From positions 1 to 64,000 of the forward strand of contig CALAOT010000105.1 of NCBI GenBank assembly GCA_937889545.1: DNA of 64,000 nucleotides, written 5' to 3'. Below the pieces are notes generated by a model. That model was not told the DNA's origin. It made no database searches and saw nothing but the letters and a program-made list of their open reading frames with translations. Shown here piece after piece: positions 1-64,000 of this stretch. Source of the DNA: an uncultured Opitutaceae bacterium (GTDB lineage: Bacteria > Verrucomicrobiota > Verrucomicrobiia > Opitutales > Opitutaceae). The position numbers were made by a program, and so were the translations under genes. The first letter of the stretch is position 1; the number at the start of each line of letters is the position of its first letter.

Positions 1-1
1 T

Positions 2-115
2 GGGCGCGGCTCGTATGGCCACGGCGGCGGCGCCTATGTCCATCCGGGCGGCGGGAGTCACGATGCTGGCGGTGGGGGAGGTCACGCTGGTGGGGGTGGC
101 GGCGATCGCAAATAA
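2..115 (+). CDS. C-terminal tail of a glycine-rich protein (partial)
   Basis: The window opens inside a reading frame that runs to a TAA stop and encodes 37 residues dominated by Gly with scattered His, Ser and Ala (runs such as GGGGGHAGGGGG). The gene's start lies outside the window, so its function cannot be given. Low-complexity Gly/His tails are common on cell-envelope or RNA-binding proteins, but nothing here decides between these. The frame was chosen because it alone gives a biased, protein-like composition; another frame over the same bases is rich in Arg and Trp and looks artificial. Confidence 0.35.
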   Translation, partial: GRGSYGHGGGAYVHPGGGSHDAGGGGGHAGGGGGDRK

Positions 116-334
116 TCGCAGTGGCCCTCTGAGGCTTGGCTTAACGACCCGAGCGCATGTCCCCAAGACGCGCCTAACCGGAGCACGTGTATTATCCAAC
201 CGTGCGCCCCGAACCCATACACTGTCTATGGAACTGCCTTCGTTTGATGACTCATTGCGTCAATCCGCTTACTTGTTCTCCGGCACCGATTGGGCACTCT
301 GTTTCTCCAGCAGGATCTTGCTGAAATATGCGTG

Positions 335-952
335 CTAGGTGAAGGACTCCCCGAGGCTGGGGTGGGCGATCAGGAAATCGCCCTCCAGGGTTTGTGACGG
401 CTTTCCCTCGAGCAGTTTGTGAATGTCGGGGTGCGTGTCCAAGAATTCGTGAAGCGCGGGGACATCAGGGCGCATCATGGGGCCGCGCGCGAGGCGCGCG
501 ATGTGGGGGTGAATCGGGAATTCAGGTTCGGCCTTGAGAGCAGGGGCGATTCTGGGCTTCTGCTTGAATAGTACGTCGATATCGGGGTCTTTCCTCCGGA
601 ACTCTTTTCCGGCGAGCTGATCGAGATTATTGCGCACAATCTCTTCGAGCTTCGGATTGGCATCCAATACCTGATCGAATTCCATCAGAGTCTTTTGTAC
701 CGCTTCGTCCAACGAGACGATAGGCAAGGTCCCCTGAAGGTTAATTGGCGTCCATTCATGGCAACATACCCGCTCTGGGGCCGGACAGATGTATGGCGAG
801 CCCGCTTTTGCGCCGCATGTCCTGCAATCATATACGGCCAATGCCCCATACCGCCTTGGTGAACCTTTCGTTATGTTTGTGATCCCCTTTCTAACACGCG
901 CACACGCAACCGGCCTGCATTCCTGCCCGAAGCCCATGAACCTCTCCGCCAC
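335..952 (-). CDS. Hypothetical protein with degenerate NP/HP repeats
   Basis: A 205-codon minus-strand frame. Its C-terminal 120 residues carry an irregular repeat of the form (A/T)(N/H)P-x-(L/I)-x-x-(I/L)-(V/L), seen in ANPKLEEIV, THPDIHKLL and AHPSLGESF. I recall similar helical repeats in uncharacterised proteins of Verrucomicrobiota and Acidobacteriota. The N-terminal part has several cysteines (CRTC, CP, CC) and no signal peptide. The start at 952 overlaps the first codons of the divergent ubiB gene by 17 bases. A shorter version from a TTG at 727 with GGGGA upstream is possible. It may also be a decayed gene. No function is assigned. Confidence 0.35.
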   Translation of the reverse strand: MAERFMGFGQECRPVACARVRKGITNITKGSPRRYGALAVYDCRTCGAKAGSPYICPAPERVCCHEWTPINLQGTLPIVSLDEAVQKTLMEFDQVLDANPKLEEIVRNNLDQLAGKEFRRKDPDIDVLFKQKPRIAPALKAEPEFPIHPHIARLARGPMMRPDVPALHEFLDTHPDIHKLLEGKPSQTLEGDFLIAHPSLGESFT

Positions 953-2606
953 TCATTTAAAACGGTACAGACAAATCGCGGTATTGCTGTGGAAATACGG
1001 CCGTTCCGACATCGTGCAGCAGATGGCGGTGCAAGACGGGTTCGACCCGGAGGAACTGAAGGCGGATGCTAACGATGCTGCCCCGGAACAACTGGCGGAT
1101 GACCTGGAAAAGATGGGACCGACCTATGTCAAACTGGGCCAAGTGCTCGCGGGCCGGCCCGACCTCCTTCCAGTGCCCTATCTCAAGGCGCTCGCGCGGC
1201 TTCAAGATAAGGCCAAGCCTTTTGCCTATGAAGAAGTGGAACAGATCCTATTGGCGGAACTGGGAGTGCGGGTTTCCAAGGCGTTCTCCCGCTTCGATAC
1301 CGAGCCCATCGCCGCCGCGTCGTTGGGACAGGTCCATCTTGCGGCTCTTCGCGACGGCCGCCAAGTGGTGGTCAAAGTTCAAAGGCCCGACATCCGCCGC
1401 CAGATTGCCGACGACTTTGAAGTGCTAGCCGAGATTGCCAGTTTTCTCGACGAACACACGGAGATCGGCCAACGGTACCGATTTGGCGCCGCCGTGGCTG
1501 AATTCCGCACCGTCATCCAACAGGAGCTCAATTACGAGCGTGAGGCTCAAAACCTCATCGCGGTTGGGAAGAACTTAAAAGAGTTCAAATTGATCCGGGT
1601 GCCCCAACCCATTCTCGACTACAGCACCCGCAGCGTCCTTACGATGGATTACATTAAGGGCCAAAAGATCACTACGCTCGGATCTTTGGCCAAACTCGAC
1701 ATCAAGGGGGCGCTCCTCGCCGAGGAGCTGTTTCGGGCCTACCTGAAGCAAGTGCTAATCGACGGCCTCTTTCACGCTGATCCCCACCCGGGAAATGTGT
1801 TTATCACGGACGACGGCCGGATCGCCCTACTCGACCTCGGCATGGTGGGACACACCGCCCCGGCGATGCAGGAACATCTCCTCAAGGTTCTCATTGCCGT
1901 AAGCGATGGGAAAGGTGATGAGGCCGCTGAAGAGGTCGTGCGAATGAGTGAGAAGGCCGACTCCTTCGACCTGCACAAATTCCGACAGCAGATTGGCCAG
2001 CTTGTGGCGTCGAGCCGCAATCAGGGGCTCCGAGAGCTCAATGTCGGCCAATCGCTTCTGGATGTCAGCCGGCATGCCAGGGACAACGGCCTGTTTGTTC
2101 CGAGCGAACTCGTCCTGCTCGGCAAGACCCTGCTCCAGTTGGATGAGGTGGGTCGCATACTGGATCCCACATTCGATCCCAACGCCTCGATCCGCCGCAA
2201 CGCTGGGGAGATTACGTCGACCCGCATGGTCCGGGAAACCTCGCAAGGCAGTGTGGTCAATACGTTGCTCGAACTGAAAGACTTCACGGTCAACCTACCC
2301 TCCCGGCTGAACCGGATCATGGATGCGCTCGCCAATGCCGAATTGGAGGTGAAGGTGAGGGCGACGGACGCGAAGATGGTTGTGGACGGAATTGAGAAAG
2401 TAGCCAACCGGGTCACCAAAGGCATCCTTCTCGCCGCCTTGATCATAGGCGCGGCTTTGATGATGCGAATCGACACCCATTGGCGCTTCTTTGGCTACCC
2501 GGGATTCGCGATGCTCTGCTTCATCGGGGCAGCAGTCGGAGCGCTCGTCCTCCTCTACAATATTTACGCCGAGGACCGCGATAGCCGGAAGCGCCGTCCA
2601 CACTAG
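936..2606 (+). CDS. ubiB: ABC1/UbiB-family atypical protein kinase-like protein
   Basis: An AarF/ABC1/UbiB-family membrane protein of 556 aa. The family has a protein-kinase-like fold with ATPase activity and supports ubiquinone or other isoprenoid-lipid biosynthesis. Visible signatures are the KxGQ motif (YVKLGQVL), the Ala-rich nucleotide loop followed by the conserved lysine (AAASLGQVH, then VVVKVQRP), the catalytic-loop equivalent DPHPGNVF and the DFG-like LLDLGMVG. The last 60 residues form two hydrophobic helices ended by a charged tail, the usual C-terminal anchor. The ATG at 936 is preferred because the family begins about here; an in-frame ATG further upstream (789) would add 49 residues without resemblance to the family. 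It is monocistronic, with a decayed gene downstream. Confidence 0.9.
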   Translation: MNLSATHLKRYRQIAVLLWKYGRSDIVQQMAVQDGFDPEELKADANDAAPEQLADDLEKMGPTYVKLGQVLAGRPDLLPVPYLKALARLQDKAKPFAYEEVEQILLAELGVRVSKAFSRFDTEPIAAASLGQVHLAALRDGRQVVVKVQRPDIRRQIADDFEVLAEIASFLDEHTEIGQRYRFGAAVAEFRTVIQQELNYEREAQNLIAVGKNLKEFKLIRVPQPILDYSTRSVLTMDYIKGQKITTLGSLAKLDIKGALLAEELFRAYLKQVLIDGLFHADPHPGNVFITDDGRIALLDLGMVGHTAPAMQEHLLKVLIAVSDGKGDEAAEEVVRMSEKADSFDLHKFRQQIGQLVASSRNQGLRELNVGQSLLDVSRHARDNGLFVPSELVLLGKTLLQLDEVGRILDPTFDPNASIRRNAGEITSTRMVRETSQGSVVNTLLELKDFTVNLPSRLNRIMDALANAELEVKVRATDAKMVVDGIEKVANRVTKGILLAALIIGAALMMRIDTHWRFFGYPGFAMLCFIGAAVGALVLLYNIYAEDRDSRKRRPH

Positions 2607-2860
2607 AAACCAAAAGGAAACCGCGGCAGCTCGGCTCGTGCCATCCTGGAAGATCCGCCGGACCTCCCCCAGCGATCGAGCTCATGGCCGTTGCCGCGAA
2701 CGAAATGCCACGGCGTGCCGCACGGCAAACCGGCTGTAGAACTTCGCCCCCGTTTTGCGCCTGCCAATATCCCCTCTGAGGGCAAGCCCAGCCTCGCGCG
2801 CCCCGAATGATCCGGAGTAATCCGCCGCTGTCGCCGTGCCGCGGTAGTCTCCTGTCCGCA
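2607..2860 (-). pseudogene. Remnant of a DUF6807 (PmoA-like) gene
   Basis: Read on the minus strand, bases ~2855-2780 encode RGTATAADYSGSFGAREAG, almost the same as RGAATAADYSGSFGGREAG in the intact ThuA-DUF6807 gene at 17.5 kb. At DNA level a stretch of about 60 bases (2795-2855) is nearly identical to 17475-17525. Beyond the match the frame reaches a stop, and a neighbouring frame continues with PWHFV, which may be the eroded equivalent of the PWYVI motif that follows in the intact copy. No start codon or full domain remains. I read it as the last trace of a second gene copy; it also shows that the neighbouring sigma-factor gene must start downstream of about 2860. Confidence 0.6.
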
Positions 2861-2902
2861 ATGGTCGTAACCGCTTTACAACTCAGCTCTTCCTATCAAA
2901 CC

Positions 2903-3613
2903 ATGCTCACGTCGCCCGGTCCCAACGACCGAGCGGTCACTTCGCGGCAGGAGGCGCGGCATGACGCCGAGTTGGTGCGCCGATTCATCGCGGGGGACGA
3001 GGGTGCGTTCGCCGAGATCGTCACTCGATTTCGCGGAAGGATTTTCTCAATCGCGTTAAGCCATCTGCGCAACCATGCCGATGCCGAGGAGATAACTCAG
3101 CACACCTTCATCCGCGCCCACCGCGGCCTGACGCGTTTTCGAGGCGACTCCTCGCTCGCCACATGGCTGCACCGGATCGCCTTCAATCTCTCCCGCAACC
3201 GCTGCAAGTATTATTCCCATCGCCGCCAGCATGCCACCCTCTCGCTCGACTACGCCTTCAGCCACGACAATCAAGCGACTGTCCCCGATCTGATCGCAAG
3301 TGATGCTCCGGACCCGGCCCGGGAAGCGACAGCTGGCGAGTTTTCTGCATTCGTCGCCGTGTGCATGGACAAGCTTGGCCCGCGCCAGCGCGAAATACTC
3401 GCGCTGCGCAAAGGATTGGAGCAATCCTATGGTGACATCGTCCGGGAGCTCGGGATCAGCATTGGCACCGTAAAGAGCCGGATCGCGCGAGCCCGCGAAA
3501 GGCTCCGCGCGCTTCTTGCGCAGTCATGTCCCGAATTGCCGCCGGATGCTTCGTCCTTCGACTGGTTCGAGCCCATCCAAACCTGTGGCCGTGTGATAGT
3601 TGTCTGCGGCTGA
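2903..3613 (+). CDS. RNA polymerase sigma factor, ECF/sigma-70 family
   Basis: An extracytoplasmic-function-type sigma factor. Region 2 runs from ELVRRFIAGDEGAFAEIV through DAEEITQHTFIRAHRGL and FRGDSSLATWLHRIAFN, which covers the -10 recognition helices. Region 4 holds LGPRQREILALRKGLE and a helix-turn-helix IVRELGISIGTVKSRIARARERL for the -35 element. Zinc-binding anti-sigma partners or sensory domains are not fused to it. The start is uncertain: ATG at 2903 gives 236 aa, ATG at 2861 adds 14 residues; the start at 2807 would lie inside the DUF6807 remnant and is unlikely. The last 25 residues after region 4 are unlike the family. No anti-sigma gene is adjacent, so its regulation is not visible. 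Confidence 0.85.
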   Translation: MLTSPGPNDRAVTSRQEARHDAELVRRFIAGDEGAFAEIVTRFRGRIFSIALSHLRNHADAEEITQHTFIRAHRGLTRFRGDSSLATWLHRIAFNLSRNRCKYYSHRRQHATLSLDYAFSHDNQATVPDLIASDAPDPAREATAGEFSAFVAVCMDKLGPRQREILALRKGLEQSYGDIVRELGISIGTVKSRIARARERLRALLAQSCPELPPDASSFDWFEPIQTCGRVIVVCG

Positions 3614-4355
3614 GCGCAACCGCCGCAGTCGGCTCGGTCAAGTGATTGATATCCGGACGCTGCTCTCGATCATTCCCCGCGCGATCGCGTAGCGGGACGA
3701 TCCTCATTCATTACGCTTGATATCGCGCAACTAGGTCCGGGCACTTCGTGAACCTCGACGAGCGCCTGCTCAATCTGCGGGCCGACGGCTTCCGGCCGCG
3801 GGCGAAGCCGAGCCCATGGAGGCATCCGCACCAGCGAATACTTGCCTCGCTGGCACTCCTCCTATGGGAATCCGATGAAACCGACGACCCGGCTTTAAGA
3901 ATACGCATCCAGACTGAACTCAATGCGCGTGGGAGCGGCCTCAACGAACGGGTCGCCGCATGTCGGGCACTCTGGAATCGCGTCCGATGGCACGCGGCGG
4001 CGGTATTCCGGCTGGCGCACCGGGGCAGAGATGACGCCTCGCGCCGCGGCCCCGCGCAGATTGACCTCGGCGATCCTTGTGGCGACCTGAGACCACAGTC
4101 GATGCGTCCAACCGTTCGCTGATGAGACGCTGATTGTCCCCGAAACGCTTTGGAATGCCGCCAGCCAGGCCTTTGGCCAGAAGGCATGATTTTGAATTTG
4201 CAGTTTCACCGCCTCGATTCCCCGTCCGGGCGCAGTGGGGTCAACGCCCAATTCCGGGCCATTTTCCACCGTCGTTGCTCGACAGATCCTGGGTTATGGA
4301 GTTCCCTTGGCTCCTAACCGATGCAGGTAGAGGGCAGCGGCTGAGAATACCGACA
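3614..4355. other. Intergenic stretch without a confident gene
   Basis: About 740 bases between the sigma factor and the CheB-CheR gene. It contains one copy of the interspersed repeat (3678-3757). Both strands have open frames of 124-158 codons here (plus 3748-4122, minus 3895-4269 and 3711-4187), but none has a recognisable motif, and two on opposite strands cannot both be real. The minus-strand frame 3895-4269 has a CPTC pair and a fairly protein-like composition and would be the first choice if a gene exists. Confidence 0.4.
3678..3757. repeat. Interspersed repeat, copy 1
   Basis: Matches 8501-8580 in the same orientation. The shared order is a GC-rich block (CCGCGC...GCGGGACGATC), a 10-base spacer that differs, then ACGCTTGAT and a homologous ~35-base block ending CTTCGTGAACCTC here and TTTCGTGCACCTC in copy 2. 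In both places the minus strand encodes TKCPDLVAR(Y/H)QA followed by a stop. It lies downstream of the sigma-factor gene. It may be a REP-like element or a piece of two eroded paralogous genes. Confidence 0.6.
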
Positions 4356-7115
4356 ATGAAGAATCGAGCCAAATCAAAGCGAGCAAAACACCGATCGGTC
4401 AAGACGGCTTCGAATCGCCCAATGTCCTCGCAATCGGCGTACCGTCCCTTTCCCATTGTGGGCATCGGTTCCTCCGCCGGGGGGCTGGAAGCGTTGGCCC
4501 AGTTTTTTGGCAATGCACAGGCGGACATCGGGATGGCATTTGTGGTCATTCAGCACCTGGATCCCACGCTGAAGGGAATGATGCCCGAACTGCTGCAGCG
4601 GGTCACCGCCATGAAAGTGGTGCAGGTGAAAGACGGTTCAATGGTCCGGCCGGGCTGTGTGTACGTGATTCCTCCGAACAAGGATATGTCCATACTCCAT
4701 GGGAGGCTGCACCTGCTCGACCCTGTTGCGCCCCGCGGCCTGCGGCTGCCAATCGACTTCTTCTTTCGCTCTCTTGCCGAGGACCAACACGAGCTCGCCA
4801 TTGGAGTCATCCTCTCGGGAATGGGCAGCGACGGGACTCTGGGCATCAAAGCCATTAAAGAATATGCGGGTTTGGTTCTGGTGCAGGAACCCGCCTCGGC
4901 GAAATTCGACGGCATGCCGCGCAGCGCCATCGAGGCGGGGCTGGCGGATTTTGTAGCCCCTGCTAAGGAGTTGCCGGGCAAGCTCATTGATTACCAGCGG
5001 CATGTGCCCCGTATCGGAAGATCCGAGGCCCGGCTGGAGGACAAGATGATAAGCGCACTCGACAAAGTGATCATCCTGTTGCGCTCGAACACCGGACACG
5101 ATTTCACGCACTACCGTCGGAGTACGCTCTATCGGCGCGTCGAGCGCCGAATGGGCATCCACCAGATTGTCCAGATCGCCACCTACGTCCGGTTCCTGCA
5201 GGAGAATCCCCAGGAGCTGAGCATCCTCTTCAAGGAACTGTTGATTGGCGTCACAAGTTTCTTCCGCGACCGATCCGCGTGGGCCCAGCTTGAGAAAAAG
5301 GCTCTTCCGGCGCTGGTCGCCAACCGGCCGGCTCGCGCCGTGTTGCGCGCTTGGGTCGCGGGCTGCTCGACGGGTGAAGAAGCATATTCCCTCGCCATGC
5401 TTTTCAAGGAGACTCTGAGCCGCGCCAGATCCACGATGGGTCTGTCCCTGCAAATCTACGCCACGGACCTCGACCGAGATGCAATCGATAAGGCACGCCA
5501 GGGCTTCTATCCGGAAAACATAGTCGCCGACGTGTCGCGGACCCGGCTCGACCGATTCTTCGTCAAGGAAGAGAACGGCTACCGGGTGAACAAAGAGATC
5601 CGGGCGATGGTCGTCTTTGCGCCGCAAAACCTGATCATGGATCCGCCGTTCACTAAGCTGGATATCTTCTGCTGCCGGAACCTGCTGATCTATCTGACGC
5701 CGGAATTGCAGAAGAGGCTTATCCCGCTGTTCCACTTCATTTTGAATCCCCAAGGCCTGCTTTTTCTCGGGAACGCGGAGAGCATCGGCAGCTTCACCAC
5801 CCTATTCTCTCCGATTGTTCCAAAGGAACGGATTTTCCGGCGATGCGAAACCGTCCTGAAAGGCGTTCAGCTGGATTTCCCCGCCGAGTTCACGGCGGCT
5901 GCGGCATCCCGTTCGATACCGGCTACCGAGTCGCGCCTCCCCGTCGCTAGTCTCCAGTCGCTTGCGGATCTGATGCTACGGACGCGATACGTCCCGCCCG
6001 CGGTGTTGGTCAACGAGAACGGCGACATCATCTACATCAGCGGGCGCACGGGCAACTATTTGGAGCCGGCGGCCGGCAAGGCCAACTGGAACATCATTGC
6101 CATGGCTCGGGAAGGATTGAGGTATGAACTTACAAGCGCCCTGCAGAAGGTTAATCGAACCAAGGAATCGGTCGCCATAAGTGGTGTGAAGGTCGGAGTC
6201 GGTCCCGAAGAGCGAACCGTGAATGTTCATGTGCAGGCGCTTCAAGAGCCCAAGGAGCTCCTCGGTATGGTTCTCGTGGTGTTTAGCGACGCTGTCCCCG
6301 AGATTAAAATGCACCCGGGGGCAAAAGGGAGGAAAGCGCCGGTACTCTCCGCCAGGCAGGGAGGCTTGGAACTGGAACTGCGGCACACCCGCGACGAGAT
6401 GATGGCACACCGCGAGGAGATGCAGACCTCGCAGGAGGAGCTCAAGTCTGTTAACGAGGAGCTTCAGTCCACGAACGAGGAACTACAGTCAACCAACGAG
6501 GAGCTGATGACGTCGAAGGAGGAAATGCAGTCGCTGAACGAAGAACTTCAAACGGTCAACGCGGAGCTTCAGTCCAAGCTCGACGAGCTTTCCACTTCAA
6601 ACAATGACATGAAGAACCTGCTCAACAGCACCAACATTGCCACAGTATTCCTGGACAATGAAATGCGTGTGCGGCGGTTCACGCTGCAGGCGAAGAATAT
6701 CTTCAAATTTATACCGGGCGACGTGGGGAGGCCGATTACCGACCTGGCCTCCAACCTGCGTTATCCCGAACTGGCAGCGGACGCACGCGAGGTGCTTCGG
6801 ACTCTGGCCGTCGCTGAGAAACCGGTCAGCACGATCGATGGGCGCTGGTTCACAGCGCGCATCATGCCCTACCGCACGCTGGACAACAGGATTAACGGCG
6901 TGGTGATCACCTTCGCGAATATCACTGCAGCCAAGAAGCTGGAGGCCAACCTGCGCGAGAAGCACGGCCAGTTGGAGAAATTCTCTGCGCAACAGGCCTC
7001 AAGACTGGCCTCCGCCGAGGTGCGGTCGCTGTCGAAAATCGCCCGAAATGAGCCCGGCGATGCCGGTGCCCGCACGGCTCCCCGGGCTCAGACGGCAAAA
7101 AGGAGGAAACTGTGA
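4356..7115 (+). CDS. CheB-CheR-PAS fusion protein (chemotaxis-like methylesterase/methyltransferase)
   Basis: A 919 aa fusion. Residues ~30-215 form a CheB-type methylesterase domain with the catalytic Ser in GIGSSAGG, the His in QHLDP and the Asp in GMGSDGT. Residues ~225-490 form a CheR methyltransferase with the SAM loop AGCSTGEEAY and the CRNLLIYL motif. Residues ~670-750 are a strong Glu-rich coiled coil with repeats of (S/T)NEELQS, followed by a PAS domain (~750-860). No receiver domain precedes CheB, as is usual for these fusions. The ATG at 4356 is used because the CheB domain starts about 30 residues later; upstream in-frame ATGs add unmatched sequence. It overlaps the next histidine-kinase gene by four bases, so the two are probably translated together. 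No MCP, CheA or CheW gene is nearby, so the methylated partner is unknown. Confidence 0.92.
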   Translation: MKNRAKSKRAKHRSVKTASNRPMSSQSAYRPFPIVGIGSSAGGLEALAQFFGNAQADIGMAFVVIQHLDPTLKGMMPELLQRVTAMKVVQVKDGSMVRPGCVYVIPPNKDMSILHGRLHLLDPVAPRGLRLPIDFFFRSLAEDQHELAIGVILSGMGSDGTLGIKAIKEYAGLVLVQEPASAKFDGMPRSAIEAGLADFVAPAKELPGKLIDYQRHVPRIGRSEARLEDKMISALDKVIILLRSNTGHDFTHYRRSTLYRRVERRMGIHQIVQIATYVRFLQENPQELSILFKELLIGVTSFFRDRSAWAQLEKKALPALVANRPARAVLRAWVAGCSTGEEAYSLAMLFKETLSRARSTMGLSLQIYATDLDRDAIDKARQGFYPENIVADVSRTRLDRFFVKEENGYRVNKEIRAMVVFAPQNLIMDPPFTKLDIFCCRNLLIYLTPELQKRLIPLFHFILNPQGLLFLGNAESIGSFTTLFSPIVPKERIFRRCETVLKGVQLDFPAEFTAAAASRSIPATESRLPVASLQSLADLMLRTRYVPPAVLVNENGDIIYISGRTGNYLEPAAGKANWNIIAMAREGLRYELTSALQKVNRTKESVAISGVKVGVGPEERTVNVHVQALQEPKELLGMVLVVFSDAVPEIKMHPGAKGRKAPVLSARQGGLELELRHTRDEMMAHREEMQTSQEELKSVNEELQSTNEELQSTNEELMTSKEEMQSLNEELQTVNAELQSKLDELSTSNNDMKNLLNSTNIATVFLDNEMRVRRFTLQAKNIFKFIPGDVGRPITDLASNLRYPELAADAREVLRTLAVAEKPVSTIDGRWFTARIMPYRTLDNRINGVVITFANITAAKKLEANLREKHGQLEKFSAQQASRLASAEVRSLSKIARNEPGDAGARTAPRAQTAKRRKL

Positions 7116-8494
7116 AGAAGATCGTTCCCATCAAGACGAGGATGCGCCGGCAATCCGAAAGCCGGCTGAGCGGGAAACAGGCCGAGAATCCCGATCCCCA
7201 ATTCGGGCACGACACCCAGCGCCTTTTCCACGAGCTGCAGGTGCACCAGATTGAGCTGGAGCTGCAGAATGAGGAATTGAACCAAGCCAATCTCGCTGCA
7301 AAGGCTGCCCTGGAAAGATTCACGGACCTCTACGATTTTGCACCGGTCGGCTATTTCTCACTGGATGATTTGGGCGTGATGGTGGAATTGAACATGGCGG
7401 GCGCCGTCTTGCTCGGGGTGGAACGGTCCCGTCTTACCGGCCGCCGCTTCCAGCTTTTCGTGTCTCCAAGGACCCGGCCCGTTTTTCAGGAGTTTCTCGA
7501 CCGGATATTCTCCGGAAGTGGCAGGCAATATTGCGAGGTGGAGCTTCAAAGGGAAACCGGGCACTCCTTCTGGGCGGAACTCGCAGGCACATCAGTGCCG
7601 ACCGGCGACGCTCAACAGAGATTGTCCCGGATAGTGGTATCCGACATTTCGGCCCGCAGGATGGCGGAGGTAGAGCACAAACGCGTCGGGATTTTGGCCG
7701 CCAAGAACCGGGAATTGGAGAATGAGATTTCCCTGCGCAGGGCGAGCGAGGCCTCGCTCAAGGAAAGCGAGGAACGTTTTCGCGGCCTCCTGCATCAATC
7801 GCGTCTGCTGGAGAAACGGCTGCGAAACATGACGCACGAGATGCTGAAGATGCAGGAGGCAGAACGAAAGAAGATCAGCCGCGAGTTGCACGACGAAGTC
7901 AGCCAGATTCTGCTCGGCATCAATGTCCAGCTGGAGATGTTCGCGAAGGCGGTGCAGACCGACCCGCAAGCCATCAAGAAGGCGATCAAGCCCATGCGTT
8001 GGATTGTGGGAAAAGCCGTGCGCATCGTGCATCAGTTCGCCCGCGAACTTCGACCGGCGATGCTGGATGATCTAGGGCTCATTCCAACGCTGCGCTCCTA
8101 CATAAGCGACCTTCCCAAGCGGAAGGGCCGGACATTCCAATTTACGGGCTACATCGGCGTCGAATCCATGGACAATGACAGACGGACGGTGCTCTACCGC
8201 ATTGCTCAGGAAGCGATCACCAATGTCATCAAGCACGCCAATGCGAGCAGAATTGACGTAAGCATTCTCAAGATCCCGGGAGGGGTATCCCTGGAGGTCG
8301 CCGACAATGGCACGTCCTTCGATGTTGCCCAACTTGGGACCAGCCGTTGGCAGAACCGTCTTGGGGTGACCGGCATGCGCGAGCGTGTGGAAATGATCGG
8401 CGGTCAGTTCAGCGTCGTATCCGCGCGGGGCAAAGGGACGACCGTCCGGGCCGAGATTCCGTTCCCTGACCCTGAGCAGAAACCCCACCAATGA
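7112..8494 (+). CDS. PAS-domain sensor histidine kinase, NarX/DegS-type (HisKA_3)
   Basis: A 460 aa soluble kinase that starts with GTG overlapping the stop of the CheB-CheR gene (GTGA) and has a clear AGGAGG about five bases upstream. An N-terminal coiled coil (residues 35-70) leads into a PAS domain (~70-185, with DFAPVGYFSLDD), a second coiled coil, the dimerisation helix with phospho-acceptor His in ISRELHDEVSQ (near residue 260), and a HATPase with AQEAITNVIKHA, VADNG and GVTGMRERV. No transmembrane segment is seen, so it probably senses a cytoplasmic signal or works with the CheB-CheR fusion. Kinases of this class phosphorylate LuxR-type response regulators; none is encoded next to it. 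Confidence 0.92.
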   Translation: MKKIVPIKTRMRRQSESRLSGKQAENPDPQFGHDTQRLFHELQVHQIELELQNEELNQANLAAKAALERFTDLYDFAPVGYFSLDDLGVMVELNMAGAVLLGVERSRLTGRRFQLFVSPRTRPVFQEFLDRIFSGSGRQYCEVELQRETGHSFWAELAGTSVPTGDAQQRLSRIVVSDISARRMAEVEHKRVGILAAKNRELENEISLRRASEASLKESEERFRGLLHQSRLLEKRLRNMTHEMLKMQEAERKKISRELHDEVSQILLGINVQLEMFAKAVQTDPQAIKKAIKPMRWIVGKAVRIVHQFARELRPAMLDDLGLIPTLRSYISDLPKRKGRTFQFTGYIGVESMDNDRRTVLYRIAQEAITNVIKHANASRIDVSILKIPGGVSLEVADNGTSFDVAQLGTSRWQNRLGVTGMRERVEMIGGQFSVVSARGKGTTVRAEIPFPDPEQKPHQ

Positions 8495-8998
8495 AAGCCG
8501 CCGCGCTCCGCGCCGCGGGACGATCTTTTTTTTTTACGCTTGATGGCGTGCAACCAGATCAGGGCATTTCGTGCACCTCAAGGGGGCAAACCCCGGTTGA
8601 TCCGTTTGCGCCGGACACCAGCACCGTATAAGCGCAGGGAGGGAGTGTAACCAGAATGGCTGAGTCCTTTGATGTTGTAGAATGCGGGAATACGGACGCC
8701 GTGTTGAACGCGGCCTGGAGCGAAGCAGTCCCGCCCCAACCGCCATTGGAGCCCGCGACATTCTCATTCGAGTCGAATGAACGATCTTCATGGCGTCTTC
8801 CCTCCTACAGCCGAATCACCCCATGTTTCTGCCATATTTCCCGCGTGGATATTTTCCCTCGGGCAAAGGCTATAAAGCTCGAGGGCGAACGCAGGCTCGT
8901 TGACACCAGGCGCCGAATTTACGCCAGATGCGGCCAAATTGTCGAGAGCCAGGAAGAAAACCCCCTTCTCGAACCGGTGCCTGAGCTCACTGCAGGCG
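8495..8998. other. Intergenic stretch with repeat copy 2, no gene seen
   Basis: About 500 bases between the kinase and the Fic remnant. It begins with the second copy of the interspersed repeat (8501-8580), whose GC-rich block followed by ten T could terminate the kinase operon. The rest has open frames of 85-146 codons on both strands, but with no motif, no good start context and mixed composition, so I call none of them. Confidence 0.5.
8501..8580. repeat. Interspersed repeat, copy 2, with terminator-like T10 run
   Basis: Second copy of the repeat found at 3678-3757. It starts seven bases after the histidine-kinase stop codon. The GC-rich block 8501-8519 can fold on itself (CCGCG pairing with CGCGG) and is followed, after ACGATC, by ten consecutive T at 8526-8535, so on the plus strand it may act as a rho-independent terminator. 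In copy 1 the ten T are replaced by CTCATTCATT at the same spacing. Confidence 0.6.
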
Positions 8999-9870
8999 CT
9001 ATTTTAGAATATAACGTCCATTCTTCAAGGTGCCATCTCGTCTTACCAAACCGGTACTCATCAATGGACGAAGCAAATCCATCGCGCCTTGCTTGAAGAC
9101 TCCAAGCCCATTCCACAGTTCTCTCGGGCTCAAGTTACCGCGTACCCTGAGCAACTGGAGAAGCTGTTCCTGTAGCGACCGCAGAACCACCTTCCTGTTG
9201 CCGTGGGCAGCGGTTATCTGTTGAATTCGCAGCCAGACCCGTTCCAATGTCCGTTGTAGTCCCTCGGCGCAATATTCCAGCCAAGATTTGAGATCCCCTT
9301 CGTTTTTTTGAACAGCTTGAAGGGCCGCGTGATAGCGTGGGCGATCCTCCCAATAGAATTCATCCACGGAGATAATGTGATGCGAGTCGAAGCCTCGCCG
9401 ATAGAGGTCCCAGAGCGCCAGCGCTCGGCCGGTGCGACCGTTTCCGTCGGCAAAGGGGTGAATTGTCTCAAAGCCGTGGTGTACGATGGTCGAGCTGAGC
9501 ACTGGTGAGAGCAGGAGGGAATCAGTGTTCCACCATTCTAATAGCTCGAACATGAGAGCTGACTCCTCCTCTGGACGAGGCGGAACATACCCTCCAACCC
9601 GCACCCGGATGTTTCGGTAGCGGGCAGCCTCGCCCTGATCCATTACCTCTCCGGCAACGATCCAGTGCAGGCGGAACACATCCTCGTGGGTTAGCCGCCT
9701 TTTGGCGGCATTCTTCTCAATGTGCCCACCGCAGCGAAATAGTTGACCACTTCTCGGCGAACCCGACCCGACACGGGCAACGCTGCACCCCCTTCGGCCG
9801 CCCGCACCTCCTCAAGCCACCATAAATCTCCAGTGGAATGCCACAGACTCACGGGTAGTCCGAAGTGCAT
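8999..9870 (-). pseudogene. Fic-family AMP transferase gene, frameshifted
   Basis: The intact 3' part (8999-9720) encodes a Fic domain with the full catalytic motif HPFADGNGRTGR, which in this family transfers AMP or another nucleotide from ATP to a target hydroxyl, and a C-terminal winged-helix-like tail. Reading upstream, the same frame gives IEKNAAKRRLTHEDVFRLHW, the usual helix before the catalytic core, without a start codon. A different frame further upstream gives VRREVVNYFAAVG, which is the preceding Fic helix (EVxNYxxA). Joining them needs one added base near 9724-9730, so a single-base deletion has broken the gene. A start at ATG 9870 in the upstream frame is possible. The inhibitory helix motif is not clear. 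A short product from the GTG at 9679 could still be made but would lack the N-terminal helices. Confidence 0.75.
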
Positions 9871-10377
9871 TTTTGAAGGCGGCCGCGAAGCGACACCGAA
9901 TTAACTACGCCCAAATCGATGAGGCGGTGCAGCATTATGTGGGTTTCCGCGATCTCTTTGATGGATTTGCGCACGCGCTCCTGCGCTATTTTCACGATGA
10001 CACTCAATTGTCGTCCTACATCCATTTCAGCAAGTACCGACTGAAGGACCAGGAACACCTATGACAGAAATTAATTCGAAAGGCAAAGGAGGGGCAAATT
10101 ATCGACAAGAACTTTTCTTTTCGATAAGATTGCGGCGCAGCAGATCCGCGTGGTCCCAAATGTCGCCAGCACCGGGCGTGTCAACGAATTGACTTTTTTC
10201 GACGCCGAGGGCGCCCCCAAAAAGGGAGCAGTCTCGGCAAGGGATTCACCTTCGCCGCAATTGCCCGAATCACCCATCATGACCAAGACCAACACAGCCC
10301 AATCATTAGTCGCTAGCTCAATCAGCGAACACACGGACACTCTCATCCAGCAAACGGAGGCTTGCCAATCGTCACAA
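9871..10377. other. Region without a confident gene
   Basis: About 500 bases between the Fic remnant and the hybrid kinase. Short open frames occur on both strands (plus 9873-10064, minus 9849-10058, each 63-69 codons); neither shows a motif. The frame of the downstream kinase stays open back to 10150, but the extra 76 residues are Ser/Thr/Ala-rich and unlike a sensor domain, so I leave them out of the gene. Confidence 0.4.
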
Positions 10378-12297
10378 ATGAATCGTGATCCCCTGCGCGT
10401 TCTAAATCTCGAGGCCGATCCCGGGGACCATGAGCTAATTCGCCGCCATGCCGTATCGACCGGGCTTTCCGTCAACTTCATTCGCGTGGCAAACCGCGCC
10501 GAGTACGAGGCCGCGTTGAAGCGCGGCGATATCGACCTGATCTTGGCCGACCACTGCATTCCTGGATATGACGGCATAGCCGCCCTTGAGTCGGCGCAAT
10601 CCCTGCGGCCCGGGGTGCCGTATATCATCGTTTCGGATTCAGCGGGCGATGACCAGGCGGCCGAATGCATCAGGCGCGGAGCAAGTGACTTTGTCCACAA
10701 GGACCGATTGGAGCGATTGCCCGCAGCGATTGCCCGGGCTACGCAGAAACCCGGTGGGCGCCAGCCCAGCCTGGAAGCCGGGGAGGAATTTCGCGAGATT
10801 GCCGAGAACATCCGCGACGTGTTCTGGGTTTGCGAAGCCGGCACTGGGAGGGCCCTTTATGTGAGCCCGGCCTACGAGGCCATTTGGGGGAAACAACCGG
10901 ACGCACTTATCTCAGAGCAGAGTGTATGGCCGGAGGCCGTCGTGGAGGAGGACCGGGAGGCTGTTCTTAAAGCTCGGGGCAAACTGGACGCGGGCGCACC
11001 CTATCAAGTCGAATACCGAATCCAGCGCCCCGACAAATCGGTGCGCTGGATCGAAGAACGCGGGTTCCCCGTTCCCGCCAAGGGCGGCGGTCGGTCTGCG
11101 CGCACGGTCGGCGTGGCGGCCGACATAACCGAGCGCAAGCTCATGGAGGCGGATCGGCTGCAGAGGCAGAAAGCGGAACTCGTTGGTAAACTGGCTGCCG
11201 GCATCGCTCACGACTTCAACAACCTCCTCACGATCATTTCAGGCAATGTGCTTATGCTTCTGGACAAGGGCTCGCTTCCGCCCGAGGTCAGCGAGGCCCT
11301 GAAGGCGGTATTCACAGCCAGCAGGCAGGCAACCGACCTCGTCCGCCAGCTGCTCCTCTTCAGGCGCAGGCGTTCTTTGACTCTGGAGGTCATCGACCTC
11401 AACACAGAGATCGACCTGATAGCCGGCGAGCTCCGCCTGCTTCTGGGCGAGACCATTGTTGTCGAGATCCAGCCGTCACCCGATTCGCCCAGGGTCAGCG
11501 CCGACGTGGGCATGCTGGAGCAGCTGCTCACGAACCTAGCGATCAACGCCCGCGACGCGATGGCCCGCAGCGGCCGGCTTACAATTGCCGTCGGGTTGCG
11601 CCCCTGCGGCGGGGAAAGAGCACGAGAGCAGCGCTCCGCGCGAGTGGAAGATTATGCCTGCCTGACCGTGCGCGACACCGGATGCGGCATACCCGCGCCC
11701 ATCCTACCCCGAATCTTCGAGCCCTTCTTCACGACCAAGGAGGAAGGCCGCGGCACCGGCCTTGGCCTTGCGATTGGCCAAGACATCGTGAAGCGCCACG
11801 ACGGCTGGATTGAGGTAGAGACCGAGGTAGGTGTGGGAACGGAGTTTCGAATCTACCTGCCGCTTACGCGGTCCGAGACGACGACTTCGTCATTGCCGGA
11901 CCAGCGCCCTGTGCCGCGAACCGGAAAGGCCACGGTGCTCCTTGTCGAGGATGAGTCCGGCGTGCGCGAGTTCGCCGCAACCGTGCTCCAACAAGATGGG
12001 TATAGGCTCCTACAGGCTAAATCTGCCGACAGCGCCCTCGAGGTCTGGCGACGGCATTCGGCGAGGGTCGACCTGCTCTTGGCCGACGTCGTTCTCCCGG
12101 GTGATTTTTCCGGGCTGCAATTGAGCACGAAGTTGCAGGCGGAAAAGCCCGCGCTAAAGGTCATTCTCACTACTACCGGCTACGGCAACGCAGCCATTGC
12201 GCAACAGTCTGCGGACGGGGCGTCACATTTTGTGCTTTTGAAGCCCTACACTCCGCGCTCGCTGTTGCGGGCGGTGCACGACGTGCTGGCTCGTTAA
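10378..12297 (+). CDS. Hybrid sensor histidine kinase (REC-PAS-HisKA-HATPase-REC)
   Basis: A 639 aa soluble hybrid kinase from the ATG at 10378. Order of domains: a receiver-like domain (~5-120; the phospho-Asp equivalent is in LILADHCIPGYDG, with SDSAGDD in place of the usual T-loop), PAS (~140-255, ending VAADITERK), HisKA with the acceptor His in GIAHDFNNLLT (~277), HATPase ([25 protein letters not shown]) and a C-terminal receiver (~515-635, VLLVEDESG, DLLLADVVLP, and the lysine of VLLKPY). This arrangement is common in cytosolic PAS kinases that feed a separate output protein. Starts at 10150 or 10279 would lengthen the N-terminus. A CGGAGG lies about 17 bases upstream of the chosen ATG, which is long for a ribosome binding site. 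Confidence 0.9.
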   Translation: MNRDPLRVLNLEADPGDHELIRRHAVSTGLSVNFIRVANRAEYEAALKRGDIDLILADHCIPGYDGIAALESAQSLRPGVPYIIVSDSAGDDQAAECIRRGASDFVHKDRLERLPAAIARATQKPGGRQPSLEAGEEFREIAENIRDVFWVCEAGTGRALYVSPAYEAIWGKQPDALISEQSVWPEAVVEEDREAVLKARGKLDAGAPYQVEYRIQRPDKSVRWIEERGFPVPAKGGGRSARTVGVAADITERKLMEADRLQRQKAELVGKLAAGIAHDFNNLLTIISGNVLMLLDKGSLPPEVSEALKAVFTASRQATDLVRQLLLFRRRRSLTLEVIDLNTEIDLIAGELRLLLGETIVVEIQPSPDSPRVSADVGMLEQLLTNLAINARDAMARSGRLTIAVGLRPCGGERAREQRSARVEDYACLTVRDTGCGIPAPILPRIFEPFFTTKEEGRGTGLGLAIGQDIVKRHDGWIEVETEVGVGTEFRIYLPLTRSETTTSSLPDQRPVPRTGKATVLLVEDESGVREFAATVLQQDGYRLLQAKSADSALEVWRRHSARVDLLLADVVLPGDFSGLQLSTKLQAEKPALKVILTTTGYGNAAIAQQSADGASHFVLLKPYTPRSLLRAVHDVLAR

Positions 12298-12429
12298 TAG
12301 GATTCGGGTTGCAAATTGACACCGGCACGCCCTGAGGCTAGTTTGCCACCGATAGGCGAATTTGAACCTGGTCGTTGCTTTCTTGCCCCAAGTTTCTGTG
12401 AGACCGCCATATAGGATCGCAATCACGGC

Positions 12430-15042
12430 GTGCCCACTTTGTCTATGACCGCTGTGATCGCAGCGCTAGTTGCCCTCGGGCTTTGCGGCTGGGCCGTGGC
12501 AATCATCATGCATCAATTCCCGAGGAAACAGGTGCAGGTTCCAGCGGCCCCGGGGCCCAAGGGCGCCGACACAGCCATGGATCTCGAATACTATCAGCTG
12601 ATGATGGATACGTTCGACCGGTCGAACATCCTGCTTTGGTGGGCCCGGGTGACCCGCGACGATTCAGCGTATGATTGGAAAATCAGGACGCCGCCAAAGC
12701 TTCGCGACAATCCAATATACCGGCTAGCCGCCCTGGTCGACCAGGGCGGGCTCTGGAAGGATGACCAGGCGCCTGACAACGAGAGGACGAAGCTCGTCTC
12801 CGCGACAGCTCTGGCCGAGGGCGCGAGTGGATATCACCAGGAGTTCCGCATAATTGGATCCGATGGCTTGCACTGGCTCTCCGAGGAGGTCGTTATCCGG
12901 GCCGCGGGTCCGAACAAGTGGGATCTGGCAGGAGTGGTCATCGACATCACGAAACGGCACGAGGCCGAGGAAAGCCGCAAGACCATCGAAGGCCACCTTG
13001 ATCAGATACTCAAGGCGGCGGACTGCCTGTTGTGGCAGGCGATTGTCACCGGGGACGCGAAAGGCCGGATCGAATGGGAATTTCTCCTCACTCCCTCCGT
13101 CCTATACAAGAGGATCTTCGGAGAGGAGTCGCGGCCGGGACAGAACGTGCTGTGGACCGAGGACATGGTTCCGGAGTGGAACGCGATCAACAGGGCCTCG
13201 AGGCAGGCCATGATAGACGGCAAGCCGGACTACGACCAGGAGTTCCACGCGGTTGTGCGCGGAAAGACGTTCTTCCTTCACGAACACGTGTCCATCACAC
13301 CCCTCGGGCCGAACAAGCGGAAACTTGTCGGTGTCATCGTTGACATCACCCGGCTTGAGGAAGCGGAGCTGGAACTTGCACGGGCGCGCGATGCAGCGCT
13401 CGAGTCCTCCCGGTTCAAAAGCGAGTTTCTGGCGAACATGAGCCATGAGATCCGCACGCCGATGAACGGCGTGATCGGAATGACGGGCCTCCTCCTCGAC
13501 TCCGAGCTTTCATCCACTCAGCGCGAATTCGCCGAGACGATCCGCCTTTCCGGCGACTCCCTGCTCACGATCATCAACGACATCCTAGATTTCTCCAAGA
13601 TCGAGGCCGGCAAGCTGGTGTTTGAAATGCTCGATTTTGATCTTGTAAGCACCGTCGAGGGTGCGCTCGACATGCTCGCCGAACGCGCGAGATACAAGGG
13701 CATCGAGCTGGCATGCGAGATCCCTCCCGACATGCCAAGGCGGCTCAGGGGTGATCCTGGCCGGCTTCGGCAAGTGGTCACCAACCTCGTCGGCAACGGC
13801 ATCAAATTCACCGAGAAGGGCGAAGTGGTCGTTCGGCTGTCCAAGGAGAGCGAGAGCGACAAGGATGTCGTCATCGGATTCACCGTGAAGGATACCGGCG
13901 TCGGCATCGCGCCGGAGAACCTGAGCCGGTTGTTCCGCGCTTTCACCCAGGCCGACAGTTCCACGACGCGCAAATTCGGCGGGACGGGGCTCGGGCTGGC
14001 AATCTCGAAGCAGCTTGTGGAGATGATGGGCGGCAAAATCGACGTGAGCAGCGAACCCGGCAAGGGATCGACGTTCTTTTTCAACGTGCGCCTGGATAAA
14101 CAGGGCGGAGCGGCCGAGCCCCAGCCGTCAATCTATTCCCACGATTTGTTCGACCTGCGCGTGTTGGTGGTCGATGACAACGCCACCAACCGGCAGATAC
14201 TCAGGCATCAGCTCTTTGCGTGGAAAATGCAGAAGGGCAGCGCCGCAACCGGCTTCGAAGCCCTAGATCTCCTTCGTGCCGCGGCAAAGGAAGGCAAGCC
14301 GTACGATCTTGCCCTCCTCGACATGCACATGCCGGAAATGGACGGGTTGACTCTCGCCCGGACGATAAAAGCCGATCCGACGATCGCCTCAACCCGGCTG
14401 ATCATCCTCACGTCGATGGGATACATGCACACTCAGGATGAGTTGAAGGCGGCCGGCATCGAAGCCTATCTCGTTAAGCCTGTAAGACAGTCGCGGCTGT
14501 TTGACTGCGTCGTCAACGTGCTCGGCGGCGCTGTTGCGGACCACGCATTCACACGGCCCGCTAGAAGCGAGGAACCCACCCTGGCAGAGGACGCGCTAGT
14601 CCATGTGCGCAAGGCTCGCATCCTCTTGGCGGAGGATAACACCGTAAACCAGAAAGTGGCCCTTGCGCAGTTGCGCGGTCTCGGTTTCACCGCCGACACC
14701 GTTGCCAACGGGCAGGAAGTGCTCACTGCGCTCAAACAGGTGCCCTACGACATCATCTTTATGGACTGCCAGATGCCCGAGATGGACGGATATGAGACGT
14801 CGCGGATGATCCGACAGGCTGAGCACACATCCCACGCCAACTGGAAGGTTCCTGTGCGGATTGTGGCGATGACGGCCAATGCAATGACCGGAGACCGGGA
14901 AAAGTGCCTCGCCGCGGGAATGGACGACTTTGTGTCGAAACCGGTGCGCAAGGACGAACTCAAGTCATCCTTGATGAAATGGCATTCGCCTGTTGCGGCC
15001 GGCAGCGCCCTCCATGATCGGAGATCGCAGCCTTCCGAATGA
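12430..15042 (+). CDS. Membrane-anchored hybrid histidine kinase (TM-PAS-PAS-HisKA-HATPase-REC-REC)
   Basis: An 870 aa hybrid kinase with a GTG start (an ATG five codons later is an alternative). One N-terminal transmembrane helix (residues ~7-28) is followed directly by two PAS folds (~55-180 and ~190-320, each ending in VVIDITKR- or VIVDITRL-like strands). The acceptor His is in [15 protein letters not shown], and the ATPase domain has [19 protein letters not shown] and [10 protein letters not shown]. Two receiver domains follow: the first with [22 protein letters not shown] and VKPVRQ, the second with [23 protein letters not shown] and SKPVRK. Both keep the phospho-Asp and the Lys. There is no HPt domain, so a phosphorelay partner must be encoded elsewhere. 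It sits 132 bases downstream of the other hybrid kinase. Confidence 0.93.
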
Positions 15043-15357
15043 TCCTTACGTCGCGAGGTGTTCGATGATGCAAAAGCAAATCGCACGATCGCTGGTTTCT
15101 TTTCTACTGTCGTGCGTAGCAACTGCTGATCGGTAGATTCTGTTTCACGGCTGACAGCGCGGCCAGCACTTCGGCGCCACGTAATCCGGCGCGATGCGTT
15201 CCGTTGCGCCGCCAAGGCTCGGAAAGGATGCTGGCTAATGCAGGTTGATTTCTCTTTGCCCAACACTGGCGCGCCCGAATGCCATGGCCTCACCTGGCTG
15301 TTGGCCAGGATGGGAAAACCGTGTTCCGGCCGAAACCGGCTTGCGCGGGAGAACGCC
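15043..15357. other. Intergenic, nothing recognised
   Basis: About 315 bases between the convergent kinase and small membrane-protein genes. I see no frame with family resemblance, no strong hairpin with a T run, and no repeat. Confidence 0.4.
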
Positions 15358-15783
15358 CTAACCGGCCGTATTCGCAGCCAGCGGCTTTTTCATTATGGCC
15401 GCCAGCACGGCGCCGATGATCATGTACCACACGACGCCGTAAATCGTGTTAATCCACACCAGTGAGTACGGATAGCCCTTGAACATGAGGAAGATGAAAT
15501 GATAGGTGGGAAAACTGACCAGCACGCCAAGGTAGAAGCCGGCCAGTGCGCCGCCCCTGACTCCGCTTCCAAAGGATGACGACAGCCTGTTCAGGACCCA
15601 GGCCAGGACCAGCACGGCGGTAAAGCCTCCAATGATGAACTGGTAGATCGGCGTATCCGCCCGTATCGAATCGATCTTCGAATAATAGGCGCTCGTCAGC
15701 CATTTGGCCTGAACGACGTAATCGAGCGCGTTGGAAACGATGCCTGCAACAAGAACGGCAAGCCAGCATTTGGGGGTTTTCAC
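15358..15783 (-). CDS. Small four-helix membrane protein of unknown function
   Basis: A 141 aa protein with four hydrophobic segments (residues ~6-24, 47-66, 77-98 and 111-132) separated by short polar loops, and a Lys/Pro-rich C-terminus. It is preceded by an AGGAGAG-type ribosome binding site just upstream of the ATG at 15783, which supports the start. The overall layout is similar to DUF1761-like membrane proteins, but I cannot confirm membership. The gene stands alone between a convergent kinase and a region of gene debris. No catalytic motif is seen. Confidence 0.7.
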   Translation of the reverse strand: MKTPKCWLAVLVAGIVSNALDYVVQAKWLTSAYYSKIDSIRADTPIYQFIIGGFTAVLVLAWVLNRLSSSFGSGVRGGALAGFYLGVLVSFPTYHFIFLMFKGYPYSLVWINTIYGVVWYMIIGAVLAAIMKKPLAANTAG

Positions 15784-16368
15784 ATTCCTCTCCTTCGTTT
15801 TTTGAGGTTGAACTGGACGAACCGGGTATAAAGCCGGTTGGAGAAAGACGTCGAGGATTCAATGCGGCCGAAGCGGTGCCAGCCATTTGCACATCCGCGA
15901 CCCGCCCAGGTTAGGGAGCGGCCCGAGCTTTGGGCCGAGCCCATCCGCCTCTGGCATTCAACTTACGGGCTGCAGTTGGGCCCGCGAGGATGCGCACGCC
16001 TTGCTTCGCGACGCGGCGGGGGTTATGCCCGACCGGGCGTTGAACTTTCGCGCTGGGATTCACGACGTAATAGCTACAGTGCATTGTATCCCTTAGCTGC
16101 GAGGCGGTCCAATGGACGAGAACCTAAGACAACTGGAAGACCTTTACCGAGACATGGGACCCAGCTTGCTGCTTATTTCCGAGGGCAGCCCGCCGTAGCC
16201 GGAACGGCCGCCGAGTCGGGGCCCGGCGACGCCATCCTTGCGCTCGACTTCCAGCACGACCTTCACATCAAGGCCCCGGTCCAACCCGCCGCCGCTAAAT
16301 GAACTCGCTGTTCGCAGAAAACGAAGACTCAAAGCATCCAGGCAAACAAAGCTGCGGTTCGAACCGAT
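15784..16368. other. Intergenic stretch with a sigma-factor fragment
   Basis: About 585 bases between the small membrane protein and the sugar isomerase. The only recognisable content is the ECF sigma-factor-like start at 16111 (listed separately). The remaining open frames (for example plus 15838-16302) are Arg/Pro/Gly-rich and show no family signature. A CGGTTCGAACCG palindrome at about 16354 resembles a tRNA T-arm but has no tRNA around it. Confidence 0.4.
16111..16215 (+). pseudogene. Fragment of an ECF sigma-factor gene (N-terminus)
   Basis: From the ATG at 16111 the frame encodes about 22 residues with the typical start of an ECF sigma factor, MDENLRQLEDLYRDMGPSLL, then stops after 28 codons. 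Shifting by one base within CTTGCTGCTTATTTC restores LAYFRGQPAVAGTAAE, which resembles the next part of sigma region 2. A one-base deletion is therefore likely, and the rest of the gene is gone. The call rests on a short match recognised by eye. Confidence 0.35.
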
Positions 16369-17193
16369 CTAGATAAGAGCCCGCAAGCAGGCGATGGATC
16401 GTTCGGCTTGGTCGACCGTTCCGCACTCAACGGAGAGGACGATGTCACGCCTCGCCTTCTTGCAGATTGCAATCACCCACGCCCAGTCAACTACTCCGTC
16501 ACCGCACGCGCAACCGACCGGCGTGCCGCTGACTTTACCGCGTTCAGCTTCGGACTGCGCCAAGGAGATATCCTTGGCGTGCAGGTGCACCAACCGACCT
16601 ACGACCTTCGCGAGCCATTTGCACGGATCATGGCCGCTCAGGTAGCTGTTGCCGGTGTCAAAGTTGATGCCGATGGCCGGACTATTCACCAGCTTGTAGA
16701 TGCGGTCGAGGCCGGCCGGGTGTTTGCTATACTGCTGATGCGGCTCGAGGCCTATGAGAATCCCGCGTGGCTCGGCCACTTTTGCCGCCTCCATCAACGT
16801 GTATCGCATCAACGCGTGGTCTTCTTCCTCAGTTGTCCACGCTTGCTTTGGACCTTCATCGGTGTTGACGACCGGCGCGCCGCATTCAGCGGCGAAGCGA
16901 ATAGCTTGTTTGAGGTATTCGACACCGATCTCCGGCTTGCAGAGCGGTGTGTGCGCTGAAAGGCCGGAAAGTTTGACGCCGGCTTTGGCGCAGGCGCGCT
17001 TTATGCGCAAGGGGTCGTCAAACATCGAGACACTGTGGAAATAGCCGGCTTCGCTGAGGAGCTCGCGGCCCCAGTGAACCATGGGTTCGACGTAATCGTA
17101 GCCGAGTTGGGCAGCCTTTGCGACGGCCCACTCGAGGTTCTTGTCCGCGTGGCGGACAAATTCCAGGTTAATGCCAACGTGGACTTTCCCCAT
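16369..17193 (-). CDS. Sugar phosphate isomerase/epimerase (xylose isomerase-like TIM barrel)
   Basis: A 274 aa AP-endonuclease-2 / xylose-isomerase-like TIM barrel. Metal-binding positions are visible as the Glu of IGLEPH, the Asp of NFDTGN, the His and Asp of HLHAKDI and the Glu of SVECG, the usual set for a divalent-metal isomerase or epimerase. It lacks a signal peptide, so it is probably cytoplasmic. It is the third gene of a minus-strand operon, 42 bases downstream of the ThuA-DUF6807 gene and after a Gfo/Idh/MocA oxidoreductase. That set is typical of catabolic clusters for oxidised (keto) sugars, so its substrate is probably a keto-sugar or inosose; the exact substrate cannot be read from the sequence. 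Confidence 0.88.
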   Translation of the reverse strand: MGKVHVGINLEFVRHADKNLEWAVAKAAQLGYDYVEPMVHWGRELLSEAGYFHSVSMFDDPLRIKRACAKAGVKLSGLSAHTPLCKPEIGVEYLKQAIRFAAECGAPVVNTDEGPKQAWTTEEEDHALMRYTLMEAAKVAEPRGILIGLEPHQQYSKHPAGLDRIYKLVNSPAIGINFDTGNSYLSGHDPCKWLAKVVGRLVHLHAKDISLAQSEAERGKVSGTPVGCACGDGVVDWAWVIAICKKARRDIVLSVECGTVDQAERSIACLRALI

Positions 17194-17235
17194 GAGAGAT
17201 AGCGCGGTTGATTGTTTTGTGACGGTGGATTCTTC

Positions 17236-18912
17236 CTACGGGCTCACCGACGTGTAATGCCCGGAGGCCTCGCTCAGTTGTCCCTCGCTCCAGCGACCCG
17301 GATGCATGATGACTCGGTAGCGCAGGGACATCTGCTGTCCGGCCTTAAGAGTGTGCGGCCGGTAGCAGATGACGGCCGGCGAGAAGTAGTGCATGGGAGC
17401 TTCGCTGATGACATACCATGGCGACGGGCTGTTCAGGTTCGTGGGCCAGTCAAGGATGGCAATCCCTGCCTCGCGTCCCCCGAATGATCCGGAGTAATCC
17501 GCCGCCGTTGCCGCGCCGCGGAACTTGCCGTCGGCGAATTCCACCGGGCCCCTGGTTGTGATCGCACGCGGATCGGTTATTTCCGGCGAAAGCCGAACCG
17601 ATAGCCCGGCATAACCGCCCCACGGCTGGCCGCCGGGTTCACCAGGGAGCGGCGTCCGGTCCAATACCACATCCTCGCCCCCTGCCGTGAAGATCATCGC
17701 CCAATCCTGACGGTAAGCGCCGGCCTTGTCCGGAGGCGAAATCTCGATCACACGGCGCTCGTTCAGCACCGGGTGTGCGTTGGTTGCGGGCCGGTAACCG
17801 AGATCTATCACGATGCGCGCCGAGAAGTCGGGGCGGATCTCAACTTGCGGCTCATGCCACGCGGTCTGTCCCTGGGCCACGCCGGTCTTCGGATCCTCCT
17901 CCCAGTAATTGACGCCGTTGATGAATTTCCACGAGAACCACACGGCGCGATGCCAGGGGTGATCCGCCGGCCGATCCCATGTGAGCACGGGCCCACCTGG
18001 CAGGGCCACGGGATGGAAGTGCGGTTTCGTCACATTTGCGCCGAAGTTGAATTGCCAGACAACCTGAGGGCCCTGCAGCAAGGCCACCGCGCCAGCTTCA
18101 CGCCTCCATGCTAGGGAGGCATGTGTTTCCTGGGTCGGAATGCTTTCGGGGGGCCGAATCCCGGCAACATACCGGATGCCCCCCAGGAGGTGCTGCAAGA
18201 AGAGCGGTTCGCTGAAGCTGCTCTCTGTGTGCCCCATCGCGGTATACCACATCCGCCCTTTGCCCACACTTCGGCACCACGCTATCGGGTGGTCGCCGCC
18301 CATGCTGCCGCCGCTGTAGGTTGATTCATCCACGGTAGCGAGCACGTGGGCGCGTCCGCGAGGCGTACCGTTGAAGTTGTACCATTCATCCGTGCGCTGC
18401 CAACGCACCGGCAGGCCCGCGGTGGATAGATGCGAGGGATCCTCGATACCTACTGTCGCCGGCACAATGCCGGAATGGTTCTTGAACGCGCAGCAGAACA
18501 TCTCGCCATACCATGCCCATTGATCCATGCAGGCCAGCGGCCCGTAGACCGCGCCATGAATGGCCGCGAACCCGCCGCCGTTAAGCACATAGCCCTTGAA
18601 GGCCGCCTGCTGATCGGGATTCAGTACGTCGCCCGTTACGCTCAAAAACACAACCGCCCGGTAACGAATGAGATTCGCGGACGAAATAGCGCCCGAATCT
18701 TCGGTGGCATCGACCGCGAACCCATTCACCCGGCCCAACTCGCGCAGAGCCCTGATCCCGTTCTCGATGGACGTGTGCCGATACCCCAGCGTCTTCGAGA
18801 AGACCAACATCCGGAACGCGCCATCAGCATCCGCTGCCCGGGAGTCGAGGGGCGTGACACTTAAGGCCAGCGCCGCCGCCAGCAGACCTGCGACATGCTT
18901 GAGCGCTTTCAC
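17236..18912 (-). CDS. Exported ThuA-domain / DUF6807 (PmoA-like) fusion protein
   Basis: A 558 aa protein with a signal peptide (LLAAALALSVTPLDSRA). Residues ~33-255 are a ThuA-like domain (MLVFSKTLGYRH, GGGFAAIHGA, DEWYNF, GKGRMWYTAMGH), a glutamine-amidotransferase-like fold known from trehalose utilisation. Residues ~260-550 are a DUF6807/PmoA-like beta domain (DHPWHRAVWFSW, ADYSGSFGGREAG, PWYVI, LRYRVIMHPG). Fusions of these two occur in Planctomycetota and Verrucomicrobiota sugar clusters. It is the middle gene of the oxidoreductase-ThuA-isomerase operon and probably acts outside the cytoplasm on an oxidised glycoside. A short near-identical remnant of its second domain lies at 2.8 kb. 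Confidence 0.88.
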   Translation of the reverse strand: MKALKHVAGLLAAALALSVTPLDSRAADADGAFRMLVFSKTLGYRHTSIENGIRALRELGRVNGFAVDATEDSGAISSANLIRYRAVVFLSVTGDVLNPDQQAAFKGYVLNGGGFAAIHGAVYGPLACMDQWAWYGEMFCCAFKNHSGIVPATVGIEDPSHLSTAGLPVRWQRTDEWYNFNGTPRGRAHVLATVDESTYSGGSMGGDHPIAWCRSVGKGRMWYTAMGHTESSFSEPLFLQHLLGGIRYVAGIRPPESIPTQETHASLAWRREAGAVALLQGPQVVWQFNFGANVTKPHFHPVALPGGPVLTWDRPADHPWHRAVWFSWKFINGVNYWEEDPKTGVAQGQTAWHEPQVEIRPDFSARIVIDLGYRPATNAHPVLNERRVIEISPPDKAGAYRQDWAMIFTAGGEDVVLDRTPLPGEPGGQPWGGYAGLSVRLSPEITDPRAITTRGPVEFADGKFRGAATAADYSGSFGGREAGIAILDWPTNLNSPSPWYVISEAPMHYFSPAVICYRPHTLKAGQQMSLRYRVIMHPGRWSEGQLSEASGHYTSVSP

Positions 18913-18948
18913 GGGGGCGGATCGATCGTCTTGAGCCTTTATCAGCGG

Positions 18949-20364
18949 TCACAGATGCCACGGCTTCCGCATGGAGCGGGCCTTGAGGCGCTGGTTCGCC
19001 GCGTCGTCGTTCGAAAACCGCTCGGTCTTGAAATCGAAGGTCAGTTTGCGGTTCAGGCGGATGGCGCTGTCGGCGATGTGACAAAGGGCATCGTCGGCGA
19101 CCGCCGTGTCGATGGGACTGATGGTCTCGGCCCGGCTCTTCACGCAGTCGAGGAAGTTGCGGGCGTGACCGGAGGAGCGGGTGAGCTTGATCTTGAAGCT
19201 CTCCGGGTTGAGCCGGATCAGATCCTCGGGCTGGAGGTTGATTCCAATGCGGTCCACGTGAACCCAGCCGTCCGTCCCCTCGAAGGCGGTGCCATGGTCT
19301 TCAATACGGCGATAGCGCTGTTCCCAGATGTCACGGTGAAGGAAAGGCTCGCCTGTCGGCTTGCCAGTGTTCTCGCCATTGGGCACGCCGACGAACTTCA
19401 TCGTGAGGCCGCTTGCGAATGTGTAGTCGACCTCCCAGATGGTTGCCGTGTCACAAGCGCCTTCCGCCAACCGGAAGTTCCCGCGACCCTCAACGGTAAC
19501 GGAGCCACCGAGCAATCCCGAGCCACCCCAAAGCGCTATGTCGAGCGGATGAATGCCCCAGCCCGAGATAAAGCCGAGCGTGTAGTCCGAATTGAACCAC
19601 CATGTCTTAAGTGTCCCGTCTGCGCTGCAGCGGTTCTCGGTGTAGGGACTGGATGCCGCAGGGCCGAGCCATAAGTCGTAGTCCAACTCGGGTGGCGGCG
19701 GCACCTGCTTGCGCGAGCCGCCTGGCGCGCTGCCAGGCGCCCAGACGTTGATGCTCCGAAGCGCGCCGATCTGTCCGTTGCGCACCATCTCCGCCGCGAG
19801 CCGGAAATTCCTCGAAGACCGCTGCTGGGTGCCGAATTGGAAAACGCGTCTCTTGCGGTGAACCATCGCGCGCAGCGCCTGACCCTCCTCGAGCGTCAGG
19901 CCAAGCGGCTTCTCAAGATAAACGTCTTTGCCGGAACTAACCGCCGCCAGCGCGACCAGGATGTGCCAGTGATCGGGCGTTGCTATGAGGCAGGCATCGA
20001 TGTCCTTCCGGGAGACGAGCTCCCGGAAATCATGGTAGGTCTGACAATCCTTATTCTCGTAGAAATCGTTGACCGCCTGCCGCGCAAGACCCAGTTGGTC
20101 GGTCTTTACGTCGCACACGGCAACGACGCGGCAATCCTGTTCGCCGAGGAAGTTGAGCATGTCGCCGCGGCCCTGCGGGCCACAGCCGATGACCCCGACG
20201 GTGATCCTGTTACTAGGGGCGACAGCCCCGTCCCTGCCAAGGGCCGAAGACGGGATGATGGAGGGAAACGTGGCCGCAGCGAGCGCGCATGCGGTCGTGC
20301 CAAGGAATTCGCGGCGACTGAGGGGGACCGGGCCGTCCGGTTGCGGGAAGTCTAATTGTGCCAT
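18949..20364 (-). CDS. Tat-exported Gfo/Idh/MocA-family oxidoreductase
   Basis: A 471 aa NAD(P)-dependent dehydrogenase. The N-terminus carries a Tat signal (SRREFLGTTACALAAATF). A Rossmann motif follows (VGVIGCGPQGRGD), then the family EKP signature in VYLEKPLGLTLEEG, where the Lys is usually part of the active site, and the C-terminal substrate domain. Secreted Gfo/Idh/MocA enzymes of this size oxidise or reduce sugar hydroxyls, often at C3, with the cofactor bound before Tat export. It is the first gene of a three-gene minus-strand operon with ThuA-DUF6807 (36 bases downstream) and a sugar isomerase. Two near-identical 15-base boxes upstream (20434 and 20483) may be operator sites. Confidence 0.92.
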   Translation of the reverse strand: MAQLDFPQPDGPVPLSRREFLGTTACALAAATFPSIIPSSALGRDGAVAPSNRITVGVIGCGPQGRGDMLNFLGEQDCRVVAVCDVKTDQLGLARQAVNDFYENKDCQTYHDFRELVSRKDIDACLIATPDHWHILVALAAVSSGKDVYLEKPLGLTLEEGQALRAMVHRKRRVFQFGTQQRSSRNFRLAAEMVRNGQIGALRSINVWAPGSAPGGSRKQVPPPPELDYDLWLGPAASSPYTENRCSADGTLKTWWFNSDYTLGFISGWGIHPLDIALWGGSGLLGGSVTVEGRGNFRLAEGACDTATIWEVDYTFASGLTMKFVGVPNGENTGKPTGEPFLHRDIWEQRYRRIEDHGTAFEGTDGWVHVDRIGINLQPEDLIRLNPESFKIKLTRSSGHARNFLDCVKSRAETISPIDTAVADDALCHIADSAIRLNRKLTFDFKTERFSNDDAANQRLKARSMRKPWHL

Positions 20365-20433
20365 TTTGATCCTCCAGACCGCTTTTTTAACGCACCGTGT
20401 GAACTAAGACAGGGAGTCATTACATCGAAACTG

Positions 20434-20497
20434 ATCGACGAATCCTAGCATGAATGCGCCGCCTTGTCTTTCGCGATTGCACATCGACGAATCTTAG
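20434..20497. promoter_or_regulatory. Paired direct repeat upstream of the sugar operon
   Basis: ATCGACGAATCCTAG at 20434 and ATCGACGAATCTTAG at 20483 differ at one base and lie 49 bases apart, about 70-130 bases upstream of the oxidoreductase start codon. Spacing near five helical turns would place both boxes on the same DNA face, as in regulator binding sites. No regulator gene is adjacent. Confidence 0.3.
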
Positions 20498-20635
20498 AAG
20501 TTTCGGACATGCTCGCGAAACCTAGGCTGACGCCTGTGTCTGCCATTCTCTGGTCCAAGCGGCGACCTATCATGCCCGACCGTTGTGAGCCGCTGGTTCA
20601 AGGCGCGGAGCGAAGAGAGGTGAAGGTGCGCGAAT

Positions 20636-21754
20636 CTACTTGTCGGTCTGCGGATCGTCCCACACGGGCGCGAACTTTGAGCGTCCGTCCCCCTTGTGCG
20701 TCACAGGTCCCATCTTCAGCATCCGGTAGTGCCGGTAGGGGATCGTCGACAGGCCGCCGGTCGGGCGCAGCTTGCCGTTCCATGACCTTCCGGGGTGTCC
20801 CCAGAGGCCCTCGGCGTAGACGGGCTGGCCTTGGGCGATGTCGACCAGGACCATTCCGTAGCGCTGGAGCGCCACACAGACGATGCGCTCCTCCGGGGTG
20901 AGCGGGAATAGCGAGAGGTCGAGCTTGGGGTCGAGCTGGATGACCGTTCCCTCGGGTATGCCCCCCTCGACGAATCCGTCGGTCCAGGCCGCGGGGAACA
21001 CGAACTCCTTGTACGCGCAGAAGCGCGAGGCGGCCGCTATCTTGTGCCGGATCTCCCCGGCCATGACCTCATCGTACAGGATAAGGCCGGCAACGGCGGG
21101 GACGCCCGCGGCCCTGCTGGGGCCGTGAAAGTGCACGCTCTCGCCGTCCACGACGCCGAGGTCCTCGGTCCTGAACACACCGGGGCCGTCGGAAGCGTAG
21201 ACCATGCCCGTGTTGGACTGCCAACTGCCGTCGGGATTCTTGGTGAGGGACCACATGTCCCAGACGAGCCTGCGCTTCCAATCCACGGCCGCCAGGTGGG
21301 CGTCCCCCCTCGGGTCCGGGGTCGCCTCGCCGGGTATGGGAACGAGGTCAAAGCTCTTGCCGTGGCCAAATTGCTCGTGCTGTGTGTGCCAGATCCGCCT
21401 CTCGTCCGGTGTGAGGGTGTGGAGCCCCACCTTGACCAGCGGCGTGGACTCGTCGACCTCATACAACGGGATGGTCCACTGCACGCAGTTGATCAGCCAG
21501 TTCTCCTTGCTGGGTTCGGTCTCGAGCAGCTTGACCCAGTGCTCCGTGCGCGAGTCCGTCTCGGCATCCGCCGCGACTGGCTGGTTCCAGAAGCTCTCAT
21601 CGGAGAAGAACCGCCGGGGGGTGTTCGGGGTGCTGCCAGCCGCAAATGTCAGGCTGGCAACGAGCGCTCCAGGGAGCAGGGTGAGGACGGCTTGGGGTTT
21701 CACGGGGGATGTGGGTTGGGGCGAAACGCCTTGGCGGGACCGAAGATCCCGCAT
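20636..21754 (-). CDS. Secreted protein of unknown function
   Basis: Not a family I can name. From the ATG at 21754 the product is 372 aa; a GTG at 21703 would give a more compact signal peptide (AVLTLLPGALVASLTFAAG). The mature part begins RRFFSDESFWNQPV, and Phe/Tyr/Trp-rich stretches run throughout (WLINCVQWTIPLYEVD, WDMWSLTKNPDGSW, VHFHGPSRAAG, FVFPAAWTDG). This is consistent with a beta-rich secreted enzyme or carbohydrate-associated protein. His, Asp and Glu residues in HEQFGHGKS and HFHG could bind a metal, but this is speculation. It lies 265 bases downstream of the Ig-domain gene on the same strand. Confidence 0.75.
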   Translation of the reverse strand: MRDLRSRQGVSPQPTSPVKPQAVLTLLPGALVASLTFAAGSTPNTPRRFFSDESFWNQPVAADAETDSRTEHWVKLLETEPSKENWLINCVQWTIPLYEVDESTPLVKVGLHTLTPDERRIWHTQHEQFGHGKSFDLVPIPGEATPDPRGDAHLAAVDWKRRLVWDMWSLTKNPDGSWQSNTGMVYASDGPGVFRTEDLGVVDGESVHFHGPSRAAGVPAVAGLILYDEVMAGEIRHKIAAASRFCAYKEFVFPAAWTDGFVEGGIPEGTVIQLDPKLDLSLFPLTPEERIVCVALQRYGMVLVDIAQGQPVYAEGLWGHPGRSWNGKLRPTGGLSTIPYRHYRMLKMGPVTHKGDGRSKFAPVWDDPQTDK

Positions 21755-22019
21755 GGCGCGACTTAGACCGCCTTCAGCAAAGACTCGCGGGCCGGAGCCG
21801 TCAAACCGGGTGATGTCGCGGCTGGCGACAGAACGGAAAGCCCGGACGCACGGACGCAACCGCACTGACTGCACCGCTGCGGCGGAAAAGGATGCTGGGG
21901 AGCCTCCCAGACTCTGTCGCCGCCCCCCGATGTGCGGACGGCGGCGGCATCACGCCGGAGAAACCGGCCCATAGTTCGTCCTCTACGCTTTGCGCCTGCG
22001 GCGGCCCGAAGTGCCCCGT

Positions 22020-23936
22020 TCAGGGGACTTCATAGACCTCCACGAGCGCAATCCCGGTGTCGCCGGTTGCTCCTGAAACCTCGGCCGTGTAGGCCCCCGG
22101 CGGCAGCGTGACCAGAATCGCCGAGTCGTTGCTCGTGGCGAATGACCAGGGGAATCCTCCGACCGAGGCGGCGGCGGCGGAAATCTGCGGATCGCCGCCC
22201 CAGGCGTTGTTGCTGCCGATAAGGGTGCCTCCCGAGTGAAGCTGCAGCATGGGGTCCGGCAGCGTGCCCGTGACGCCGAACGGAATCAGCGCCGGCCCGG
22301 AGGCCCTGATCAGGACCGTCTTGGACGTTGATCCGCCGATCGCAAAGCCCGCAATCAAGACGTTGGACCCCGTGCCCACCTGGACGCGGGCCGATATGTT
22401 CACTATCCTAGGGGTGCTCGGGGTGTAGGTTCCCGCCGGCGTGTCATCATAAACCTCGGCAAGGGCGACACCGGTGTCTCCGCTTTGCCCGGAGACGTTT
22501 GCCGTGTAGGCTCCCGGGGGCCGCGACTCGAGCAATGCCGAGTCGTGGCTGGCTGTGTCGCTCCAGGCAAATGCACCCACGGAGGCTCCCGCGAGCATGA
22601 TGTCGGGACTGCCGCCCCAGCCATTGTTTGTGCCAACAACCGTTGATCCCGAGTAGAGCTGAAGCTGGGGGTCCGGAAGCGTGCCCGATAAGCCGAAGGG
22701 GATAAGCGCCGGGCCCGATGCGCGGGCCAGCAGCTTCTCCGAGCCGGAGGTGCCGCCCCCTCCCACGACAAACCCGGCGATAAGGATGTTCCCTCCGGTT
22801 CCAACCGCTGCCCGGCAGGAGATATTCACGAGGCGGCCAATGTCGGACGTGGAACTCACCGCCAGTGCCGCCGCATTGCTCGTCGCGTTTCCCCCTGGAT
22901 TGGTCGCCACGCAGGCGTAGCTTCCCGCGCTTGCAGGCGTGGTGCCGTTGACCACGAGCGTGGAACTTGTGGCGCCGGGAATCGGCGCGCCGCCGAATTC
23001 CCATTGATACGTCGGCAGGGGTGCTCCCGTCGCCTCAGCCTTGAACACAACGGTGGTTCCGAGAGCTATCGCCTGGGAAGCCGGCTGCATGCTGAAGCTG
23101 GGGGCTACCACCACGGCATTCACCGTCAGCGTCGCAGCCTGGCTCGTGACGGCTCCGGCCGTATTGTTGGCCACAACCGCGTAAATGCCTGCGTCGCCAA
23201 CCTGCACGTAGGGGATAGTGTACGAGGCGCCGGTCGCGCCTGGGATCGTCTCGCCATTCTTCTGCCATTGGTAACCGGGCGCGGGATTGCCCGATGCCGC
23301 GACGCTGAACGTGACGCTGGACCCTGCATTGACAGTCTGGCTGGCCGGCTGGGTAGAGATTACCGGCACCGAGCCCGCGGGCGCCGTCACATTGATCGTG
23401 GTCGCCCCGGACGTTGAGGTTCCGGTTCGATTTGTGAGCTCCCAGCCGTCGACCGTAAAGCTGTACGTTCCCGCCTGCGTGGGAGTCCCGGAAATCGTCA
23501 GGATTCCCTTGGTAGCGGTCGCGTCGTTTAAGACCCAAATGCTCCCGGTCAATGTCGCGCCCTGCACCGATATCCCCGGCGGCAGCGTGTTGCTGACATC
23601 CCAGGCCTTGGCAAATGTCACCGCGACGCCAGCCACGGTGACGTCCATCTTGAAGGGCTGGCCCACAGCCACTGAGGCGGGTAGCGGGATATCCGAGACA
23701 AGGTATGCCGGGCTTGTGGTCGGAGTGGAGGCTCCCGCGACGGAATCGACCGCGCCCAGGGCCGCGATCGAGGCGGCTGCCGCCTTGAGGACCGCGGCCG
23801 CGGGCGACTCGAGAACGTAGTCGGCCGTGGCGGCGGCGATCCGGGCCGCAGGCGACCTCTGCAGCACCGCCGCGAGGATCGCCACGGGCACGCGCATCCG
23901 CTCGATGCGGGAGGAAAGTGATGTTCCGGGGGTCAT
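22020..23936 (-). CDS. Immunoglobulin-domain surface protein with duplicated C-terminal module
   Basis: A 638 aa protein starting at ATG 23936. Residues 1-70 are an Ala-rich segment (RMRVPVAILAAVLQRSP and ASIAALGAVDSVAG) of the kind I associate with exported Opitutaceae proteins. Next come a putative Ig-fold (PGIS, GTPTQAGTYSFTV), then two Ig-like I-set domains (QPASQTVNAGSSVTF...YQWQKNG...DAGIYAVVANN, and QPASQAIALGTTVVF...YQWEFGG...SAGSYACVATN). The C-terminal 270 residues are a tandem duplication of a ~130 residue module (RASGPALIPFG, SGTLPDPxLQL, PPGAYTAxVSG, GDTGxALxEVY). It starts 14 bases after the DUF4266 gene, so it may be in the same transcript. It is probably an extracellular or surface-associated structural or adhesion protein. 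Confidence 0.85.
   Translation of the reverse strand: MTPGTSLSSRIERMRVPVAILAAVLQRSPAARIAAATADYVLESPAAAVLKAAAASIAALGAVDSVAGASTPTTSPAYLVSDIPLPASVAVGQPFKMDVTVAGVAVTFAKAWDVSNTLPPGISVQGATLTGSIWVLNDATATKGILTISGTPTQAGTYSFTVDGWELTNRTGTSTSGATTINVTAPAGSVPVISTQPASQTVNAGSSVTFSVAASGNPAPGYQWQKNGETIPGATGASYTIPYVQVGDAGIYAVVANNTAGAVTSQAATLTVNAVVVAPSFSMQPASQAIALGTTVVFKAEATGAPLPTYQWEFGGAPIPGATSSTLVVNGTTPASAGSYACVATNPGGNATSNAAALAVSSTSDIGRLVNISCRAAVGTGGNILIAGFVVGGGGTSGSEKLLARASGPALIPFGLSGTLPDPQLQLYSGSTVVGTNNGWGGSPDIMLAGASVGAFAWSDTASHDSALLESRPPGAYTANVSGQSGDTGVALAEVYDDTPAGTYTPSTPRIVNISARVQVGTGSNVLIAGFAIGGSTSKTVLIRASGPALIPFGVTGTLPDPMLQLHSGGTLIGSNNAWGGDPQISAAAASVGGFPWSFATSNDSAILVTLPPGAYTAEVSGATGDTGIALVEVYEVP
22023..22410 (-). 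repeat. C-terminal coding module, copy 2
   Basis: Encodes the second of two homologous ~130 residue modules of the Ig-domain protein (from RIVNISARVQVG to the C-terminus). Shared blocks with copy 1 include VGTGxN(I/V)LIAGF, RASGPALIPFG, GTLPDPxLQL and PPGAYTAxVSG. Confidence 0.8.
22446..22838 (-). repeat. C-terminal coding module, copy 1
   Basis: Encodes the first module (from RLVNISCRAAVG to AEVYDD) and is followed by a short linker before copy 2. The boundaries are set by alignment by eye and may be off by a few codons. Confidence 0.8.
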
Positions 23937-23950
23937 TGAATGCTGGTTGC

Positions 23951-24193
23951 TCAATTGCACCCGCAACCCGGCCCCCCGATGCCCCGGCCGCCCTGGGCCG
24001 CCTCGCGCGAGAAGTAGACATGCTCTAACATCGCGGTCGCAAGCGCATCGCGGTTCGGGTCCATGGTCGGGTCTGAAAGGAGCCCGCGCTCCCAGGGCTT
24101 CGCCCGGACCGCCTGGGCCGTCGTGCATCCGGAAAATGCGCCCGCGATAGCGACGAGGGCGGAGAACAGGAGTATCCTTGCTGGTTTTCTCAT
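23951..24193 (-). CDS. DUF4266 small lipoprotein
   Basis: An 80 aa lipoprotein. A signal peptide (RKPARILLFSALVAIAGAF) ends in the lipobox FSGC, so Cys23 is expected to carry the lipid anchor. The mature part has KPWERG, the DUF4266 hallmark, then a HVYFSREAAQGG segment and a C-terminus that is Gly/Cys-rich and ends CGCN. The start overlaps the stop of the TlpA-like gene (ATGA), indicating translational coupling. DUF4266 genes are, from memory, found together with TlpA-like thioredoxins, DUF3570 outer-membrane proteins and ApbE; three of these four are present here. The function of DUF4266 is unknown; the terminal cysteines could be a redox or metal site. Confidence 0.9.
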   Translation of the reverse strand: MRKPARILLFSALVAIAGAFSGCTTAQAVRAKPWERGLLSDPTMDPNRDALATAMLEHVYFSREAAQGGRGIGGPGCGCN

Positions 24194-24696
24194 GGTGTCT
24201 TGTCCGACAGCAGGGCCTCGATCTCCCTCCGCAGCGCCTGCTCCGTCGCCGCTCCACGGAATCCCGGATGCGCATACCGCACCCTGCCTTTGCGGTCGAT
24301 CAGGTAGCTTGTGGGCATTGTGGGCACCTGCACCGCGCGAACCAGGTTTTGGCCCTTGTCCAGCGCGACAAGGAAGGGCGGGGAGAACTTCCTGACGAAG
24401 GACTCGTAGGCCGAGGCGTCCTCGTCGACGCTCACGGCGACGATCACCAGGCCCCTCGGCGCGAACTCCGCGTTCAGCCGGCCATATGCGGGGAAGGACG
24501 CCTTGCAGGGAGCGCACCAGGACGCCCAGAAATCGACGAGCACCACCTTGCCGGCCGTATCGGGCAGCGTTCCACCCGCCAGCCCGGCGGAGACGAGGGG
24601 AGGGAAGACGTCTCCGATGCCGACGGCGGCGCCGGCAAGAGCCGGGGACGCGAGCGAGAGGCCGGCCGCAAGGGAAAAGAGACCGGGTCTGTTCAT
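24190..24696 (-). CDS. TlpA/ResA-like periplasmic thioredoxin
   Basis: A 168 aa protein with a signal peptide (SLAAGLSLASPALA) and a thioredoxin fold. The redox motif WCAPC sits in LVDFWASWCAPCKASFP, and the cis-Pro loop is TMPTSYLID. Proteins of this type reduce specific periplasmic disulfides, for example during cytochrome c or metal-site maturation. It lies between the DUF3570 outer-membrane gene (75 bases upstream) and the DUF4266 lipoprotein gene (overlapping). This suggests it acts on one of these partners; the Cys-rich tail of the DUF4266 protein is an obvious candidate substrate, which is inference. Confidence 0.92.
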   Translation of the reverse strand: MNRPGLFSLAAGLSLASPALAGAAVGIGDVFPPLVSAGLAGGTLPDTAGKVVLVDFWASWCAPCKASFPAYGRLNAEFAPRGLVIVAVSVDEDASAYESFVRKFSPPFLVALDKGQNLVRAVQVPTMPTSYLIDRKGRVRYAHPGFRGAATEQALRREIEALLSDKTP

Positions 24697-24771
24697 GGGT
24701 TGGTGTTTCGGCCTTGGGCCGTCTGCCGCCGCAAGGCGAAGGTGATGGGACGCTGTGCGTGGGGCATTTTT

Positions 24772-25929
24772 CTACCAGGATATCTTTGCGCCAAACGTGA
24801 TGATGTTCGCCCGGGGATATGCGCTCTGTGGAGTGATCCCATCGCGCCCGCGCATGGTGTAGCGGTCGCAGGCGACGTCGAGCTGAAGCCAGTCGCGCGG
24901 CTTCCAGACCGCCTTGAGCCCGTAGGTGGTGGTGAACAAGGAGGACAGGCGATAGTCTGAGGAATAAGCCGGCCCGCTTGGATTGGGTGTCGTGCTCGGG
25001 ACGATGTCCGTGGTGCTCAGGTCATAATAGAAGAATTTCGCGGCGTTCTGCTCGTAGTACCTCAGGTCGGGCCCCACGGTGAACCGGTCGCCGATCTTCT
25101 GCAGCCACTGCAGCTCGACCGTGTTCGCCCTCACCCCATACGTGTCCCCGTAGAACCGGTAGCTCCCCTCGAGGGCGCCATGAGCCTCCGGGAAACCCCT
25201 GTTTATCGACGCAAACACGACGCCCGTGTTGTGCTCGCTAGGCCTGTTCTCGGCGAAGACAAGCGGGAAGAACACGCCCGGGATAACCTCAATGTTCTGC
25301 TCCACGAGCTTGTACTGGTCGCTCAGGTACCCGGTCTCCCTTCCCCAAGCCAGATTCAACGTCACCGTGGTCCGCGGATCGAGGATCTGGGTCACGCCCA
25401 TGATCGCGTTGAACGAGTGCTTTTTGACGTAGATACGCTGGGGGTCGTAGAACGTCTCGACGTCGTCGTCGTGGCCGGCAACTCCCACCAGCAGCGTGGT
25501 GTTCTTCTGGTCCAAGTCGGTAAGAGTATTCAGGGACCAACCCGTGGAAATGTAGTCGTGCTCGCGGCTCTCCGAGAGCCCGGCAGAGATGTTGATGGCG
25601 CTGAACTGCCGCGAAAGGTCGGTCTCCCAGGCTTTCCTGTGGTCGCTCAGGTGGGCAAGGGGCACCTGGTCCGAACCCGCGGGAGCGGGTAGGCCCGTGG
25701 GTGTTGCGCCCGCGATCGCATCGGTCACCGCCGTCAGCCCAAGCCGCATGTCGGCGCCGATCTCCTGGTTGGCGACGATCCCCTGGGTCTGGACGCCGAC
25801 GCGCCCGCCAGCCTCCGTGTAATTCTCGTATTTGTAGGAGAGCGAATCGTCCGAACGGGCCGCAGGGCGTGGAGACGCCACGAACAGGAAAATCGCGAGC
25901 GGGATCGCGCCGGGTCTTCGTTGGATCAT
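24772..25929 (-). CDS. DUF3570 outer-membrane beta-barrel protein
   Basis: A 385 aa protein with an N-terminal signal (LAIFLFVASPRPAARS). The mature part starts SLSYKYENYTEAGGRVGVQ and ends in a transmembrane beta strand finishing in Trp (IITFGAKISW), as outer-membrane barrels do. Alternating hydrophobic strands and aromatic residues continue throughout. It matches the DUF3570 family as I remember it, including the WSLNTLTDLDQKNTTLL stretch. It heads the minus-strand group with TlpA-like and DUF4266 genes. The function is unknown; the context points to an envelope redox role. Confidence 0.85.
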   Translation of the reverse strand: MIQRRPGAIPLAIFLFVASPRPAARSDDSLSYKYENYTEAGGRVGVQTQGIVANQEIGADMRLGLTAVTDAIAGATPTGLPAPAGSDQVPLAHLSDHRKAWETDLSRQFSAINISAGLSESREHDYISTGWSLNTLTDLDQKNTTLLVGVAGHDDDVETFYDPQRIYVKKHSFNAIMGVTQILDPRTTVTLNLAWGRETGYLSDQYKLVEQNIEVIPGVFFPLVFAENRPSEHNTGVVFASINRGFPEAHGALEGSYRFYGDTYGVRANTVELQWLQKIGDRFTVGPDLRYYEQNAAKFFYYDLSTTDIVPSTTPNPSGPAYSSDYRLSSLFTTTYGLKAVWKPRDWLQLDVACDRYTMRGRDGITPQSAYPRANIITFGAKISW

Positions 25930-26375
25930 CTAGCTGGAACGGGTAATCAGCATTGGACCGTCGAACATGCAATAGGTTCAAAAAAACCAGATGCATCGCA
26001 TGGAAAGGCCGTATTGCGATGAGCGAAGAGAGTTATAGCCACGAATACCTATCACCTTGGCACCTGTTGATGAATTTGCCGTGAATACCAGATGAATTTC
26101 CGTTCATCTACTGAAATTCGGCAGCCCATTTGCATGCTGCACGAATGCATCCGGAAGAATGCTCTAATTCCTGCTGGAGTGTATCCTTGGAACGCCCTAC
26201 TTGCCATTTGACCAGGTCACGGCACCAAGACGATGCGAGGCAATGGTACGGAACGGCCAATTAAACTTTTCGGTCGCAGTATTGCCGAGACAACCCCTCT
26301 GTTTTTATAGTCCCAGTTTCCCCTCCATTGAATGCGCCGCAAACCCTGGCATAGAATTAAGTCACAAAGGACAAT
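25930..26375. other. Divergent intergenic region
   Basis: About 445 bases between the DUF3570 group and the two-component operon, both transcribed outward, so it should hold both promoters. It is more AT-rich than its surroundings. It contains a GATGAA-N6-TTCATC inverted repeat (26091-26108) and another GATGAAT at about 26069. The two-component gene at 26376 has AAAGGA about seven bases upstream of its ATG. I could not single out a confident -35/-10 pair. Confidence 0.5.
26091..26108. promoter_or_regulatory. GATGAA/TTCATC inverted repeat
   Basis: GATGAA, six bases, TTCATC: a perfect six-base dyad in the intergenic region shared by the DUF3570 group and the regulator-kinase operon. A related dyad with seven-base arms lies at 28401-28418, ahead of the PAP2 gene. 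The shared half-site GATGAA(T) makes it a candidate site for the OmpR-type regulator encoded at 26376. Confidence 0.35.
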
Positions 26376-27041
26376 ATGAAGATTCTTGTCGTCGAAGACC
26401 AAAGCCGCGTGGGCCATTTCGTGGAAAAGGCACTCGCAGAACAAAACTACTCGGCACGGATCGTTGGCACGTGCGCCGCTGCCCGCGACGCACTGAGCGA
26501 GTCTCCTTATGGGGCAGTAATTCTCGATATCGGCCTTCCTGACGGCGATGGCCTTGATCTTTTGCAGGAATGGCGGAGCGCCGGTTTCAACGAACCGGTA
26601 CTCATCCTAAGCGCCCGTGACGCCGTTGAAGATCGTATCCGAGGCCTTAACTTGGGGGCTGATGACTACTTGGCTAAGCCGTTCAGCGTCGACGAACTCC
26701 TAGCACGGGTGCGATCGCTTCTTCGGCGGCACGCCGGCGCAAAAACGTCCGTACTTGTTCACGGCTCTTTGCAACTCGACCTTATGGCCCATACCGTTAC
26801 GCGAAATGGAGTTCGCATCGATCTGACCAGCCGCGAATTCTCATTATTGGAATTGTTTCTTCAAAATCCGGGCCGGATTCTCACGAGGAGTCTGATCGCC
26901 GAAAAGGTCTGGGAAGCAAGCTATGACATGGAGACGAATCTGATCGATGTCTATGTGCGGCGCCTCCGGCGGAAATTGGAGGAATCACCTGACCGACCGC
27001 TGATCAAGACGATACGCGGCACTGGCTACGAACTGGTGTGA
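26376..27041 (+). CDS. OmpR/PhoB-type response regulator
   Basis: A 221 aa regulator. The receiver domain has the acidic pair in VVEDQ, the phospho-Asp in AVILDIGLPDGDG (near residue 51), the LSARDAVEDR switch region and the Lys in DDYLAKPFS. The C-terminal winged helix (LTSREFSLLELFLQNPGRILTR, VDVYVRRLRRKLE, TIRGTGYEL) is the OmpR DNA-binding domain. The stop overlaps the start of the histidine-kinase gene by four bases, so the pair is translationally coupled. A dyad-symmetric box upstream could serve autoregulation. Confidence 0.95.
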   Translation: MKILVVEDQSRVGHFVEKALAEQNYSARIVGTCAAARDALSESPYGAVILDIGLPDGDGLDLLQEWRSAGFNEPVLILSARDAVEDRIRGLNLGADDYLAKPFSVDELLARVRSLLRRHAGAKTSVLVHGSLQLDLMAHTVTRNGVRIDLTSREFSLLELFLQNPGRILTRSLIAEKVWEASYDMETNLIDVYVRRLRRKLEESPDRPLIKTIRGTGYELV

Positions 27042-28405
27042 ATTCATTCACAGCCAGGATCATGGTGCAGTTTGCCGTGCTTGTCACGGTGACCATGGCC
27101 GTTGTCCTCGCGACAGGCGGGTGGCTCCTGTCGCGCGAGGCGGTCAACGGCCTGGACCTGTTAAATCAAGCTGAGTATGTCGAGATCCGCGACCGGCTGG
27201 AGCCGAATCCAGCCGCTCTTTCGGCCGCGGATATTGATCGGCGCGTTCGAGCGCACACCGAGGTCGATGCCGCTCTCTATTTTTTCCAGATTCATAATGA
27301 CACAGGAACCTTGCTTTTCCGCTCTGCGAATCTCGGCCGGGCGGTCCTGCCCGACCTCAGTGGAGGGGTTCTCCAAAGAACCTATGAATTGGCCGGCGTC
27401 GGTGAGGTCCGACTTTGCGAATTCTACTATGGCCCACTGCATGTCCAGATCGCCAGTCCTCTGTCTCCGGCAAACCGGCTCTTGAGAGACTACGCTCGCG
27501 TGAGCCTTTTTCTGCTTGGCGGCGTGGCATTCATTAGCGTGGGCCTCGGCTGGGCATTTGCCCGGCTCACGTTGCGGCCGGTACGGGCGATTCACGACAC
27601 GGCGGCCCGCATCCGGGCTGACAATTTCGGGGAGCGGATTCCCGTTCCAGCCGGCCATGACGAACTAGCGGCCTTGGCTCAGCTTCTCAATCGGATGTTC
27701 GACCGTCTGGAGGCGTCTTTCATCCAGATAAAGCGTTTTACGGCCGATGCTTCACACGAAATCAAGACTCCGCTGGCACTGATGCGCCTTAATGCAGAAA
27801 GACTTCGGCCTAAGCTTGCTGCCGACCAGGAAGGAAGTGCCGCTCTGGGAGAAATCCTTGAGGAAATCGAAGGCCTTCGCCGGATCACTAATAGCCTGCT
27901 TTTCCTCGCCAAGGTTGAAAGCGGCACATTTGCGCTGACCAGGACCGAGGTAGTCGCCGATGCACTTGTCCGCGGCTTCGCCGAGGACGCGATCGCCTTA
28001 GCCGACGATTGCGCTGCTCGTTTTGAGGTTACCCGATCCGATGCCGGCGGGGTGCGTTGCGAACCCACGCTTATTCGTCAACTGCTCCTTAACCTCACGA
28101 CCAATGCGCTTCGCGCATCGCCGAAGGGCGCCTGCGTCGAGCTCGAGTCAATTATCGTCGATGGATTGTGGCGGCTCGCCGTAAAAGATGAAGGGCCTGG
28201 GCTGCCCCCAGACCAACTCGAAAGGGTGTTTGAACGCTTCGTGCGTTATTCACCCTCAAATGGCCGATCGGAGTCTAAGCCCGGCCATGGCCTCGGCCTG
28301 GCCATCTGCCGAAGCATCGCAACGCTCCATGGCGGCACCATCCGAATTGAGAATCGGCCAGCCCGGTCCGGCTTATGCGTCGCCGTAGAGTTGCCTCAAG
28401 GATGA
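27038..28405 (+). CDS. Sensor histidine kinase, CusS/QseC-like
   Basis: A 455 aa membrane kinase (GTG start overlapping the regulator stop). A first transmembrane helix (residues ~8-31), a ~120 residue periplasmic sensor region without known motif, a second transmembrane helix (~155-178) and a HAMP linker precede HisKA, where the acceptor His is in DASHEIKTPLALMR. The HATPase has LNLTTNALRASP, VKDEGPGLP and GHGLGLAICRSIA. The signal is unknown. In the CusS group it is often metal ions, but membrane lipid or redox state is also possible given the PAP2, YceI and cytochrome genes that follow. Confidence 0.93.
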   Translation: MNSFTARIMVQFAVLVTVTMAVVLATGGWLLSREAVNGLDLLNQAEYVEIRDRLEPNPAALSAADIDRRVRAHTEVDAALYFFQIHNDTGTLLFRSANLGRAVLPDLSGGVLQRTYELAGVGEVRLCEFYYGPLHVQIASPLSPANRLLRDYARVSLFLLGGVAFISVGLGWAFARLTLRPVRAIHDTAARIRADNFGERIPVPAGHDELAALAQLLNRMFDRLEASFIQIKRFTADASHEIKTPLALMRLNAERLRPKLAADQEGSAALGEILEEIEGLRRITNSLLFLAKVESGTFALTRTEVVADALVRGFAEDAIALADDCAARFEVTRSDAGGVRCEPTLIRQLLLNLTTNALRASPKGACVELESIIVDGLWRLAVKDEGPGLPPDQLERVFERFVRYSPSNGRSESKPGHGLGLAICRSIATLHGGTIRIENRPARSGLCVAVELPQG

Positions 28406-28418
28406 ATAATAATTCATC
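28401..28418. promoter_or_regulatory. GATGAAT/ATTCATC palindrome ahead of the PAP2 gene
   Basis: GATGAAT, AATA, ATTCATC: a perfect dyad with seven-base arms that overlaps the kinase stop codon and lies ~56 bases before the PAP2 start. It may be an operator for the downstream genes or a short AT-rich hairpin. It shares its half-site with the dyad at 26091. Confidence 0.4.
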
Positions 28419-28473
28419 TGTTATTCACGCGGTGTTCATGTGTGACCACTAAGCTCGCGGTCGTTTTGCGACC

Positions 28474-29373
28474 GTGACCGTGTCTCTAATTCGCCGTCCG
28501 TATTTGCGCCTCCTGGCGATGCTCTGCCCAATGTCGTTGATAACGGCCGCGGGCGCCTTGCGCGCGGACCCGACTGTGCCTGCGGCCCCTGACCTGCCAA
28601 TGACGAATATTACAGGGCCGACCAGGGAGGCCCACGGATCGCGGCCCGATCACTTATGGACTGTCGATTACCTCGATCTCTTGTGGAGCGATACGGGAGC
28701 CATACTGACCGCCCCGGCGCGCTGGGATCAAAGCGATTGGCTCGAGGCCGGACTTGCCGGTGCCGCCGTTGGCGGCACGGCTGCGTTTGACAAGACCGTG
28801 AACGACAGCGTGCAGGCGCACCGCACTGCAGGCGAGGACCGGTTCATGAAACAATTCCAGAACTTCGGATCCGTATGGTCGTTTGGCGTCATTGGCGCCT
28901 TCGAGGTCTGGGGCGAGGCAGACGGCGACGTCACGGCAAAGAACGCCGCAATGGACGCGCTCACCGCCAGCATCATAGGCCCGGGCCTGATCGGGACCGG
29001 GCTAAAGGAGGCGGTTGGGCGCGTGCGGTCCAATTCCGCGACGCGGACCTTTGTGTTCAAACCTTTCAGCGGTAATCAATCTTTTCCCTCAGGCCACACC
29101 TTCCAGGCCTTTACCGTCGCCACAGCCATCGCGGAGAGCTATCACGCCTGGTGGGTTCAGGTTCTCTGCTACGGATCAGCCGGCCTAGTTGGCTATGCCC
29201 GAATCGAGCAAAACGCCCACTACGCGAGCGACGTGATGGCCGGAGCGCTTTTGGGATGGTCTATCACCCGGGGAATCGCCCGTCGACATGACGCGCCAAA
29301 CCCGAAACGAATCAACTGGGCACCCTACACGGATGGAACGCATGTCGGCATTGTCATATTCAAATCGTACTGA
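28474..29373 (+). CDS. PAP2-family phosphatase, exported
   Basis: A 299 aa protein with a GTG start and signal peptide (LAMLCPMSLITAAGALRA). The three PAP2 catalytic motifs are present: K-x6-R in KEAVGRVR, PSGH in QSFPSGHTF, and R-x5-H-x3-D in RIEQNAHYASD. Enzymes of this family remove phosphate from lipid phosphates such as undecaprenyl-pyrophosphate or phosphatidic acid on the outer face of the membrane. Unlike many relatives it has few strong transmembrane helices, so it is probably periplasmic or peripheral. It follows the two-component pair and overlaps the beginning of the frameshifted YceI gene region. Confidence 0.88.
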   Translation: MTVSLIRRPYLRLLAMLCPMSLITAAGALRADPTVPAAPDLPMTNITGPTREAHGSRPDHLWTVDYLDLLWSDTGAILTAPARWDQSDWLEAGLAGAAVGGTAAFDKTVNDSVQAHRTAGEDRFMKQFQNFGSVWSFGVIGAFEVWGEADGDVTAKNAAMDALTASIIGPGLIGTGLKEAVGRVRSNSATRTFVFKPFSGNQSFPSGHTFQAFTVATAIAESYHAWWVQVLCYGSAGLVGYARIEQNAHYASDVMAGALLGWSITRGIARRHDAPNPKRINWAPYTDGTHVGIVIFKSY

Positions 29374-29413
29374 CAATCCGACTCTGTGGCTCTCGTATGC
29401 TCGCTGCATCGCC

Positions 29414-29925
29414 ATGATGGCGGCACTGCGATGCGCCGTAGAGGCTCGTGCGGCAGGCTCATCCCTGCTGATTGGCAAGTCCCAGTCGCAAACCGAGATC
29501 CTCGTCAATGTGACGACCGGTTCGTTCGCCGCGCGACTCCAGGGCCTCGACGAGGCCATCACGGTTACCCAAGGCGGCGGGAAGATAAAGTCGGTCCATT
29601 TTCGCACGAGTTTTGCGGAGATAAGCAGATGAATCTCTGGCAGCGCACGGATCAGTTTCCACAGGTCGAATTTGTCCTGGTGTCATTCGAACCCGCGGCC
29701 GGAACAACCTATACAGCCCAGGGCCAGCTGCGCCTTCACGGCATGGAGCATCTGGTGGCTTTCCCTGTGTCGGTCACGGCTGCACCCCGCCTATGGGCCT
29801 TTGACGGCGAGGTGCCAGCAGATACCCGGAATTACAACCTGCCGATAATCACCCTGTTTGTGATGCTCAAGGTAGATCCCGTGGTGCGCGTGCGTTTCCA
29901 TCTTCAGGGAGACGTCTCTGAATGA
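29414..29925 (+). pseudogene. YceI-family lipid-binding protein gene, frameshifted or split
   Basis: Two frames together spell a YceI-type beta-barrel protein. The first (from ATG 29414 or 29342 to the TGA at 29630-29632) ends with TEILVNVTTGSFAARL and VHFRTSFAEISR. The second continues with MNLWQRTDQFPQVEFVLV, GQLRLHGMEHLVAFPV and a final VRVRFHLQGDV, the typical C-terminal half. One added base near 29625 (ATAAGC to ATAAAGC) would join them. However the second frame has its own ATG overlapping the stop (ATGA at 29630), so the halves could also be translated in succession. YceI proteins bind isoprenoid lipids or quinones in the periplasm. It ends overlapping the cytochrome gene. Confidence 0.7.
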
Positions 29926-30431
29926 TGAAAGCATACTTGATCGGCCTCGTTCTTGGAATTTGCCTGTGCCTCGCAGCAGAATTCCTCTTCTTCGTTCATG
30001 GCGGAATTCCTGTTGCCACAAAGGGTGGCCCGATGCCCTTCGAGCGGTTTTTGGCGAAGTCCGCGCTACGGTCGGCAATCGGGCAGGAAGCCCAACGATC
30101 GTCGCCCATCTCGGCTGACGAGACGAACCTGCTGGCCGGAGCCCATGTCTATCGAAAGCAATGCGCTGAATGTCACGGCGCTTGGGGGCGTCCCACCTCC
30201 GCCACCGCCATCGGCATGTTTCCCGCGCCGCCACAGCTGCTACCCCCCAAGAAAGGCGTCACCGACGATCCAGCCGGCGACACGTACTGGAAGGCGAAGA
30301 ATGGAATCCGGCTCACCGGAATGCCCGGCTACGCCGACTCGCTATCCGACACCGAGATTTGGCAGGTAAGCCTGCTCTTGCTCCACGCCAATGAGCTTCC
30401 GCCCATTGTCCAAGACGACCTTCGCCAATGA
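29922..30431 (+). CDS. Membrane-anchored c-type cytochrome
   Basis: A 169 aa monohaem cytochrome c. An uncleaved-looking N-terminal helix (residues 4-26) anchors it, and a linker leads to the haem motif CAECH (Cys81-His85). The likely second axial ligand is Met134 in TGMPGY, followed by LSDTEIWQVSLLL, the usual C-terminal helix of class I cytochromes. The start overlaps the YceI stop (ATGATGA), so expression is coupled to that gene. It probably faces the periplasm and passes electrons between membrane quinols or other donors and an unknown acceptor. Confidence 0.92.
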   Translation: MMKAYLIGLVLGICLCLAAEFLFFVHGGIPVATKGGPMPFERFLAKSALRSAIGQEAQRSSPISADETNLLAGAHVYRKQCAECHGAWGRPTSATAIGMFPAPPQLLPPKKGVTDDPAGDTYWKAKNGIRLTGMPGYADSLSDTEIWQVSLLLLHANELPPIVQDDLRQ

Positions 30432-30576
30432 ATCGGGCTCTTCCTGCGATGAACCGTGCAACTCTGGTGAAATGCGCCCGGAGCAGCGGCGCGCGTTTCA
30501 GCAAACTATTCACGGGGCCTTTGAACGAATTGGGTGACATGCGGGTCTATTCCCCGGTTCGCATTGATTACACGCT

Positions 30577-31431
30577 TTGTCCCCAGCAAACCTAGACGAT
30601 CCTCCCGGCGTTCCTCCGGTCGCGACTATTGCCGAGCATTATGATTCACTAGATTTCTTCTACCGGGACGTATGGGGTGAGAATATCCACCACGGTCTGT
30701 GGCTAAGGGGAAACGAAAGCCCGGCAGAGGCTGCAGAGCAGATGAGCAGCTGGGCGTTACGGCGCCTCCAGTTGAAAACCGGAATGAGCCTTGCCGATGT
30801 CGGGTGCGGCTACGGCGGTACAGCCCGTCTCGCAGCCGAGGCATACGGAGCCGATGTCGTGGGTTTCACCGTGTCGAAGGCGCAGAAACGGTACGCTGAC
30901 CGGCAGTTGGTTTCGCGCGGATCCGTGGAAATCCGCGAGCAGGATTGGATGCAGGCAAAGGTTCCCAACACATCGTTTGATGCCATCCTGTCTCTGGAAA
31001 GCATCGAGCACATGCCAAGCCGGGCTGATTTCCTGGTCGGGGTCCGGCGGGCCCTGAAGCCGGCGGGACGATTTGTTATCAACACCTGGCTTGCCGCCGA
31101 CAGGCCTTCACCGTGGTCCAGTCGGAACCTACTCGGTCCAATTTCAGTGGAGGGTCGCCAGGCACCGCTCATCACCGCTGGTGCGTTGCGCCGTATGCTC
31201 GAATCGTCCGGTTTTCCGAAGGTGCAGGTGAACGACCTGACTCACCAAGTTGCGAGGACTTGGAGCGTAGTCATCAGGCGCATGCTGATGCGCACGCTAA
31301 CAAAGCCCCGCTATTGGCGCCTGTTGCTGAACTCCAAGGTCAGCGACCGCATTTTCGCGCTGACCGCTTGCCGCATCTGGGCGGCATATCGCACGGGCGC
31401 GATGAGGTATGCAGCGTTCGTATGCCAATGA
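30577..31431 (+). CDS. SAM-dependent methyltransferase (cyclopropane-synthase/UbiE-like)
   Basis: A 284 aa class I methyltransferase. Motif I is LADVGCGYGGTA, followed by VVGFTVSKAQ and the acidic loop around DAILSLESIEHM. The N-terminal YDSLDFFYRDVWGENIHHGLW is typical of small-molecule and tocopherol/cyclopropane-type methyltransferases. The start must be the TTG at 30577, since a stop lies four codons upstream in frame and no ATG or GTG occurs before the conserved N-terminus. It opens a four-gene run with a monooxygenase, a second methyltransferase and a type III polyketide synthase, so it probably methylates a polyketide-derived phenol or quinone. Confidence 0.88.
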   Translation: MSPANLDDPPGVPPVATIAEHYDSLDFFYRDVWGENIHHGLWLRGNESPAEAAEQMSSWALRRLQLKTGMSLADVGCGYGGTARLAAEAYGADVVGFTVSKAQKRYADRQLVSRGSVEIREQDWMQAKVPNTSFDAILSLESIEHMPSRADFLVGVRRALKPAGRFVINTWLAADRPSPWSSRNLLGPISVEGRQAPLITAGALRRMLESSGFPKVQVNDLTHQVARTWSVVIRRMLMRTLTKPRYWRLLLNSKVSDRIFALTACRIWAAYRTGAMRYAAFVCQ

Positions 31432-31764
31432 GCGCAACCACAGGGACGCCATCCGCCTCTAGGACGATTCAGAAACAAAATGGCTTGCGCTCATCCCCTC
31501 AGGCGCTCCCCGCATGGCTTCGACCCCATTCTGCTTGAAAACCACATTGGCCGCCGATCCCCAGCTCCGATCCATAAGCCCTTTGTTCTCGACGCCATGC
31601 GGCACCGATCGCCCAATGCCATAAGGCGCCAACAGTATGATTGCTGGAACTTCGCCTTGGGACGTATGTCCGCAGCCGATCTCGATTAACATTCAACGAT
31701 CTGGCCCCGGACTCCGCCCTACCGAGTTGATTGTTAAATCCATAGAGAATCACCCCAGCGATCC
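31432..31764. other. Gap inside the polyketide cluster, no gene seen
   Basis: About 330 bases between the first methyltransferase and the monooxygenase. Short open frames exist on both strands (plus 31480-31689, minus 31459-31692), but I see no motif or start context. The length leaves room for a second promoter for the downstream three genes. Confidence 0.4.
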
Positions 31765-32898
31765 ATGCGCGGAAAACTGATCGTCGCAGGAGGCGGCATA
31801 GGCGGGCTGACCGCAACTCTGGCTCTGCATCGTGCAGGCATTGACGTCATGCTCTACGAGCGGGCCCCGGTGTTTGCTGACATCGGAGCCGGAATGAGCG
31901 TTTGGCCAAATGCGACGCGCGTCCTCAAGTCGCTCGGCGTCCTCGATTCAGTGGTAGGCCTCGGGGAGCCGGTCACGCAATTCAACCTGCTAAGGCCTGA
32001 TGGCATAGCCATTTCCAGGATCGCCATGGGGGGGTTCCCAACGCCCGCCCTCTGCATCCACAGGGCTGACCTGCACCGATCTCTGCGGCAGCCGCTGCCT
32101 CCATCGTGCATGGAGGCCAATCAGCGCCTCGTTTCGTTTGCGGAGGATGCCGCAGGGGTCACGGCCACGTTTGCCGGCGGCCTAGCTACCCACGCGGACG
32201 GGCTCATCGGGGCCGACGGCATCAATTCCGCCGTCAGAGCTCAGCTGCACGGAGTTGCCGATCCCGTCTATCGCGGCTATTGCATCTGGCGGGGCATCGC
32301 ACCGGCGGTCGCCGGCGTGGTCCACGGGCACATCAGCGAGACCTGGGGCTCCGGCAGGCGGTTTGGAATCATGCCCATCGGACAGGGGCGGATTTGCTGG
32401 TATGCCACGCAGAACTGCGCGCCCTGCCAGTCCGACCCGCCGGTGGGCCTCAAGCAAGCGCTGATTGAGTCATTCAGGGATTGGCATCAGCCGATTCAGG
32501 CGCTGTTGGAGGCCACCGATCCGAGCGATATCATAAGGGTCGATGCGCGGGACCGCAGGCCGCTTCGAAGCTGGGGAAAGGGCCGTGTGACGCTGTTAGG
32601 CGATGCTGCCCACCCCATGACCCCGAATGTCGGCCAAGGTGCCTGCATGGCGATTGAGGACGCTGCATGCCTGGCCAAACTTCTGCCAAGCGCGGCCACG
32701 GTTGCCGAAGCGTTCCGCTCCTACGAGGCATTGAGAATCGCGCGGACAGCAACCATAGTCAGACAGGCCCGAAGGATCGGTTTCATAGGCCAATGGGAGA
32801 ATCCCTGGATCATAAGAGTGCGCAATTATGCAACCCGCCTTGTCCTTGCCCGGACGCCCGATATGCGGCTTAACGCGGTTTATGGGTATGAGGTGTGA
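31765..32898 (+). CDS. FAD-dependent aromatic monooxygenase
   Basis: A 377 aa class A flavoprotein hydroxylase. The N-terminal Rossmann motif is VAGGGIGGLTATLALHRAG, the central DG motif is GADGINSAVR, and the GD motif is LLGDAAHPMTPNVGQGA, which together bind FAD and NAD(P)H. Enzymes of this group hydroxylate phenols next to an existing hydroxyl. It is the counterpart of SrsC in the Streptomyces phenolic-lipid pathway, where the resorcinol made by a type III polyketide synthase is hydroxylated and oxidised to a quinone. It overlaps the next methyltransferase gene by 11 bases. Confidence 0.9.
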   Translation: MRGKLIVAGGGIGGLTATLALHRAGIDVMLYERAPVFADIGAGMSVWPNATRVLKSLGVLDSVVGLGEPVTQFNLLRPDGIAISRIAMGGFPTPALCIHRADLHRSLRQPLPPSCMEANQRLVSFAEDAAGVTATFAGGLATHADGLIGADGINSAVRAQLHGVADPVYRGYCIWRGIAPAVAGVVHGHISETWGSGRRFGIMPIGQGRICWYATQNCAPCQSDPPVGLKQALIESFRDWHQPIQALLEATDPSDIIRVDARDRRPLRSWGKGRVTLLGDAAHPMTPNVGQGACMAIEDAACLAKLLPSAATVAEAFRSYEALRIARTATIVRQARRIGFIGQWENPWIIRVRNYATRLVLARTPDMRLNAVYGYEV

Positions 32899-33577
32899 TC
32901 TGTGGCGCCGACCGGCGTTGGCTTTCCAACAAATGCAGCGAAGGCTCACACCTGAGATCCTGGATTCCCTGGGGCCCGACGACCCGGCGGCCTCGCATAG
33001 CCGACGGGACCTGCGGGTCATCAACCTGCTCATGGGCAACCACCGCTGGTTTGCCCGTGTGCTGCCAGGAGTGCTGCGCGCGGACGACCGCATCCTCGAA
33101 ATCGGCGCAGGGTCGGGCGAACTCTGCCGGTTATTGACTCGCCGCGGCATGGCGACCGATGGCCTGGACCAAGTGCCCCGACCCCTGGTATGGCCGGAGG
33201 GCCGGGCCTGGCACCGGGCTGACCTCCGGGATTATGAAGGGTACAAGAACCACGAGGCTGTGCTGGCCAATCTCATCCTCCACCATTTCTCGGATGCCGA
33301 GCTTGTGAAGCTCGGGCAAAAGCTTAGGCGAGGCCCGCGACTGATATTGGCATGCGAGCCGGCTCGGCGAATGCGTTCCCAGGCCTTGTTCGCGGCGATA
33401 AGCCCCATCTTTGGGGCCAATCGCGTGACTCGCCACGATGCCAATGCCAGCATCTCAGCCGGATTTCTCGCCGACGAGCTGCCTCGCATCCTCGGATTAG
33501 ACTGCGGCCCGTGGAAGGTGAGCTGCGAGGTGACGCTCGTCGGCGCCTACCGCATGGCCGCGGTCAGGCAAGACTGA
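32888..33577 (+). CDS. Class I SAM-dependent methyltransferase
   Basis: A 229 aa methyltransferase from the ATG at 32888; an ATG at 32933 or the longer start at 32828 are alternatives. Motif I is ILEIGAGSGELCRLL, then ATDGLDQVPRPL and VLANLILHHFSD, the post-I and motif IV equivalents. The reading frame overlaps the end of the monooxygenase gene and is followed after six bases by the type III polyketide synthase, so the three are surely cotranscribed. Two methyltransferases in one small cluster suggest two positions on the product are methylated, or one O- and one C-methylation. Confidence 0.85.
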   Translation: MRCDLWRRPALAFQQMQRRLTPEILDSLGPDDPAASHSRRDLRVINLLMGNHRWFARVLPGVLRADDRILEIGAGSGELCRLLTRRGMATDGLDQVPRPLVWPEGRAWHRADLRDYEGYKNHEAVLANLILHHFSDAELVKLGQKLRRGPRLILACEPARRMRSQALFAAISPIFGANRVTRHDANASISAGFLADELPRILGLDCGPWKVSCEVTLVGAYRMAAVRQD

Positions 33578-33583
33578 ATCTTC

Positions 33584-34627
33584 ATGTACCTCCATGCTCT
33601 CTCCACAGCGGTGCCCGAACGATCATTCACCCAGGCCCAGTGCTGGGAATTCATCGAGCGCTCCCACTCCCGCCTTCGACTCACCAGGCGCTCGAGACTG
33701 ATTCTGCACAGCATCCTGCGAAACGATCATGGAATCGCAAAACGGCACTTTGCAGTTCCGGACATCGAGAATGTATTCGACCTGACGCCGGACCAACTGA
33801 ATGCGGCCTTTCGGCATGCGGCGCCCGAACTCGCCGGGAGAGCCCTCAAGACGGCTCTTGACCAGGCCGGAATTGTGGCCGCCGAACTGGACGCGCTGCT
33901 GATCTGCACCTGCACCGGCTACCTTTGTCCGGGACTGACCAGTTATGTCGCTGAGCAGCTGGGCCTGCGATCGGATGCCATTCTTCAGGACCTGGTGGGC
34001 CTGGGCTGCGGCGCCGCGATTCCTACAATCCGCTCGGCGAGCCACGTGTTAGCTGCCCACCCTGACGCGACCATCGCCTGCGTGGCAGTCGAAGTCTGCT
34101 CGGCGGCATTCTACCTTGATGACGACCCGGGAGTGCTCATTAGCGCCTGCCTGTTTAGCGACGGAGCGGCGGCAACGATCTGGCGCAGCCAGCAGCCGAG
34201 AGGAGCATCAAACGGCCTCCGATGCTTTGATTTTCAGACGCTTCACCGCCCCGCCGAACGAGACAAGCTTCGCTTTGAGACCCGCAATGGCAAACTGCGC
34301 AACCTGCTCCACGATACGGTGCCGGAGCTTGCAGCAAATGCGGCGGCGCAGCTTTGGGAGACGCGCGGCCCACGACCCGTTGCTAGGGTCGTCGCACACT
34401 CAGGAGGTCTCGACGTTCTTGAGTCGCTAGGTCGGGCTTTTCCCGGGTACTCCTTGGAGGCAAGTGCGCGGGTCCTCCGCGATTGCGGCAACATGAGCAG
34501 CCCCTCGGTGCTTTTCGCGCTCGCCGAGACGCTCAGGATGTTACCACCGGGCAGCGCCGCAGGCGACATGTGGCTCATCACCTTCGGGGCGGGATTCAGC
34601 GCGCACTCATGCCGGATTGGGGAATAA
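33584..34627 (+). CDS. Type III polyketide synthase (chalcone-synthase-like)
   Basis: A 347 aa homodimeric ketosynthase of the chalcone/stilbene/alkylresorcinol family. The catalytic triad is complete: Cys142 in LVGLGCGAAIP, His272 in VVAHSGG and Asn303 in DCGNMSSPSVLF. The GFGPG-like loop of plant enzymes reads TFGAGF here, followed by the C-terminus. These enzymes extend an acyl-CoA starter with malonyl-CoA and cyclise the chain to a resorcinol, pyrone or phloroglucinol. With a flavin monooxygenase and methyltransferases upstream in one operon, it parallels srsA-srsB-srsC. The starter unit cannot be predicted from the sequence. Confidence 0.93.
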   Translation: MYLHALSTAVPERSFTQAQCWEFIERSHSRLRLTRRSRLILHSILRNDHGIAKRHFAVPDIENVFDLTPDQLNAAFRHAAPELAGRALKTALDQAGIVAAELDALLICTCTGYLCPGLTSYVAEQLGLRSDAILQDLVGLGCGAAIPTIRSASHVLAAHPDATIACVAVEVCSAAFYLDDDPGVLISACLFSDGAAATIWRSQQPRGASNGLRCFDFQTLHRPAERDKLRFETRNGKLRNLLHDTVPELAANAAAQLWETRGPRPVARVVAHSGGLDVLESLGRAFPGYSLEASARVLRDCGNMSSPSVLFALAETLRMLPPGSAAGDMWLITFGAGFSAHSCRIGE

Positions 34628-34711
34628 CCGCTTGGGCACCAACTTGACCCGAATCTTCCTGCCGGGAGGCGGGGAAACTGGCATTCGGCCCCGGTTCTGC
34701 TAGTTCCGCGA

Positions 34712-36157
34712 ATGATGAACCCGTCCCCCGCACCGATGCCCAAGGAGGCTTACCGCCTCACGAAGGTCGTCTTCACCCTAGGCCCCGCAACGGAGGACGA
34801 GGCGATGCTGGAGAAGCTCATCCTGGCGGGAGTTGACGTCTGCCGGCTCAACATGGCCCATGCCGACGGCGCATGGACCCGCACAATGATCCGGCGGGTT
34901 CGCGAGGTCTGCCGCAGGACGAAGCGCCACATCGCGCTCCTCATGGACGTGAAGGGCCCGGAGATCAGGACCGGCGATCTGAAGGCGCCGGTCGACCTGA
35001 CAGCCGGGCAGCTGATCGACCTCCTTCCGGAGCCGGGCCGCGCCGAGCGCGGCGTGCTCGCGGTGAGCGTCAATTACCCCATGATGGGAAGGGATGTCTC
35101 GGCCGGGAACCTCGTGCTGGTCGACAGCGGCCTCATTCGGCTCGAGGTCATCAGCAGCTCGCCGTCCCGGGTGCGCTGCCGCGTCATCGTGCCCGCAAAG
35201 CTGCACAGCCGCCGCCATGTCAACCTGCCCGGCACAAGGGTCCGGCTGCCCGCCCTGACCGCCAAGGACCGCGCCGACATCGCGGTGGGCGTGGAGGAGC
35301 AGGTCGATTTCTTCGCTCTGTCGTTCTCGCGCGAGGCCGATGACGTCGACATCCTGAGGCGGCTGCTGTCCGGCCTGAAGAGCACGGCGCGCATCGTGGC
35401 TAAGATCGAGGACCAGTCGGGAATGGCCAACCTGGACGAGATCGTCGTCGCCGCCGACGCGGTGATGGTCGCGCGCGGCGACCTTGGAATCGAGGTGCCG
35501 ATGGAGGACCTGCCGCTGTTCCAGAAGAAGGCCGTCGAGTCGTGCATCCGGCACCGCAAGCCGGTCATTGTCGCTACCCACCTCCTAGAATCCATGATCG
35601 AGTCGCCGGTGCCCACCCGGGCCGAGGTGAGCGACATCGCCGGCGCGGTGTGGTCCACGGCGGACGCAATCATGCTTTCTGGCGAGACGGCCACGGGCCG
35701 GTACCCCCTCGAGTGCGTGCAGTTCATGAAGCGCGTCGCGGGCCGCATCGAGGGCAGCGCAACCAAGGGCTACAATGCCGACCTCCCCCTCAAGACCCAC
35801 AAGGACCGGCTGCTCCGCTCGGCGGTCGTGCTCGCGCAGGAACTCGGGGACGCCGGTATCGTGGTGTTCACCCGCAGCGGCCTGCTGCCCCAGACGCTGT
35901 CCGCCTTTCGGGCGCGGCGGTGCCCCATCTATGCGTTTACGGACGATCCGCAGGTCTTCCGGCACATGCTCCTGATGTGGGGGGTCGAGCCGTTCCTCAT
36001 GGATATCAAGCGCGATCCCGAGGAGTCCGTCCGCGACGCGTTCGCCTACCTCCTCCGGCGCGAATGGGTGAAGCCGGGCGACTGGATGGTCGTGGTCACC
36101 AACGTACTCGCGGGGGAAAAGACCATCGATTCGATCCAGATGAGGCCGGTGGAGTGA
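34712..36157 (+). CDS. pyk: Pyruvate kinase
   Basis: Catalyses phosphoenolpyruvate + ADP to pyruvate + ATP, the last step of glycolysis. The 481 aa length fits bacterial enzymes. Features seen are TLGPATEDEAMLEKLI at the N-terminus, RLNMAHADG (the usual NFSHG is changed), DVKGPEIRTG, the catalytic Lys in VAKIEDQSG, the Mg-binding VARGDLGIEVP and STADAIMLSGETATGRYPLE. The C-terminal regulatory domain with FTRSG and AFRARRCPIYAFTDD is complete. The start is ATG 34712 or the ATG directly after it. It marks the beginning of the compact, higher-GC part of the window. Confidence 0.96.
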   Translation: MMNPSPAPMPKEAYRLTKVVFTLGPATEDEAMLEKLILAGVDVCRLNMAHADGAWTRTMIRRVREVCRRTKRHIALLMDVKGPEIRTGDLKAPVDLTAGQLIDLLPEPGRAERGVLAVSVNYPMMGRDVSAGNLVLVDSGLIRLEVISSSPSRVRCRVIVPAKLHSRRHVNLPGTRVRLPALTAKDRADIAVGVEEQVDFFALSFSREADDVDILRRLLSGLKSTARIVAKIEDQSGMANLDEIVVAADAVMVARGDLGIEVPMEDLPLFQKKAVESCIRHRKPVIVATHLLESMIESPVPTRAEVSDIAGAVWSTADAIMLSGETATGRYPLECVQFMKRVAGRIEGSATKGYNADLPLKTHKDRLLRSAVVLAQELGDAGIVVFTRSGLLPQTLSAFRARRCPIYAFTDDPQVFRHMLLMWGVEPFLMDIKRDPEESVRDAFAYLLRREWVKPGDWMVVVTNVLAGEKTIDSIQMRPVE

Positions 36158-36165
36158 ATTGCCGG

Positions 36166-36187
36166 CGCCCGCCCGCGGGCGGGGGCC
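36166..36187 (+). terminator. GC palindrome downstream of pyk
   Basis: A perfect 16-base palindrome CCCGCCCGCGGGCGGG (36168-36183) lies ten bases after the pyk stop. The hairpin is strong but has almost no loop and no immediate T run; GTCTTTTTC follows about 20 bases later. It may end pyk transcription imperfectly. Confidence 0.35.
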
Positions 36188-36292
36188 TGGAGGGGCGATG
36201 TTCGGTCTTTTTCGCTTAATGCGCTCGCCAATCGGCGCGGCTTGGGGGAGCTTGGGGCCGGTTGACTCGCCAAACGCGGGTCCCACCAAGAA

Positions 36293-38350
36293 ATGTCAAA
36301 CACCAAGCCGGGCCACAAGGGGCCCCATGCCGATGACTCAGTCAAAGGCGTAATCCAGTTCAGGGCAGGCGGTTCCGCCTATGTAATCGTCGACGGGAGG
36401 CGCGACGAACCGTCGATACAGATCGCGCCCGACGACACCGGCGTCGCGCTCCCGGGCGACACGGTCACCGTGCGCATCTACCTCGGCGTCCCCGGAAAGC
36501 GCCCGGGCGAGCGGGTCGGCCGCGTGGTGCAGATTCTCGAGCGCGGCCGCACGACCATCGTAGGCGACCTCAGGCGCGAGGGCCGGAACTATTTCGTCGC
36601 CCCGGACGACCCCCGTTTCGTCTACGAGGTCGCCGTCCCCGACCCCACCCTGTCCAAGGTGCGGCCCATCCCGCATCCCGGCGACAAGGTGGTCGTAAAG
36701 CTCGGGGAATGGCGGCGGCGCGAGCAGCCCCTCGTCGGCGAGGTCACCGAGCGGCTTGGCCGAACGCACGAGCCGAGGGCGGAGCTCCTGGGCATCTTCG
36801 TGAAGCACGGCCTCGAGCCAGGCTTCCCGGCCGAGGTCGAGCGCGAGGCCGCGGGCCTTCCGGACCGCGTCGGCGCAAGGGATATCGACGGCAGGCTCGA
36901 CTACCGCGCCATCCCGGTGTTCACGATCGACCCGGACGACGCCAAGGATTTCGACGACGCCCTCTCGATCGAGGACCTCGGCGGGGGCGATCTGCGCGTG
37001 GGGGTCCACATCGCGGATGTGTCGAGCTACGTGAAGCCCGGCACGGCCATCGACCGCGAGGCCCGGGAGCGGGGCAATTCCACCTATCTGGTCGGCACGG
37101 TGATCCCCATGCTGCCGGAGAAGCTCTCCAACGGCCTCTGCTCCCTGGTCGAGGGCCACGACCGGATCTGCAAGGCAGTCTTCCTCACCTACGGCGCCGA
37201 CTGCCGGCTCCAGGAGACGAACTACGCCAACACGGTCATCCGGAGCCGAAAGCGGCTCACCTACCGGCAGGCCTACGCGCTGCTCATCGAGGCCAGCCTG
37301 GACAAGATCCGCGCCCTGCCGATCCCGCCGAAGCACCAGACCGGCTCCACCGGCCGGGCGCTCCGGGACCTCGACGACCGCGAGCTCTCCGACCTGCAGG
37401 CGTGGATTCGCGCGCTCTGGCGGATCGCGAGCGCCCTTCGCCGCGACCGGATGGCGCACGGAAGCCTGGATCTCGACATGCCCGAGACGAAGATATTCGT
37501 CGACCCGCTGGGCTACGCGGACCGCCTCGAGAAGATCGAGCAGGACGAGAGCCACCAGCTCATCGAGGAGTTCATGCTCGCCGCGAACGAGGCGGTGGCG
37601 CGGCTCACGCGCACCCACCGGCTGCCGTCGCTCTACCGCGTCCACGACGAGCCCGATCCGGAGAAGCTCAGTGAATACCGCCAGTTCGTGTCGACCTTCG
37701 GTATAAAGGTCGGCGACCTGACGCGGCGCGAGGAGGTCGTCAAGCTGCTCAAGATCCTCCAGTCGCACCCCCAAGGCCACACGCTTCGGACGCAGTTCCT
37801 GCGCAGCCTGAAGAAGGCCTGCTACCGGGCCACCGCCGACGGGCACTACGGGCTTCACAAGAAGGACTACACGCACTTCACCTCGCCCATCCGCCGCTAT
37901 TCCGACCTGGTCGTGCACCAGGTCCTGCAGTCCCACCTCGCCGGGCGCGCCCACGGGGGAGGCCTCCGCCACGACGTCCGCGGCATCCAGCACCTGGCGG
38001 AGCACCTGAGCCAGACCGAGGTCAACTCGGCCGAGGCCGAGCGCGAGAGCGTGAAGATCAAGCTTCTGGAGTTCTTCGAGCGCGAGCTGGCGAAGAAGAA
38101 GCGCACCGTCTTCGTGGCGGTCATCACCGACGTGCGCAGGCACGGGTTCTTCATCGAGCTCGTCGAGTCGATGACCTTCGGGTTCGTTTCGGCCGACACG
38201 CTTGGCGACGACTACTACCAGCTGAATGCCGAGGGCAACTCGCTCGTGGGCCGCCGCAGGCACCGGGCCTACCAATTGAACGGCAGACTTGACGTCGTCG
38301 TCGACAAGGTGGACCGGTTCAAGCGGATCATCGACTTCCGGCCGGCCTAG
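36293..38350 (+). CDS. rnr: Ribonuclease R
   Basis: A 685 aa 3'-5' exoribonuclease that degrades structured RNA and defective tRNA/rRNA. N-terminal OB-fold cold-shock domains (residues ~20-185) precede the RNB catalytic domain with PDDAKDFDDALSIE near residues 213-225, whose aspartates bind Mg2+, then VHIADVSSYV, ERGNSTYL and the YTHFTSPIRRYSDL motif. A C-terminal S1 domain (~595-680, VFVAVITDVRRHGFFIEL) completes the family layout. It starts 135 bases after pyk; the small DUF5069 gene follows 15 bases later. A long frame on the opposite strand is only its shadow. Confidence 0.96.
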   Translation: MSNTKPGHKGPHADDSVKGVIQFRAGGSAYVIVDGRRDEPSIQIAPDDTGVALPGDTVTVRIYLGVPGKRPGERVGRVVQILERGRTTIVGDLRREGRNYFVAPDDPRFVYEVAVPDPTLSKVRPIPHPGDKVVVKLGEWRRREQPLVGEVTERLGRTHEPRAELLGIFVKHGLEPGFPAEVEREAAGLPDRVGARDIDGRLDYRAIPVFTIDPDDAKDFDDALSIEDLGGGDLRVGVHIADVSSYVKPGTAIDREARERGNSTYLVGTVIPMLPEKLSNGLCSLVEGHDRICKAVFLTYGADCRLQETNYANTVIRSRKRLTYRQAYALLIEASLDKIRALPIPPKHQTGSTGRALRDLDDRELSDLQAWIRALWRIASALRRDRMAHGSLDLDMPETKIFVDPLGYADRLEKIEQDESHQLIEEFMLAANEAVARLTRTHRLPSLYRVHDEPDPEKLSEYRQFVSTFGIKVGDLTRREEVVKLLKILQSHPQGHTLRTQFLRSLKKACYRATADGHYGLHKKDYTHFTSPIRRYSDLVVHQVLQSHLAGRAHGGGLRHDVRGIQHLAEHLSQTEVNSAEAERESVKIKLLEFFERELAKKKRTVFVAVITDVRRHGFFIELVESMTFGFVSADTLGDDYYQLNAEGNSLVGRRRHRAYQLNGRLDVVVDKVDRFKRIIDFRPA

Positions 38351-38365
38351 ATCCCTGCAACCACC

Positions 38366-38896
38366 ATGAAGCACTACGACTTCCCCTCACAATTCCGGTC
38401 CCTCTATGACCAAGCGGTAAGCCACTACGCAAAGGGCCGGCGCGGGGCCGGGACCTACTTCGACAAGGCGCAGGCCACGTGGCTCGCGGAGAACGGCATC
38501 ACGGCCCAGCACATGTACGACTATGCCGAGGACGAGGTTTCGGGCGGCGAGCCGGGATTCGGGCACGCCCTCGCGATCGAGGCCGTCCGCCGCGACTACT
38601 TCCTGAACGTGCAGCGCGGCGTGGCATCGGCCGCGGTGCTCGACGAGTCGAGGATGCCTCCCAAGACCGACGCCGTGAAGGGAATCGAATGGCTGCCCCG
38701 GATAATTCCGAAGGCAAAGGCGAAGCTAAAGGGCGAGCTTCCCGACAGCCTCATGTACTGCTGCGGCGGCGACAGGCGCTTCTTCAAGGCGAACAACATC
38801 CTGCCCGCCGAGTTCCTGGGCATCGTATGGAGAAACGGGGACGACGATGCCGCCACGGTTGACTGGGCCGCGGTCCGGAGCAAGACCGCCGGCTAG
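38366..38896 (+). CDS. DUF5069-domain protein
   Basis: A 176 aa soluble protein. Its second half (WLPRIIPKAKAKLKGELPD...RRFFKANNILPAEFLGIV...DDAATVDW) resembles DUF5069, where the pattern LPRxIDKARAKLxG...FF is conserved. The first half, with AEDEVSGGEPGFGHALAIEAVRRDYF, is not typical of the short members. The function of the family is unknown. It begins 15 bases after rnr and ends ten bases before the convergent DNA polymerase gene, so it is probably read with rnr. Confidence 0.82.
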   Translation: MKHYDFPSQFRSLYDQAVSHYAKGRRGAGTYFDKAQATWLAENGITAQHMYDYAEDEVSGGEPGFGHALAIEAVRRDYFLNVQRGVASAAVLDESRMPPKTDAVKGIEWLPRIIPKAKAKLKGELPDSLMYCCGGDRRFFKANNILPAEFLGIVWRNGDDDAATVDWAAVRSKTAG

Positions 38897-38904
38897 GCGC
38901 GCCC

Positions 38905-41094
38905 TCAGAGCAGTTCCCCCTGCCTCGTGTCGGCCTCCTTGGAGCGGGCGCTGACGCCCAGGAACTTCCCATACCGCTCGAGCCAGTCGTCGATCTTCCC
39001 GGCGTAGTACTCGGGGTCGTAGGGCGCCGCAACCGGGTCGTACAGCGCGAGCGGCCTCGTGCGCTGCCAGTCGCTGGTGCGGCCCTTCTGCCCCGGGGTG
39101 ATGTAGTAGGCGACCCGGTCGCCCATCCTTGGCCGGGGCGAGAGCTGGAGCGCGGCCTCGGCCGAGGCGCGGCGCGGCTTGCCTCCGCCGGCGATGAAGC
39201 GCTCGTATGCGTCCGGGTTCATTCCCAGGACCTCGCTCTTTGCGACCTCCTCCACGGCGAGCGAGCGCTCGCCCAAGCCTTTCCGGTACCGTTCGAGGAG
39301 GCCGAGCGGAGACTCGCCCGACACGCCCAGGAGAAACCGGATCAGGGCGTCCGTCAGCTCCTTCAGGTACGGCTCGACGCCCCGCGACCGAAGCGCGCTC
39401 CCCCGCAAGATGACCCTGCCCGATTCGCTCAGCGCGTAGTTCTTCGCCTTGTAGCAGAACATCGCGTCGTAGCGGCCGTCGAATTCCAGCTCGATCCCGG
39501 CGGGGAGAATCGGGGCGACGCGGGCGAGGAGCTCCTCGGGGCGGTCGAAGTGCGCGTCGGAGGAGAGGTAGATCCCGTCCGTGTCCGCCTCGAGGATCGT
39601 GCAGCCCTGCCGGCTGAACTCGTCGATCAGCTGCTGCAGCAGCTCGCGGCCCCGCCGGGTGACCTCCGCCGCGAGTTCACCGTCGCCGAACCGGGCCCCG
39701 GAGAACCCGAGGTAGCCGTAGAACGAGTTGATGAGGATCTTGAACGCCCCCTGGCGCGCCTCCGCCTCGGCCCGCTCCTCCTGCTCGGGCGCGCTGCGCG
39801 CGAGCAGCTTGTACTTGAGCCGGTAGTCGAGCAGCCGCCTGAGAAGCGGGATGAACACGCCCAGCGAGTCGTCCGCCGGGTTCCTGCCTATGTTCAGCAG
39901 CAGGCTCGGATAGAGCGAGGCCACGTCGAAATGGAGCACGTGGCGGAACACGCCCTCGTTGAAGCTTCGCGTGTAGCCGCCGTCGAACGGGCGGATCTCG
40001 GGCGGCTGGGGGCAGGACTGGCGCGCATGGTAATACTCCTCGAGGAAGAGCAGGTCGATCTTGACGGTGGTTCCGCGCAGCATCGCCTCCTGGAGGGGGA
40101 TCGGGAAGGCCCGCGCCTGCTCGAAATAGGTCGGCAGCAGCAGGTCGGCGAGCCCCTGGGTCTCCCTCAGGTCGTCCTCGAGGTAGGCGCAGAAGCGAGC
40201 ACGGTCGCTCGCGAACACCTCCGCGATCCGGCTGCCCTCGATGTACGTCCGCCCCGAACCCTCCTCCTCGGTGATCCCAAAGTGTATCGCGACCTCCTTG
40301 AGGGTGTAGGAGTTGAGCTCGCGCGTCGCGATGTCGTTGAGCAGCGTGAGCAGGTACGTGTCCGCGACCGCCCGGCCCGGCAGGTCGCAGCGCGGGAAGT
40401 CGACCCAGCGCTCCGCCACCTTGAGCCGGCTGTTCCTGAACGCGGCCCGCTGGCCGAACCTCCCCCACGAGCAGGGCACGCGCCGCATCCGGCACCGTAC
40501 CCTGAGGTAGTTCAGGTCGAACTTGAAGATGTTGTGGCCCTCCACGACGTCGGGGTCCAGCGCGGCGAGCCGGGAGTTGAAGGCCAGAAGCAGGCGCTTC
40601 TCGGCAGCGTCGCTCATGTCCTCAAGGAGCAGGAGGTGGTTCTTCCCGCCCGAGCGCATCCCGATCGCAAGCACGCGGTCCCCCGGCTTCTCGGGGTCGC
40701 TGAATCCGCCGTCGGCGGATCCCGTCTCGATGTCAATCTGGCACCGGCGCAGCCTTCCGAAGCCCATGTCGCCGTACAGGCGCGCGCGGCGCTGGAGCAG
40801 GAACTGGCATTCGAGGGGCCGGATTGCGTCCACCGCAACCGATTCGCGCGCCGCCCTGAGGAGCCCGTCAAAAGCCTCGAGCGAATGGGCCTTGGCGAGC
40901 GTCCCCAGGACTCCGTCCCCCTTCAGGCGCTCGAACACGACGCCGGAGACCGGGGCGTCGAACGACGCGGAGGCCAGCCAGGCAAACGGCTCGAACGGAA
41001 GGGCCTTCTCCTCGCGCCCTCCGTCCGACAGCGCGACGCAGACCCGGGCCCGCCCCTCGCCGTCGATCCAGACGCCGCAAAGCGACCCGTCCAT
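38905..41094 (-). CDS. Family B DNA polymerase with 3'-5' exonuclease
   Basis: A 729 aa DNA polymerase of family B. Proofreading motifs are intact: Exo I D121-I-E123, Exo II N188 and D193 in NIFKFDLNYL, Exo III Y304-x3-D308 in YLEDD. Polymerase motifs are also complete: A with D390 in FDVASLYPS, B with K452 and N456 in KILINSFYG, C with D504 and D506 in DTDG. It is shorter than E. coli Pol II (783 aa) and lacks the long archaeal-type N-terminus. Bacterial family B enzymes often serve in damage tolerance or repair. A small membrane-protein gene lies just upstream on the same strand. No SOS box was recognised. Confidence 0.93.
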   Translation of the reverse strand: MDGSLCGVWIDGEGRARVCVALSDGGREEKALPFEPFAWLASASFDAPVSGVVFERLKGDGVLGTLAKAHSLEAFDGLLRAARESVAVDAIRPLECQFLLQRRARLYGDMGFGRLRRCQIDIETGSADGGFSDPEKPGDRVLAIGMRSGGKNHLLLLEDMSDAAEKRLLLAFNSRLAALDPDVVEGHNIFKFDLNYLRVRCRMRRVPCSWGRFGQRAAFRNSRLKVAERWVDFPRCDLPGRAVADTYLLTLLNDIATRELNSYTLKEVAIHFGITEEEGSGRTYIEGSRIAEVFASDRARFCAYLEDDLRETQGLADLLLPTYFEQARAFPIPLQEAMLRGTTVKIDLLFLEEYYHARQSCPQPPEIRPFDGGYTRSFNEGVFRHVLHFDVASLYPSLLLNIGRNPADDSLGVFIPLLRRLLDYRLKYKLLARSAPEQEERAEAEARQGAFKILINSFYGYLGFSGARFGDGELAAEVTRRGRELLQQLIDEFSRQGCTILEADTDGIYLSSDAHFDRPEELLARVAPILPAGIELEFDGRYDAMFCYKAKNYALSESGRVILRGSALRSRGVEPYLKELTDALIRFLLGVSGESPLGLLERYRKGLGERSLAVEEVAKSEVLGMNPDAYERFIAGGGKPRRASAEAALQLSPRPRMGDRVAYYITPGQKGRTSDWQRTRPLALYDPVAAPYDPEYYAGKIDDWLERYGKFLGVSARSKEADTRQGELL

Positions 41095-41107
41095 GGCACC
41101 CCGCCCC

Positions 41108-41446
41108 CTAGAAAGGCCGGACGTACACCATCGCGACCGCGGTGATGGCGAGAACGAACGCGATGATCATGTAGAGGTCGGCCGAGGCGCGCTTGCGGTA
41201 GGCGACCGCCGCCATCGAGCCGAGGCCGAGCCAGCACACCAGCTTGACCATGGCCCACCTGGGGAACCCGAGCTCCAGCTTGTGGAGCATCGTGAACCCC
41301 GAAACCACGACAAGGAGCGCCGCGATCCCCGTGATCATGAGCACGCGCCTTCGGGTCTCCTGGGGGGCGGCAAACGCGTAGAACGTGTACCCCAGGAGCA
41401 CGATGACCGAGCTCAGGTGGAGCACGAGGTAGGTGTGTATGGTCAT
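41108..41446 (-). CDS. Small membrane protein of unknown function
   Basis: A 112 aa protein from the ATG at 41446 with four hydrophobic helices (residues ~5-24, 33-51, 62-79 and 88-107) and basic loops (PQETRRR, YRKRAS), which predicts the loops inside. A longer frame to 41497 adds charged residues unlike a membrane protein start. It is upstream of the family B polymerase gene (13 bases apart) and may be cotranscribed, although a functional link is not evident. I do not recognise the family. Confidence 0.75.
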   Translation of the reverse strand: MTIHTYLVLHLSSVIVLLGYTFYAFAAPQETRRRVLMITGIAALLVVVSGFTMLHKLELGFPRWAMVKLVCWLGLGSMAAVAYRKRASADLYMIIAFVLAITAVAMVYVRPF

Positions 41447-41689
41447 CGTGGAAGCTGGGGAAAAAGGATGGACACTCCGCCTGTGCCGTATGCCCAAAGG
41501 CTCAAGACCTTTTCATGTCAAGGTGGGTGCCGCCGTCGCGGCGTTTGCTTTCCGGTTTACGGCCTAGCAGCTTCCGCGGCGGTTTTGGCTCCCGTAATGT
41601 TTCCAAGGCAAAGAGCAGTTTTTGAAAGCACCTCGAACACTGCAGGGTGTCTGTCCTTGAGTCTGGGTAATGTCGGCCCACCGTCAAGT

Positions 41690-41905
41690 ATGCCCTTGCG
41701 GATTCTACTGGCGACCATCGGCAGCTCAGGCGACGTCCATCCGGTGATCGGTCTCGGGCGGGCGCTCAAGGCACGCGGCCACATCGTCACCATCGTGACA
41801 ATGAGCTCTTCTCGGAGCAAGTTCGCGAAAGCGGCCTCGAATTCGTCCCGATGGGACAGCGCGGCATCGCTGGAGCGCCCATGCTCGCTCATCGAGCAGC
41901 TCGGC
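41690..41905 (+). pseudogene. UDP-glycosyltransferase N-terminal fragment, frameshifted
   Basis: From ATG 41690 the frame gives MPLRILLATIGSSGDVHPVI and GLGRALKARGHIVTIVT, the unmistakable N-terminus of a GT1 (UGT-like) glycosyltransferase. The frame then turns into nonsense. Shifting by one base at about 41803 restores ELFSEQVRESGLEFVPMG, the next helix and strand of the family. Only about 70 codons are left; the remaining ~340 residues, including the nucleotide-sugar site, are absent, and the next gene's 3' end follows directly. It is a dead remnant. Confidence 0.75.
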
Positions 41906-41960
41906 TAGGGGCCCTTGCGGAACCGGGCCCCGCTCGGCGGATTCGGGCTCCGCTGCATGC

Positions 41961-42440
41961 TCAATGCTGGGAGCTTCCCGAGGAGCCTATGATGCTCGAA
42001 TCCAGGTGCTGGATGATGAGCTCCTGCACCGTCGCCAGGAAAAGGTAGCACATGAACGCCTTCCGGACCGCCTCGTCGAGCCCCCCCATGTCGATGTCGC
42101 CGGTCTCGAGCGCCTCGTCGCTCAGCGTCTTAAGCCGGCGCTCGCGCAGCTGCAGACGGAACGCGGTGCAGGCGCGCACGATCGGCTCGGCATTGGTCTC
42201 GTCGAACGCGACCACGCCCTCCGCGAAGAATTCGCCGTCGAAAAGCGACAGGAGGGCGCGAAGGTCCTCGTTCTGGCCCTCCAGCAGCTCCCCAATCCAG
42301 GCCCCGCGGAACTCCTGGTCGAGATCGTGGAGGGCCTGGGGCGCCGCGAGGACCTTCTCCAGCTCGAACGACAGCTCGCGGATGACGTCCAAGAGGGGCG
42401 CCACAACAGGCAGGCTCAGCTTCACCTCAACGCGTTTCAT
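41961..42440 (-). CDS. DUF2017-like protein, partner gene of clpS
   Basis: A 159 aa helical protein from the ATG at 42440, with an acidic composition (GDIDMGGLDEAVRKAF, QELIIQHLDSS). I recognise it by context and general character as the DUF2017-like gene that follows clpS in Actinomycetota; sequence-level confirmation would need a profile search. The start overlaps the clpS stop by 14 bases, so the two are translated together. It probably works with ClpS or the Clp protease, but no function is known. A longer frame up to 42581 is an out-of-frame reading of clpS. Confidence 0.65.
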   Translation of the reverse strand: MKRVEVKLSLPVVAPLLDVIRELSFELEKVLAAPQALHDLDQEFRGAWIGELLEGQNEDLRALLSLFDGEFFAEGVVAFDETNAEPIVRACTAFRLQLRERRLKTLSDEALETGDIDMGGLDEAVRKAFMCYLFLATVQELIIQHLDSSIIGSSGSSQH

Positions 42441-42726
42441 CGGGCTCGAGGACCGCCGTGAGATGCCACTGCTGCAGGGTGAACACGTGGGCCTCGGCCG
42501 TCTCGCGGACGCCGGTCCAGACGACCGAGCGCCCCTGCTCGTGGACCTCGAGCATGTGCTTGCGGGCCTTGGACTCGTCAAAGCCCAGCACCTTCTTGAA
42601 CACCATCACGACGTACGACATGAGGTTCACGGGGTCGTTGAGCACGACCACCCGCCATGCGCTCTCCTCTTGCGCCTCCGTGGACGCGCGGCTTTCGGGG
42701 CGGGTGTGGGTTCGGTACTCAGGCAC
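42427..42726 (-). CDS. clpS: ATP-dependent Clp protease adaptor ClpS
   Basis: A 99 aa adaptor that delivers N-degron substrates to ClpAP/ClpCP. The N-terminal 20 residues are flexible and charged. The core begins WRVVVLNDPVNLMSYVVMVF and continues KKVLGFDESKARKHMLEVHEQG, which correspond to the N-end-residue pocket and the helix of the family, and VVWTGVRETAEAHVF. The NDPVNLMSYV form resembles actinobacterial ClpS more than the proteobacterial DDxTPMEFV form. The downstream overlapping gene is DUF2017-like, again as in Actinomycetota. ProS lies upstream of it in the genome map but ends 26 bases from its start on the same strand. Confidence 0.92.
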   Translation of the reverse strand: MPEYRTHTRPESRASTEAQEESAWRVVVLNDPVNLMSYVVMVFKKVLGFDESKARKHMLEVHEQGRSVVWTGVRETAEAHVFTLQQWHLTAVLEPDETR

Positions 42727-42752
42727 GGAAATGCTGCCGGAAAGGCAGGTGC

Positions 42753-44510
42753 TCAGGCCCTCTCCCGGATGGCCGCCTCAACCCTGGCTTCCGATTCATC
42801 TACCGCTATCTTGAGCGTTTCCGCGGCGCCGCGCCATCTCATTTCGACGATCCCCTCCCTGAGCCCCCTGCCGCCAATCGTGATCCGCAGCGGAATCCCG
42901 AGGAGGTCCGCGTCCTTGAACTTCACGCCGGGCCTTTCGTTCCTGTCGTCCACGAGCACGTCGGCCCCGCCGCGCTCCGCCGCGGCGGCAAGCCGGCCCG
43001 CGACCAGCGCGGCGCCCGAGTCCTGCGGATCCAGCAGGCAAACAAGGACCTGGAACGGCGCGATCGCCCACGGCCAGATGATCCCGTCGCCGTCGTGGCT
43101 CTGCTCGATGACCGCCTGCAGGGTCCGGCTGATGCCGATTCCGTAGCATCCCATGACAAAGAGGTGCCTCTGCTTCTTGTCGTCGGTGTAGCCCGCGTCG
43201 ATCCGCTCCGAGTATTTCGTGCCGAGCTTGAAGATGTGGCCGACCTCTATGCCGCGCCGGACCTTGAGGGGCCTGCCGCCGACGGGATCGGGCTCGCCCG
43301 CGCAAATGCGGCGGAAATCCCCGAAGGAAGTGATCTGGAGGTCGCGCGCCACGTTGACGTGGCGAAGATGGAAGCCGTCGCGGTTTGCCCCCGTGGTGCC
43401 GTTGCCGACCAGCCGGATCGCGTGGTCGGCGTAAATCCCCGCAAGCGCCGGTAGGTTCCTTACCGTGTCCCGGACGGCGCCAAGGCTGCCGGGCTTCGCC
43501 CCCATGATCGGCTCGATCTCCTCCGGGGTCGCCGGCCGCAGAAGCGTGAACCCGAGCGACCCGAGCTTTGCCTCCTCGAGATCGTCGCACCCCCGCAGGA
43601 TGACGGCGAACGGGCGGCCGTCGCCGATGTAGATGAGCGTCTTGAACTGCCGGTCGGCCGGGACGCCGTACGGGGCCGCCTCGAGCGCGGCGATCGTCAC
43701 GACTCCCGGAGTCGGGAACTCCTCCATGGCGTGCTCCGGAGCGGCGACCGCGAGGCCTTCGGGGACGATCGCGCTGCGTGCCTTCTCGCGGTTTGCGGCG
43801 TACCCGCTTTCCTCGTTGTAGAACAGGTCGTTGTCGCCCACCTCGGCGGGCACCATGAATTCGTGGGAGAAGCTCCCGCCCATGACGCCCGTGTCGGCCT
43901 CGACCGCTATCGCTTGGGCCCCGACCCTGCGGAAGAACGCCTCGTAGGCCGCCTTCATTGCCAGGTAGCTGCGCGTCGCGCCCTGGTCGTCCGCGTCGAA
44001 CGAGTAGGCGTCCATCATGGAGAACTCCCTGGCCCTCATGAGCCCGTAGCGCGGGCGGATCTCGTTTCGGAACTTTGTCCCGATCTGGAAGAAGGTCTTG
44101 GGCAGGTCCCGGTAGCTCGTGATCTCCGCCTTGACGAGCGGCGTGATCACCTCCTCGTGGGTCGGCCCAAGCACAAGATCCGGCTCCTTCTGGCCCCGCT
44201 TGCCGGCGCCAGCGCTGTCCGCACGGAACATGATCTCGCGCACGGGGCCCCACCGTGGCCCGTCCGCCCAGAACTCCGCCGGATGGATATGCGGCATCGA
44301 AAGCTCGATAGCCCCCGACCGCTCCATCTCCTCGCGGCAGATTCGCGATATCTTCTGCATCACGCGGTGGCCGAGAGGAAGGTACGTGTAGAGCCCGCCG
44401 CCAAGCTTGCGCACGAGCCCGGCGCGGATGAGCAGCCGGTGCGAGGGGATCTCCGCATCGGCCGGGCTCTCCTTGAGCGTGGGTATGAAATAGCGCGACC
44501 AGAACCTCAT
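42753..44510 (-). CDS. proS: Prolyl-tRNA synthetase, bacterial type
   Basis: A 585 aa class II synthetase that charges tRNA-Pro. Motif 1 region is MQKISRICREEMERSGAIEL, motif 2 is TKFRNEIRPRYGLMRAREF and motif 3 is GCYGIGISRTLQAVIEQ. Between motif 2 and 3 lies the ~180 residue insertion domain that edits Ala-tRNA-Pro, as expected for the bacterial type, and an anticodon-binding domain ends the protein. The ATG at 44510 (MRFWSRYFIPTLKE) is the family start; the 59-codon extension to 44687 is not protein-like. It precedes clpS on the minus strand. Confidence 0.96.
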   Translation of the reverse strand: MRFWSRYFIPTLKESPADAEIPSHRLLIRAGLVRKLGGGLYTYLPLGHRVMQKISRICREEMERSGAIELSMPHIHPAEFWADGPRWGPVREIMFRADSAGAGKRGQKEPDLVLGPTHEEVITPLVKAEITSYRDLPKTFFQIGTKFRNEIRPRYGLMRAREFSMMDAYSFDADDQGATRSYLAMKAAYEAFFRRVGAQAIAVEADTGVMGGSFSHEFMVPAEVGDNDLFYNEESGYAANREKARSAIVPEGLAVAAPEHAMEEFPTPGVVTIAALEAAPYGVPADRQFKTLIYIGDGRPFAVILRGCDDLEEAKLGSLGFTLLRPATPEEIEPIMGAKPGSLGAVRDTVRNLPALAGIYADHAIRLVGNGTTGANRDGFHLRHVNVARDLQITSFGDFRRICAGEPDPVGGRPLKVRRGIEVGHIFKLGTKYSERIDAGYTDDKKQRHLFVMGCYGIGISRTLQAVIEQSHDGDGIIWPWAIAPFQVLVCLLDPQDSGAALVAGRLAAAAERGGADVLVDDRNERPGVKFKDADLLGIPLRITIGGRGLREGIVEMRWRGAAETLKIAVDESEARVEAAIRERA

Positions 44511-44604
44511 GGGATCGTGACAGCCAAGAAAGAGGCCGGTCGGATGGCAACACACGAAAACGCTTGTTGCCAAACCGGCGCCGTCCTTCTGGCCTTGACT
44601 CCCG

Positions 44605-45216
44605 ATGAGCGCAGCCCGAAAGGACCGTAGCCCCTGGCCGATGAGGTGGATCGTCCTTGCCATCGTGCTGTTTGTCCCGGTGTACACCTGGCTGACCCTC
44701 CACTACCGCCGGCCCGGGCCCGCGTTCAGGCCCTACCAGGACATGCGCGACAGGGCGGATGTCGTGAGGCTGCTCAAGGCGGGGTACAAGCGCGTCGCAA
44801 TCGATGCCCGCCGCCCCTCCGAGCCGATCCCCGAAACGGGCGTGGCCGCCTCCCCGGCTCCCGGCAGCCTGCCTCCGGAGCTGAGAAAGACGCTCGTCGA
44901 GTCCCCTCTCCTTCCCCTCGAGATCGTCTCCGTGTCGGCGGCCCCGGTCGCCGTCTCGGGGATCGATTATCCGATCGGGCTCACCTACACGCTGCCCGAC
45001 AACAAGCGGCAGCTGTCGGGGGCCCACCTTTACGAGCGGGAGGGCGAGATTGTCATCGTAGCTGACTTTGAGAGGCTTGACGGGTCCCTGCTTGCGCGGA
45101 CCCGGGAGGGCTACGCCCTGCTCACGGTCCCGCCCGGCTCGCTCAAACCGGGTACGTACCGCGTCGTCCTCGTCGGGGAGCGCGCGTCGAAGTCATGGAC
45201 CCTTCGCGTGCGCTGA
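44605..45216 (+). CDS. Single-pass membrane protein of unknown function
   Basis: A 203 aa protein with one N-terminal transmembrane helix (residues ~14-31, RWIVLAIVLFVPVYTWLTL) and a ~165 residue outer part. The outer part contains a Pro/Ser linker (ETGVAASPAPGSLPPEL), then a beta-rich segment (YPIGLTYTLPDNKRQL to YRVVLVGERASKSWTLRV). I do not recognise the family. It is divergent from proS and 88 bases upstream of the argA-like gene on the same strand. Confidence 0.7.
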   Translation: MSAARKDRSPWPMRWIVLAIVLFVPVYTWLTLHYRRPGPAFRPYQDMRDRADVVRLLKAGYKRVAIDARRPSEPIPETGVAASPAPGSLPPELRKTLVESPLLPLEIVSVSAAPVAVSGIDYPIGLTYTLPDNKRQLSGAHLYEREGEIVIVADFERLDGSLLARTREGYALLTVPPGSLKPGTYRVVLVGERASKSWTLRVR

Positions 45217-45304
45217 CGGCGGTTCCGGCCGGGTTCTGGCGGGATCGCCGCCTCACAGGTCCCTTGACGTGCGGCGCCGCTTCCATGAGAACGCGTTCCT
45301 GCCA

Positions 45305-46648
45305 ATGACCAGCGAAAGCGGCCACACCCCTCCCCCGTCGCCCCCGACTGCCCAAGCGACGACGATCAAACCCACGGACCTCCGCGGCATCCTCCAGTAC
45401 GTGCCGAGGTTCCAGGGCCAGATCTTCGTGATCGCCATCGACGGCTCGATCGTCGCGGACGAGAACTTCGGCAACCTGCTGGTGGACATCGCCGTTCTCA
45501 GGAGCCTTGCGATCAAGGTCGTGCTCGTGCACGGGATCGGCCACCAGCTCCAGGAGCTTTCCGCCCTCCGCGGTATCCCGATCACCAACTACGACGGCAC
45601 GGGCCCCACCGATGCGGCCACGCTGGACCTTGCGATCCGGGCGTCCTCGCGCGTGTCGCACCTGATCCTCGAGGGGCTCACGCAGAGCTCGCTCACGGCC
45701 GCCATCACGAACGCGGTCCGCGCCGTGCAAATCGGAATCATCAAGGGCGTGGACCAGCAGCTCACCGGCAAGGTCGACCGGATCGACAAGGAGCTCATCA
45801 TGGCGCTGATCGAGCGCCAGGTCGTGCCGCTCGTCTCCCCGCTCGCGTTCGGCCCCGACGGGAAGTCACTCCGGGTCAATTCCGACCTTCTCGCCGCCGA
45901 GATGGCCGAGGCCCTCCATGCGACCAAGATCATCTACCTCGCCCCGAACGCGGGGCTGGAGATAGAGGGCGAGGTGAGGCACGAGATCTCCGCCGAGGCC
46001 CTGCGTTCGATCCTGAAGGATCACCCCGAGCATCTGGCCGAGTCCAGCCGCAGCAAGGCCACGTACGCGATCAAGGCGATCGAGAGCGGCACGCCCCGCG
46101 TGCACATCGTCGACGGCCGCGTGTTCGACGGCCTTCTCAACGAGATATTCTCAAACGAGGGAGTCGGCTCGCTCGTCTACGGGAACGACTACCAGCAGAT
46201 CCGCAAGGCGACCCGCCGCGACGCGCGGCTCCTCTACAACCTCACCCGCAACGCCGTCAGGCGCGAGGAGCTGATCCACCGCACCCAGCAGGCCATCGAG
46301 AAGAACATCGACCAGTTCTTCGTGTTCGAGGTCGACGAGGCCGTCATCGCGTGCGTCACGCTGATGTTCTACCCGGACCGGCCCGAAACGGCCGAGATCG
46401 CGTCGCTCTACGTCCTGCCGTTCTACCACAACCGGGGCATCGGTAAGAAGATGGTCGAATACGCCTGCCTCCAGGCAAAGGAGCGGGGCGCAAAGATTGT
46501 CATCGCCCTCTCGACGCAGAGCGCGGGCTTCTTCACGGGCGTCTGCGGGTTCGAGGAGAGCACGAAGGACATTCTCCCGGATGCCCGGCTCAAGATGTAC
46601 GACGACAGCGGGCGCAACGCTCGGGTGATTACGAAGAATCTCGTGTAA
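45305..46648 (+). CDS. argA: N-acetylglutamate synthase, ArgA type (kinase-like + GNAT)
   Basis: A 447 aa amino-acid N-acetyltransferase: acetyl-CoA + L-glutamate to N-acetylglutamate, the first step of arginine biosynthesis. Residues ~20-295 form the amino-acid-kinase-like domain that usually carries arginine feedback inhibition (FVIAIDGSIVADENFGNLL, VVLVHGIGHQLQEL, VHIVDGRVFDGLLNEIF). Residues ~300-440 form the GNAT domain (VACVTLMF-like strand, IASLYVLPFYHNRGIGKKMV as acetyl-CoA loop). The kinase part lacks the Lys-rich ATP motif of true kinases, as in ArgA. The ATG at 45305 is used because upstream codons are low-quality. No other arginine gene is adjacent. Confidence 0.92.
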   Translation: MTSESGHTPPPSPPTAQATTIKPTDLRGILQYVPRFQGQIFVIAIDGSIVADENFGNLLVDIAVLRSLAIKVVLVHGIGHQLQELSALRGIPITNYDGTGPTDAATLDLAIRASSRVSHLILEGLTQSSLTAAITNAVRAVQIGIIKGVDQQLTGKVDRIDKELIMALIERQVVPLVSPLAFGPDGKSLRVNSDLLAAEMAEALHATKIIYLAPNAGLEIEGEVRHEISAEALRSILKDHPEHLAESSRSKATYAIKAIESGTPRVHIVDGRVFDGLLNEIFSNEGVGSLVYGNDYQQIRKATRRDARLLYNLTRNAVRREELIHRTQQAIEKNIDQFFVFEVDEAVIACVTLMFYPDRPETAEIASLYVLPFYHNRGIGKKMVEYACLQAKERGAKIVIALSTQSAGFFTGVCGFEESTKDILPDARLKMYDDSGRNARVITKNLV

Positions 46649-46693
46649 CCGGAGCCCGCAGCCAGCGTCTACGTAACCAGACAACCCACGACC

Positions 46694-47092
46694 ATGAAGA
46701 CGACCAACGCCGAGACGACGCCCTTGCACAAACACCTTCCCCTGACGCGCGCGGCCTGCGCAGCGGCCGGTGCCGCGGCGCTGCTCTGCCTCCTGGCCCT
46801 TTCGGCAGGTTGCGTCGTCGCGGTGCGCCCGGCCCCCATTGGGGTCACGTACGCCGATCTGGGAGAGGTCGTCGTGGCCGAAGCGCCCCCTGCGGCGATC
46901 GTCGAGGCTGTCGGCGTCCTTCCGGGGCCCGGATACTTCTGGATCGGCGGCTACTACCACTGGTACGGCAACCGCTGGGGATGGGTCAGGGGCCACTATG
47001 AGCTCCCGCCGCGGCGCGGCGCCGTCTGGATCGGCCCGCGCTACGAGTCTCGCGCAGGCCACAGGGTCTACATCCGCGGATTCTGGCGCTAG
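46694..47092 (+). CDS. Lipoprotein with YXWGXW-like repeats
   Basis: A 132 aa envelope lipoprotein. A long signal region (residues ~18-40, LLCLLALSAGC) ends in a lipobox with the lipidated Cys. The mature half is dominated by Trp, Tyr, Gly and Arg: GYFWIGGYYHWYGNRWGW, RGHYELPPRRGAVWIGPRYE, IRGFWR, which matches the YXWGXW repeat proteins of Gram-negative bacteria. The function of these is unknown. It overlaps the end of the convergent ridA gene by four bases. Confidence 0.82.
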   Translation: MKTTNAETTPLHKHLPLTRAACAAAGAAALLCLLALSAGCVVAVRPAPIGVTYADLGEVVVAEAPPAAIVEAVGVLPGPGYFWIGGYYHWYGNRWGWVRGHYELPPRRGAVWIGPRYESRAGHRVYIRGFWR

Positions 47093-47550
47093 GCCTTGAT
47101 CTCGACGACCGCCTGGATCTCGGCGGTCGCCCGCCGGGGAAGCCCGTTCACCGCGACCGCCGCCCTCGCATGGCGACCGGCGTCGCCGAACACCTTCACA
47201 AAGAGGTCGCTCGCCCCGTTGATCACCGCGGGGCTTTCCGCGAATCCGTCCACGGCGTTCACGTACCCGCTCACAAACACGATGCGCGAGACACGGTCCA
47301 GGGAGCCCAGCGCTTCCTTTATGTTCGCGAGCGTGTTGAGCGCGCACGCCTCCGCGGCCTTCGCGCCCGTCTCGACGGTCTGCTCCCGCCCCACCTGGCC
47401 CGCATGGGTCAGCTTGCCGTCCGCCATGGGAAGGGTGCCCGCGCAGTAGAGGAGGTTCCCGGAGCGCACCGTGGGAACGTAGCTCCCGGCGGCGGCGGGC
47501 GGCTGGGGCAGCACGAGGCCGAGCGCGGCAAGGTTGGATTCCGGATTCAT
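47089..47550 (-). CDS. RidA-family reactive-imine/enamine deaminase
   Basis: A 153 aa YjgF/YER057c/UK114 protein of the longer, about 150-residue subgroup. It hydrolyses enamine/imine intermediates made by PLP enzymes, or a related small substrate. Visible features are the strand LLYCAGTLPM, the AAEACALNTLANIKEALGSLD helix, VFVSGYVNA, and the C-terminal ARAAVAVNGLPRRATAEIQAVVE where the Arg in VNGLPR and the final Glu form the active pocket. The start is ATG 47550. It is divergent from the purine permease gene. Confidence 0.9.
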   Translation of the reverse strand: MNPESNLAALGLVLPQPPAAAGSYVPTVRSGNLLYCAGTLPMADGKLTHAGQVGREQTVETGAKAAEACALNTLANIKEALGSLDRVSRIVFVSGYVNAVDGFAESPAVINGASDLFVKVFGDAGRHARAAVAVNGLPRRATAEIQAVVEIKA

Positions 47551-47651
47551 GCGACCGCCGTTATCGCCGGAATCTGGGGGATTTAAAACAAAAACTTGCG
47601 TTGCGGGGCGCGCCCAAATCGGCCACACACACCCAGCCCACCGACCAACCC

Positions 47652-48986
47652 ATGGTATCACGCCTCTTCAAGCTCGAAAGCCGCGGGACGACGCCCTTCC
47701 GCGAGTTTCAGGCGGGACTGACGACCTTCGCCGCCATGGCCTACATCCTCGCGGTCAATCCCTCCATCCTGGCGAACACGGGGATGGACAAGGGGGCCCT
47801 GGTCACCGTCACCGCGATCACGGCGGCCGTCGCGACGACCCTCATGGCGCTGTTCACCAATTTCCCGATCGCCCTGGCGCCCGGCATGGGGATCAACGCG
47901 TTCTTCACGTACACGATCTGCATCGGCAAGGGGGTTGCGTGGAACGAGGCGCTCGGGATGGTGTTCATAAACGGCCTCATCTTCCTTTCGCTTTCCGTTT
48001 CCGGGATCCGGGAGAAGATCATCGCCTCGATCCCGCTCGGCCTGAAGCTCGCGGTGACCTGCGGCGTCGGGCTGTTCATCGCCTTCATCGGCCTCAAGAA
48101 CGGCGGCGTCATAGTCGCGAACAGGGTGACCTTCGTCGGCCCGGGCGACTTCACGGCGGGGCCCACCGTGCTGTGCCTCGCGGGGATCGTCCTCACCGCC
48201 CTCCTGGTTGCGCGGAGGGTGCCGGGCGCGATCGTCCTCGGCATCATCGCGGTCACAATCGCCGGGCTCTTCGCCTCCAATGGGGCGGGCGGCAGGGTGA
48301 CCGATCTGAGCGGGAGCATCTTTTCCCTCCCGCACTCGGCGGCGCCCGTGTTCCTCAAGCTCACCTTCGGGTTCCTGAAGACCTCGAAGGGGTTCCTGGC
48401 CGCCCTCCCGCTCATTCTCACCCTCCTGCTCGTCGACATGTTCGACAACATCGGGACCCTGATCGGGGTCACCAAGCGCGCGGGGCTGCTCGACGCGAAC
48501 GGACGCCTTCCCAACGCGGGGCGCGCGCTGCTCGCCGACTCGATCGCCACGATCCTCTCCGCACTCTGCGGCACCTCGACGGTGGTGAGCTACATCGAGT
48601 CGGCCTCGGGCGTCGAGGCGGGCGGACGGACGGGCCTGACGGCTATCTGGGTTGCGGTATTCATGCTGCTCGCGCTCTTTCTCACCCCGCTGATCCTCGC
48701 GATACCCGCGTGCGCAACGGCGCCGGCCCTCGTGATCGTCGGGATCTTCATGATGCAAGCGGTCGTGGAGATCGATATGACCAATTTTGAGACGGCCGCG
48801 CCGGCCGTCCTGACGATCTTCGCGATCCCCCTCACCTTCAGCATCGCCCTGGGAATCGGGATCGGCCTCATATGCTCGGTGCTTCTGAGCGTCGGGCTCG
48901 GGCGCGCCCGCGCCGTGCCGCCCGTAGGCTACGCGGTCGCGGCGATGTTCTTCCTGTCGTTCTTCAGGATCTGGCCGTTCAGCTGA
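47652..48986 (+). CDS. AzgA-type NCS2 purine permease
   Basis: A 444 aa inner-membrane transporter with about 12-14 helices, for proton-driven uptake of adenine, guanine or hypoxanthine. Signatures are REFQAGLTTFAAMAYILAVNP at the N-terminus, APGMGINAFFTYT (motif of the AzgA branch), VTCGVGLFIAFIGLKNGG, the DMFDNIGTLIGV segment and GTSTVVSYIESASGVEAGGRTGL. The start is ATG 47652. It is followed after 17 bases by an ABC permease gene. A purine-salvage link with the probable hpt gene at the right end of the window, and with the exported adenosine-deaminase-like enzyme, is attractive but only inferred. Confidence 0.93.
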   Translation: MVSRLFKLESRGTTPFREFQAGLTTFAAMAYILAVNPSILANTGMDKGALVTVTAITAAVATTLMALFTNFPIALAPGMGINAFFTYTICIGKGVAWNEALGMVFINGLIFLSLSVSGIREKIIASIPLGLKLAVTCGVGLFIAFIGLKNGGVIVANRVTFVGPGDFTAGPTVLCLAGIVLTALLVARRVPGAIVLGIIAVTIAGLFASNGAGGRVTDLSGSIFSLPHSAAPVFLKLTFGFLKTSKGFLAALPLILTLLLVDMFDNIGTLIGVTKRAGLLDANGRLPNAGRALLADSIATILSALCGTSTVVSYIESASGVEAGGRTGLTAIWVAVFMLLALFLTPLILAIPACATAPALVIVGIFMMQAVVEIDMTNFETAAPAVLTIFAIPLTFSIALGIGIGLICSVLLSVGLGRARAVPPVGYAVAAMFFLSFFRIWPFS

Positions 48987-49003
48987 GCCGGCCTCACCGC
49001 GCC

Positions 49004-50698
49004 ATGTCCAGGACCACGGCCCGGATCGTGCTCGCCCTCACCGCCGCCTTCTTCGCGGTGTTCTTCCTCTGGCCCGTCCTTCAGATCCTGAGGGGCGGGT
49101 TCATCGACGCCGACGGGCGGCTGACCTTCGCATATCTGGGCGCGCTCCTCACCGACCCGACCTACGTCACGGCGCTCCGCAACTCCTTCCTGCTGGCGTG
49201 TGCCGGGACCGCGATCGCTATGCTTATCGCGATGCCCCTCGCGTATATCTCCGACCGGTTCCTGTATCCGCTCAAGGGGTTCCTGAATTCCGCGGTGCTT
49301 GTCCCGATGATCCTGCCGCCCTTTGTCGGCGCGATCGGGATCAAGCAGATCTTCGGGCAATACGGCGCTGTCAACGCTCTGATCGTGGACGTTGGGCTGC
49401 GGCCGCACGGCTGGACGTTCGACTGGTTCGCCGCAAACCAGTTCTGGGGCGTCGCGATCGTCGAGGCGCTATCCCTCTATCCGATCATCTACCTGAACGC
49501 CGTAGCCGCGCTGGCGAACATCGATCCCGCAATGGAGGAGGCGGCGCAGAACCTAGGCTGCACGGGGCTGCGCCGCTTTCGGAGGATCACGCTCCCGCTC
49601 ATCCGCCCCGGACTGTTCGCCGGGTGCACGATCGTGTTCATCTGGGTGTTCACGGAGCTCGGGACGCCCCTCGTGTTCGACTATTCGCGGGTAACGAGCG
49701 TCCAGATCTTTTACGGCCTGAAGGACATCGGCGGCAACCCTTTCCCCTATGCGCTCGTCGCGGTCATGCTCGCGAGCTCGGTCCTCATCTACGCCGTGGG
49801 AAAGGGCCTTTTCGGGCAGACGGGCCACGCGATGATGGCCAAGGCCACCACCGCCGGCGGCGCGCGCGCGCTTCCGGCGCCACAGGCGCTGCTCTGCACC
49901 GTGATCTTCTGCGGCGTCACCATGGTCGCAATCCTCCCGCACCTGGGTGTGGTGCTGATCGCATCCTCCAAGGACTGGTATGCGAGCGCGCTGCCAAGGG
50001 GGTTCACGCTCGGCAACTTCCGCGAGGCGCTCGGAAGCGAGTACACCGTCCCCGCGATCGCGAACAGCCTCAAGTATGCAAGCGTATCCACGGTGGTCGA
50101 CGTGGTCCTGGGCGTCGCGATCGCCTACGTCGTCGTTCGGACGCGGATCGCCGGCAGGCACGCGCTCGACTTCCTTTCGATGCTGCCGCTCGCGGTACCC
50201 GGAATCGTGCTCGCGTTCGGCTACCTTGCGATGTCCCAGGAGGGCCGCTTCTTCGCGTTCATCAACCCCGTTCGCAATCCGACCGTGCTGCTTATCGTAG
50301 CCTATTCGATCCGCCGCCTGCCCTATGTCGTGCGCTCGGCCGCCGCCGGGTTCCAGCAAACGAGCGTGACCCTGGAGGAGGCGGCCGAAAACCTCGGGAG
50401 CCCGCCTTTCAGGGCGATGTTCAAGATCACGCTACCCCTGATCGCCGCCAACCTGATGGCGGGCGCCCTCCTCGCGTTCGCGTTCGCGATGCTCGAGGTC
50501 AGCGACTCGATCATCCTCGCGCAAAAGCAGGTCTTCTTCCCGATCACCAAGGCCATCCTCGAGCTCTTCCAGCTCCTGGGTGAGGGAAAGTTCCTGGCAT
50601 GCGCGCTCGGGGTCTGGGCCATGGTGTTTCTGGGTACGATGGTCGCCGGCGTCAGCCTGCTTCTCGGAAGGCGCCTGGGGGCGATTTTCCGGGTCTGA
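49004..50698 (+). CDS. Double-length ABC transporter permease (iron/thiamine type)
   Basis: A 564 aa permease with two fused membrane domains, about 12 helices, as in FbpB- or ThiP-like importers. The first domain has the coupling EAA loop in EEAAQNLGCTGLRRFRRITLPL, and the second has the matching EEAAENLGSPPFRAMFKITLPL. This duplication means one polypeptide forms the whole channel. No ATPase or binding protein flanks it; instead a matching ATPase and solute-binding protein lie at 61.1-63.8 kb on the other strand. It follows the purine permease closely (17 bases), and a DMT transporter follows 27 bases later. Confidence 0.93.
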   Translation: MSRTTARIVLALTAAFFAVFFLWPVLQILRGGFIDADGRLTFAYLGALLTDPTYVTALRNSFLLACAGTAIAMLIAMPLAYISDRFLYPLKGFLNSAVLVPMILPPFVGAIGIKQIFGQYGAVNALIVDVGLRPHGWTFDWFAANQFWGVAIVEALSLYPIIYLNAVAALANIDPAMEEAAQNLGCTGLRRFRRITLPLIRPGLFAGCTIVFIWVFTELGTPLVFDYSRVTSVQIFYGLKDIGGNPFPYALVAVMLASSVLIYAVGKGLFGQTGHAMMAKATTAGGARALPAPQALLCTVIFCGVTMVAILPHLGVVLIASSKDWYASALPRGFTLGNFREALGSEYTVPAIANSLKYASVSTVVDVVLGVAIAYVVVRTRIAGRHALDFLSMLPLAVPGIVLAFGYLAMSQEGRFFAFINPVRNPTVLLIVAYSIRRLPYVVRSAAAGFQQTSVTLEEAAENLGSPPFRAMFKITLPLIAANLMAGALLAFAFAMLEVSDSIILAQKQVFFPITKAILELFQLLGEGKFLACALGVWAMVFLGTMVAGVSLLLGRRLGAIFRV

Positions 50699-50725
50699 TC
50701 CCCCGCGCGCTCCTTCGAGAACCGG

Positions 50726-51616
50726 ATGATCCTCCTGCTTGCCGCCTCGTTCATCTGGGCGTTCTCGTTCGGCCTAATCAAGGAGAGGCTCGCAGGGCTC
50801 GACCCGACGGCGGTCGCCGTGCTGAGGCTGGCCGTCTCGCTTGCCGTTTTCACCCCGTTGTTCCGGCCCTTGCGGATGGGGGCGGCGCCGGTACTTCGGC
50901 TGGCGCTTATCGGCGCGGTCCAGTTCGGCGCCACGTACGTCCTGTACCAGCGCTCGTACGCCCACCTCCATGCCTACGAGATCGCCCTTTTCACGATCAC
51001 GACGCCGATCTTCGTGGCGCTGATCGACTCCGCCGTCGAGCGCAGGTGGCGGAGGCGCTACTACGCGGCTGCGGCACTCTCCGTCGCGGGCGCCGGCGTG
51101 GCCGTCTGGAGGTCCGTGGGCGACTCGGGCATCCTCGGAGGCTTCATGCTCGTGCAGCTCTCGAACCTCTGCTTCGCCGGAGGCCAGGTGGCGTGGAGGC
51201 GCGAGCGGTCAAGGCTTCCCCTGGAATTGAGCGACGCGTCGGTCTTCGCACTCCCCTTCTCAGGCGCCCTTGCGCTAGCGCTCTCGGTCTCGCTGTTCAC
51301 GACGGACTGGCACTCGTTCGCCGCAACCCGGGCCCAGTGGGCCACGATCGCCTACCTGGGCGCCATCGCATCGGGCGCCGGCTTCTTCCTGTGGAACGTC
51401 GGCTCGACGCGCGTCAACGCCGGCACCCTCGCCGCATGCAACAACGCCAAGATCCCGCTCGGGATAGCCTGCGCGCTCTTGGTGTTCGGCGAAAAGGCCT
51501 ATCTCGCGCGCGTGCTGGTGGGCGGCGCCCTGATGGCTTTGGGGGTCTGGATCGCCGGGAAAAGGCCGGCCGGCGAGCCCCGGTCACGGCGGCGGCCCGG
51601 CGAGGCCTCCCGGTAG
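50726..51616 (+). CDS. DMT-superfamily transporter (EamA)
   Basis: A 296 aa inner-membrane protein with ten predicted helices arranged as two EamA repeats. The first repeat starts ILLLAASFIWAFSFGL, and the second contains YLGAIASGAGFFLWNVG. Members export amino acids, nucleosides or other metabolites, but the substrate cannot be told from sequence. The gene starts 27 bases after the ABC permease and ends five bases before the convergent adenosine-deaminase-like gene. The C-terminus is Arg/Pro-rich. Confidence 0.9.
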   Translation: MILLLAASFIWAFSFGLIKERLAGLDPTAVAVLRLAVSLAVFTPLFRPLRMGAAPVLRLALIGAVQFGATYVLYQRSYAHLHAYEIALFTITTPIFVALIDSAVERRWRRRYYAAAALSVAGAGVAVWRSVGDSGILGGFMLVQLSNLCFAGGQVAWRRERSRLPLELSDASVFALPFSGALALALSVSLFTTDWHSFAATRAQWATIAYLGAIASGAGFFLWNVGSTRVNAGTLAACNNAKIPLGIACALLVFGEKAYLARVLVGGALMALGVWIAGKRPAGEPRSRRRPGEASR

Positions 51617-51620
51617 CCGG

Positions 51621-53054
51621 TCAGCGGAAGTCAAGGCCCCACGTCCGCTTCGCGTAGCCATAGGCGACCGGCTTCACCGATGCGAGCGAGCCGAGCGCCC
51701 CTTCGATCGGAGCCGTGCCGTACTTCCCCTCGAAGGTCGCGATCCGCTGGTCGAATTCGGAAAGGAGCCTCGCCTTAACGTCGGGCTGGACAAACGAGCG
51801 GGCGAGCGAATCGCGGCCCATCTTCAGGATTTCCCCCCACGACAGGTGGAACAGGGTGACGGCCGTGTAGTACTCGTCGGTCATGTTCGAGTCCCACATC
51901 CCCCGGTCGTCGGTGTTGAGGCAGACCGGGACGCCGGTGCGCAGGTATTCCGGGAACGGATGGGCGGAGAGGTCCGGGACATAGCCCAGAAGGCGATTTG
52001 AGATCAGGTTGACCTCGACCAGCACGCGGCGTGTCTGCTGCATGAGGAGAAGCGTATCGGGATCCTTGATCAGGTTGATGCCGTGGCCGATCCTCGAGGC
52101 GCCCAGGAGCAGGGTGTCGCGGACATGCCTGTCCGGGCCGTCCATCTCTCCGGCGTGGATCGAGAGCGGGAGCGTCGGGTAACGCGCGCGCATCCTGCGG
52201 AATGTATCGAGAAAGCGCGAGGGGTAGCCGTACCCGTTCTCCTCGATTCCCGCCATGTTGAGCCCGACCCACAGGTCGCGGTGGGCGTCGACAAAGGCGT
52301 AGGCCTTGGCTAGCCGCATCTCGGCATCCGGGGAGAAGCGAAGGATGGTCGCCTGGAACCGGATGGTCACCCCGGTCGACGCGGCGTCCGGCATGGAAAG
52401 GCGCCTCTTGACGAAGGCGACCGCCGCCTCGTCCGGAATGGCGTTGCCGTCGTTGTCGACCATCCCGTCGAGCACGAACTGCGTCTCGACGTAGGCCAGG
52501 TGCTCGGCGCCGAACGCCTTCATGTTCTCGACCAGCAGCTCCGTCGCCAGGGGAAGGCACTGGTTGAGCTGGGCGAGCCGGGGCCAGATGCGGGAGAAAA
52601 ACTCGAGCCTGCCGTCCCCGGCGCCGTCCAGCCTTGTGCTCGCGCACCAGCCGACCCTTTCCGCCGGCGTGAGCGAGGCAAGGGGGACGAACTGCGCCTT
52701 CGCCGGGCCGGGGAGCATGTCATAGGTCTTGCGCCGGATCGTCTGGAAAAGCGCCCTGGGGTCCACCGAGTCCGAAGCTCCGGAGAAGTGGGTCCGCGTG
52801 TAGAAGGTCTCGCCCCCGTTCCGGGCGGGGTCGGTGCAGATCGCGTACATCCATTCGGCGCGGTTGGATCCGGCCGCGTGGTTGTGGAGATCGCCGCCCT
52901 TCGGCATGTCGTACAGAAACGCGTAGAGCTGTGCGGGCGTCGCCCCGGCGACGATTTCGTCAAATCGGTGGCCGAAGTCCGAGGCGCGCCCGCTCGGGGC
53001 AGCCAGGAACGCCAAGGCCATGGCCCATACCCAGGTCATGTTTCGTGCACGCAT
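51621..53054 (-). CDS. Exported adenosine deaminase-like amidohydrolase
   Basis: A 477 aa protein from ATG 53054 with a signal peptide (WVWAMALAFLAAPSGRAS). The adenosine/AMP deaminase zinc and catalytic residues are present: DLHNH, the His/Glu pair in IHAGEMD, HG in IGHGINL and the Asp pair in LNTDDRG. It is larger than cytosolic Add (~330 aa) and closer in size to growth-factor-type (ADGF) deaminases, which are secreted. It probably converts extracellular adenosine to inosine in the periplasm, which would feed the AzgA-like permease nearby. An ATG at 53039 is an alternative start. Confidence 0.9.
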   Translation of the reverse strand: MRARNMTWVWAMALAFLAAPSGRASDFGHRFDEIVAGATPAQLYAFLYDMPKGGDLHNHAAGSNRAEWMYAICTDPARNGGETFYTRTHFSGASDSVDPRALFQTIRRKTYDMLPGPAKAQFVPLASLTPAERVGWCASTRLDGAGDGRLEFFSRIWPRLAQLNQCLPLATELLVENMKAFGAEHLAYVETQFVLDGMVDNDGNAIPDEAAVAFVKRRLSMPDAASTGVTIRFQATILRFSPDAEMRLAKAYAFVDAHRDLWVGLNMAGIEENGYGYPSRFLDTFRRMRARYPTLPLSIHAGEMDGPDRHVRDTLLLGASRIGHGINLIKDPDTLLLMQQTRRVLVEVNLISNRLLGYVPDLSAHPFPEYLRTGVPVCLNTDDRGMWDSNMTDEYYTAVTLFHLSWGEILKMGRDSLARSFVQPDVKARLLSEFDQRIATFEGKYGTAPIEGALGSLASVKPVAYGYAKRTWGLDFR

Positions 53055-53094
53055 AGGCAACGCAAAGCCTGCCGGGCCGCCCGCGCAAGACATC

Positions 53095-54456
53095 TTAGGA
53101 GGCGGCGACTACGTCGAGGTCGACCCGGGCCGCGGCACAGAGCCGCTCGATCCCGGAGCGGACAACCCCCTCCTCGAGCCCCTCGACCAGGAGCCGCAAC
53201 TTGGGCTCGGTGCCCGAGAAGCGGACGAGGACGCGGCCCCTGGCTCCAAGCTTTTGTTCGAGCGCACGGATCTCGCAGGCGAGCGCCGGCAGGGACTCGA
53301 GCGGCTTCTTCTCGCGCACGGTCAGGGCGGCCGAAAGCTGGGGGAACTTCCTGAGCACCTTTCGGAGCTCCGAGAGCGGCCGGCCCGTCTCCAGCATCAC
53401 CCCAATGACCTTGAGGGCCGCGACAAGGCCGTCGCCGGTGGGGCCAAAATCGGGGCACACGACGTGCCCAGACGACTCACCCCCGAGCGCCGCGCCCTCG
53501 GCGCGCATCCGCTCGGCCACATACCGGTCGCCCACGGCGGTCCGGATGACGCGCCCGCCGGCGGCCTCGATGGCCGCGTCGACCCCCAGGTTGCTCTGGA
53601 CCGTGACGACGAGCGTCTTCGGGGACAGGCGCCCCCGGGCCAGTGCGTCCGTCGCGAGTATCGCGAGCACCTCGTCACCGTCGAGGATGCCGCCCAGTTC
53701 GTCGCACAGCACGCAGCGGTCCCCGTCCCCGTCGTGGGCTATCCCGAGGCGCGCGCCGGCCGAGCGGACGCGCCCGGCAAGCGCCTCGGGGTGCTCGGTC
53801 CCGACGCCCTCGTTGATGTTAACGCCGTCCGGGCGGTTTCCCAGGGCCGCGATCTCGGCGCCGAGCGCTTGAAGGACCGCCGGGCTCGAGGCGCACGTTG
53901 CGCCGTTCGCCGTGTCGAGGGCGATCTTCCAGCCCCGAAGCGATCCGCTGGGCAGGATCCGCGAGGCCGCCTGGATATAGGGCTCGAGGACCGATTCTCG
54001 CGGGATCTCTCCGCGGTGCCCGCCCCGGAGCCCTGGAACGCTGCCCGGGGGCTGCAGGTGCGATTCGATCTCCGCCTCGTCCGCGTCGGTCAGCTTGGAT
54101 CCGTCGGCGCCAAAGAATTTGACCCCGTTGTCGCCCGCCGGGTTGTGCGAGGCCGTAACCACGGCGCCCAGCGCCGCGCCCCCGAGCCTGACGGCGCGCG
54201 AGACCGCGGGAGTCGGGACGATCCCGAGCGCCACGGCGCGGCCCCCTCCAAAGAGCACCCCCGCGCCAACGGCGGCAGCGAGCGAGGCCCCCGAGGCCCG
54301 GGTGTCGCGGCCTATGAGCACCTTGCCGGAGCTCACCCCCCTCGCGTCAAGCCATCTGGCGGCGGCCGCCCCGAGGCGCGCGACAAACTCCTCGTTCATG
54401 ACGGGCCCCCCGTAGGGGCCGCGCACGCCGTCCGTCCCGAAATAGAGCCGTTGCAT
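53095..54456 (-). CDS. glmM: Phosphoglucosamine mutase
   Basis: Interconverts glucosamine-6-phosphate and glucosamine-1-phosphate for UDP-GlcNAc, needed for peptidoglycan and lipopolysaccharide. The 453 aa length fits. N-terminal YFGTDGVRG, the phosphoserine loop TASHNPAGDNGVKF with Ser103, the Mg-binding DGDGDR and the phosphate-binding RFSGTEPKLR near the C-terminus are all seen. It is the last gene of a minus-strand group uppP-trpD-glmM, starting ten bases after trpD ends. The downstream adenosine-deaminase-like gene is 40 bases away on the same strand. Confidence 0.96.
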   Translation of the reverse strand: MQRLYFGTDGVRGPYGGPVMNEEFVARLGAAAARWLDARGVSSGKVLIGRDTRASGASLAAAVGAGVLFGGGRAVALGIVPTPAVSRAVRLGGAALGAVVTASHNPAGDNGVKFFGADGSKLTDADEAEIESHLQPPGSVPGLRGGHRGEIPRESVLEPYIQAASRILPSGSLRGWKIALDTANGATCASSPAVLQALGAEIAALGNRPDGVNINEGVGTEHPEALAGRVRSAGARLGIAHDGDGDRCVLCDELGGILDGDEVLAILATDALARGRLSPKTLVVTVQSNLGVDAAIEAAGGRVIRTAVGDRYVAERMRAEGAALGGESSGHVVCPDFGPTGDGLVAALKVIGVMLETGRPLSELRKVLRKFPQLSAALTVREKKPLESLPALACEIRALEQKLGARGRVLVRFSGTEPKLRLLVEGLEEGVVRSGIERLCAAARVDLDVVAAS

Positions 54457-54466
54457 GGGTCGCGCC

Positions 54467-55513
54467 CTAGTGTTCGTAGAAATCGCGGGTTTCCGCGATC
54501 TTTCGCCTCACCGCCCCTCCGAGAAGGATTTCCCGGGCCTCGCCGATCGATCCCCTCACGTCCGGCCGCGCACCCGCCACCCAGAGCGCCACGGCGCCGT
54601 TGAGCGCGATCGTGTCGGCAAGCCCGCGGGGACCGTTGCCGGCGGCCAGTTCGACTGCGGTTTCAAGATTCGCCTCGATGTCGCCGCCCGCGATGTCGGA
54701 GAACGGCGCGGCTGCCAGCCCCAATGATTCCGGCGTCCATTCCTCGCGGATCTCCCTCAGGCGGCCTGCTCCGCGGACCTTGTTCAGGGTCACCGAGGTG
54801 AGCTCATCGATCCCGCGCCCAGGGCCGATGATCCCGTGAACCGCAAGGCCGGCCCGGGTGCCGAGCGCATCGAGGGCGTCGGCGAGCTTGTCAACCAGCG
54901 CGGGCGAGGCCGCGCCGAGAAGGATGTGCGCCGGTCGGCCGGGATTCAGAAGCGGGCCCAGAACGTTGAAGACCGTGCGTTCGCCCCGCGCCGCAAGGAT
55001 CCTGCGGACGGGCCCGATCTGCTTGAACGCGGGATGCCAGGACGGGGCGAAGTAAAAGGCGTAGCCGAGCGCGCCAAGGGCCTCTCTCAGCTTTGCCGGC
55101 GGCGCATCCAGCTTCACCCCCATGGCCGCGAACAGGTCCGCGCTCCCGCATTTTGAGGTGATCCCGCGGTTGCCATGCTTCATGACAGGAACGCCGGCGC
55201 ACGCGACAACGAGGGTGGCCATGCTTGACACGTTGAAGGCTCCCGCATGGTCGCCACCGGTCCCGACGATGTCGATCGCCCGGGACGACCAGTCCCCGAC
55301 GCCCGGGTCGATTGCAAGCGCCCGGAAGGCGGCGGCGAACGCGGCAAGCTCGGCCGAGGTCTCGCCCTTTCTCGAGAGCGCGGAAAGGAATTCTGCTTTC
55401 ACGGCGTCGGACGGCTGGTCGGAGGCCAGGGCCGCCGCGGCGCCCTTCACCTCATCCTCCGCCAGGTCGCGCCCGGCGGCGAGCGATGTCGCGAGCATGG
55501 GGAGGTCGACCAT
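54467..55513 (-). CDS. trpD: Anthranilate phosphoribosyltransferase
   Basis: Joins anthranilate and PRPP to phosphoribosyl-anthranilate in tryptophan biosynthesis. A helical N-terminal domain is followed by the PRPP loop DIVGTGGDHAGAFNVSS, KHGNRGITSKCGSAD and the anthranilate-contacting FAPSWHPAFKQIGPVRR and TVFNVLGPLLNPG. The 348 aa length is normal. No other trp gene is nearby, so tryptophan genes are dispersed, at least around here. It sits between uppP and glmM with gaps of three and ten bases. Confidence 0.95.
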   Translation of the reverse strand: MVDLPMLATSLAAGRDLAEDEVKGAAAALASDQPSDAVKAEFLSALSRKGETSAELAAFAAAFRALAIDPGVGDWSSRAIDIVGTGGDHAGAFNVSSMATLVVACAGVPVMKHGNRGITSKCGSADLFAAMGVKLDAPPAKLREALGALGYAFYFAPSWHPAFKQIGPVRRILAARGERTVFNVLGPLLNPGRPAHILLGAASPALVDKLADALDALGTRAGLAVHGIIGPGRGIDELTSVTLNKVRGAGRLREIREEWTPESLGLAAAPFSDIAGGDIEANLETAVELAAGNGPRGLADTIALNGAVALWVAGARPDVRGSIGEAREILLGGAVRRKIAETRDFYEH

Positions 55514-55516
55514 GGC

Positions 55517-56404
55517 CTAATACCCCATCCGCGCGAGCGCGCAGATCCCTGCGGCCGCCGCGAAACAGTAGATCCCGAAATAATGCCAGTGGCCCCTTTC
55601 CAGCCAGCCCGAAAGCCAGCGAAGCGCGAGGAGCCCGGCGCCGAAGCTGAAGGCCATCCCGAGGAGCCCCGGCATCACGAGAGCCGCGACATCGACGGTC
55701 CCGGGCCCCGCCGCCCGGTCCCTGTAGAACCTGAGCAGCTCGCGGACGATCAGGGGCGGAGTGATCACGACCGCGAGCGCGAAGCTGAATTCCTCGGAGA
55801 CGCGCCTCGGGACTCCCAGCAGCATCCCCGTCGATATCGTCAACCCGGACCGTGAAAGCCCCCGGAACGGTCCGATGAGCCCCTGGACGGCTCCGATCCA
55901 GATGGCCGGGCCGATCGGAACGGACGATCCGGCGGACGCGGATGGGCGCGGAGGCTCCTCTGGAGCCCGGGACCGGAGCCCCGCCACGAGGATCAGGGCC
56001 CCGGCCGCGGCCAGGGAAGCGGCGACGAGCGGCAGGTTGGAGAACAGGAGCTCCACGTCCGCCCCAGGCCTTCCTCCCAGGACGAACCTTTCGACCGCGA
56101 GGATAAGGGGGACCCCGATGCATAGCGTGGCCGTTGTCGCGAGCCCCACGCGCACGAGCGCACCCCTCAGCTGGGCCGCGCTCGCGAAAAAGCTGCGTTT
56201 CCAGGATTCCCAAAAATACGCGATCATGGCGGTCATCGTCCCCGCGTGGAGCATGATCAGGAGGAATGTCATCTCGGGGCTCGATGGGTCCAGCCGCATG
56301 AGCCTCTCGGCGGCGATCACGTGGGCCGAACTCGAGACCGGGAGCAGCTCGGTCGCGCCCTGCACGATGCCCAGGACTACGATTTGAAGGATCGAGGGCG
56401 ACAT
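55517..56404 (-). CDS. uppP: Undecaprenyl-diphosphatase
   Basis: A 295 aa inner-membrane enzyme (BacA type) that recycles undecaprenyl pyrophosphate for wall synthesis. The two catalytic regions are present: VQGATELLPVSSSAHV at the N-terminus, and QGLIGPFRGLSRSGLT (family PGxSRSG, with the first Gly-containing motif slightly changed). About eight helices are predicted. The start is ATG 56404. It leads the group uppP-trpD-glmM and is divergent from rpmF. Confidence 0.93.
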   Translation of the reverse strand: MSPSILQIVVLGIVQGATELLPVSSSAHVIAAERLMRLDPSSPEMTFLLIMLHAGTMTAMIAYFWESWKRSFFASAAQLRGALVRVGLATTATLCIGVPLILAVERFVLGGRPGADVELLFSNLPLVAASLAAAGALILVAGLRSRAPEEPPRPSASAGSSVPIGPAIWIGAVQGLIGPFRGLSRSGLTISTGMLLGVPRRVSEEFSFALAVVITPPLIVRELLRFYRDRAAGPGTVDVAALVMPGLLGMAFSFGAGLLALRWLSGWLERGHWHYFGIYCFAAAAGICALARMGY

Positions 56405-56468
56405 GGCTGTGCTCCTTGGTACGCGACCCTGCCGGAGGCACAAGTCTTGTGTGCGACCCAGTGTGCGC

Positions 56469-56497
56469 TTGACGGGGGGCCCCAGCGGCCTTTAAAC
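56469..56497 (+). promoter_or_regulatory. Putative sigma-70 promoter of rpmF-plsX-fabH
   Basis: TTGACG at 56469-56474 and TTAAAC at 56492-56497, spaced 17 bases, ahead of the rpmF start at 56522. The -35 matches the consensus in five of six positions, and the surrounding ~70 bases are the only AT-containing part of a GC-rich divergent gap. Confidence 0.4.
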
Positions 56498-56521
56498 GGT
56501 GACCCTTTAACCCCGTTCACA

Positions 56522-56701
56522 ATGGCCAATCCGAAACGCAAACAGTCCAAGCGCCGTAGCGCAAACAGGCGCGCAGCCAACGCTTTCATAGCGCCGGAGT
56601 TCGCCCGGGACCCCTCCGATGGCAGCCTGTTCCGGCCTCACAGGGTGAACCCAAAGACCGGAATCTATCGCGGTCGCCAAGTCCTCAACGTTGAGGTCTG
56701 A
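56522..56701 (+). CDS. rpmF: Ribosomal protein L32
   Basis: A 59 aa 50S subunit protein. It begins MANPKRKQSKRRSANRRAAN, the family's basic N-terminal tail, and ends with PHRVNPKTGIYRGRQV. The zinc-finger cysteines of some L32 forms are absent (the C- type). As in many bacteria it is followed by plsX (37 bases downstream) and fabH, tying ribosome and fatty-acid synthesis. Confidence 0.96.
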   Translation: MANPKRKQSKRRSANRRAANAFIAPEFARDPSDGSLFRPHRVNPKTGIYRGRQVLNVEV

Positions 56702-56738
56702 GGCCTAGCCGTCCACCTCTGGCGGTACGCCGACGGTC

Positions 56739-57788
56739 ATGGCCCCCGGATCAACCGGTCGGATCGCGGTTGACGCGATGGGAGGGGACCTGGGCCCGAG
56801 CGAGGTCGTCGCCGCGGTCAAGCTAGCCCTGGTCCAGAATCCCCACCTGAACCCCATCACGCTCGTCGGTGATGAGGCGCTGCTGCGGCCCATCATCGCG
56901 CACTACGGGCTTCACCGGAGCGAAAGGCTTTCCGTCCTCCATGCCTCCGAGGTCATAACGATGGACGACAAGCCGCTCGTCGCGCTGAAGAGGAAGAGGG
57001 ACTCGTCGATGGCCCGCGCGATAGAGCTGGTCAAAGCCGGCGAGGCCAACGTCGTGGTGAGCTGCGGCAACACCGGTGCCCTCATGGCCTGCGGGACGCT
57101 GCGCCTGAGGACGATGGAAGGGGTGGCCCGGCCGGCGCTCGCCGCGGTCGTCCCAAGGGAGGGGGGGCACTTCGTCCTGATCGACGCGGGCGCCAACCCC
57201 GAGGCGAAGCCGGAACACCTGATCCACAACGCGATTCTCGGGAACCACTATTGCCGCGTCATGCTCGGGATCCACTCGCCGCGCGTGGGGCTTATGTCGA
57301 TCGGAACGGAGGATGGAAAGGGCAACTCGCTCATCACCGAGACTAACGAACTGCTCAAGCGCATAGGAGGCATCATCAGGTACGCCGGCCCGATCGAGGG
57401 GTTCCAGGTGTTCGCGGAGCACGTGGATGTGGTCGTTTGCGACGGCTTCGTGGGCAACATCATGCTCAAGAGCTGGGAGTCCCTGGCGAAATTCATCTCC
57501 GGAATGCTGCGCGAGGAGCTCAGCGCCAACCCGATGCGCGCGACGGGCGCGCTGCTGTCGAAGGGCGCCTTTGCCGCGCTCAAGGACCGGATCAACCCGG
57601 AGCGGTACGGCGGGGCGCCCCTCCTTGGGCTCCGCGGGAACATCCTCAAGGCCCACGGTTCGTCCAACCGGCACGCGATCAAGAGCGCCATTCGGGCGGC
57701 GGGCGAGATCATCAAGGCCGACATGAACCACCGGATGGAGGCCGACATCGCGCGCGCGAACGAGCTGCTGAGCGGGCCAGCGCCGTAG
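56739..57788 (+). CDS. plsX: Phosphate acyltransferase PlsX
   Basis: Makes acyl-phosphate from acyl-ACP for phosphatidic acid synthesis. The 349 aa protein starts RIAVDAMGGDLGPSEVV and carries VVSCGNTGALM, AVVPREGGHFVLIDAGAN, GLMSIGTEDGKGN and VVCDGFVGNIMLKSWE, all family hallmarks. It lies between rpmF and fabH, ten bases before fabH. Peripheral membrane association is expected from the family. Confidence 0.96.
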   Translation: MAPGSTGRIAVDAMGGDLGPSEVVAAVKLALVQNPHLNPITLVGDEALLRPIIAHYGLHRSERLSVLHASEVITMDDKPLVALKRKRDSSMARAIELVKAGEANVVVSCGNTGALMACGTLRLRTMEGVARPALAAVVPREGGHFVLIDAGANPEAKPEHLIHNAILGNHYCRVMLGIHSPRVGLMSIGTEDGKGNSLITETNELLKRIGGIIRYAGPIEGFQVFAEHVDVVVCDGFVGNIMLKSWESLAKFISGMLREELSANPMRATGALLSKGAFAALKDRINPERYGGAPLLGLRGNILKAHGSSNRHAIKSAIRAAGEIIKADMNHRMEADIARANELLSGPAP

Positions 57789-57798
57789 ACCATCCCGC

Positions 57799-58791
57799 AT
57801 GCCCGCCCGCTCCACCGTAATCCTCGGCACAGGCGCCTACGCCCCCGAACGGGTTCTCACAAACCACGACCTTTCCCGGCTGGTGGACACCTCGGACGAG
57901 TGGATCCGCGCCCGGAGCGGGATCCGCGAGCGCCGGATTGCCGCCGCGGACGAGGCCACCTCGGACATGGCGGTCCATGCGGGCCGCCGCGCGCTGGCGG
58001 ACGCGGGCGCCGTCGCCTCCGAGATCGATCTGCTCATCGTGGCGACCGTGACGCCCGACCATCCGATGCCCGCGACGGCCTGCATCGTGCAGCACAGGCT
58101 CGGCGTGCCGACCCAGGCTGCATGCTTCGACCTCAACGCCGCCTGCTCGGGATTCATATACGGGCTGGACATCGCGTGCGCGATGCTCGGCTCGGGCCGC
58201 CACAAGAAGGCCCTGGTGATCGGCGCCGAGAAGCTTTCCTCCATCGTCGACTGGAAGGACCGCGGGACATGCCTGCTTTTCGGGGACGGCGCGGGCGCGG
58301 TCGTCGTGGGAATGAGCGCCAAGCCGGGCATCGGCCTGATCGGGACGAGGCTGGGGGCGCTCGGCGAGAATACCGGCCTTCTCCAGATACCGGCGGGCGG
58401 GAGCCGCACGCCGACTTCGCCCAAGTCGATAGCGAGGGGCGACCACTTCATCAAGATGAAGGGCAAGGAGGTCTTCAAGCTGGCCGTCCGCCTGATGGAG
58501 GAGGCCGCGCGCGATATATTGGAACAACACGGGCTCGCCGCGAATCAGATCGGGCTAGTGATACCCCATCAGGCCAATCTCCGCATCATCGAGGCGATCG
58601 CCCAGTATCTCGAGCTGCCCGTGGACCGTTTTTTCGTCAACGTCGACCGGTACGGCAACACGTCCTCGGCCTCGATCCCGATCGCGCTCGACGAGGCCCG
58701 TCTGACCGGCCGAATCAAGCCGGGCGAACTGACCCTCCTCGTCGCATTCGGGGCAGGCTTGACCTACGGGAGCGCCCTGATTCGCTGGTGA
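57799..58791 (+). CDS. fabH: 3-oxoacyl-ACP synthase III
   Basis: Starts fatty-acid chains by condensing an acyl-CoA with malonyl-ACP. The catalytic triad is complete: Cys116 in LNAACSGF, His257 in IPHQAN and Asn287 in RYGNTSS. The protein has 330 aa, the normal length, and the GAGAVVVG and GAGLTYGS glycine loops. It overlaps nothing but is followed 11 bases later by the bamD-like gene; a GTG start for that gene would overlap the fabH stop. Confidence 0.96.
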   Translation: MPARSTVILGTGAYAPERVLTNHDLSRLVDTSDEWIRARSGIRERRIAAADEATSDMAVHAGRRALADAGAVASEIDLLIVATVTPDHPMPATACIVQHRLGVPTQAACFDLNAACSGFIYGLDIACAMLGSGRHKKALVIGAEKLSSIVDWKDRGTCLLFGDGAGAVVVGMSAKPGIGLIGTRLGALGENTGLLQIPAGGSRTPTSPKSIARGDHFIKMKGKEVFKLAVRLMEEAARDILEQHGLAANQIGLVIPHQANLRIIEAIAQYLELPVDRFFVNVDRYGNTSSASIPIALDEARLTGRIKPGELTLLVAFGAGLTYGSALIRW

Positions 58792-58802
58792 TTTCCGTCC
58801 TC

Positions 58803-59849
58803 ATGCCGATCCTTTTTTCCCGCCGCCTCCTGCTCCCCGTTTGGATCGCGGCGGCGTTCGCGCTGAGCGCAACCGCACGGCTGGCGGCCGAATTGGCCTG
58901 GAATCCCAAGACCGGATGGCAGGTGGAGGAGTCCGCCCTTGCGGGCCTTACCGGCGCGCAGGGCCGCACCGCCCTCGCCCTGATGAACAAGGCCCGGAGG
59001 AGCGAGGATTCCGGCAGCCGGGGCTCCGCGATCAAGGCCTATGAGAACGTTGCCTTCAAGTTCCCGGGGTCGGTGTATGCTTCGGAGGCGCTGTTCCGGG
59101 CCGGGAAGCTCCTCCTCGAGAGAAAACAGTACTACAAGTCCTTCAAGGATTTCCAGGACATGCTCCGCCGTTACCCGAACACAAAACGGTTCAATGAGGC
59201 GATCGGCGAGCAGTACAAGATAGCCAGAGCCCTCGCCAACGGCGCGCACAACCGGGCATGGGGGTTCTTCCCGTTGATAAGCAACCGGACCAAGGGCATC
59301 GAGTACTTCGAGGTCATCCTGCTCAACGCGCCGTACAGCGATTATGCGCCTCTGGTGCTCATGGACATCGCCCGCGGCGACCAGTTCATCAAGAGCACCG
59401 ACGATGCGATCGACGCGCTCGACAGGCTGGTCAACAACTACCCGCAGAGCGTCCTCGCCCCGGTCGCCTACCTCACGCTGGGCGACCTGCACGCGTCCCT
59501 CACCGAAGGGCCCAAGTACGACCAGGGGTCCACGAAGGTGGCGATGACCTACTATGAGGATTACATGATCCTCTACCCCGGGGACTCCAACATAGCGGCG
59601 GCGGCGGCGGGCGTCGACAAGATGAAGACGATCCTGGCCCAGAGCAAAATCTACATCGGCGATTTCTATTTTTACAAACGGCTGAACTTCACGGCCGCCA
59701 AGGTGTTCTACAACGAGGCGATCACGGCTTATCCGGATTCCCCGCCGGCGAAGTTCGCCAAAAAGCGCCTGGCCGAGCTCGCCGCCAGGGTATCCAAGGA
59801 ATCCGTCGGGCCCAAGGGCCCGCAGAAGAAGCGCTTCTGGCTGTTCTGA
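58803..59849 (+). CDS. bamD: BamD-like outer-membrane assembly TPR protein
   Basis: A 348 aa exported helical-repeat protein. A signal sequence (PVWIAAAFALSATARLAA) precedes several TPR units (GSRGSAIKAYENVAFKFPGS, YYKSFKDFQDMLRRYPN, YEDYMILYPGDS, FTAAKVFYNEAITAYPDSP), the architecture of BamD/YfiO, which supports folding of outer-membrane barrels. The lipobox Cys of BamD is not evident, so lipidation is doubtful. The C-terminus is basic. It sits between fabH and the LptE-like gene. The gene name follows this domain layout and context, not a confirmed orthology. Confidence 0.8.
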   Translation: MPILFSRRLLLPVWIAAAFALSATARLAAELAWNPKTGWQVEESALAGLTGAQGRTALALMNKARRSEDSGSRGSAIKAYENVAFKFPGSVYASEALFRAGKLLLERKQYYKSFKDFQDMLRRYPNTKRFNEAIGEQYKIARALANGAHNRAWGFFPLISNRTKGIEYFEVILLNAPYSDYAPLVLMDIARGDQFIKSTDDAIDALDRLVNNYPQSVLAPVAYLTLGDLHASLTEGPKYDQGSTKVAMTYYEDYMILYPGDSNIAAAAAGVDKMKTILAQSKIYIGDFYFYKRLNFTAAKVFYNEAITAYPDSPPAKFAKKRLAELAARVSKESVGPKGPQKKRFWLF

Positions 59850-59869
59850 ACGCGACAAGGAGGCGCCCA

Positions 59870-60409
59870 ATGAAGCGAGTGTGGATGCTCATCGCCGCCG
59901 CACTCGTCCTTGCCCCGGGCTGCGCAAACTACAGACTGGGCACCGGCGCGGACCCGTCGTTCGCCACGCTCTACATAGAGCCAGCGAAGAACAAGACGAC
60001 GATGGCCCAGTCGCAGGCGCTGGTGAGCACCCTGATCCGCGAGGCCTTCGTGCGCGACGCGCGCGTTACGGTCGTGGACAGCCCCGCGGAGGCGGACGCC
60101 ACGCTGGAGGTCACCCTGGTGAACCTGCGCCGCGAGAACGCGGCCAACCGCGAGGACGACGTCGGGCTTGCGCGCAAGTTCACGATGCACCTGAGGGCAA
60201 GCTGCCGGCTACTAGACAATAGGACCGGACGGATGCTCTTTGACGGCCGCATCATAGAGGTCCAGCGCGAGTCATTCACCGACAACGGCTTGGGGTCGGT
60301 GCCGTTCGGAACCAGCAACGACCAGCTCCAATCCGAGTACAACAACCTGCCGCTGCTCGCCAGTTCCCTCGCCGACAAGGTGACCCACGCCGTCCTCGAC
60401 GTTTGGTGA
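59870..60409 (+). CDS. lptE: LptE-like lipoprotein (LPS transport)
   Basis: A 179 aa lipoprotein. The signal peptide MKRVWMLIAAALVLAPGC places the lipid on Cys18, followed by ANYRLGTG, the short start common to LptE family members. The rest is a mixed alpha/beta fold with LYIEPAKNKTTMAQSQALVSTLI, DATLEVTLVNLRRENA and a C-terminal helix LLASSLADKVTHAVLDVW, matching the family pattern. LptE plugs the LptD barrel that delivers LPS to the outer surface. A good AAGGAGG site precedes the ATG. It follows the bamD-like gene by 20 bases. Confidence 0.82.
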   Translation: MKRVWMLIAAALVLAPGCANYRLGTGADPSFATLYIEPAKNKTTMAQSQALVSTLIREAFVRDARVTVVDSPAEADATLEVTLVNLRRENAANREDDVGLARKFTMHLRASCRLLDNRTGRMLFDGRIIEVQRESFTDNGLGSVPFGTSNDQLQSEYNNLPLLASSLADKVTHAVLDVW

Positions 60410-60432
60410 GCGCGCCGACTGAAAGGCCGACC

Positions 60433-61089
60433 ATGAACGAACCAATCCTCGCCCCCTCGCTCCTTGCCGGAGACCACGGAGCGCTCGCGGAGGCAGCCGC
60501 GACCGTGTCAAGGCTCGGGCTCGCGTGGCTGCACCTTGACATCATGGACGGCCACTTCGTGCCGAACCTCTCGTTCGGCCCGGAGACGCTGGCCGCTCTG
60601 AGGCGCCACGGCTCGACCCTGTTCTTTGACACGCACCTGATGCTTTCCGAGCCGCAGCGCTACGTTGAACCGTTTGCAAGGGCCGGGGCCAATCGGATTA
60701 CGATCCATATCGAGCCCGCCTACGACCACGCTGCGGCATTCAAGGCAATACGGGCCCAAGGATGCAAAGCGGGGATTGCGCTCAACCCGGGCACCGCCCT
60801 GACGGCCATCCAGCCGTTCCTCGACCAGGTCGATCTCGTGCTCGTAATGACCGTCCAGCCGGGTTTTGGCGGCCAGGCCTTCAGGGAGGACATGCTGCCC
60901 AAGATCGCGCAGGTAGACCGCTGGCGGAGCGAGCGCGGGCTCGACCTGCGCATCGAGGTGGACGGCGGGATCGACCGCGCCACCGCGGCCCGGTGCCGCG
61001 CAAACGGCGCCGACACCTTCGTCGCCGGGACTTCCTTCTTTGCAGACCGCGACAGGGCCGGTTTCGCGGCGTCCTTCGCCGCCCTCTGA
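60433..61089 (+). CDS. rpe: Ribulose-phosphate 3-epimerase
   Basis: Interconverts ribulose-5-phosphate and xylulose-5-phosphate in the pentose-phosphate pathway. TIM-barrel motifs are intact: APSLLAGD, LHLDIMDGHFVPNLSFG (metal ligands), DTHLML, HIEPAYDH, GIALNPGTAL, VQPGFGGQAF and EVDGGID with VAGTSFF for the phosphate. The 218 aa length is typical. The start is ATG 60433 rather than the upstream 60403, which overlaps the lptE end. It ends seven bases from the convergent solute-binding protein gene. Confidence 0.95.
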   Translation: MNEPILAPSLLAGDHGALAEAAATVSRLGLAWLHLDIMDGHFVPNLSFGPETLAALRRHGSTLFFDTHLMLSEPQRYVEPFARAGANRITIHIEPAYDHAAAFKAIRAQGCKAGIALNPGTALTAIQPFLDQVDLVLVMTVQPGFGGQAFREDMLPKIAQVDRWRSERGLDLRIEVDGGIDRATAARCRANGADTFVAGTSFFADRDRAGFAASFAAL

Positions 61090-61095
61090 CACCCG

Positions 61096-62718
61096 TCACT
61101 CCCCGCCCCTGGCGATCCGCTCCGCGCGCTCGTAATTCTTCCGAAACCTGTCGCCGAGGTCCCGGGCGAGGCTGACCTCGTCCACCTGGTTCTTGGATAC
61201 AAGGGCCCTCGTGATGGGTCCGAGCGCCTGATCGTAGTCCACGGGCGCCATGTCCTGCAGGACGGCGAGGGCTGCCGCGCGCCTGGGCCCGGACGCCGAG
61301 ATGATCGCACTCCAGGCCTCGGTCAGCTCCTGATGGGTGTCCTCCGTCATCAGCCGGATGACCAGAGCGAGCTCCGGATAAAGCGGGCTCGTCCATTTGG
61401 GATGGTAGACAAGCACCTCCTTCTGGGAATAGGGGTCCGCGTCGGGATCGCTGCGGTACTGCATCCAGTCCTTGCGCAGGTAGAAGTCGCGCCGGACCGG
61501 CAGCCTGCGCAGAGCGAAGTGCCTGGGGCCTCCCGGGGCGCCGGTGCGGAAATCCCAGAGTCTCTGGCCGTCAAGCGACAGGACGTACTCTATGAAGGCC
61601 GTCGCGACGGCCGGGTGCGGCGCCCCCCGAAGGAGCGCGATCGGATCGACCGAATACGCCGATCCCCCCTCCGGGGACACGTATCCGATCCTGTCGGACC
61701 CGTTTCGCCTGCGGACCGCCTCCTGCTGCTGCCGCCCGTAAAAATCGATGCACAGGCCTGCGGCGCAATCGCCCGTCGCGACGTCGATCGGCGGTTTCTG
61801 TGAGGTGTCCGTAAAGTAGCGCGCGTTGGCCCCGACCAGCTGGAGCAGCCGAAGGCCGTCGATCCAGCCCTGGCGCACGGCCTTCGCCTCCGTCTCCCTC
61901 GGGTCGCCCGCGGGATCGGCGGCCCGCAGCGCGTCGAGCCTGCGATGGATCTGCTGCTGGACCACGTTCTCGAAGGCGGTCGCGGCCGACCCGCTCTTTG
62001 TCGGGTCGCAAAGCCCGATCTGCCCCAGGAACCGCGGATCGGCAAGGTCGGCCCACTGCTCCGGCTCCCGGTCGAATCCAAGGCGCTTGAGAGAGTCCCG
62101 GTTGAAAAGGATGCCGTAGGAGCTCAGGACCGTCCCAAACCACAGGTCGCCGCGGTCGCAGATTTCCTCGCCGCCGAAGGTTGCAGGGATCGCGCCGTTG
62201 GCAAACCACTCGGGGCGGCTCCGGCGCAATCCGGAATCGACGAGCCGTCCAGCCTGCACCTGTCTGTCGAAGTCATAGGCTCCTCCCCCGAAAAAGAGGT
62301 CGATTCCGCAACTCGCCTGCGAAACGAGGAATGTCTCGCGCGCCTGCCGAACCGTCGCCGGGGCGTCGGGAGCCAGCCGCCCGTTCTGGAATCCGGACTG
62401 GATCTCGGTGCTCCAAGCCCTTCCGGGCTCCGCCGTCCAAAGGCTTCTGAAAGACGCCACGTACTCTCCCTCCAGGTAGCGCGTTATCTCGCTTGTTCCG
62501 CCGACAAGCCTCCAGTCGACAAAGACCGTGCGGCCCGTCTTCGCCTTGTACCAGTCGCGGAACCCGAGGGTGAATTCCTCCCGGATGGCCGCGTTGTGGG
62601 GAGTGATGATGACGAGCGTGTCGTCCGCCTGCTCCGGCGACGGCTGTCTCGGGCGCAGGACGAACGGCAGCACGACCGTCGCCACTAGGGCCAGGATGAT
62701 GATCCCCCGCTTGAGCAT
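61096..62718 (-). CDS. ABC transporter solute-binding protein (iron/spermidine type), membrane-tethered
   Basis: A 540 aa periplasmic binding protein. An N-terminal hydrophobic segment (GIIILALVATVVLPFVL) lacks a clear cleavage site, so it may stay anchored. The fold resembles extracellular solute-binding proteins of the Fe3+/spermidine class: TLVIITPHNAAIREEFTLGF at the start, SCGIDLFFGGGAYDFDRQVQAG, a hinge segment YGILFNRDSLKRLGF and LCDPTKSGSAATAFEN. It is longer than usual (~340 aa). It follows the ATPase gene by ten bases on the same strand, so both belong to one transporter; the permease is probably the one at 49.0-50.7 kb. Confidence 0.85.
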   Translation of the reverse strand: MLKRGIIILALVATVVLPFVLRPRQPSPEQADDTLVIITPHNAAIREEFTLGFRDWYKAKTGRTVFVDWRLVGGTSEITRYLEGEYVASFRSLWTAEPGRAWSTEIQSGFQNGRLAPDAPATVRQARETFLVSQASCGIDLFFGGGAYDFDRQVQAGRLVDSGLRRSRPEWFANGAIPATFGGEEICDRGDLWFGTVLSSYGILFNRDSLKRLGFDREPEQWADLADPRFLGQIGLCDPTKSGSAATAFENVVQQQIHRRLDALRAADPAGDPRETEAKAVRQGWIDGLRLLQLVGANARYFTDTSQKPPIDVATGDCAAGLCIDFYGRQQQEAVRRRNGSDRIGYVSPEGGSAYSVDPIALLRGAPHPAVATAFIEYVLSLDGQRLWDFRTGAPGGPRHFALRRLPVRRDFYLRKDWMQYRSDPDADPYSQKEVLVYHPKWTSPLYPELALVIRLMTEDTHQELTEAWSAIISASGPRRAAALAVLQDMAPVDYDQALGPITRALVSKNQVDEVSLARDLGDRFRKNYERAERIARGGE

Positions 62719-62728
62719 TGGGGACGCC

Positions 62729-63799
62729 TCAGTCCGTCAGAACGACGACGTCCTCGGCCTGGACGCCCGCGAAAAACTCCTCGGAATCCGAGCGGTCGAT
62801 GAACCGGGGATTAAGCTCCAGAATCTTCAGCGTGGTCCCGCCGGACACGAAGTCGTACTGGGCGTTCTCCCCGAGGTAGACCGACTTGCCGATGCGGCCC
62901 CGGATGGCGTTCCGACCCGGACGGTCGCCGGATATCGTCCAGCACTCCGGCCTCACCGACACGGTCACCGAGGCGCCCGCGGCGGGCTGTGCGTCGGGAT
63001 CGCCGAGGACTCCGTCGAACTCCCCGATGGCCGTGGCCACCCTCGCCCTGCCCCCCGAGGCCGACAGGAGCTTGGCGCCGATGAAGTTGCTCTCGCCGAT
63101 GAAATCCGCGACGGTCCTGCTCGCGGGCCGGCGGTAGACGTCCCGCGGCGAACCCACCTGCAGGATCCGCCCGCCATCGAGGATCGCCATGCGGTCCGAG
63201 ACCGAGAGGGCCTCCTTCTGGTCGTGGGTCACGTAGACCGTCGTGAGCTGGAACTCCTTGCAGATCCGGCGGATCTCCATGCGCATCTCGAGCCGGAGCC
63301 TGGCGTCCAGGTTGGAAAGGGGCTCGTCGAGGAGCAGGCACCGGGGGCGGATGACAAGCGCCCGGGCCAGCGCCACCCGCTGCTGCTGGCCGCCGGAAAG
63401 CTGGTTCGGCCGCCTCTCGGCGTAGGCACCCATGTGGACGGATTCGAGCGCCTCGCCGACCTTGGTCCGGATCTCGGCGCGGGGCAGCTTCCGCTCCTCG
63501 AGCCCGAACGCCACGTTCTCGGCCACCGACATATGAGGCCAGAGCGCATAGCTCTGGAACATCATTCCCGTGTTGCGCTTGTGGGGAGCGAGCCGGGTCA
63601 CGTCCTCGTCGCCGAAGAGGACCCGCCCCTCCTCGGGCATGTAGAAGCCGGCCAGGCACCGCAGAAGCGTCGTCTTGCCGCACCCGCTCGGCCCAAGGAG
63701 GAAGAAGAGCTCCGCCGGCTTGACCTCGAGGTCCAGGCCACGAAGCGCGGTCACCGCCCCGAATCGCTTGGTCAATTTCTCGATTCGGATGGAGATCAT
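62729..63799 (-). CDS. ABC transporter ATP-binding protein (iron/polyamine type)
   Basis: A 356 aa ATPase. Walker A is GPSGCGKTT, the signature is LSGGQQQR, Walker B is CLLLDEPLSNLD, and the switch His is in VTHDQKEAL. A C-terminal TOBE domain (residues ~245-350, VSVRPECW) is typical of Fe3+, spermidine and sugar importers. The ATG at 63799 fits the family start MISIRIEKLTKRFG. It is divergent from the gene at the right edge and precedes the solute-binding protein. Confidence 0.95.
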   Translation of the reverse strand: MISIRIEKLTKRFGAVTALRGLDLEVKPAELFFLLGPSGCGKTTLLRCLAGFYMPEEGRVLFGDEDVTRLAPHKRNTGMMFQSYALWPHMSVAENVAFGLEERKLPRAEIRTKVGEALESVHMGAYAERRPNQLSGGQQQRVALARALVIRPRCLLLDEPLSNLDARLRLEMRMEIRRICKEFQLTTVYVTHDQKEALSVSDRMAILDGGRILQVGSPRDVYRRPASRTVADFIGESNFIGAKLLSASGGRARVATAIGEFDGVLGDPDAQPAAGASVTVSVRPECWTISGDRPGRNAIRGRIGKSVYLGENAQYDFVSGGTTLKILELNPRFIDRSDSEEFFAGVQAEDVVVLTD

Positions 63800-63935
63800 G
63801 GCGCGCGGCAGCAGGAGTTTCGACGCAAGGTGGCTTTCAGTCGAAGTCAAAGGAAAAGCAGGCGGGAGAATTTCGCGAGCCTTCCGTAACGGTTTGCATC
63901 CGGGCCCGCCGTTTGCCTGTCTGGGCGTCCCCCAC

Positions 63936-64000
63936 ATGCCGACCCGGAACAAGACCCCGAAAGTTCACCCCGATCTGGAGAGCGTGATGTTCACCGAGGC
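63936..64000 (+). CDS. hpt: Probable hypoxanthine phosphoribosyltransferase (N-terminus only)
   Basis: The last 65 bases encode MPTRNKTPKVHPDLESVMFT and EA before the window ends. The pattern DLxxVxxTEA resembles the start of Hpt/HGPRT, which recycles hypoxanthine and guanine with PRPP. This is a short match and could be wrong. It is divergent from the ABC ATPase gene. Confidence 0.45.
   Translation, partial: MPTRNKTPKVHPDLESVMFTE

Follow-up and report, generated by a model that had tools for sequence, protein, structure and literature searches.

A 67-bp fragment of DUF6807 coding sequence at the upstream edge of a sigma-70 gene in an uncultured Opitutaceae bacterium

The locus between ABC1 and the sigma-70 gene

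The window analysed here comprises the first 64,000 nucleotides of a contig from an uncultured Opitutaceae bacterium. A sequence-only reading had described positions 2607-2860 as the remnant of a DUF6807 gene nearly identical to an intact gene 15 kb away. The match is real (59 of 67 bases), but it covers 67 bases at 2778-2844 and not the whole of 2607-2860. It lies between an ABC1 gene and a copy of a sigma-70 gene, and the features relevant for its understanding are the following:

789-2606, plus strand: ABC1 atypical-kinase gene, the left neighbour (Pfam; same-genus homologues)
2607-2777, no strand assigned: 171-bp spacer separating the fragment from the ABC1 stop (no own-genome match below E 0.01)
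2778-2844, minus strand: 67-bp fragment of DUF6807 coding sequence, without start or stop of its own (88% DNA match; codon-by-codon comparison)
2845-3613, plus strand: sigma-70 gene copy with ATG at 2861 and a stop ending at 3613, including 16 bp of native upstream sequence (Pfam regions 2 and 4; paralogue alignment)
17236-18912, minus strand: intact ThuA + DUF6807 gene of 558 aa (Pfam PF06283 and PF14100)

The real start of ABC1 is probably later than 789, since its six same-genus homologues (75-83%) align only from residue 13-45 onward. For the spacer at 2607-2777 nothing convincing was found as a source in the own genome, the genus, plasmids or Pfam; own-genome matches all had E-values of 0.01 or more, Pfam gave none and the genus only short weak ones. 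The sequence from 2841-2844 onward is common to sigma-70 paralogues. Two candidate likenesses were rejected. The 28 bases at 2672-2699 (AIELMAVAA) resemble a nuoB-type gene of the own genome (PF01058) with E-values at chance level (0.085 and 0.076); this likeness recurs in several genomes and is best taken as chance, because the nuoB-type gene is itself conserved. A 23-base exact match to another genome (G002, E 1.1e-4) falls at the start of a different gene, named isomerase-like by reading, and is probably chance as well. In the first 700 bases after ABC1, two of the six same-genus neighbourhoods (L011, L014) share a related gene, a third (L016) carries a piece of that gene in reversed orientation, and the other three have nothing long in common.

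The match to the intact ThuA-DUF6807 gene

Comparison of the window with itself aligns 2778-2844 to 17455-17521 without gaps over 67 bases, of which 59 (88%) are identical. When 2607-2880 was used as a query against the own genome (128 contigs totalling 4.33 Mb, at 92% completeness), this place was the second best after the query itself (E 1.5e-17) and the next one followed at E 0.012; no second strong copy besides 17455-17521 was found in this 92% complete genome. The match is too strong for chance: when 2607-2860 was dinucleotide-shuffled 100 times, no shuffle shared more than 38/67 with the intact gene, compared with the observed 59/67. Read on the minus strand, the fragment encodes residues 465-486 of the intact protein, RGTATAADYSGSFGAREAGLAL as compared to RGAATAADYSGSFGGREAGIAI in the intact gene, with 18 of 22 residues identical, and tblastn recovers it too (E 1.3e-5), so that the similarity to DUF6807 coding sequence is both significant and in frame. 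Codon by codon, there are three silent differences and four residue changes, all of them mild (A/T, G/A, I/L, I/L), and neither a stop codon nor an indel interrupts the comparison with the intact gene. The eight base changes fall on first (3), second (1) and third (4) codon positions. Third positions are hence not specially preserved, as four of the eight changes lie there, although few changes including at third positions had been claimed. No alignment with DUF6807 extends into 2607-2777 or 2845-2860, and both edges are sharp. Pfam assigned no family to the reading frame holding the fragment at an E limit of 10, for which 22 residues may be too short. An artefact of assembly is very unlikely to explain this arrangement: the window is a contig start in a fragmented draft of 128 contigs, which would favour a chimera, but a misjoin would hardly give a 67-bp piece, 12% divergent, between two sharp edges.

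The intact gene carries both domains (ThuA, PF06283, E 3.1e-67; DUF6807, PF14100, E 4.9e-45), and when the own genome was scanned with PF14100 at E <= 1, this gene was the only one among the matches listed. The fragment resembles such a PF14100/PF06283 fusion in encoding residues 465-486 of a protein with that domain; unlike a member of PF14100, it holds 22 residues of a 270-position family and is not a gene. Further pieces of the ThuA-DUF6807 gene were not found among the best 40 of 55 own-genome candidates scored; one additional weak match on contig C116 (E 3.6e-4, 73% over 77 bases) is to the oxidoreductase gene beside the ThuA-DUF6807 gene. That gene is part of a minus-strand cluster at 16369-20364 comprising oxidoreductase, ThuA-DUF6807 and isomerase-like genes, and the same order recurs in a Pedosphaera MAG (L103; best segment 61%, neighbours identified by eye). 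The 12 other genomes of the genus gave weak matches to the DUF6807 half, the best among those listed having an E-value of 8.9e-7, and the ThuA-DUF6807 gene may have arrived horizontally.

The sequence-only reading had further proposed that the most conserved part of the gene was retained, which is not the case. In 20 homologue loci, picked from the available DUF6807 loci (three more that were submitted gave no match), the mean conservation of the 22-residue slice was 0.473, compared with a median of 0.491 and a maximum of 0.795 over all windows, resulting in rank 163 of 275. Since L123 is identical to L104, the rank was also determined with the remaining 19 loci (165/275); with seven more homologues (26 loci) it was 148/275. 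With the six closest homologues only, it was 99/275 (0.629; median 0.598, maximum 0.833), somewhat above the median, and the slice is not specially conserved in the family. What does stand is the identification as a fragment of a DUF6807 gene copy: against the 59/67 bases and 18/22 residues shared with the own-genome gene, the 20 homologue loci share at most 43/67 bases and 13/22 residues (L124 and others at 13). As an unrelated locus (L140) has 47/67 bases in common with the fragment, above any homologue, the homologue values are near background, while 59/67 is not. The fragment derives from the lineage's own gene, since no homologue tested exceeds 43/67 bases; the high identity is due to common origin with the own-genome gene and not to constraint, and a duplication within the lineage, as had been suggested, fits these values.

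The fragment was detected in its own genome only, in searches of 57 genomes (best 8 or fewer candidates per genome), of 13 genomes of the genus (best 40 or fewer) and of 372 genomes sampled from the order (best 2 or fewer), each set including the own genome. Three other genomes of the order gave matches (E 1.6e-4 to 6.5e-4), L140 being one of the three loci; these were discarded, as tblastn with the DUF6807 domain matched none of them at E 1e-3. A 21-base core of the fragment has no exact match in viral_contigs, phages gave no match at E 1e-5, and ten plasmid records contain short matches (best E 0.02). With two strong places in the own genome, the fragment does not have the distribution of a mobile or repeated element. 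The intact gene that the sequence-only reading would have expected at this position in a relative was sought with the ThuA-DUF6807 protein by tblastn in six same-genus ABC1 neighbourhoods, more than 7 kb downstream being covered in four and under 1.5 kb in two, and nothing better than E 0.78 was obtained. The match ends at 67 bases and no gene lies here in the relatives examined, the two outcomes which that reading had itself named as speaking against a remnant; adjacent further pieces, which would likewise mark the remnant of a whole gene, were not seen either.

The right-hand joint and the control region of the sigma-70 gene

The homology of the sigma-70 gene to its paralogues begins at 2841-2844, where the DUF6807 match ends. 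In the own genome, paralogues are present on C84 (83%, from 2844) and C126 (76%, from 2841), blastn giving the same starts at 81% and 74%, and a more distant one is present on C104; homologues also occur in other genomes (query 2607-3613, 57 genomes including the own). By alignment, the copy in the window starts at ATG 2861. On C84, a divergent gene encoding BON domains (PF04972, E 1.1e-43) is located upstream of the sigma gene, and such a gene precedes sigma at 7 of 9 sigma loci tested; tblastn with the C84 BON gene found a homologue at 75-86% in six of the eight other loci, and none in the stretch compared of L052 and L037 or in the window. Altogether 24 sigma loci were compared, 22 of them distinct, of which ten align from residue 1. 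Eight of these ten relatives have the element CACCCC at -45/-46, and the other two (L045, L039) have ACCCCAT within 60 bases upstream of sigma. The 12 loci aligned only from a later residue, which were not counted, lack CACCCC at -45/-46 of that point, so conservation of this control region is limited to the nearer relatives. CACCCC is absent from the 300 bases before the sigma start in the window; this copy retains GTAGTCT just before the start, and the DUF6807 fragment occupies the place of the CACCCC element. From this comparison, the fragment appears to have replaced part of the usual control region of the sigma gene.

Upstream of the sigma paralogues at L050, L051 and L053, CACCCCAT is followed after 19-22 bases by GTA. 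This pattern occurs at nine places in the own genome, compared with one for the reversed control, three of the nine being at the sigma/BON loci on C84 and C126 from which the pattern was derived, and one lying in the window at 25132-25161; it could possibly represent the promoter of a small regulon.

The sigma gene itself is still open, and as its dN/dS of 0.32 with the C84 paralogue falls within the range of all 15 pairs computed (0.21-0.36), it is not clearly released from selection. We consider it very unlikely that the fragment is functional, either as antisense RNA against the ThuA-DUF6807 mRNA, carried on a transcript reading through from ABC1 into sigma, or as a promoter of the sigma gene. 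By orientation, plus-strand RNA over 2778-2844 would be complementary to the mRNA of 17236-18912, and the sigma gene has stayed open at this dN/dS despite the missing CACCCC; however, a transcript starting just after GTAGTCT would exclude the fragment, which was found in no relative searched, and the copy carries a His (QHTF, 3101-3103) where five aligned homologues have Asp (QDTF). It is more improbable still that the fragment, stemming from a metabolic-type gene, took over the upstream half of the conserved control region, rewiring this sigma copy, with read-through RNA acting as antisense to the ThuA-DUF6807 mRNA. Such a takeover, to which the geometry and the missing upstream element lend the only positive support, would tie the sigma copy and the ThuA-DUF6807 gene together.

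A probable rearrangement scar

In our view, 2778-2844 is most probably the scar of a rearrangement and has no function. Illegitimate recombination would have fused a ThuA-DUF6807 copy of this lineage, whole or as a short piece, to a sigma-70 gene that had been relocated or duplicated. The junction would lie between CACCCCAT, the upstream element that is conserved, and GTAGTCT immediately ahead of the sigma start, the two presumably forming a promoter. The remainder of the DUF6807 copy would then have been lost or would never have arrived, and the fragment has come to be 12% divergent from the intact gene. This explanation is supported by the ungapped 67-bp match, for which the own genome yielded no further strong copy, by the sigma homology to C84 and C126 beginning where this match ends, by the BON gene and the CACCCC element missing here and present at 7/9 sigma loci and in 8/10 relatives, respectively, and by a slice that is not specially conserved and that was found in no other genome among the candidates scored. 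Against a scar count that the open frame and the mild changes fit former coding sequence equally well, that the left edge adjoins 2607-2777, a sequence without traced source, which leaves the left junction unaccounted for, that no relative yielded an intermediate state, and that two of the nine sigma loci (L052, L037) also lack the BON gene within the stretch compared and the 12 sigma loci aligned only from a later residue show no CACCCC at -45/-46 of that point.

Two forms of this history can be considered. It is close to an even prospect, if slightly short of it, that the fragment is the last remnant of a full-length DUF6807 paralogue which once lay between ABC1 and sigma and was removed by flanking deletions, as suggested by the mild protein-level changes in an open frame and by a tail resembling that of a secreted protein, which also survives as a fragment beyond the sigma gene (about 3710-3760). 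None of the relatives examined, however, has a DUF6807 gene at this site, and searching for other pieces of it gave none (best 40 of 55 own-genome candidates; only the weak match on C116). Alternatively, and somewhat less likely, break repair would have copied 67 bp of the intact gene, which lies 15 kb away, into this site as filler DNA, in which case no whole second gene was ever present here. The two sharp edges, the small size and the failure to find anything else of the gene would agree with a filler patch, as would the word GTCGCCGTGC at the junction in the window, which is also present upstream of the G010 sigma gene, the DUF6807 gene having GTTGCCGCGC there; but this shared word is short and could be chance. 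By their codon positions the eight differences fit a former gene and a patch alike, and they cannot decide between a whole second gene and a short copied patch.

As a scar, the fragment is ordinary genome debris. It resembles prokaryotic pseudogene fragments and intergenic remnants (for example PMC522871, PMC9336565) in being short, truncated, homologous to a gene elsewhere and located in an intergenic spacer; it differs from them in its length of only 67 bp and in its position at the edge of a regulator gene with paralogues elsewhere. It shows cleanly how a gene scrap can mark the joint of a rearrangement, and how a sigma factor copy can lose the conserved upstream element and the BON neighbour with its reading frame still open; otherwise its general importance is small.

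Several minor observations concern the sequence to the right of the sigma gene. A 71-bp repeat (79%) is found on the minus strand at 3686-3756 and 8509-8579, which we take to be the C-terminal tail of a secreted-type protein (ALVEVHEVP; LVTLPPCAYTVLVSGANGSTG...LEVHEMP), and a stretch related to it follows the sigma gene on C84 (L050). The sigma gene of the window seems to have gene scrap on both sides, as the DUF6807 fragment lies on one side and this tail on the other. At 4134-8494, a gene fusing CheB, CheR and PAS precedes a PAS histidine kinase gene, and translated matches to this kinase are present close to the sigma homologues of L051 and L053.

Follow-up and report, generated by a model that had tools for sequence, protein, structure and literature searches.

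A probable gene cluster for oxidised phenolic membrane lipids in an uncultured Opitutaceae bacterium

Judged from its genes and their relatives, the cluster at positions 26376-34627 of the analyzed stretch of Opitutaceae DNA (64,000 nucleotides, hereafter the window) probably makes oxidised phenolic membrane lipids, and a flavin monooxygenase (FMO) seems to have displaced the oxidoreductase that is usual in such operons, which is a new observation. The explanation that we favor, with somewhat more confidence than doubt, is that an alkylresorcinol is made, methylated, and hydroxylated by the FMO to a hydroquinone or quinone lipid, and that an arrangement with an envelope-stress-type two-component pair has been reshuffled in the window.

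Gene content of the window cluster

The original prediction placed nine plus-strand genes in this interval, and open reading frame coordinates together with Pfam matches bear out both the genes and their names. The cluster and its surroundings contain the following features.

near 23951-24193: DUF4266 gene, beyond the DUF3570 and thioredoxin-like genes
24190-24696: thioredoxin-like gene, next after the DUF3570 gene
24772..25929, minus strand: DUF3570 gene, facing away from the regulator on the other side of operator 1
26069..26108, plus strand: putative operator 1; TGAA repeats with an 11-bp period and an inverted TTCA half-site; 55.7 bits
26376..27041, plus strand: OmpR/CopR-type response regulator (Pfam Response_reg/Trans_reg_C)
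27038..28405, plus strand: sensor histidine kinase (Pfam HAMP-HisKA-HATPase; H-box at residue 239)
28401..28440, minus strand: putative operator 2, ahead of PAP2 and overlapping the 3' end of the kinase gene; 55.2 bits
28474..29373, plus strand: PAP2-family phosphatase (Pfam PAP2; PSGH motif)
29386..29925, plus strand: broken YceI gene (Pfam YceI, C-terminal half only)
29922..30431, plus strand: small membrane-anchored c-type cytochrome (Pfam cytochrome c; CXXCH at residue 81)
30577..31431, plus strand: methyltransferase 1, CMAS-like (Pfam CMAS, Methyltransf_11)
31765..32898, plus strand: FMO (Pfam FAD_binding_3)
32933..33577, plus strand: methyltransferase 2 (MT2; Pfam methyltransferase at E 1e-4, below curated cut-offs; start revised)
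33584..34627, plus strand: type III polyketide synthase (PKS), predicted alkylresorcinol synthase (Pfam; Cys142-His272-Asn303)

The same coordinates confirm the proposed 4-base overlaps between regulator and kinase and between YceI and cytochrome, as well as the 145-base gap (30432-30576) ahead of the synthase block, to which we add a second gap of 333 bases between methyltransferase 1 and FMO. By comparison with its relatives, MT2 most likely starts at 32933 rather than 32828 and would therefore not overlap the FMO gene. A promoter and terminator scan yielded about as much as shuffled sequence did. The set of DUF3570, thioredoxin-like and DUF4266 genes has already been described, according to the available text of PMC8238504.

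The YceI gene had been called frameshifted, and alignments with six relatives agreed: about 25 bases of a conserved stretch are gone and the frame changes there, a loss that led us to reject a one-base sequencing error. No single open frame in the window holds the whole lipocalin domain; the frame listed above covers profile positions 70-149 only, while the stretch encoding the N-terminus is read in the frame of 29288-29632. A second, intact YceI gene is present on another contig of the same genome.

The usual PKS operon and the apparent displacement of its oxidoreductase

The catalytic triad of type III PKSs is present in the window enzyme, where Cys142, His272 and Asn303 are invariant across nine aligned sequences and in register with the solved Pks11 and 1u0m. 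The FAE1_CUT1_RppA and Chal_sti_synt_N profiles match above their Pfam cut-offs; the DpgA (3,5-dihydroxyphenylacetyl-CoA synthase) equivalog reached 120.2 bits against an NCBIfam cut-off of 425. A predicted structure (mean pLDDT 46) was set aside. Relatives, up to 76% identical over the full length, occur in 77 of the 150 family genomes sampled, i.e., about half. A plasmid search gave as best relative a PKS on a Caballeronia plasmid (41.6%), adjoined by a methyltransferase, a FAD oxidoreductase and an acyl carrier protein (ACP).

Most of the usual loci fetched from PKS-bearing relatives have the order methyltransferase-oxidoreductase-PKS, which is the order that PMC10896814 and PMC8086630 give for the alkylresorcinol operons of planctomycetes and cyanobacteria. 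As described in the accessible text of the former, planctomycete PKSs from operons of this order made alkylresorcinols in Corynebacterium, and the role of the oxidoreductase was left unsettled; by analogy with these enzymes, the window PKS is predicted to build a 5-alkylresorcinol on a long acyl starter. MT2 also belongs to the usual operon of relatives. In the window genome, this operon has been excised in place, leaving about 20 PKS codons 35 kb from the window cluster, which stands in for it. The order here is FMO-MT2-PKS, and no oxidoreductase match was found in the genome at E 1e-10.

Among 83 PKS-bearing genomes, the FMO is present in all nine that lack the oxidoreductase and in six of the 74 that keep it (Fisher p 1.5e-8, in a test that ignores relatedness). 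Five genomes with an internal stop in the oxidoreductase have no FMO and weaken this association; scored as losses, they bring p to 2e-5. In the sample of 150 family genomes, the FMO occurs in 11 of the 77 with a PKS and in none of the other 73 (p 4.5e-4, again ignoring relatedness). One could argue that the FMO has a substrate unrelated to the PKS and that its tie to oxidoreductase loss reflects shared ancestry, since in most carrier genomes FMO and PKS lie apart. We regard this as quite improbable, because the absences correspond to about seven changes on the flanking-gene tree, spread over three genera and all in FMO carriers, and because none of the 150 genomes has the FMO without a PKS. 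Among solved proteins, the best relatives of the FMO bear the names of flavoenzymes of the urate, nicotinate, salicylate and 4-hydroxybenzoate types.

A YceI gene adjoins the FMO in seven of 16 FMO loci, and the same c-type cytochrome in three (G004, G006 and G008). Cytochrome relatives were found in 12 of the 150 genomes, the window genome included; the 11 others have mixed surroundings, and only that of G004 adjoins an FMO, the G006 and G008 neighbors coming from a different sample. Three of these cytochrome loci (G033, G097 and G166) have one neighbor set in common, and in G021 a weak methyltransferase-1-like gene (34%) lies close to the cytochrome relative. Methyltransferase 1 was rejected as a core gene, since it is nearly private to the window genome (two of 150 genomes, the other copy being 41% identical).

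The two-component pair, its putative operator and two related clusters

Although PmrAB/CopRS-type systems are among the best family matches of the regulator and kinase, both score under the respective NCBIfam cut-offs (regulator: 226.8 bits for its best match, cztR_silR_copR, against 279.2; kinase: 204 bits against 292.55 for the CopRS/CzcRS type), which places neither in the heavy-metal subfamily. The 40-bp repeat ahead of both the regulator and the divergent DUF3570 gene recurs near related kinases, with leave-one-out scores of 36.6-54.1 bits, whereas 30 random sequences, each 64 kb long and matched in dinucleotide composition, reached 10.0 bits at most. From these sequences, we infer that the window regulator binds this site and that the kinase may respond to an envelope-stress-type signal.

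The original prediction would be refuted if the two blocks never occurred together in other genomes, and this check does not refute it: in G009 and at the second PKS copy of G011, the same regulator and kinase are divergent from ACP-FMO-YceI-MT2-PKS, with the 40-bp operator between them. The regulators of G011 and G009 are 70-73% identical to that of the window, and the three kinases fall into a single clade (98/96, tree of 13 rows). By contrast, the three loci do not group together in the PKS tree or in the FMO tree, and the cluster may thus have been assembled on more than one occasion. In the window, methyltransferase 1, FMO and PKS have no operator of at least 8 bits ahead of them; at the usual PKS loci, and at FMO loci that stand alone, none reaches 12 bits. 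Hence, the regulated alkylquinone module proposed originally is supported in part: the family does have a genuine link among sensor, YceI and PKS, and the FMO's ties to YceI and cytochrome favor the module too; in the window we consider the link rearranged, because the PKS block has no operator before it, the relatives' ACP gene is absent (a search for a remnant found none) and methyltransferase 1 is nearly private. The broken YceI also counts against the module as first drawn, as do envelope-like genes beside related kinases. A conserved PAP2-YceI-cytochrome operon with the PKS was rejected, as it was not seen beside the PKS in the other loci fetched, which defines the scope of this check for the window's PAP2. 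In the literature searched (few subscription papers, some as titles only), we found no earlier description of the arrangement and nothing joining YceI with a type III polyketide.

It is also conceivable, though we lean against it, that the regulator-PAP2-YceI-cytochrome block adjoins the PKS block by chance and that the latter has its own promoter. The two intergenic gaps, the missing operator, the private methyltransferase and the location of most cytochrome relatives away from PKS and FMO would fit; against it, the same kinase clade recurs next to FMO-YceI-MT2-PKS in two further genomes, where the operator occupies the junction. Since YceI is broken and the ACP is missing, and this genome has already lost its usual operon, the window copy may instead be a decaying remnant whose product is no longer made. 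This seems unlikely, given that the catalytic triad of the PKS, the flavin motifs of the FMO, the H-box of the kinase and the haem site of the cytochrome are all intact, that the PKS is up to 76% identical to relatives over its full length, and that there is an intact second YceI gene.

Predicted pathway, lipid role and known systems

In the pathway that we favor, the PKS would make a long-chain alkylresorcinol, MT2 and perhaps also methyltransferase 1 would methylate it, and the FMO would hydroxylate the ring, in place of the hidB-like oxidoreductase that is usual at this step, to give an alkyl-hydroquinone or -quinone membrane lipid; product, order of steps and role are deduced from sequence. 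In G009 and G011, the module is divergent from an envelope-stress-type pair, with the presumed operator between. In the window, where this layout would have been reshuffled, pair and synthesis genes read in the same direction; one putative operator lies at the junction of the regulator and DUF3570 genes and the other ahead of PAP2, YceI and cytochrome, with the synthesis genes downstream and possibly reached by read-through.

A respiratory quinone was set back as first choice because the genes beside related kinases look envelope-type: there the operator precedes YceI operons (polyprenyl synthase, MacB/LolCE-like permease) or PAP2/sulfatase genes, the names lipid-A PAP2, LtaS and LolCE being best NCBIfam matches under cut-offs. 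A phenolic lipid made under envelope stress seems no less likely than a respiratory quinone. Alkylresorcinols elsewhere are membrane components that affect antibiotic sensitivity, and a structural, permeability-lowering lipid that carries no electrons and is merely tailored by the FMO has, in our estimate, a little under an even chance; against it stand the repeated pairing of FMO with YceI or c-type cytochrome and a FixO/cytochrome-type gene in eight of ten related kinase loci fetched (Pfam check on two). More speculatively, and rather doubtful as a whole, one Opitutaceae envelope-stress sensor family with a fixed 40-bp operator might drive one of two operons: one that combines YceI with a polyprenyl synthase, a transporter and a cytochrome-oxidase-like component or, in a small group, one that joins YceI to alkylresorcinol synthesis and the FMO. 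A polyketide alkyl tail would then have taken the place of the polyprenyl tail on a membrane redox lipid induced by stress, YceI would be the carrier in either case, and an unrelated flavoenzyme would have taken over the oxidising step several times.

The srsABC genes of Streptomyces griseus encode a type III PKS, a methyltransferase and a stand-alone flavin hydroxylase; to our knowledge, no sensor pair or cytochrome accompanies them. The window matches such a pathway by composition only, having a PKS, a methyltransferase and a FAD_binding_3-type monooxygenase (srsC is named in PMC8086630). The BcnA/LcoA peroxyl-radical system, as presented in the available text of PMC9113575, likewise ties a YceI-family lipocalin to a cytochrome and suggests a quinone ligand, but there the cytochrome is a b561 and no PKS appears, whereas the window has a c-type cytochrome and a broken YceI. 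The pentacistronic operon of 'Saltatorellus ferox' also has two methyltransferases and a lipid/isoprenoid-binding protein gene before a type III PKS, while an FMO, a sensor pair or a cytochrome is not mentioned for it in the accessible portion of PMC10896814. Compared by gene content rather than HidA/B/C identity, the window PKS and MT2 have relatives in loci of the hid-type order (PMC10896814, PMC8086630, as far as their available text goes), but an FMO is present instead of the oxidoreductase, and a two-component pair, PAP2, broken YceI, cytochrome c and second methyltransferase are added. The displacement pattern names the FMO as the expected catalyst of the step left unassigned in the planctomycete study (PMC10896814, available text), so that the two proteins could be compared on one substrate, and the readable putative operator with its sensor offers a route to asking which stress calls for the lipid.

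Gene cluster of the window and in-place loss of the usual operon

Gene calls and Pfam searches bore out both the positions and the family names originally given to the nine plus-strand genes at 26376-34627: regulator, kinase, PAP2, YceI, cytochrome c, methyltransferase 1, flavin monooxygenase (FMO; FAD_binding_3), methyltransferase 2 (MT2) and type III polyketide synthase (PKS). Judged by relatives, MT2 probably starts at 32933, and a 333-base gap, additional to the one noted earlier, separates methyltransferase 1 from FMO. The YceI gene is indeed frameshifted, having lost about 25 bases from a stretch that all six compared relatives retain, with a change of frame; contig C41 of the same genome (G000) carries a second, intact YceI. 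As to the regulated module of the original prediction, the association of the genes is real; regulation of the window's PKS genes, their product and a redox role are inferred. Three new results are firm: (i) a pattern of displacement of one enzyme by another, (ii) removal of the usual operon from its native locus, and (iii) a repeat that forms a putative operator. A Family B DNA polymerase gene (Pfam) was also seen at 38905-41094 on the minus strand.

The four named relatives of the PKS, found by searching genome contigs, come from Opitutus/Opitutae MAGs (73-74% identical). Counting the own genome, full-length matches at E 1e-94 or better occurred in 30 of the 57 genomes of the first sample; of 150 family genomes, 77 had a match at E 1e-60 or better. 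Second PKS copies were noted on contig C11 of G168 (L162, only partly matched) and contig C72 of G097 (L163), and a plasmid of Caballeronia sp. SBC2 (L166:7001-11708) carries PKS-methyltransferase-FAD oxidoreductase-ACP-ketosynthase, its PKS being 41.6% identical to that of the window (ACP, acyl carrier protein).

In PKS-bearing relatives the PKS is commonly part of a methyltransferase-oxidoreductase (OXR)-PKS operon flanked by a YqgE/deaminase-like pair on one side and a NIF3-like gene on the other, flank names that are our own reading of the sequences. The order has exceptions, e.g., OXR-PKS lacking the methyltransferase at the usual locus of G011. In the own genome this locus persists on the same contig, the operon has been excised, and a PKS trace is left 35 kb past the window PKS, namely a gene end of some 20 codons (L057:10085-10144; contig CALAOT010000105.1, about 70084-70143, outside the window). 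The operon was likewise excised in G009, G012 (weak PKS-end trace) and G001; G001 and G012 had no PKS elsewhere in the genome at E 1e-60, and G000 and G009, with the usual operon gone, have the FMO-type cluster.

Apparent displacement of the oxidoreductase by the flavin monooxygenase

We tallied 83 PKS-bearing genomes (the 77 of the family sample plus G005, G006, G007, G008, G010 and G011), leaving out six order-level PKS carriers outside the family, among them G038, G044, G052, G055 and G056. OXR was searched at E 1e-25 in 80 genomes and at E 1e-10 in G003, G010 and G011, split or partial matches (G035, G169) being taken as present; FMO was searched at E 1e-50 and counted at 57% identity or more, which excluded matches at 40-43% (G072, G007). 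At these thresholds OXR was not found in nine genomes (G000, G004, G005, G006, G009, G057, G090, G115, G136), all of which carry FMO, as do 6 of the 74 OXR-bearing genomes (G008, G011, G027, G029, G092, G168; Fisher p 1.5e-8, ignoring relatedness). Five OXR genes counted as present (G147, G126, G002, G088, G089) have a single internal stop, either real decay or sequence error, and FMO is absent from those genomes; recounting them as losses gave p 2e-5, again ignoring relatedness. At eight loci the methyltransferase and PKS are kept and OXR is gone from between them (G004, G005, G006, G057, G090, G115, G136, and G168, which retains OXR at another place). A tree built from three flanking proteins of 30 genomes requires seven changes to account for OXR absence, the PKS-less G001 and G012 not being labelled as losses. 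Furthermore, all 11 FMO carriers among the 150 family genomes fall within the 77 with a PKS (p 4.5e-4, ignoring relatedness). FMO appears to take the place of OXR.

Sixteen FMO loci in 15 genomes were examined for neighbours. YceI lies within about 0.4 kb of FMO in seven (G009, G011, G092, G027, the second copy of G136, G029, G005), the window-type cytochrome c is divergent from it in three (G004, G006, G008), and five have neither beside it (G168, the first copy of G136, G090, where the contig ends 359 bases beyond FMO, G115, G057); in the window both stand in one run with FMO, neither adjacent. In the proposed pathway, PKS would build an alkylresorcinol, MT2 would methylate it and FMO would add a ring hydroxyl. 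PKSs from planctomycete operons of this kind made pentadecyl- and heptadecylresorcinols, a further ring hydroxyl is present in hierridin B, and that account leaves the role of the planctomycete oxidoreductase open (PMC10896814). One cyanobacterial cluster is described as having an oxygenase and no oxidoreductase; besides it, srsC was the sole stand-alone hydroxylase from a type III PKS cluster of which those authors knew (PMC8086630). YceI lipocalins can hold ubiquinone-8 and have been linked with cytochrome b561 (PMC9113575).

Sensor pair, related kinase loci and the putative operator

Gene order in related Opitutaceae agrees with the predicted link between sensor pair and synthase: in G009 and at the second PKS copy of G011, kinase-regulator is divergent from ACP-FMO-YceI-MT2-PKS (the ACP of G009 is PP-binding). 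The window kinase clusters with these two kinases (support 98/96; 13 rows); the three kinase-linked loci do not fall together in the PKS or the FMO tree, and in the MT2 tree they do so only weakly, along with G136 (62/79).

Among the best ten of 43 further kinase matches (52-58% identical), a FixO/cytochrome-type gene adjoins the regulator in eight (BLAST grouping; Pfam on two), and YceI is in view in six. The fullest, L097, reads PAP2, YceI, polyprenyl synthase, MacB/LolCE-like permease, ABC ATPase, a weakly COX1-like protein, a small protein, FixO/cytochrome gene, regulator and kinase. This operon, for which we know of no name, is conserved in several Opitutaceae (L097:7774-16999; L100:2-9595; L093, L096, L099, L101). 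In the remaining two loci (G015, G114) there is instead a gene of the sulfatase family, for which LtaS scored best in NCBIfam, far below cut-off.

A 40-bp repeat, the putative operator, was first noticed by eye upstream of regulator and PAP2. A 17-base pattern drawn from those two sites occurs twice without mismatch in the window and three times at up to 3 mismatches (0.16 expected). A five-seed matrix found five more sites in the kinase loci, and a ten-site matrix gave leave-one-out scores of 36.6-54.1 bits, the random maximum being 10.0 bits (30 random sequences of 64 kb, matched to the window in dinucleotide composition).

Putative operator sites found by matrix scan
Window, 26069: operator 1, ahead of regulator
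Window, 28401: operator 2, ahead of PAP2
G009 and G011: between regulator and ACP
L093, L097, L099, L100: immediately ahead of YceI
L098: ahead of PAP2-sulfatase
L092: start of sulfatase gene
G009, L035:6040-6410: weaker site (37 bits), ahead of a 93-residue reading frame

No site was found in kinase loci L094, L095, L096 and L101, where the retrieved sequence includes little or none of the DNA upstream of the operon. Across 1,148,309 bases of loci, the sole other place reaching at least 12 bits scored 13.1 (L135), and 12 bits was reached neither at usual PKS loci nor at stand-alone FMO loci. Across operator 1 from the regulator lies a divergent DUF4266-thioredoxin-like-DUF3570 set (23951-25929, minus strand); ApbE was not found among the ten frames scanned there. 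Such a set has been reported alongside extracytosolic redox systems based on flavin (PMC8238504). The 93-residue frame behind the weaker operator of G009 possibly encodes a small regulated protein.
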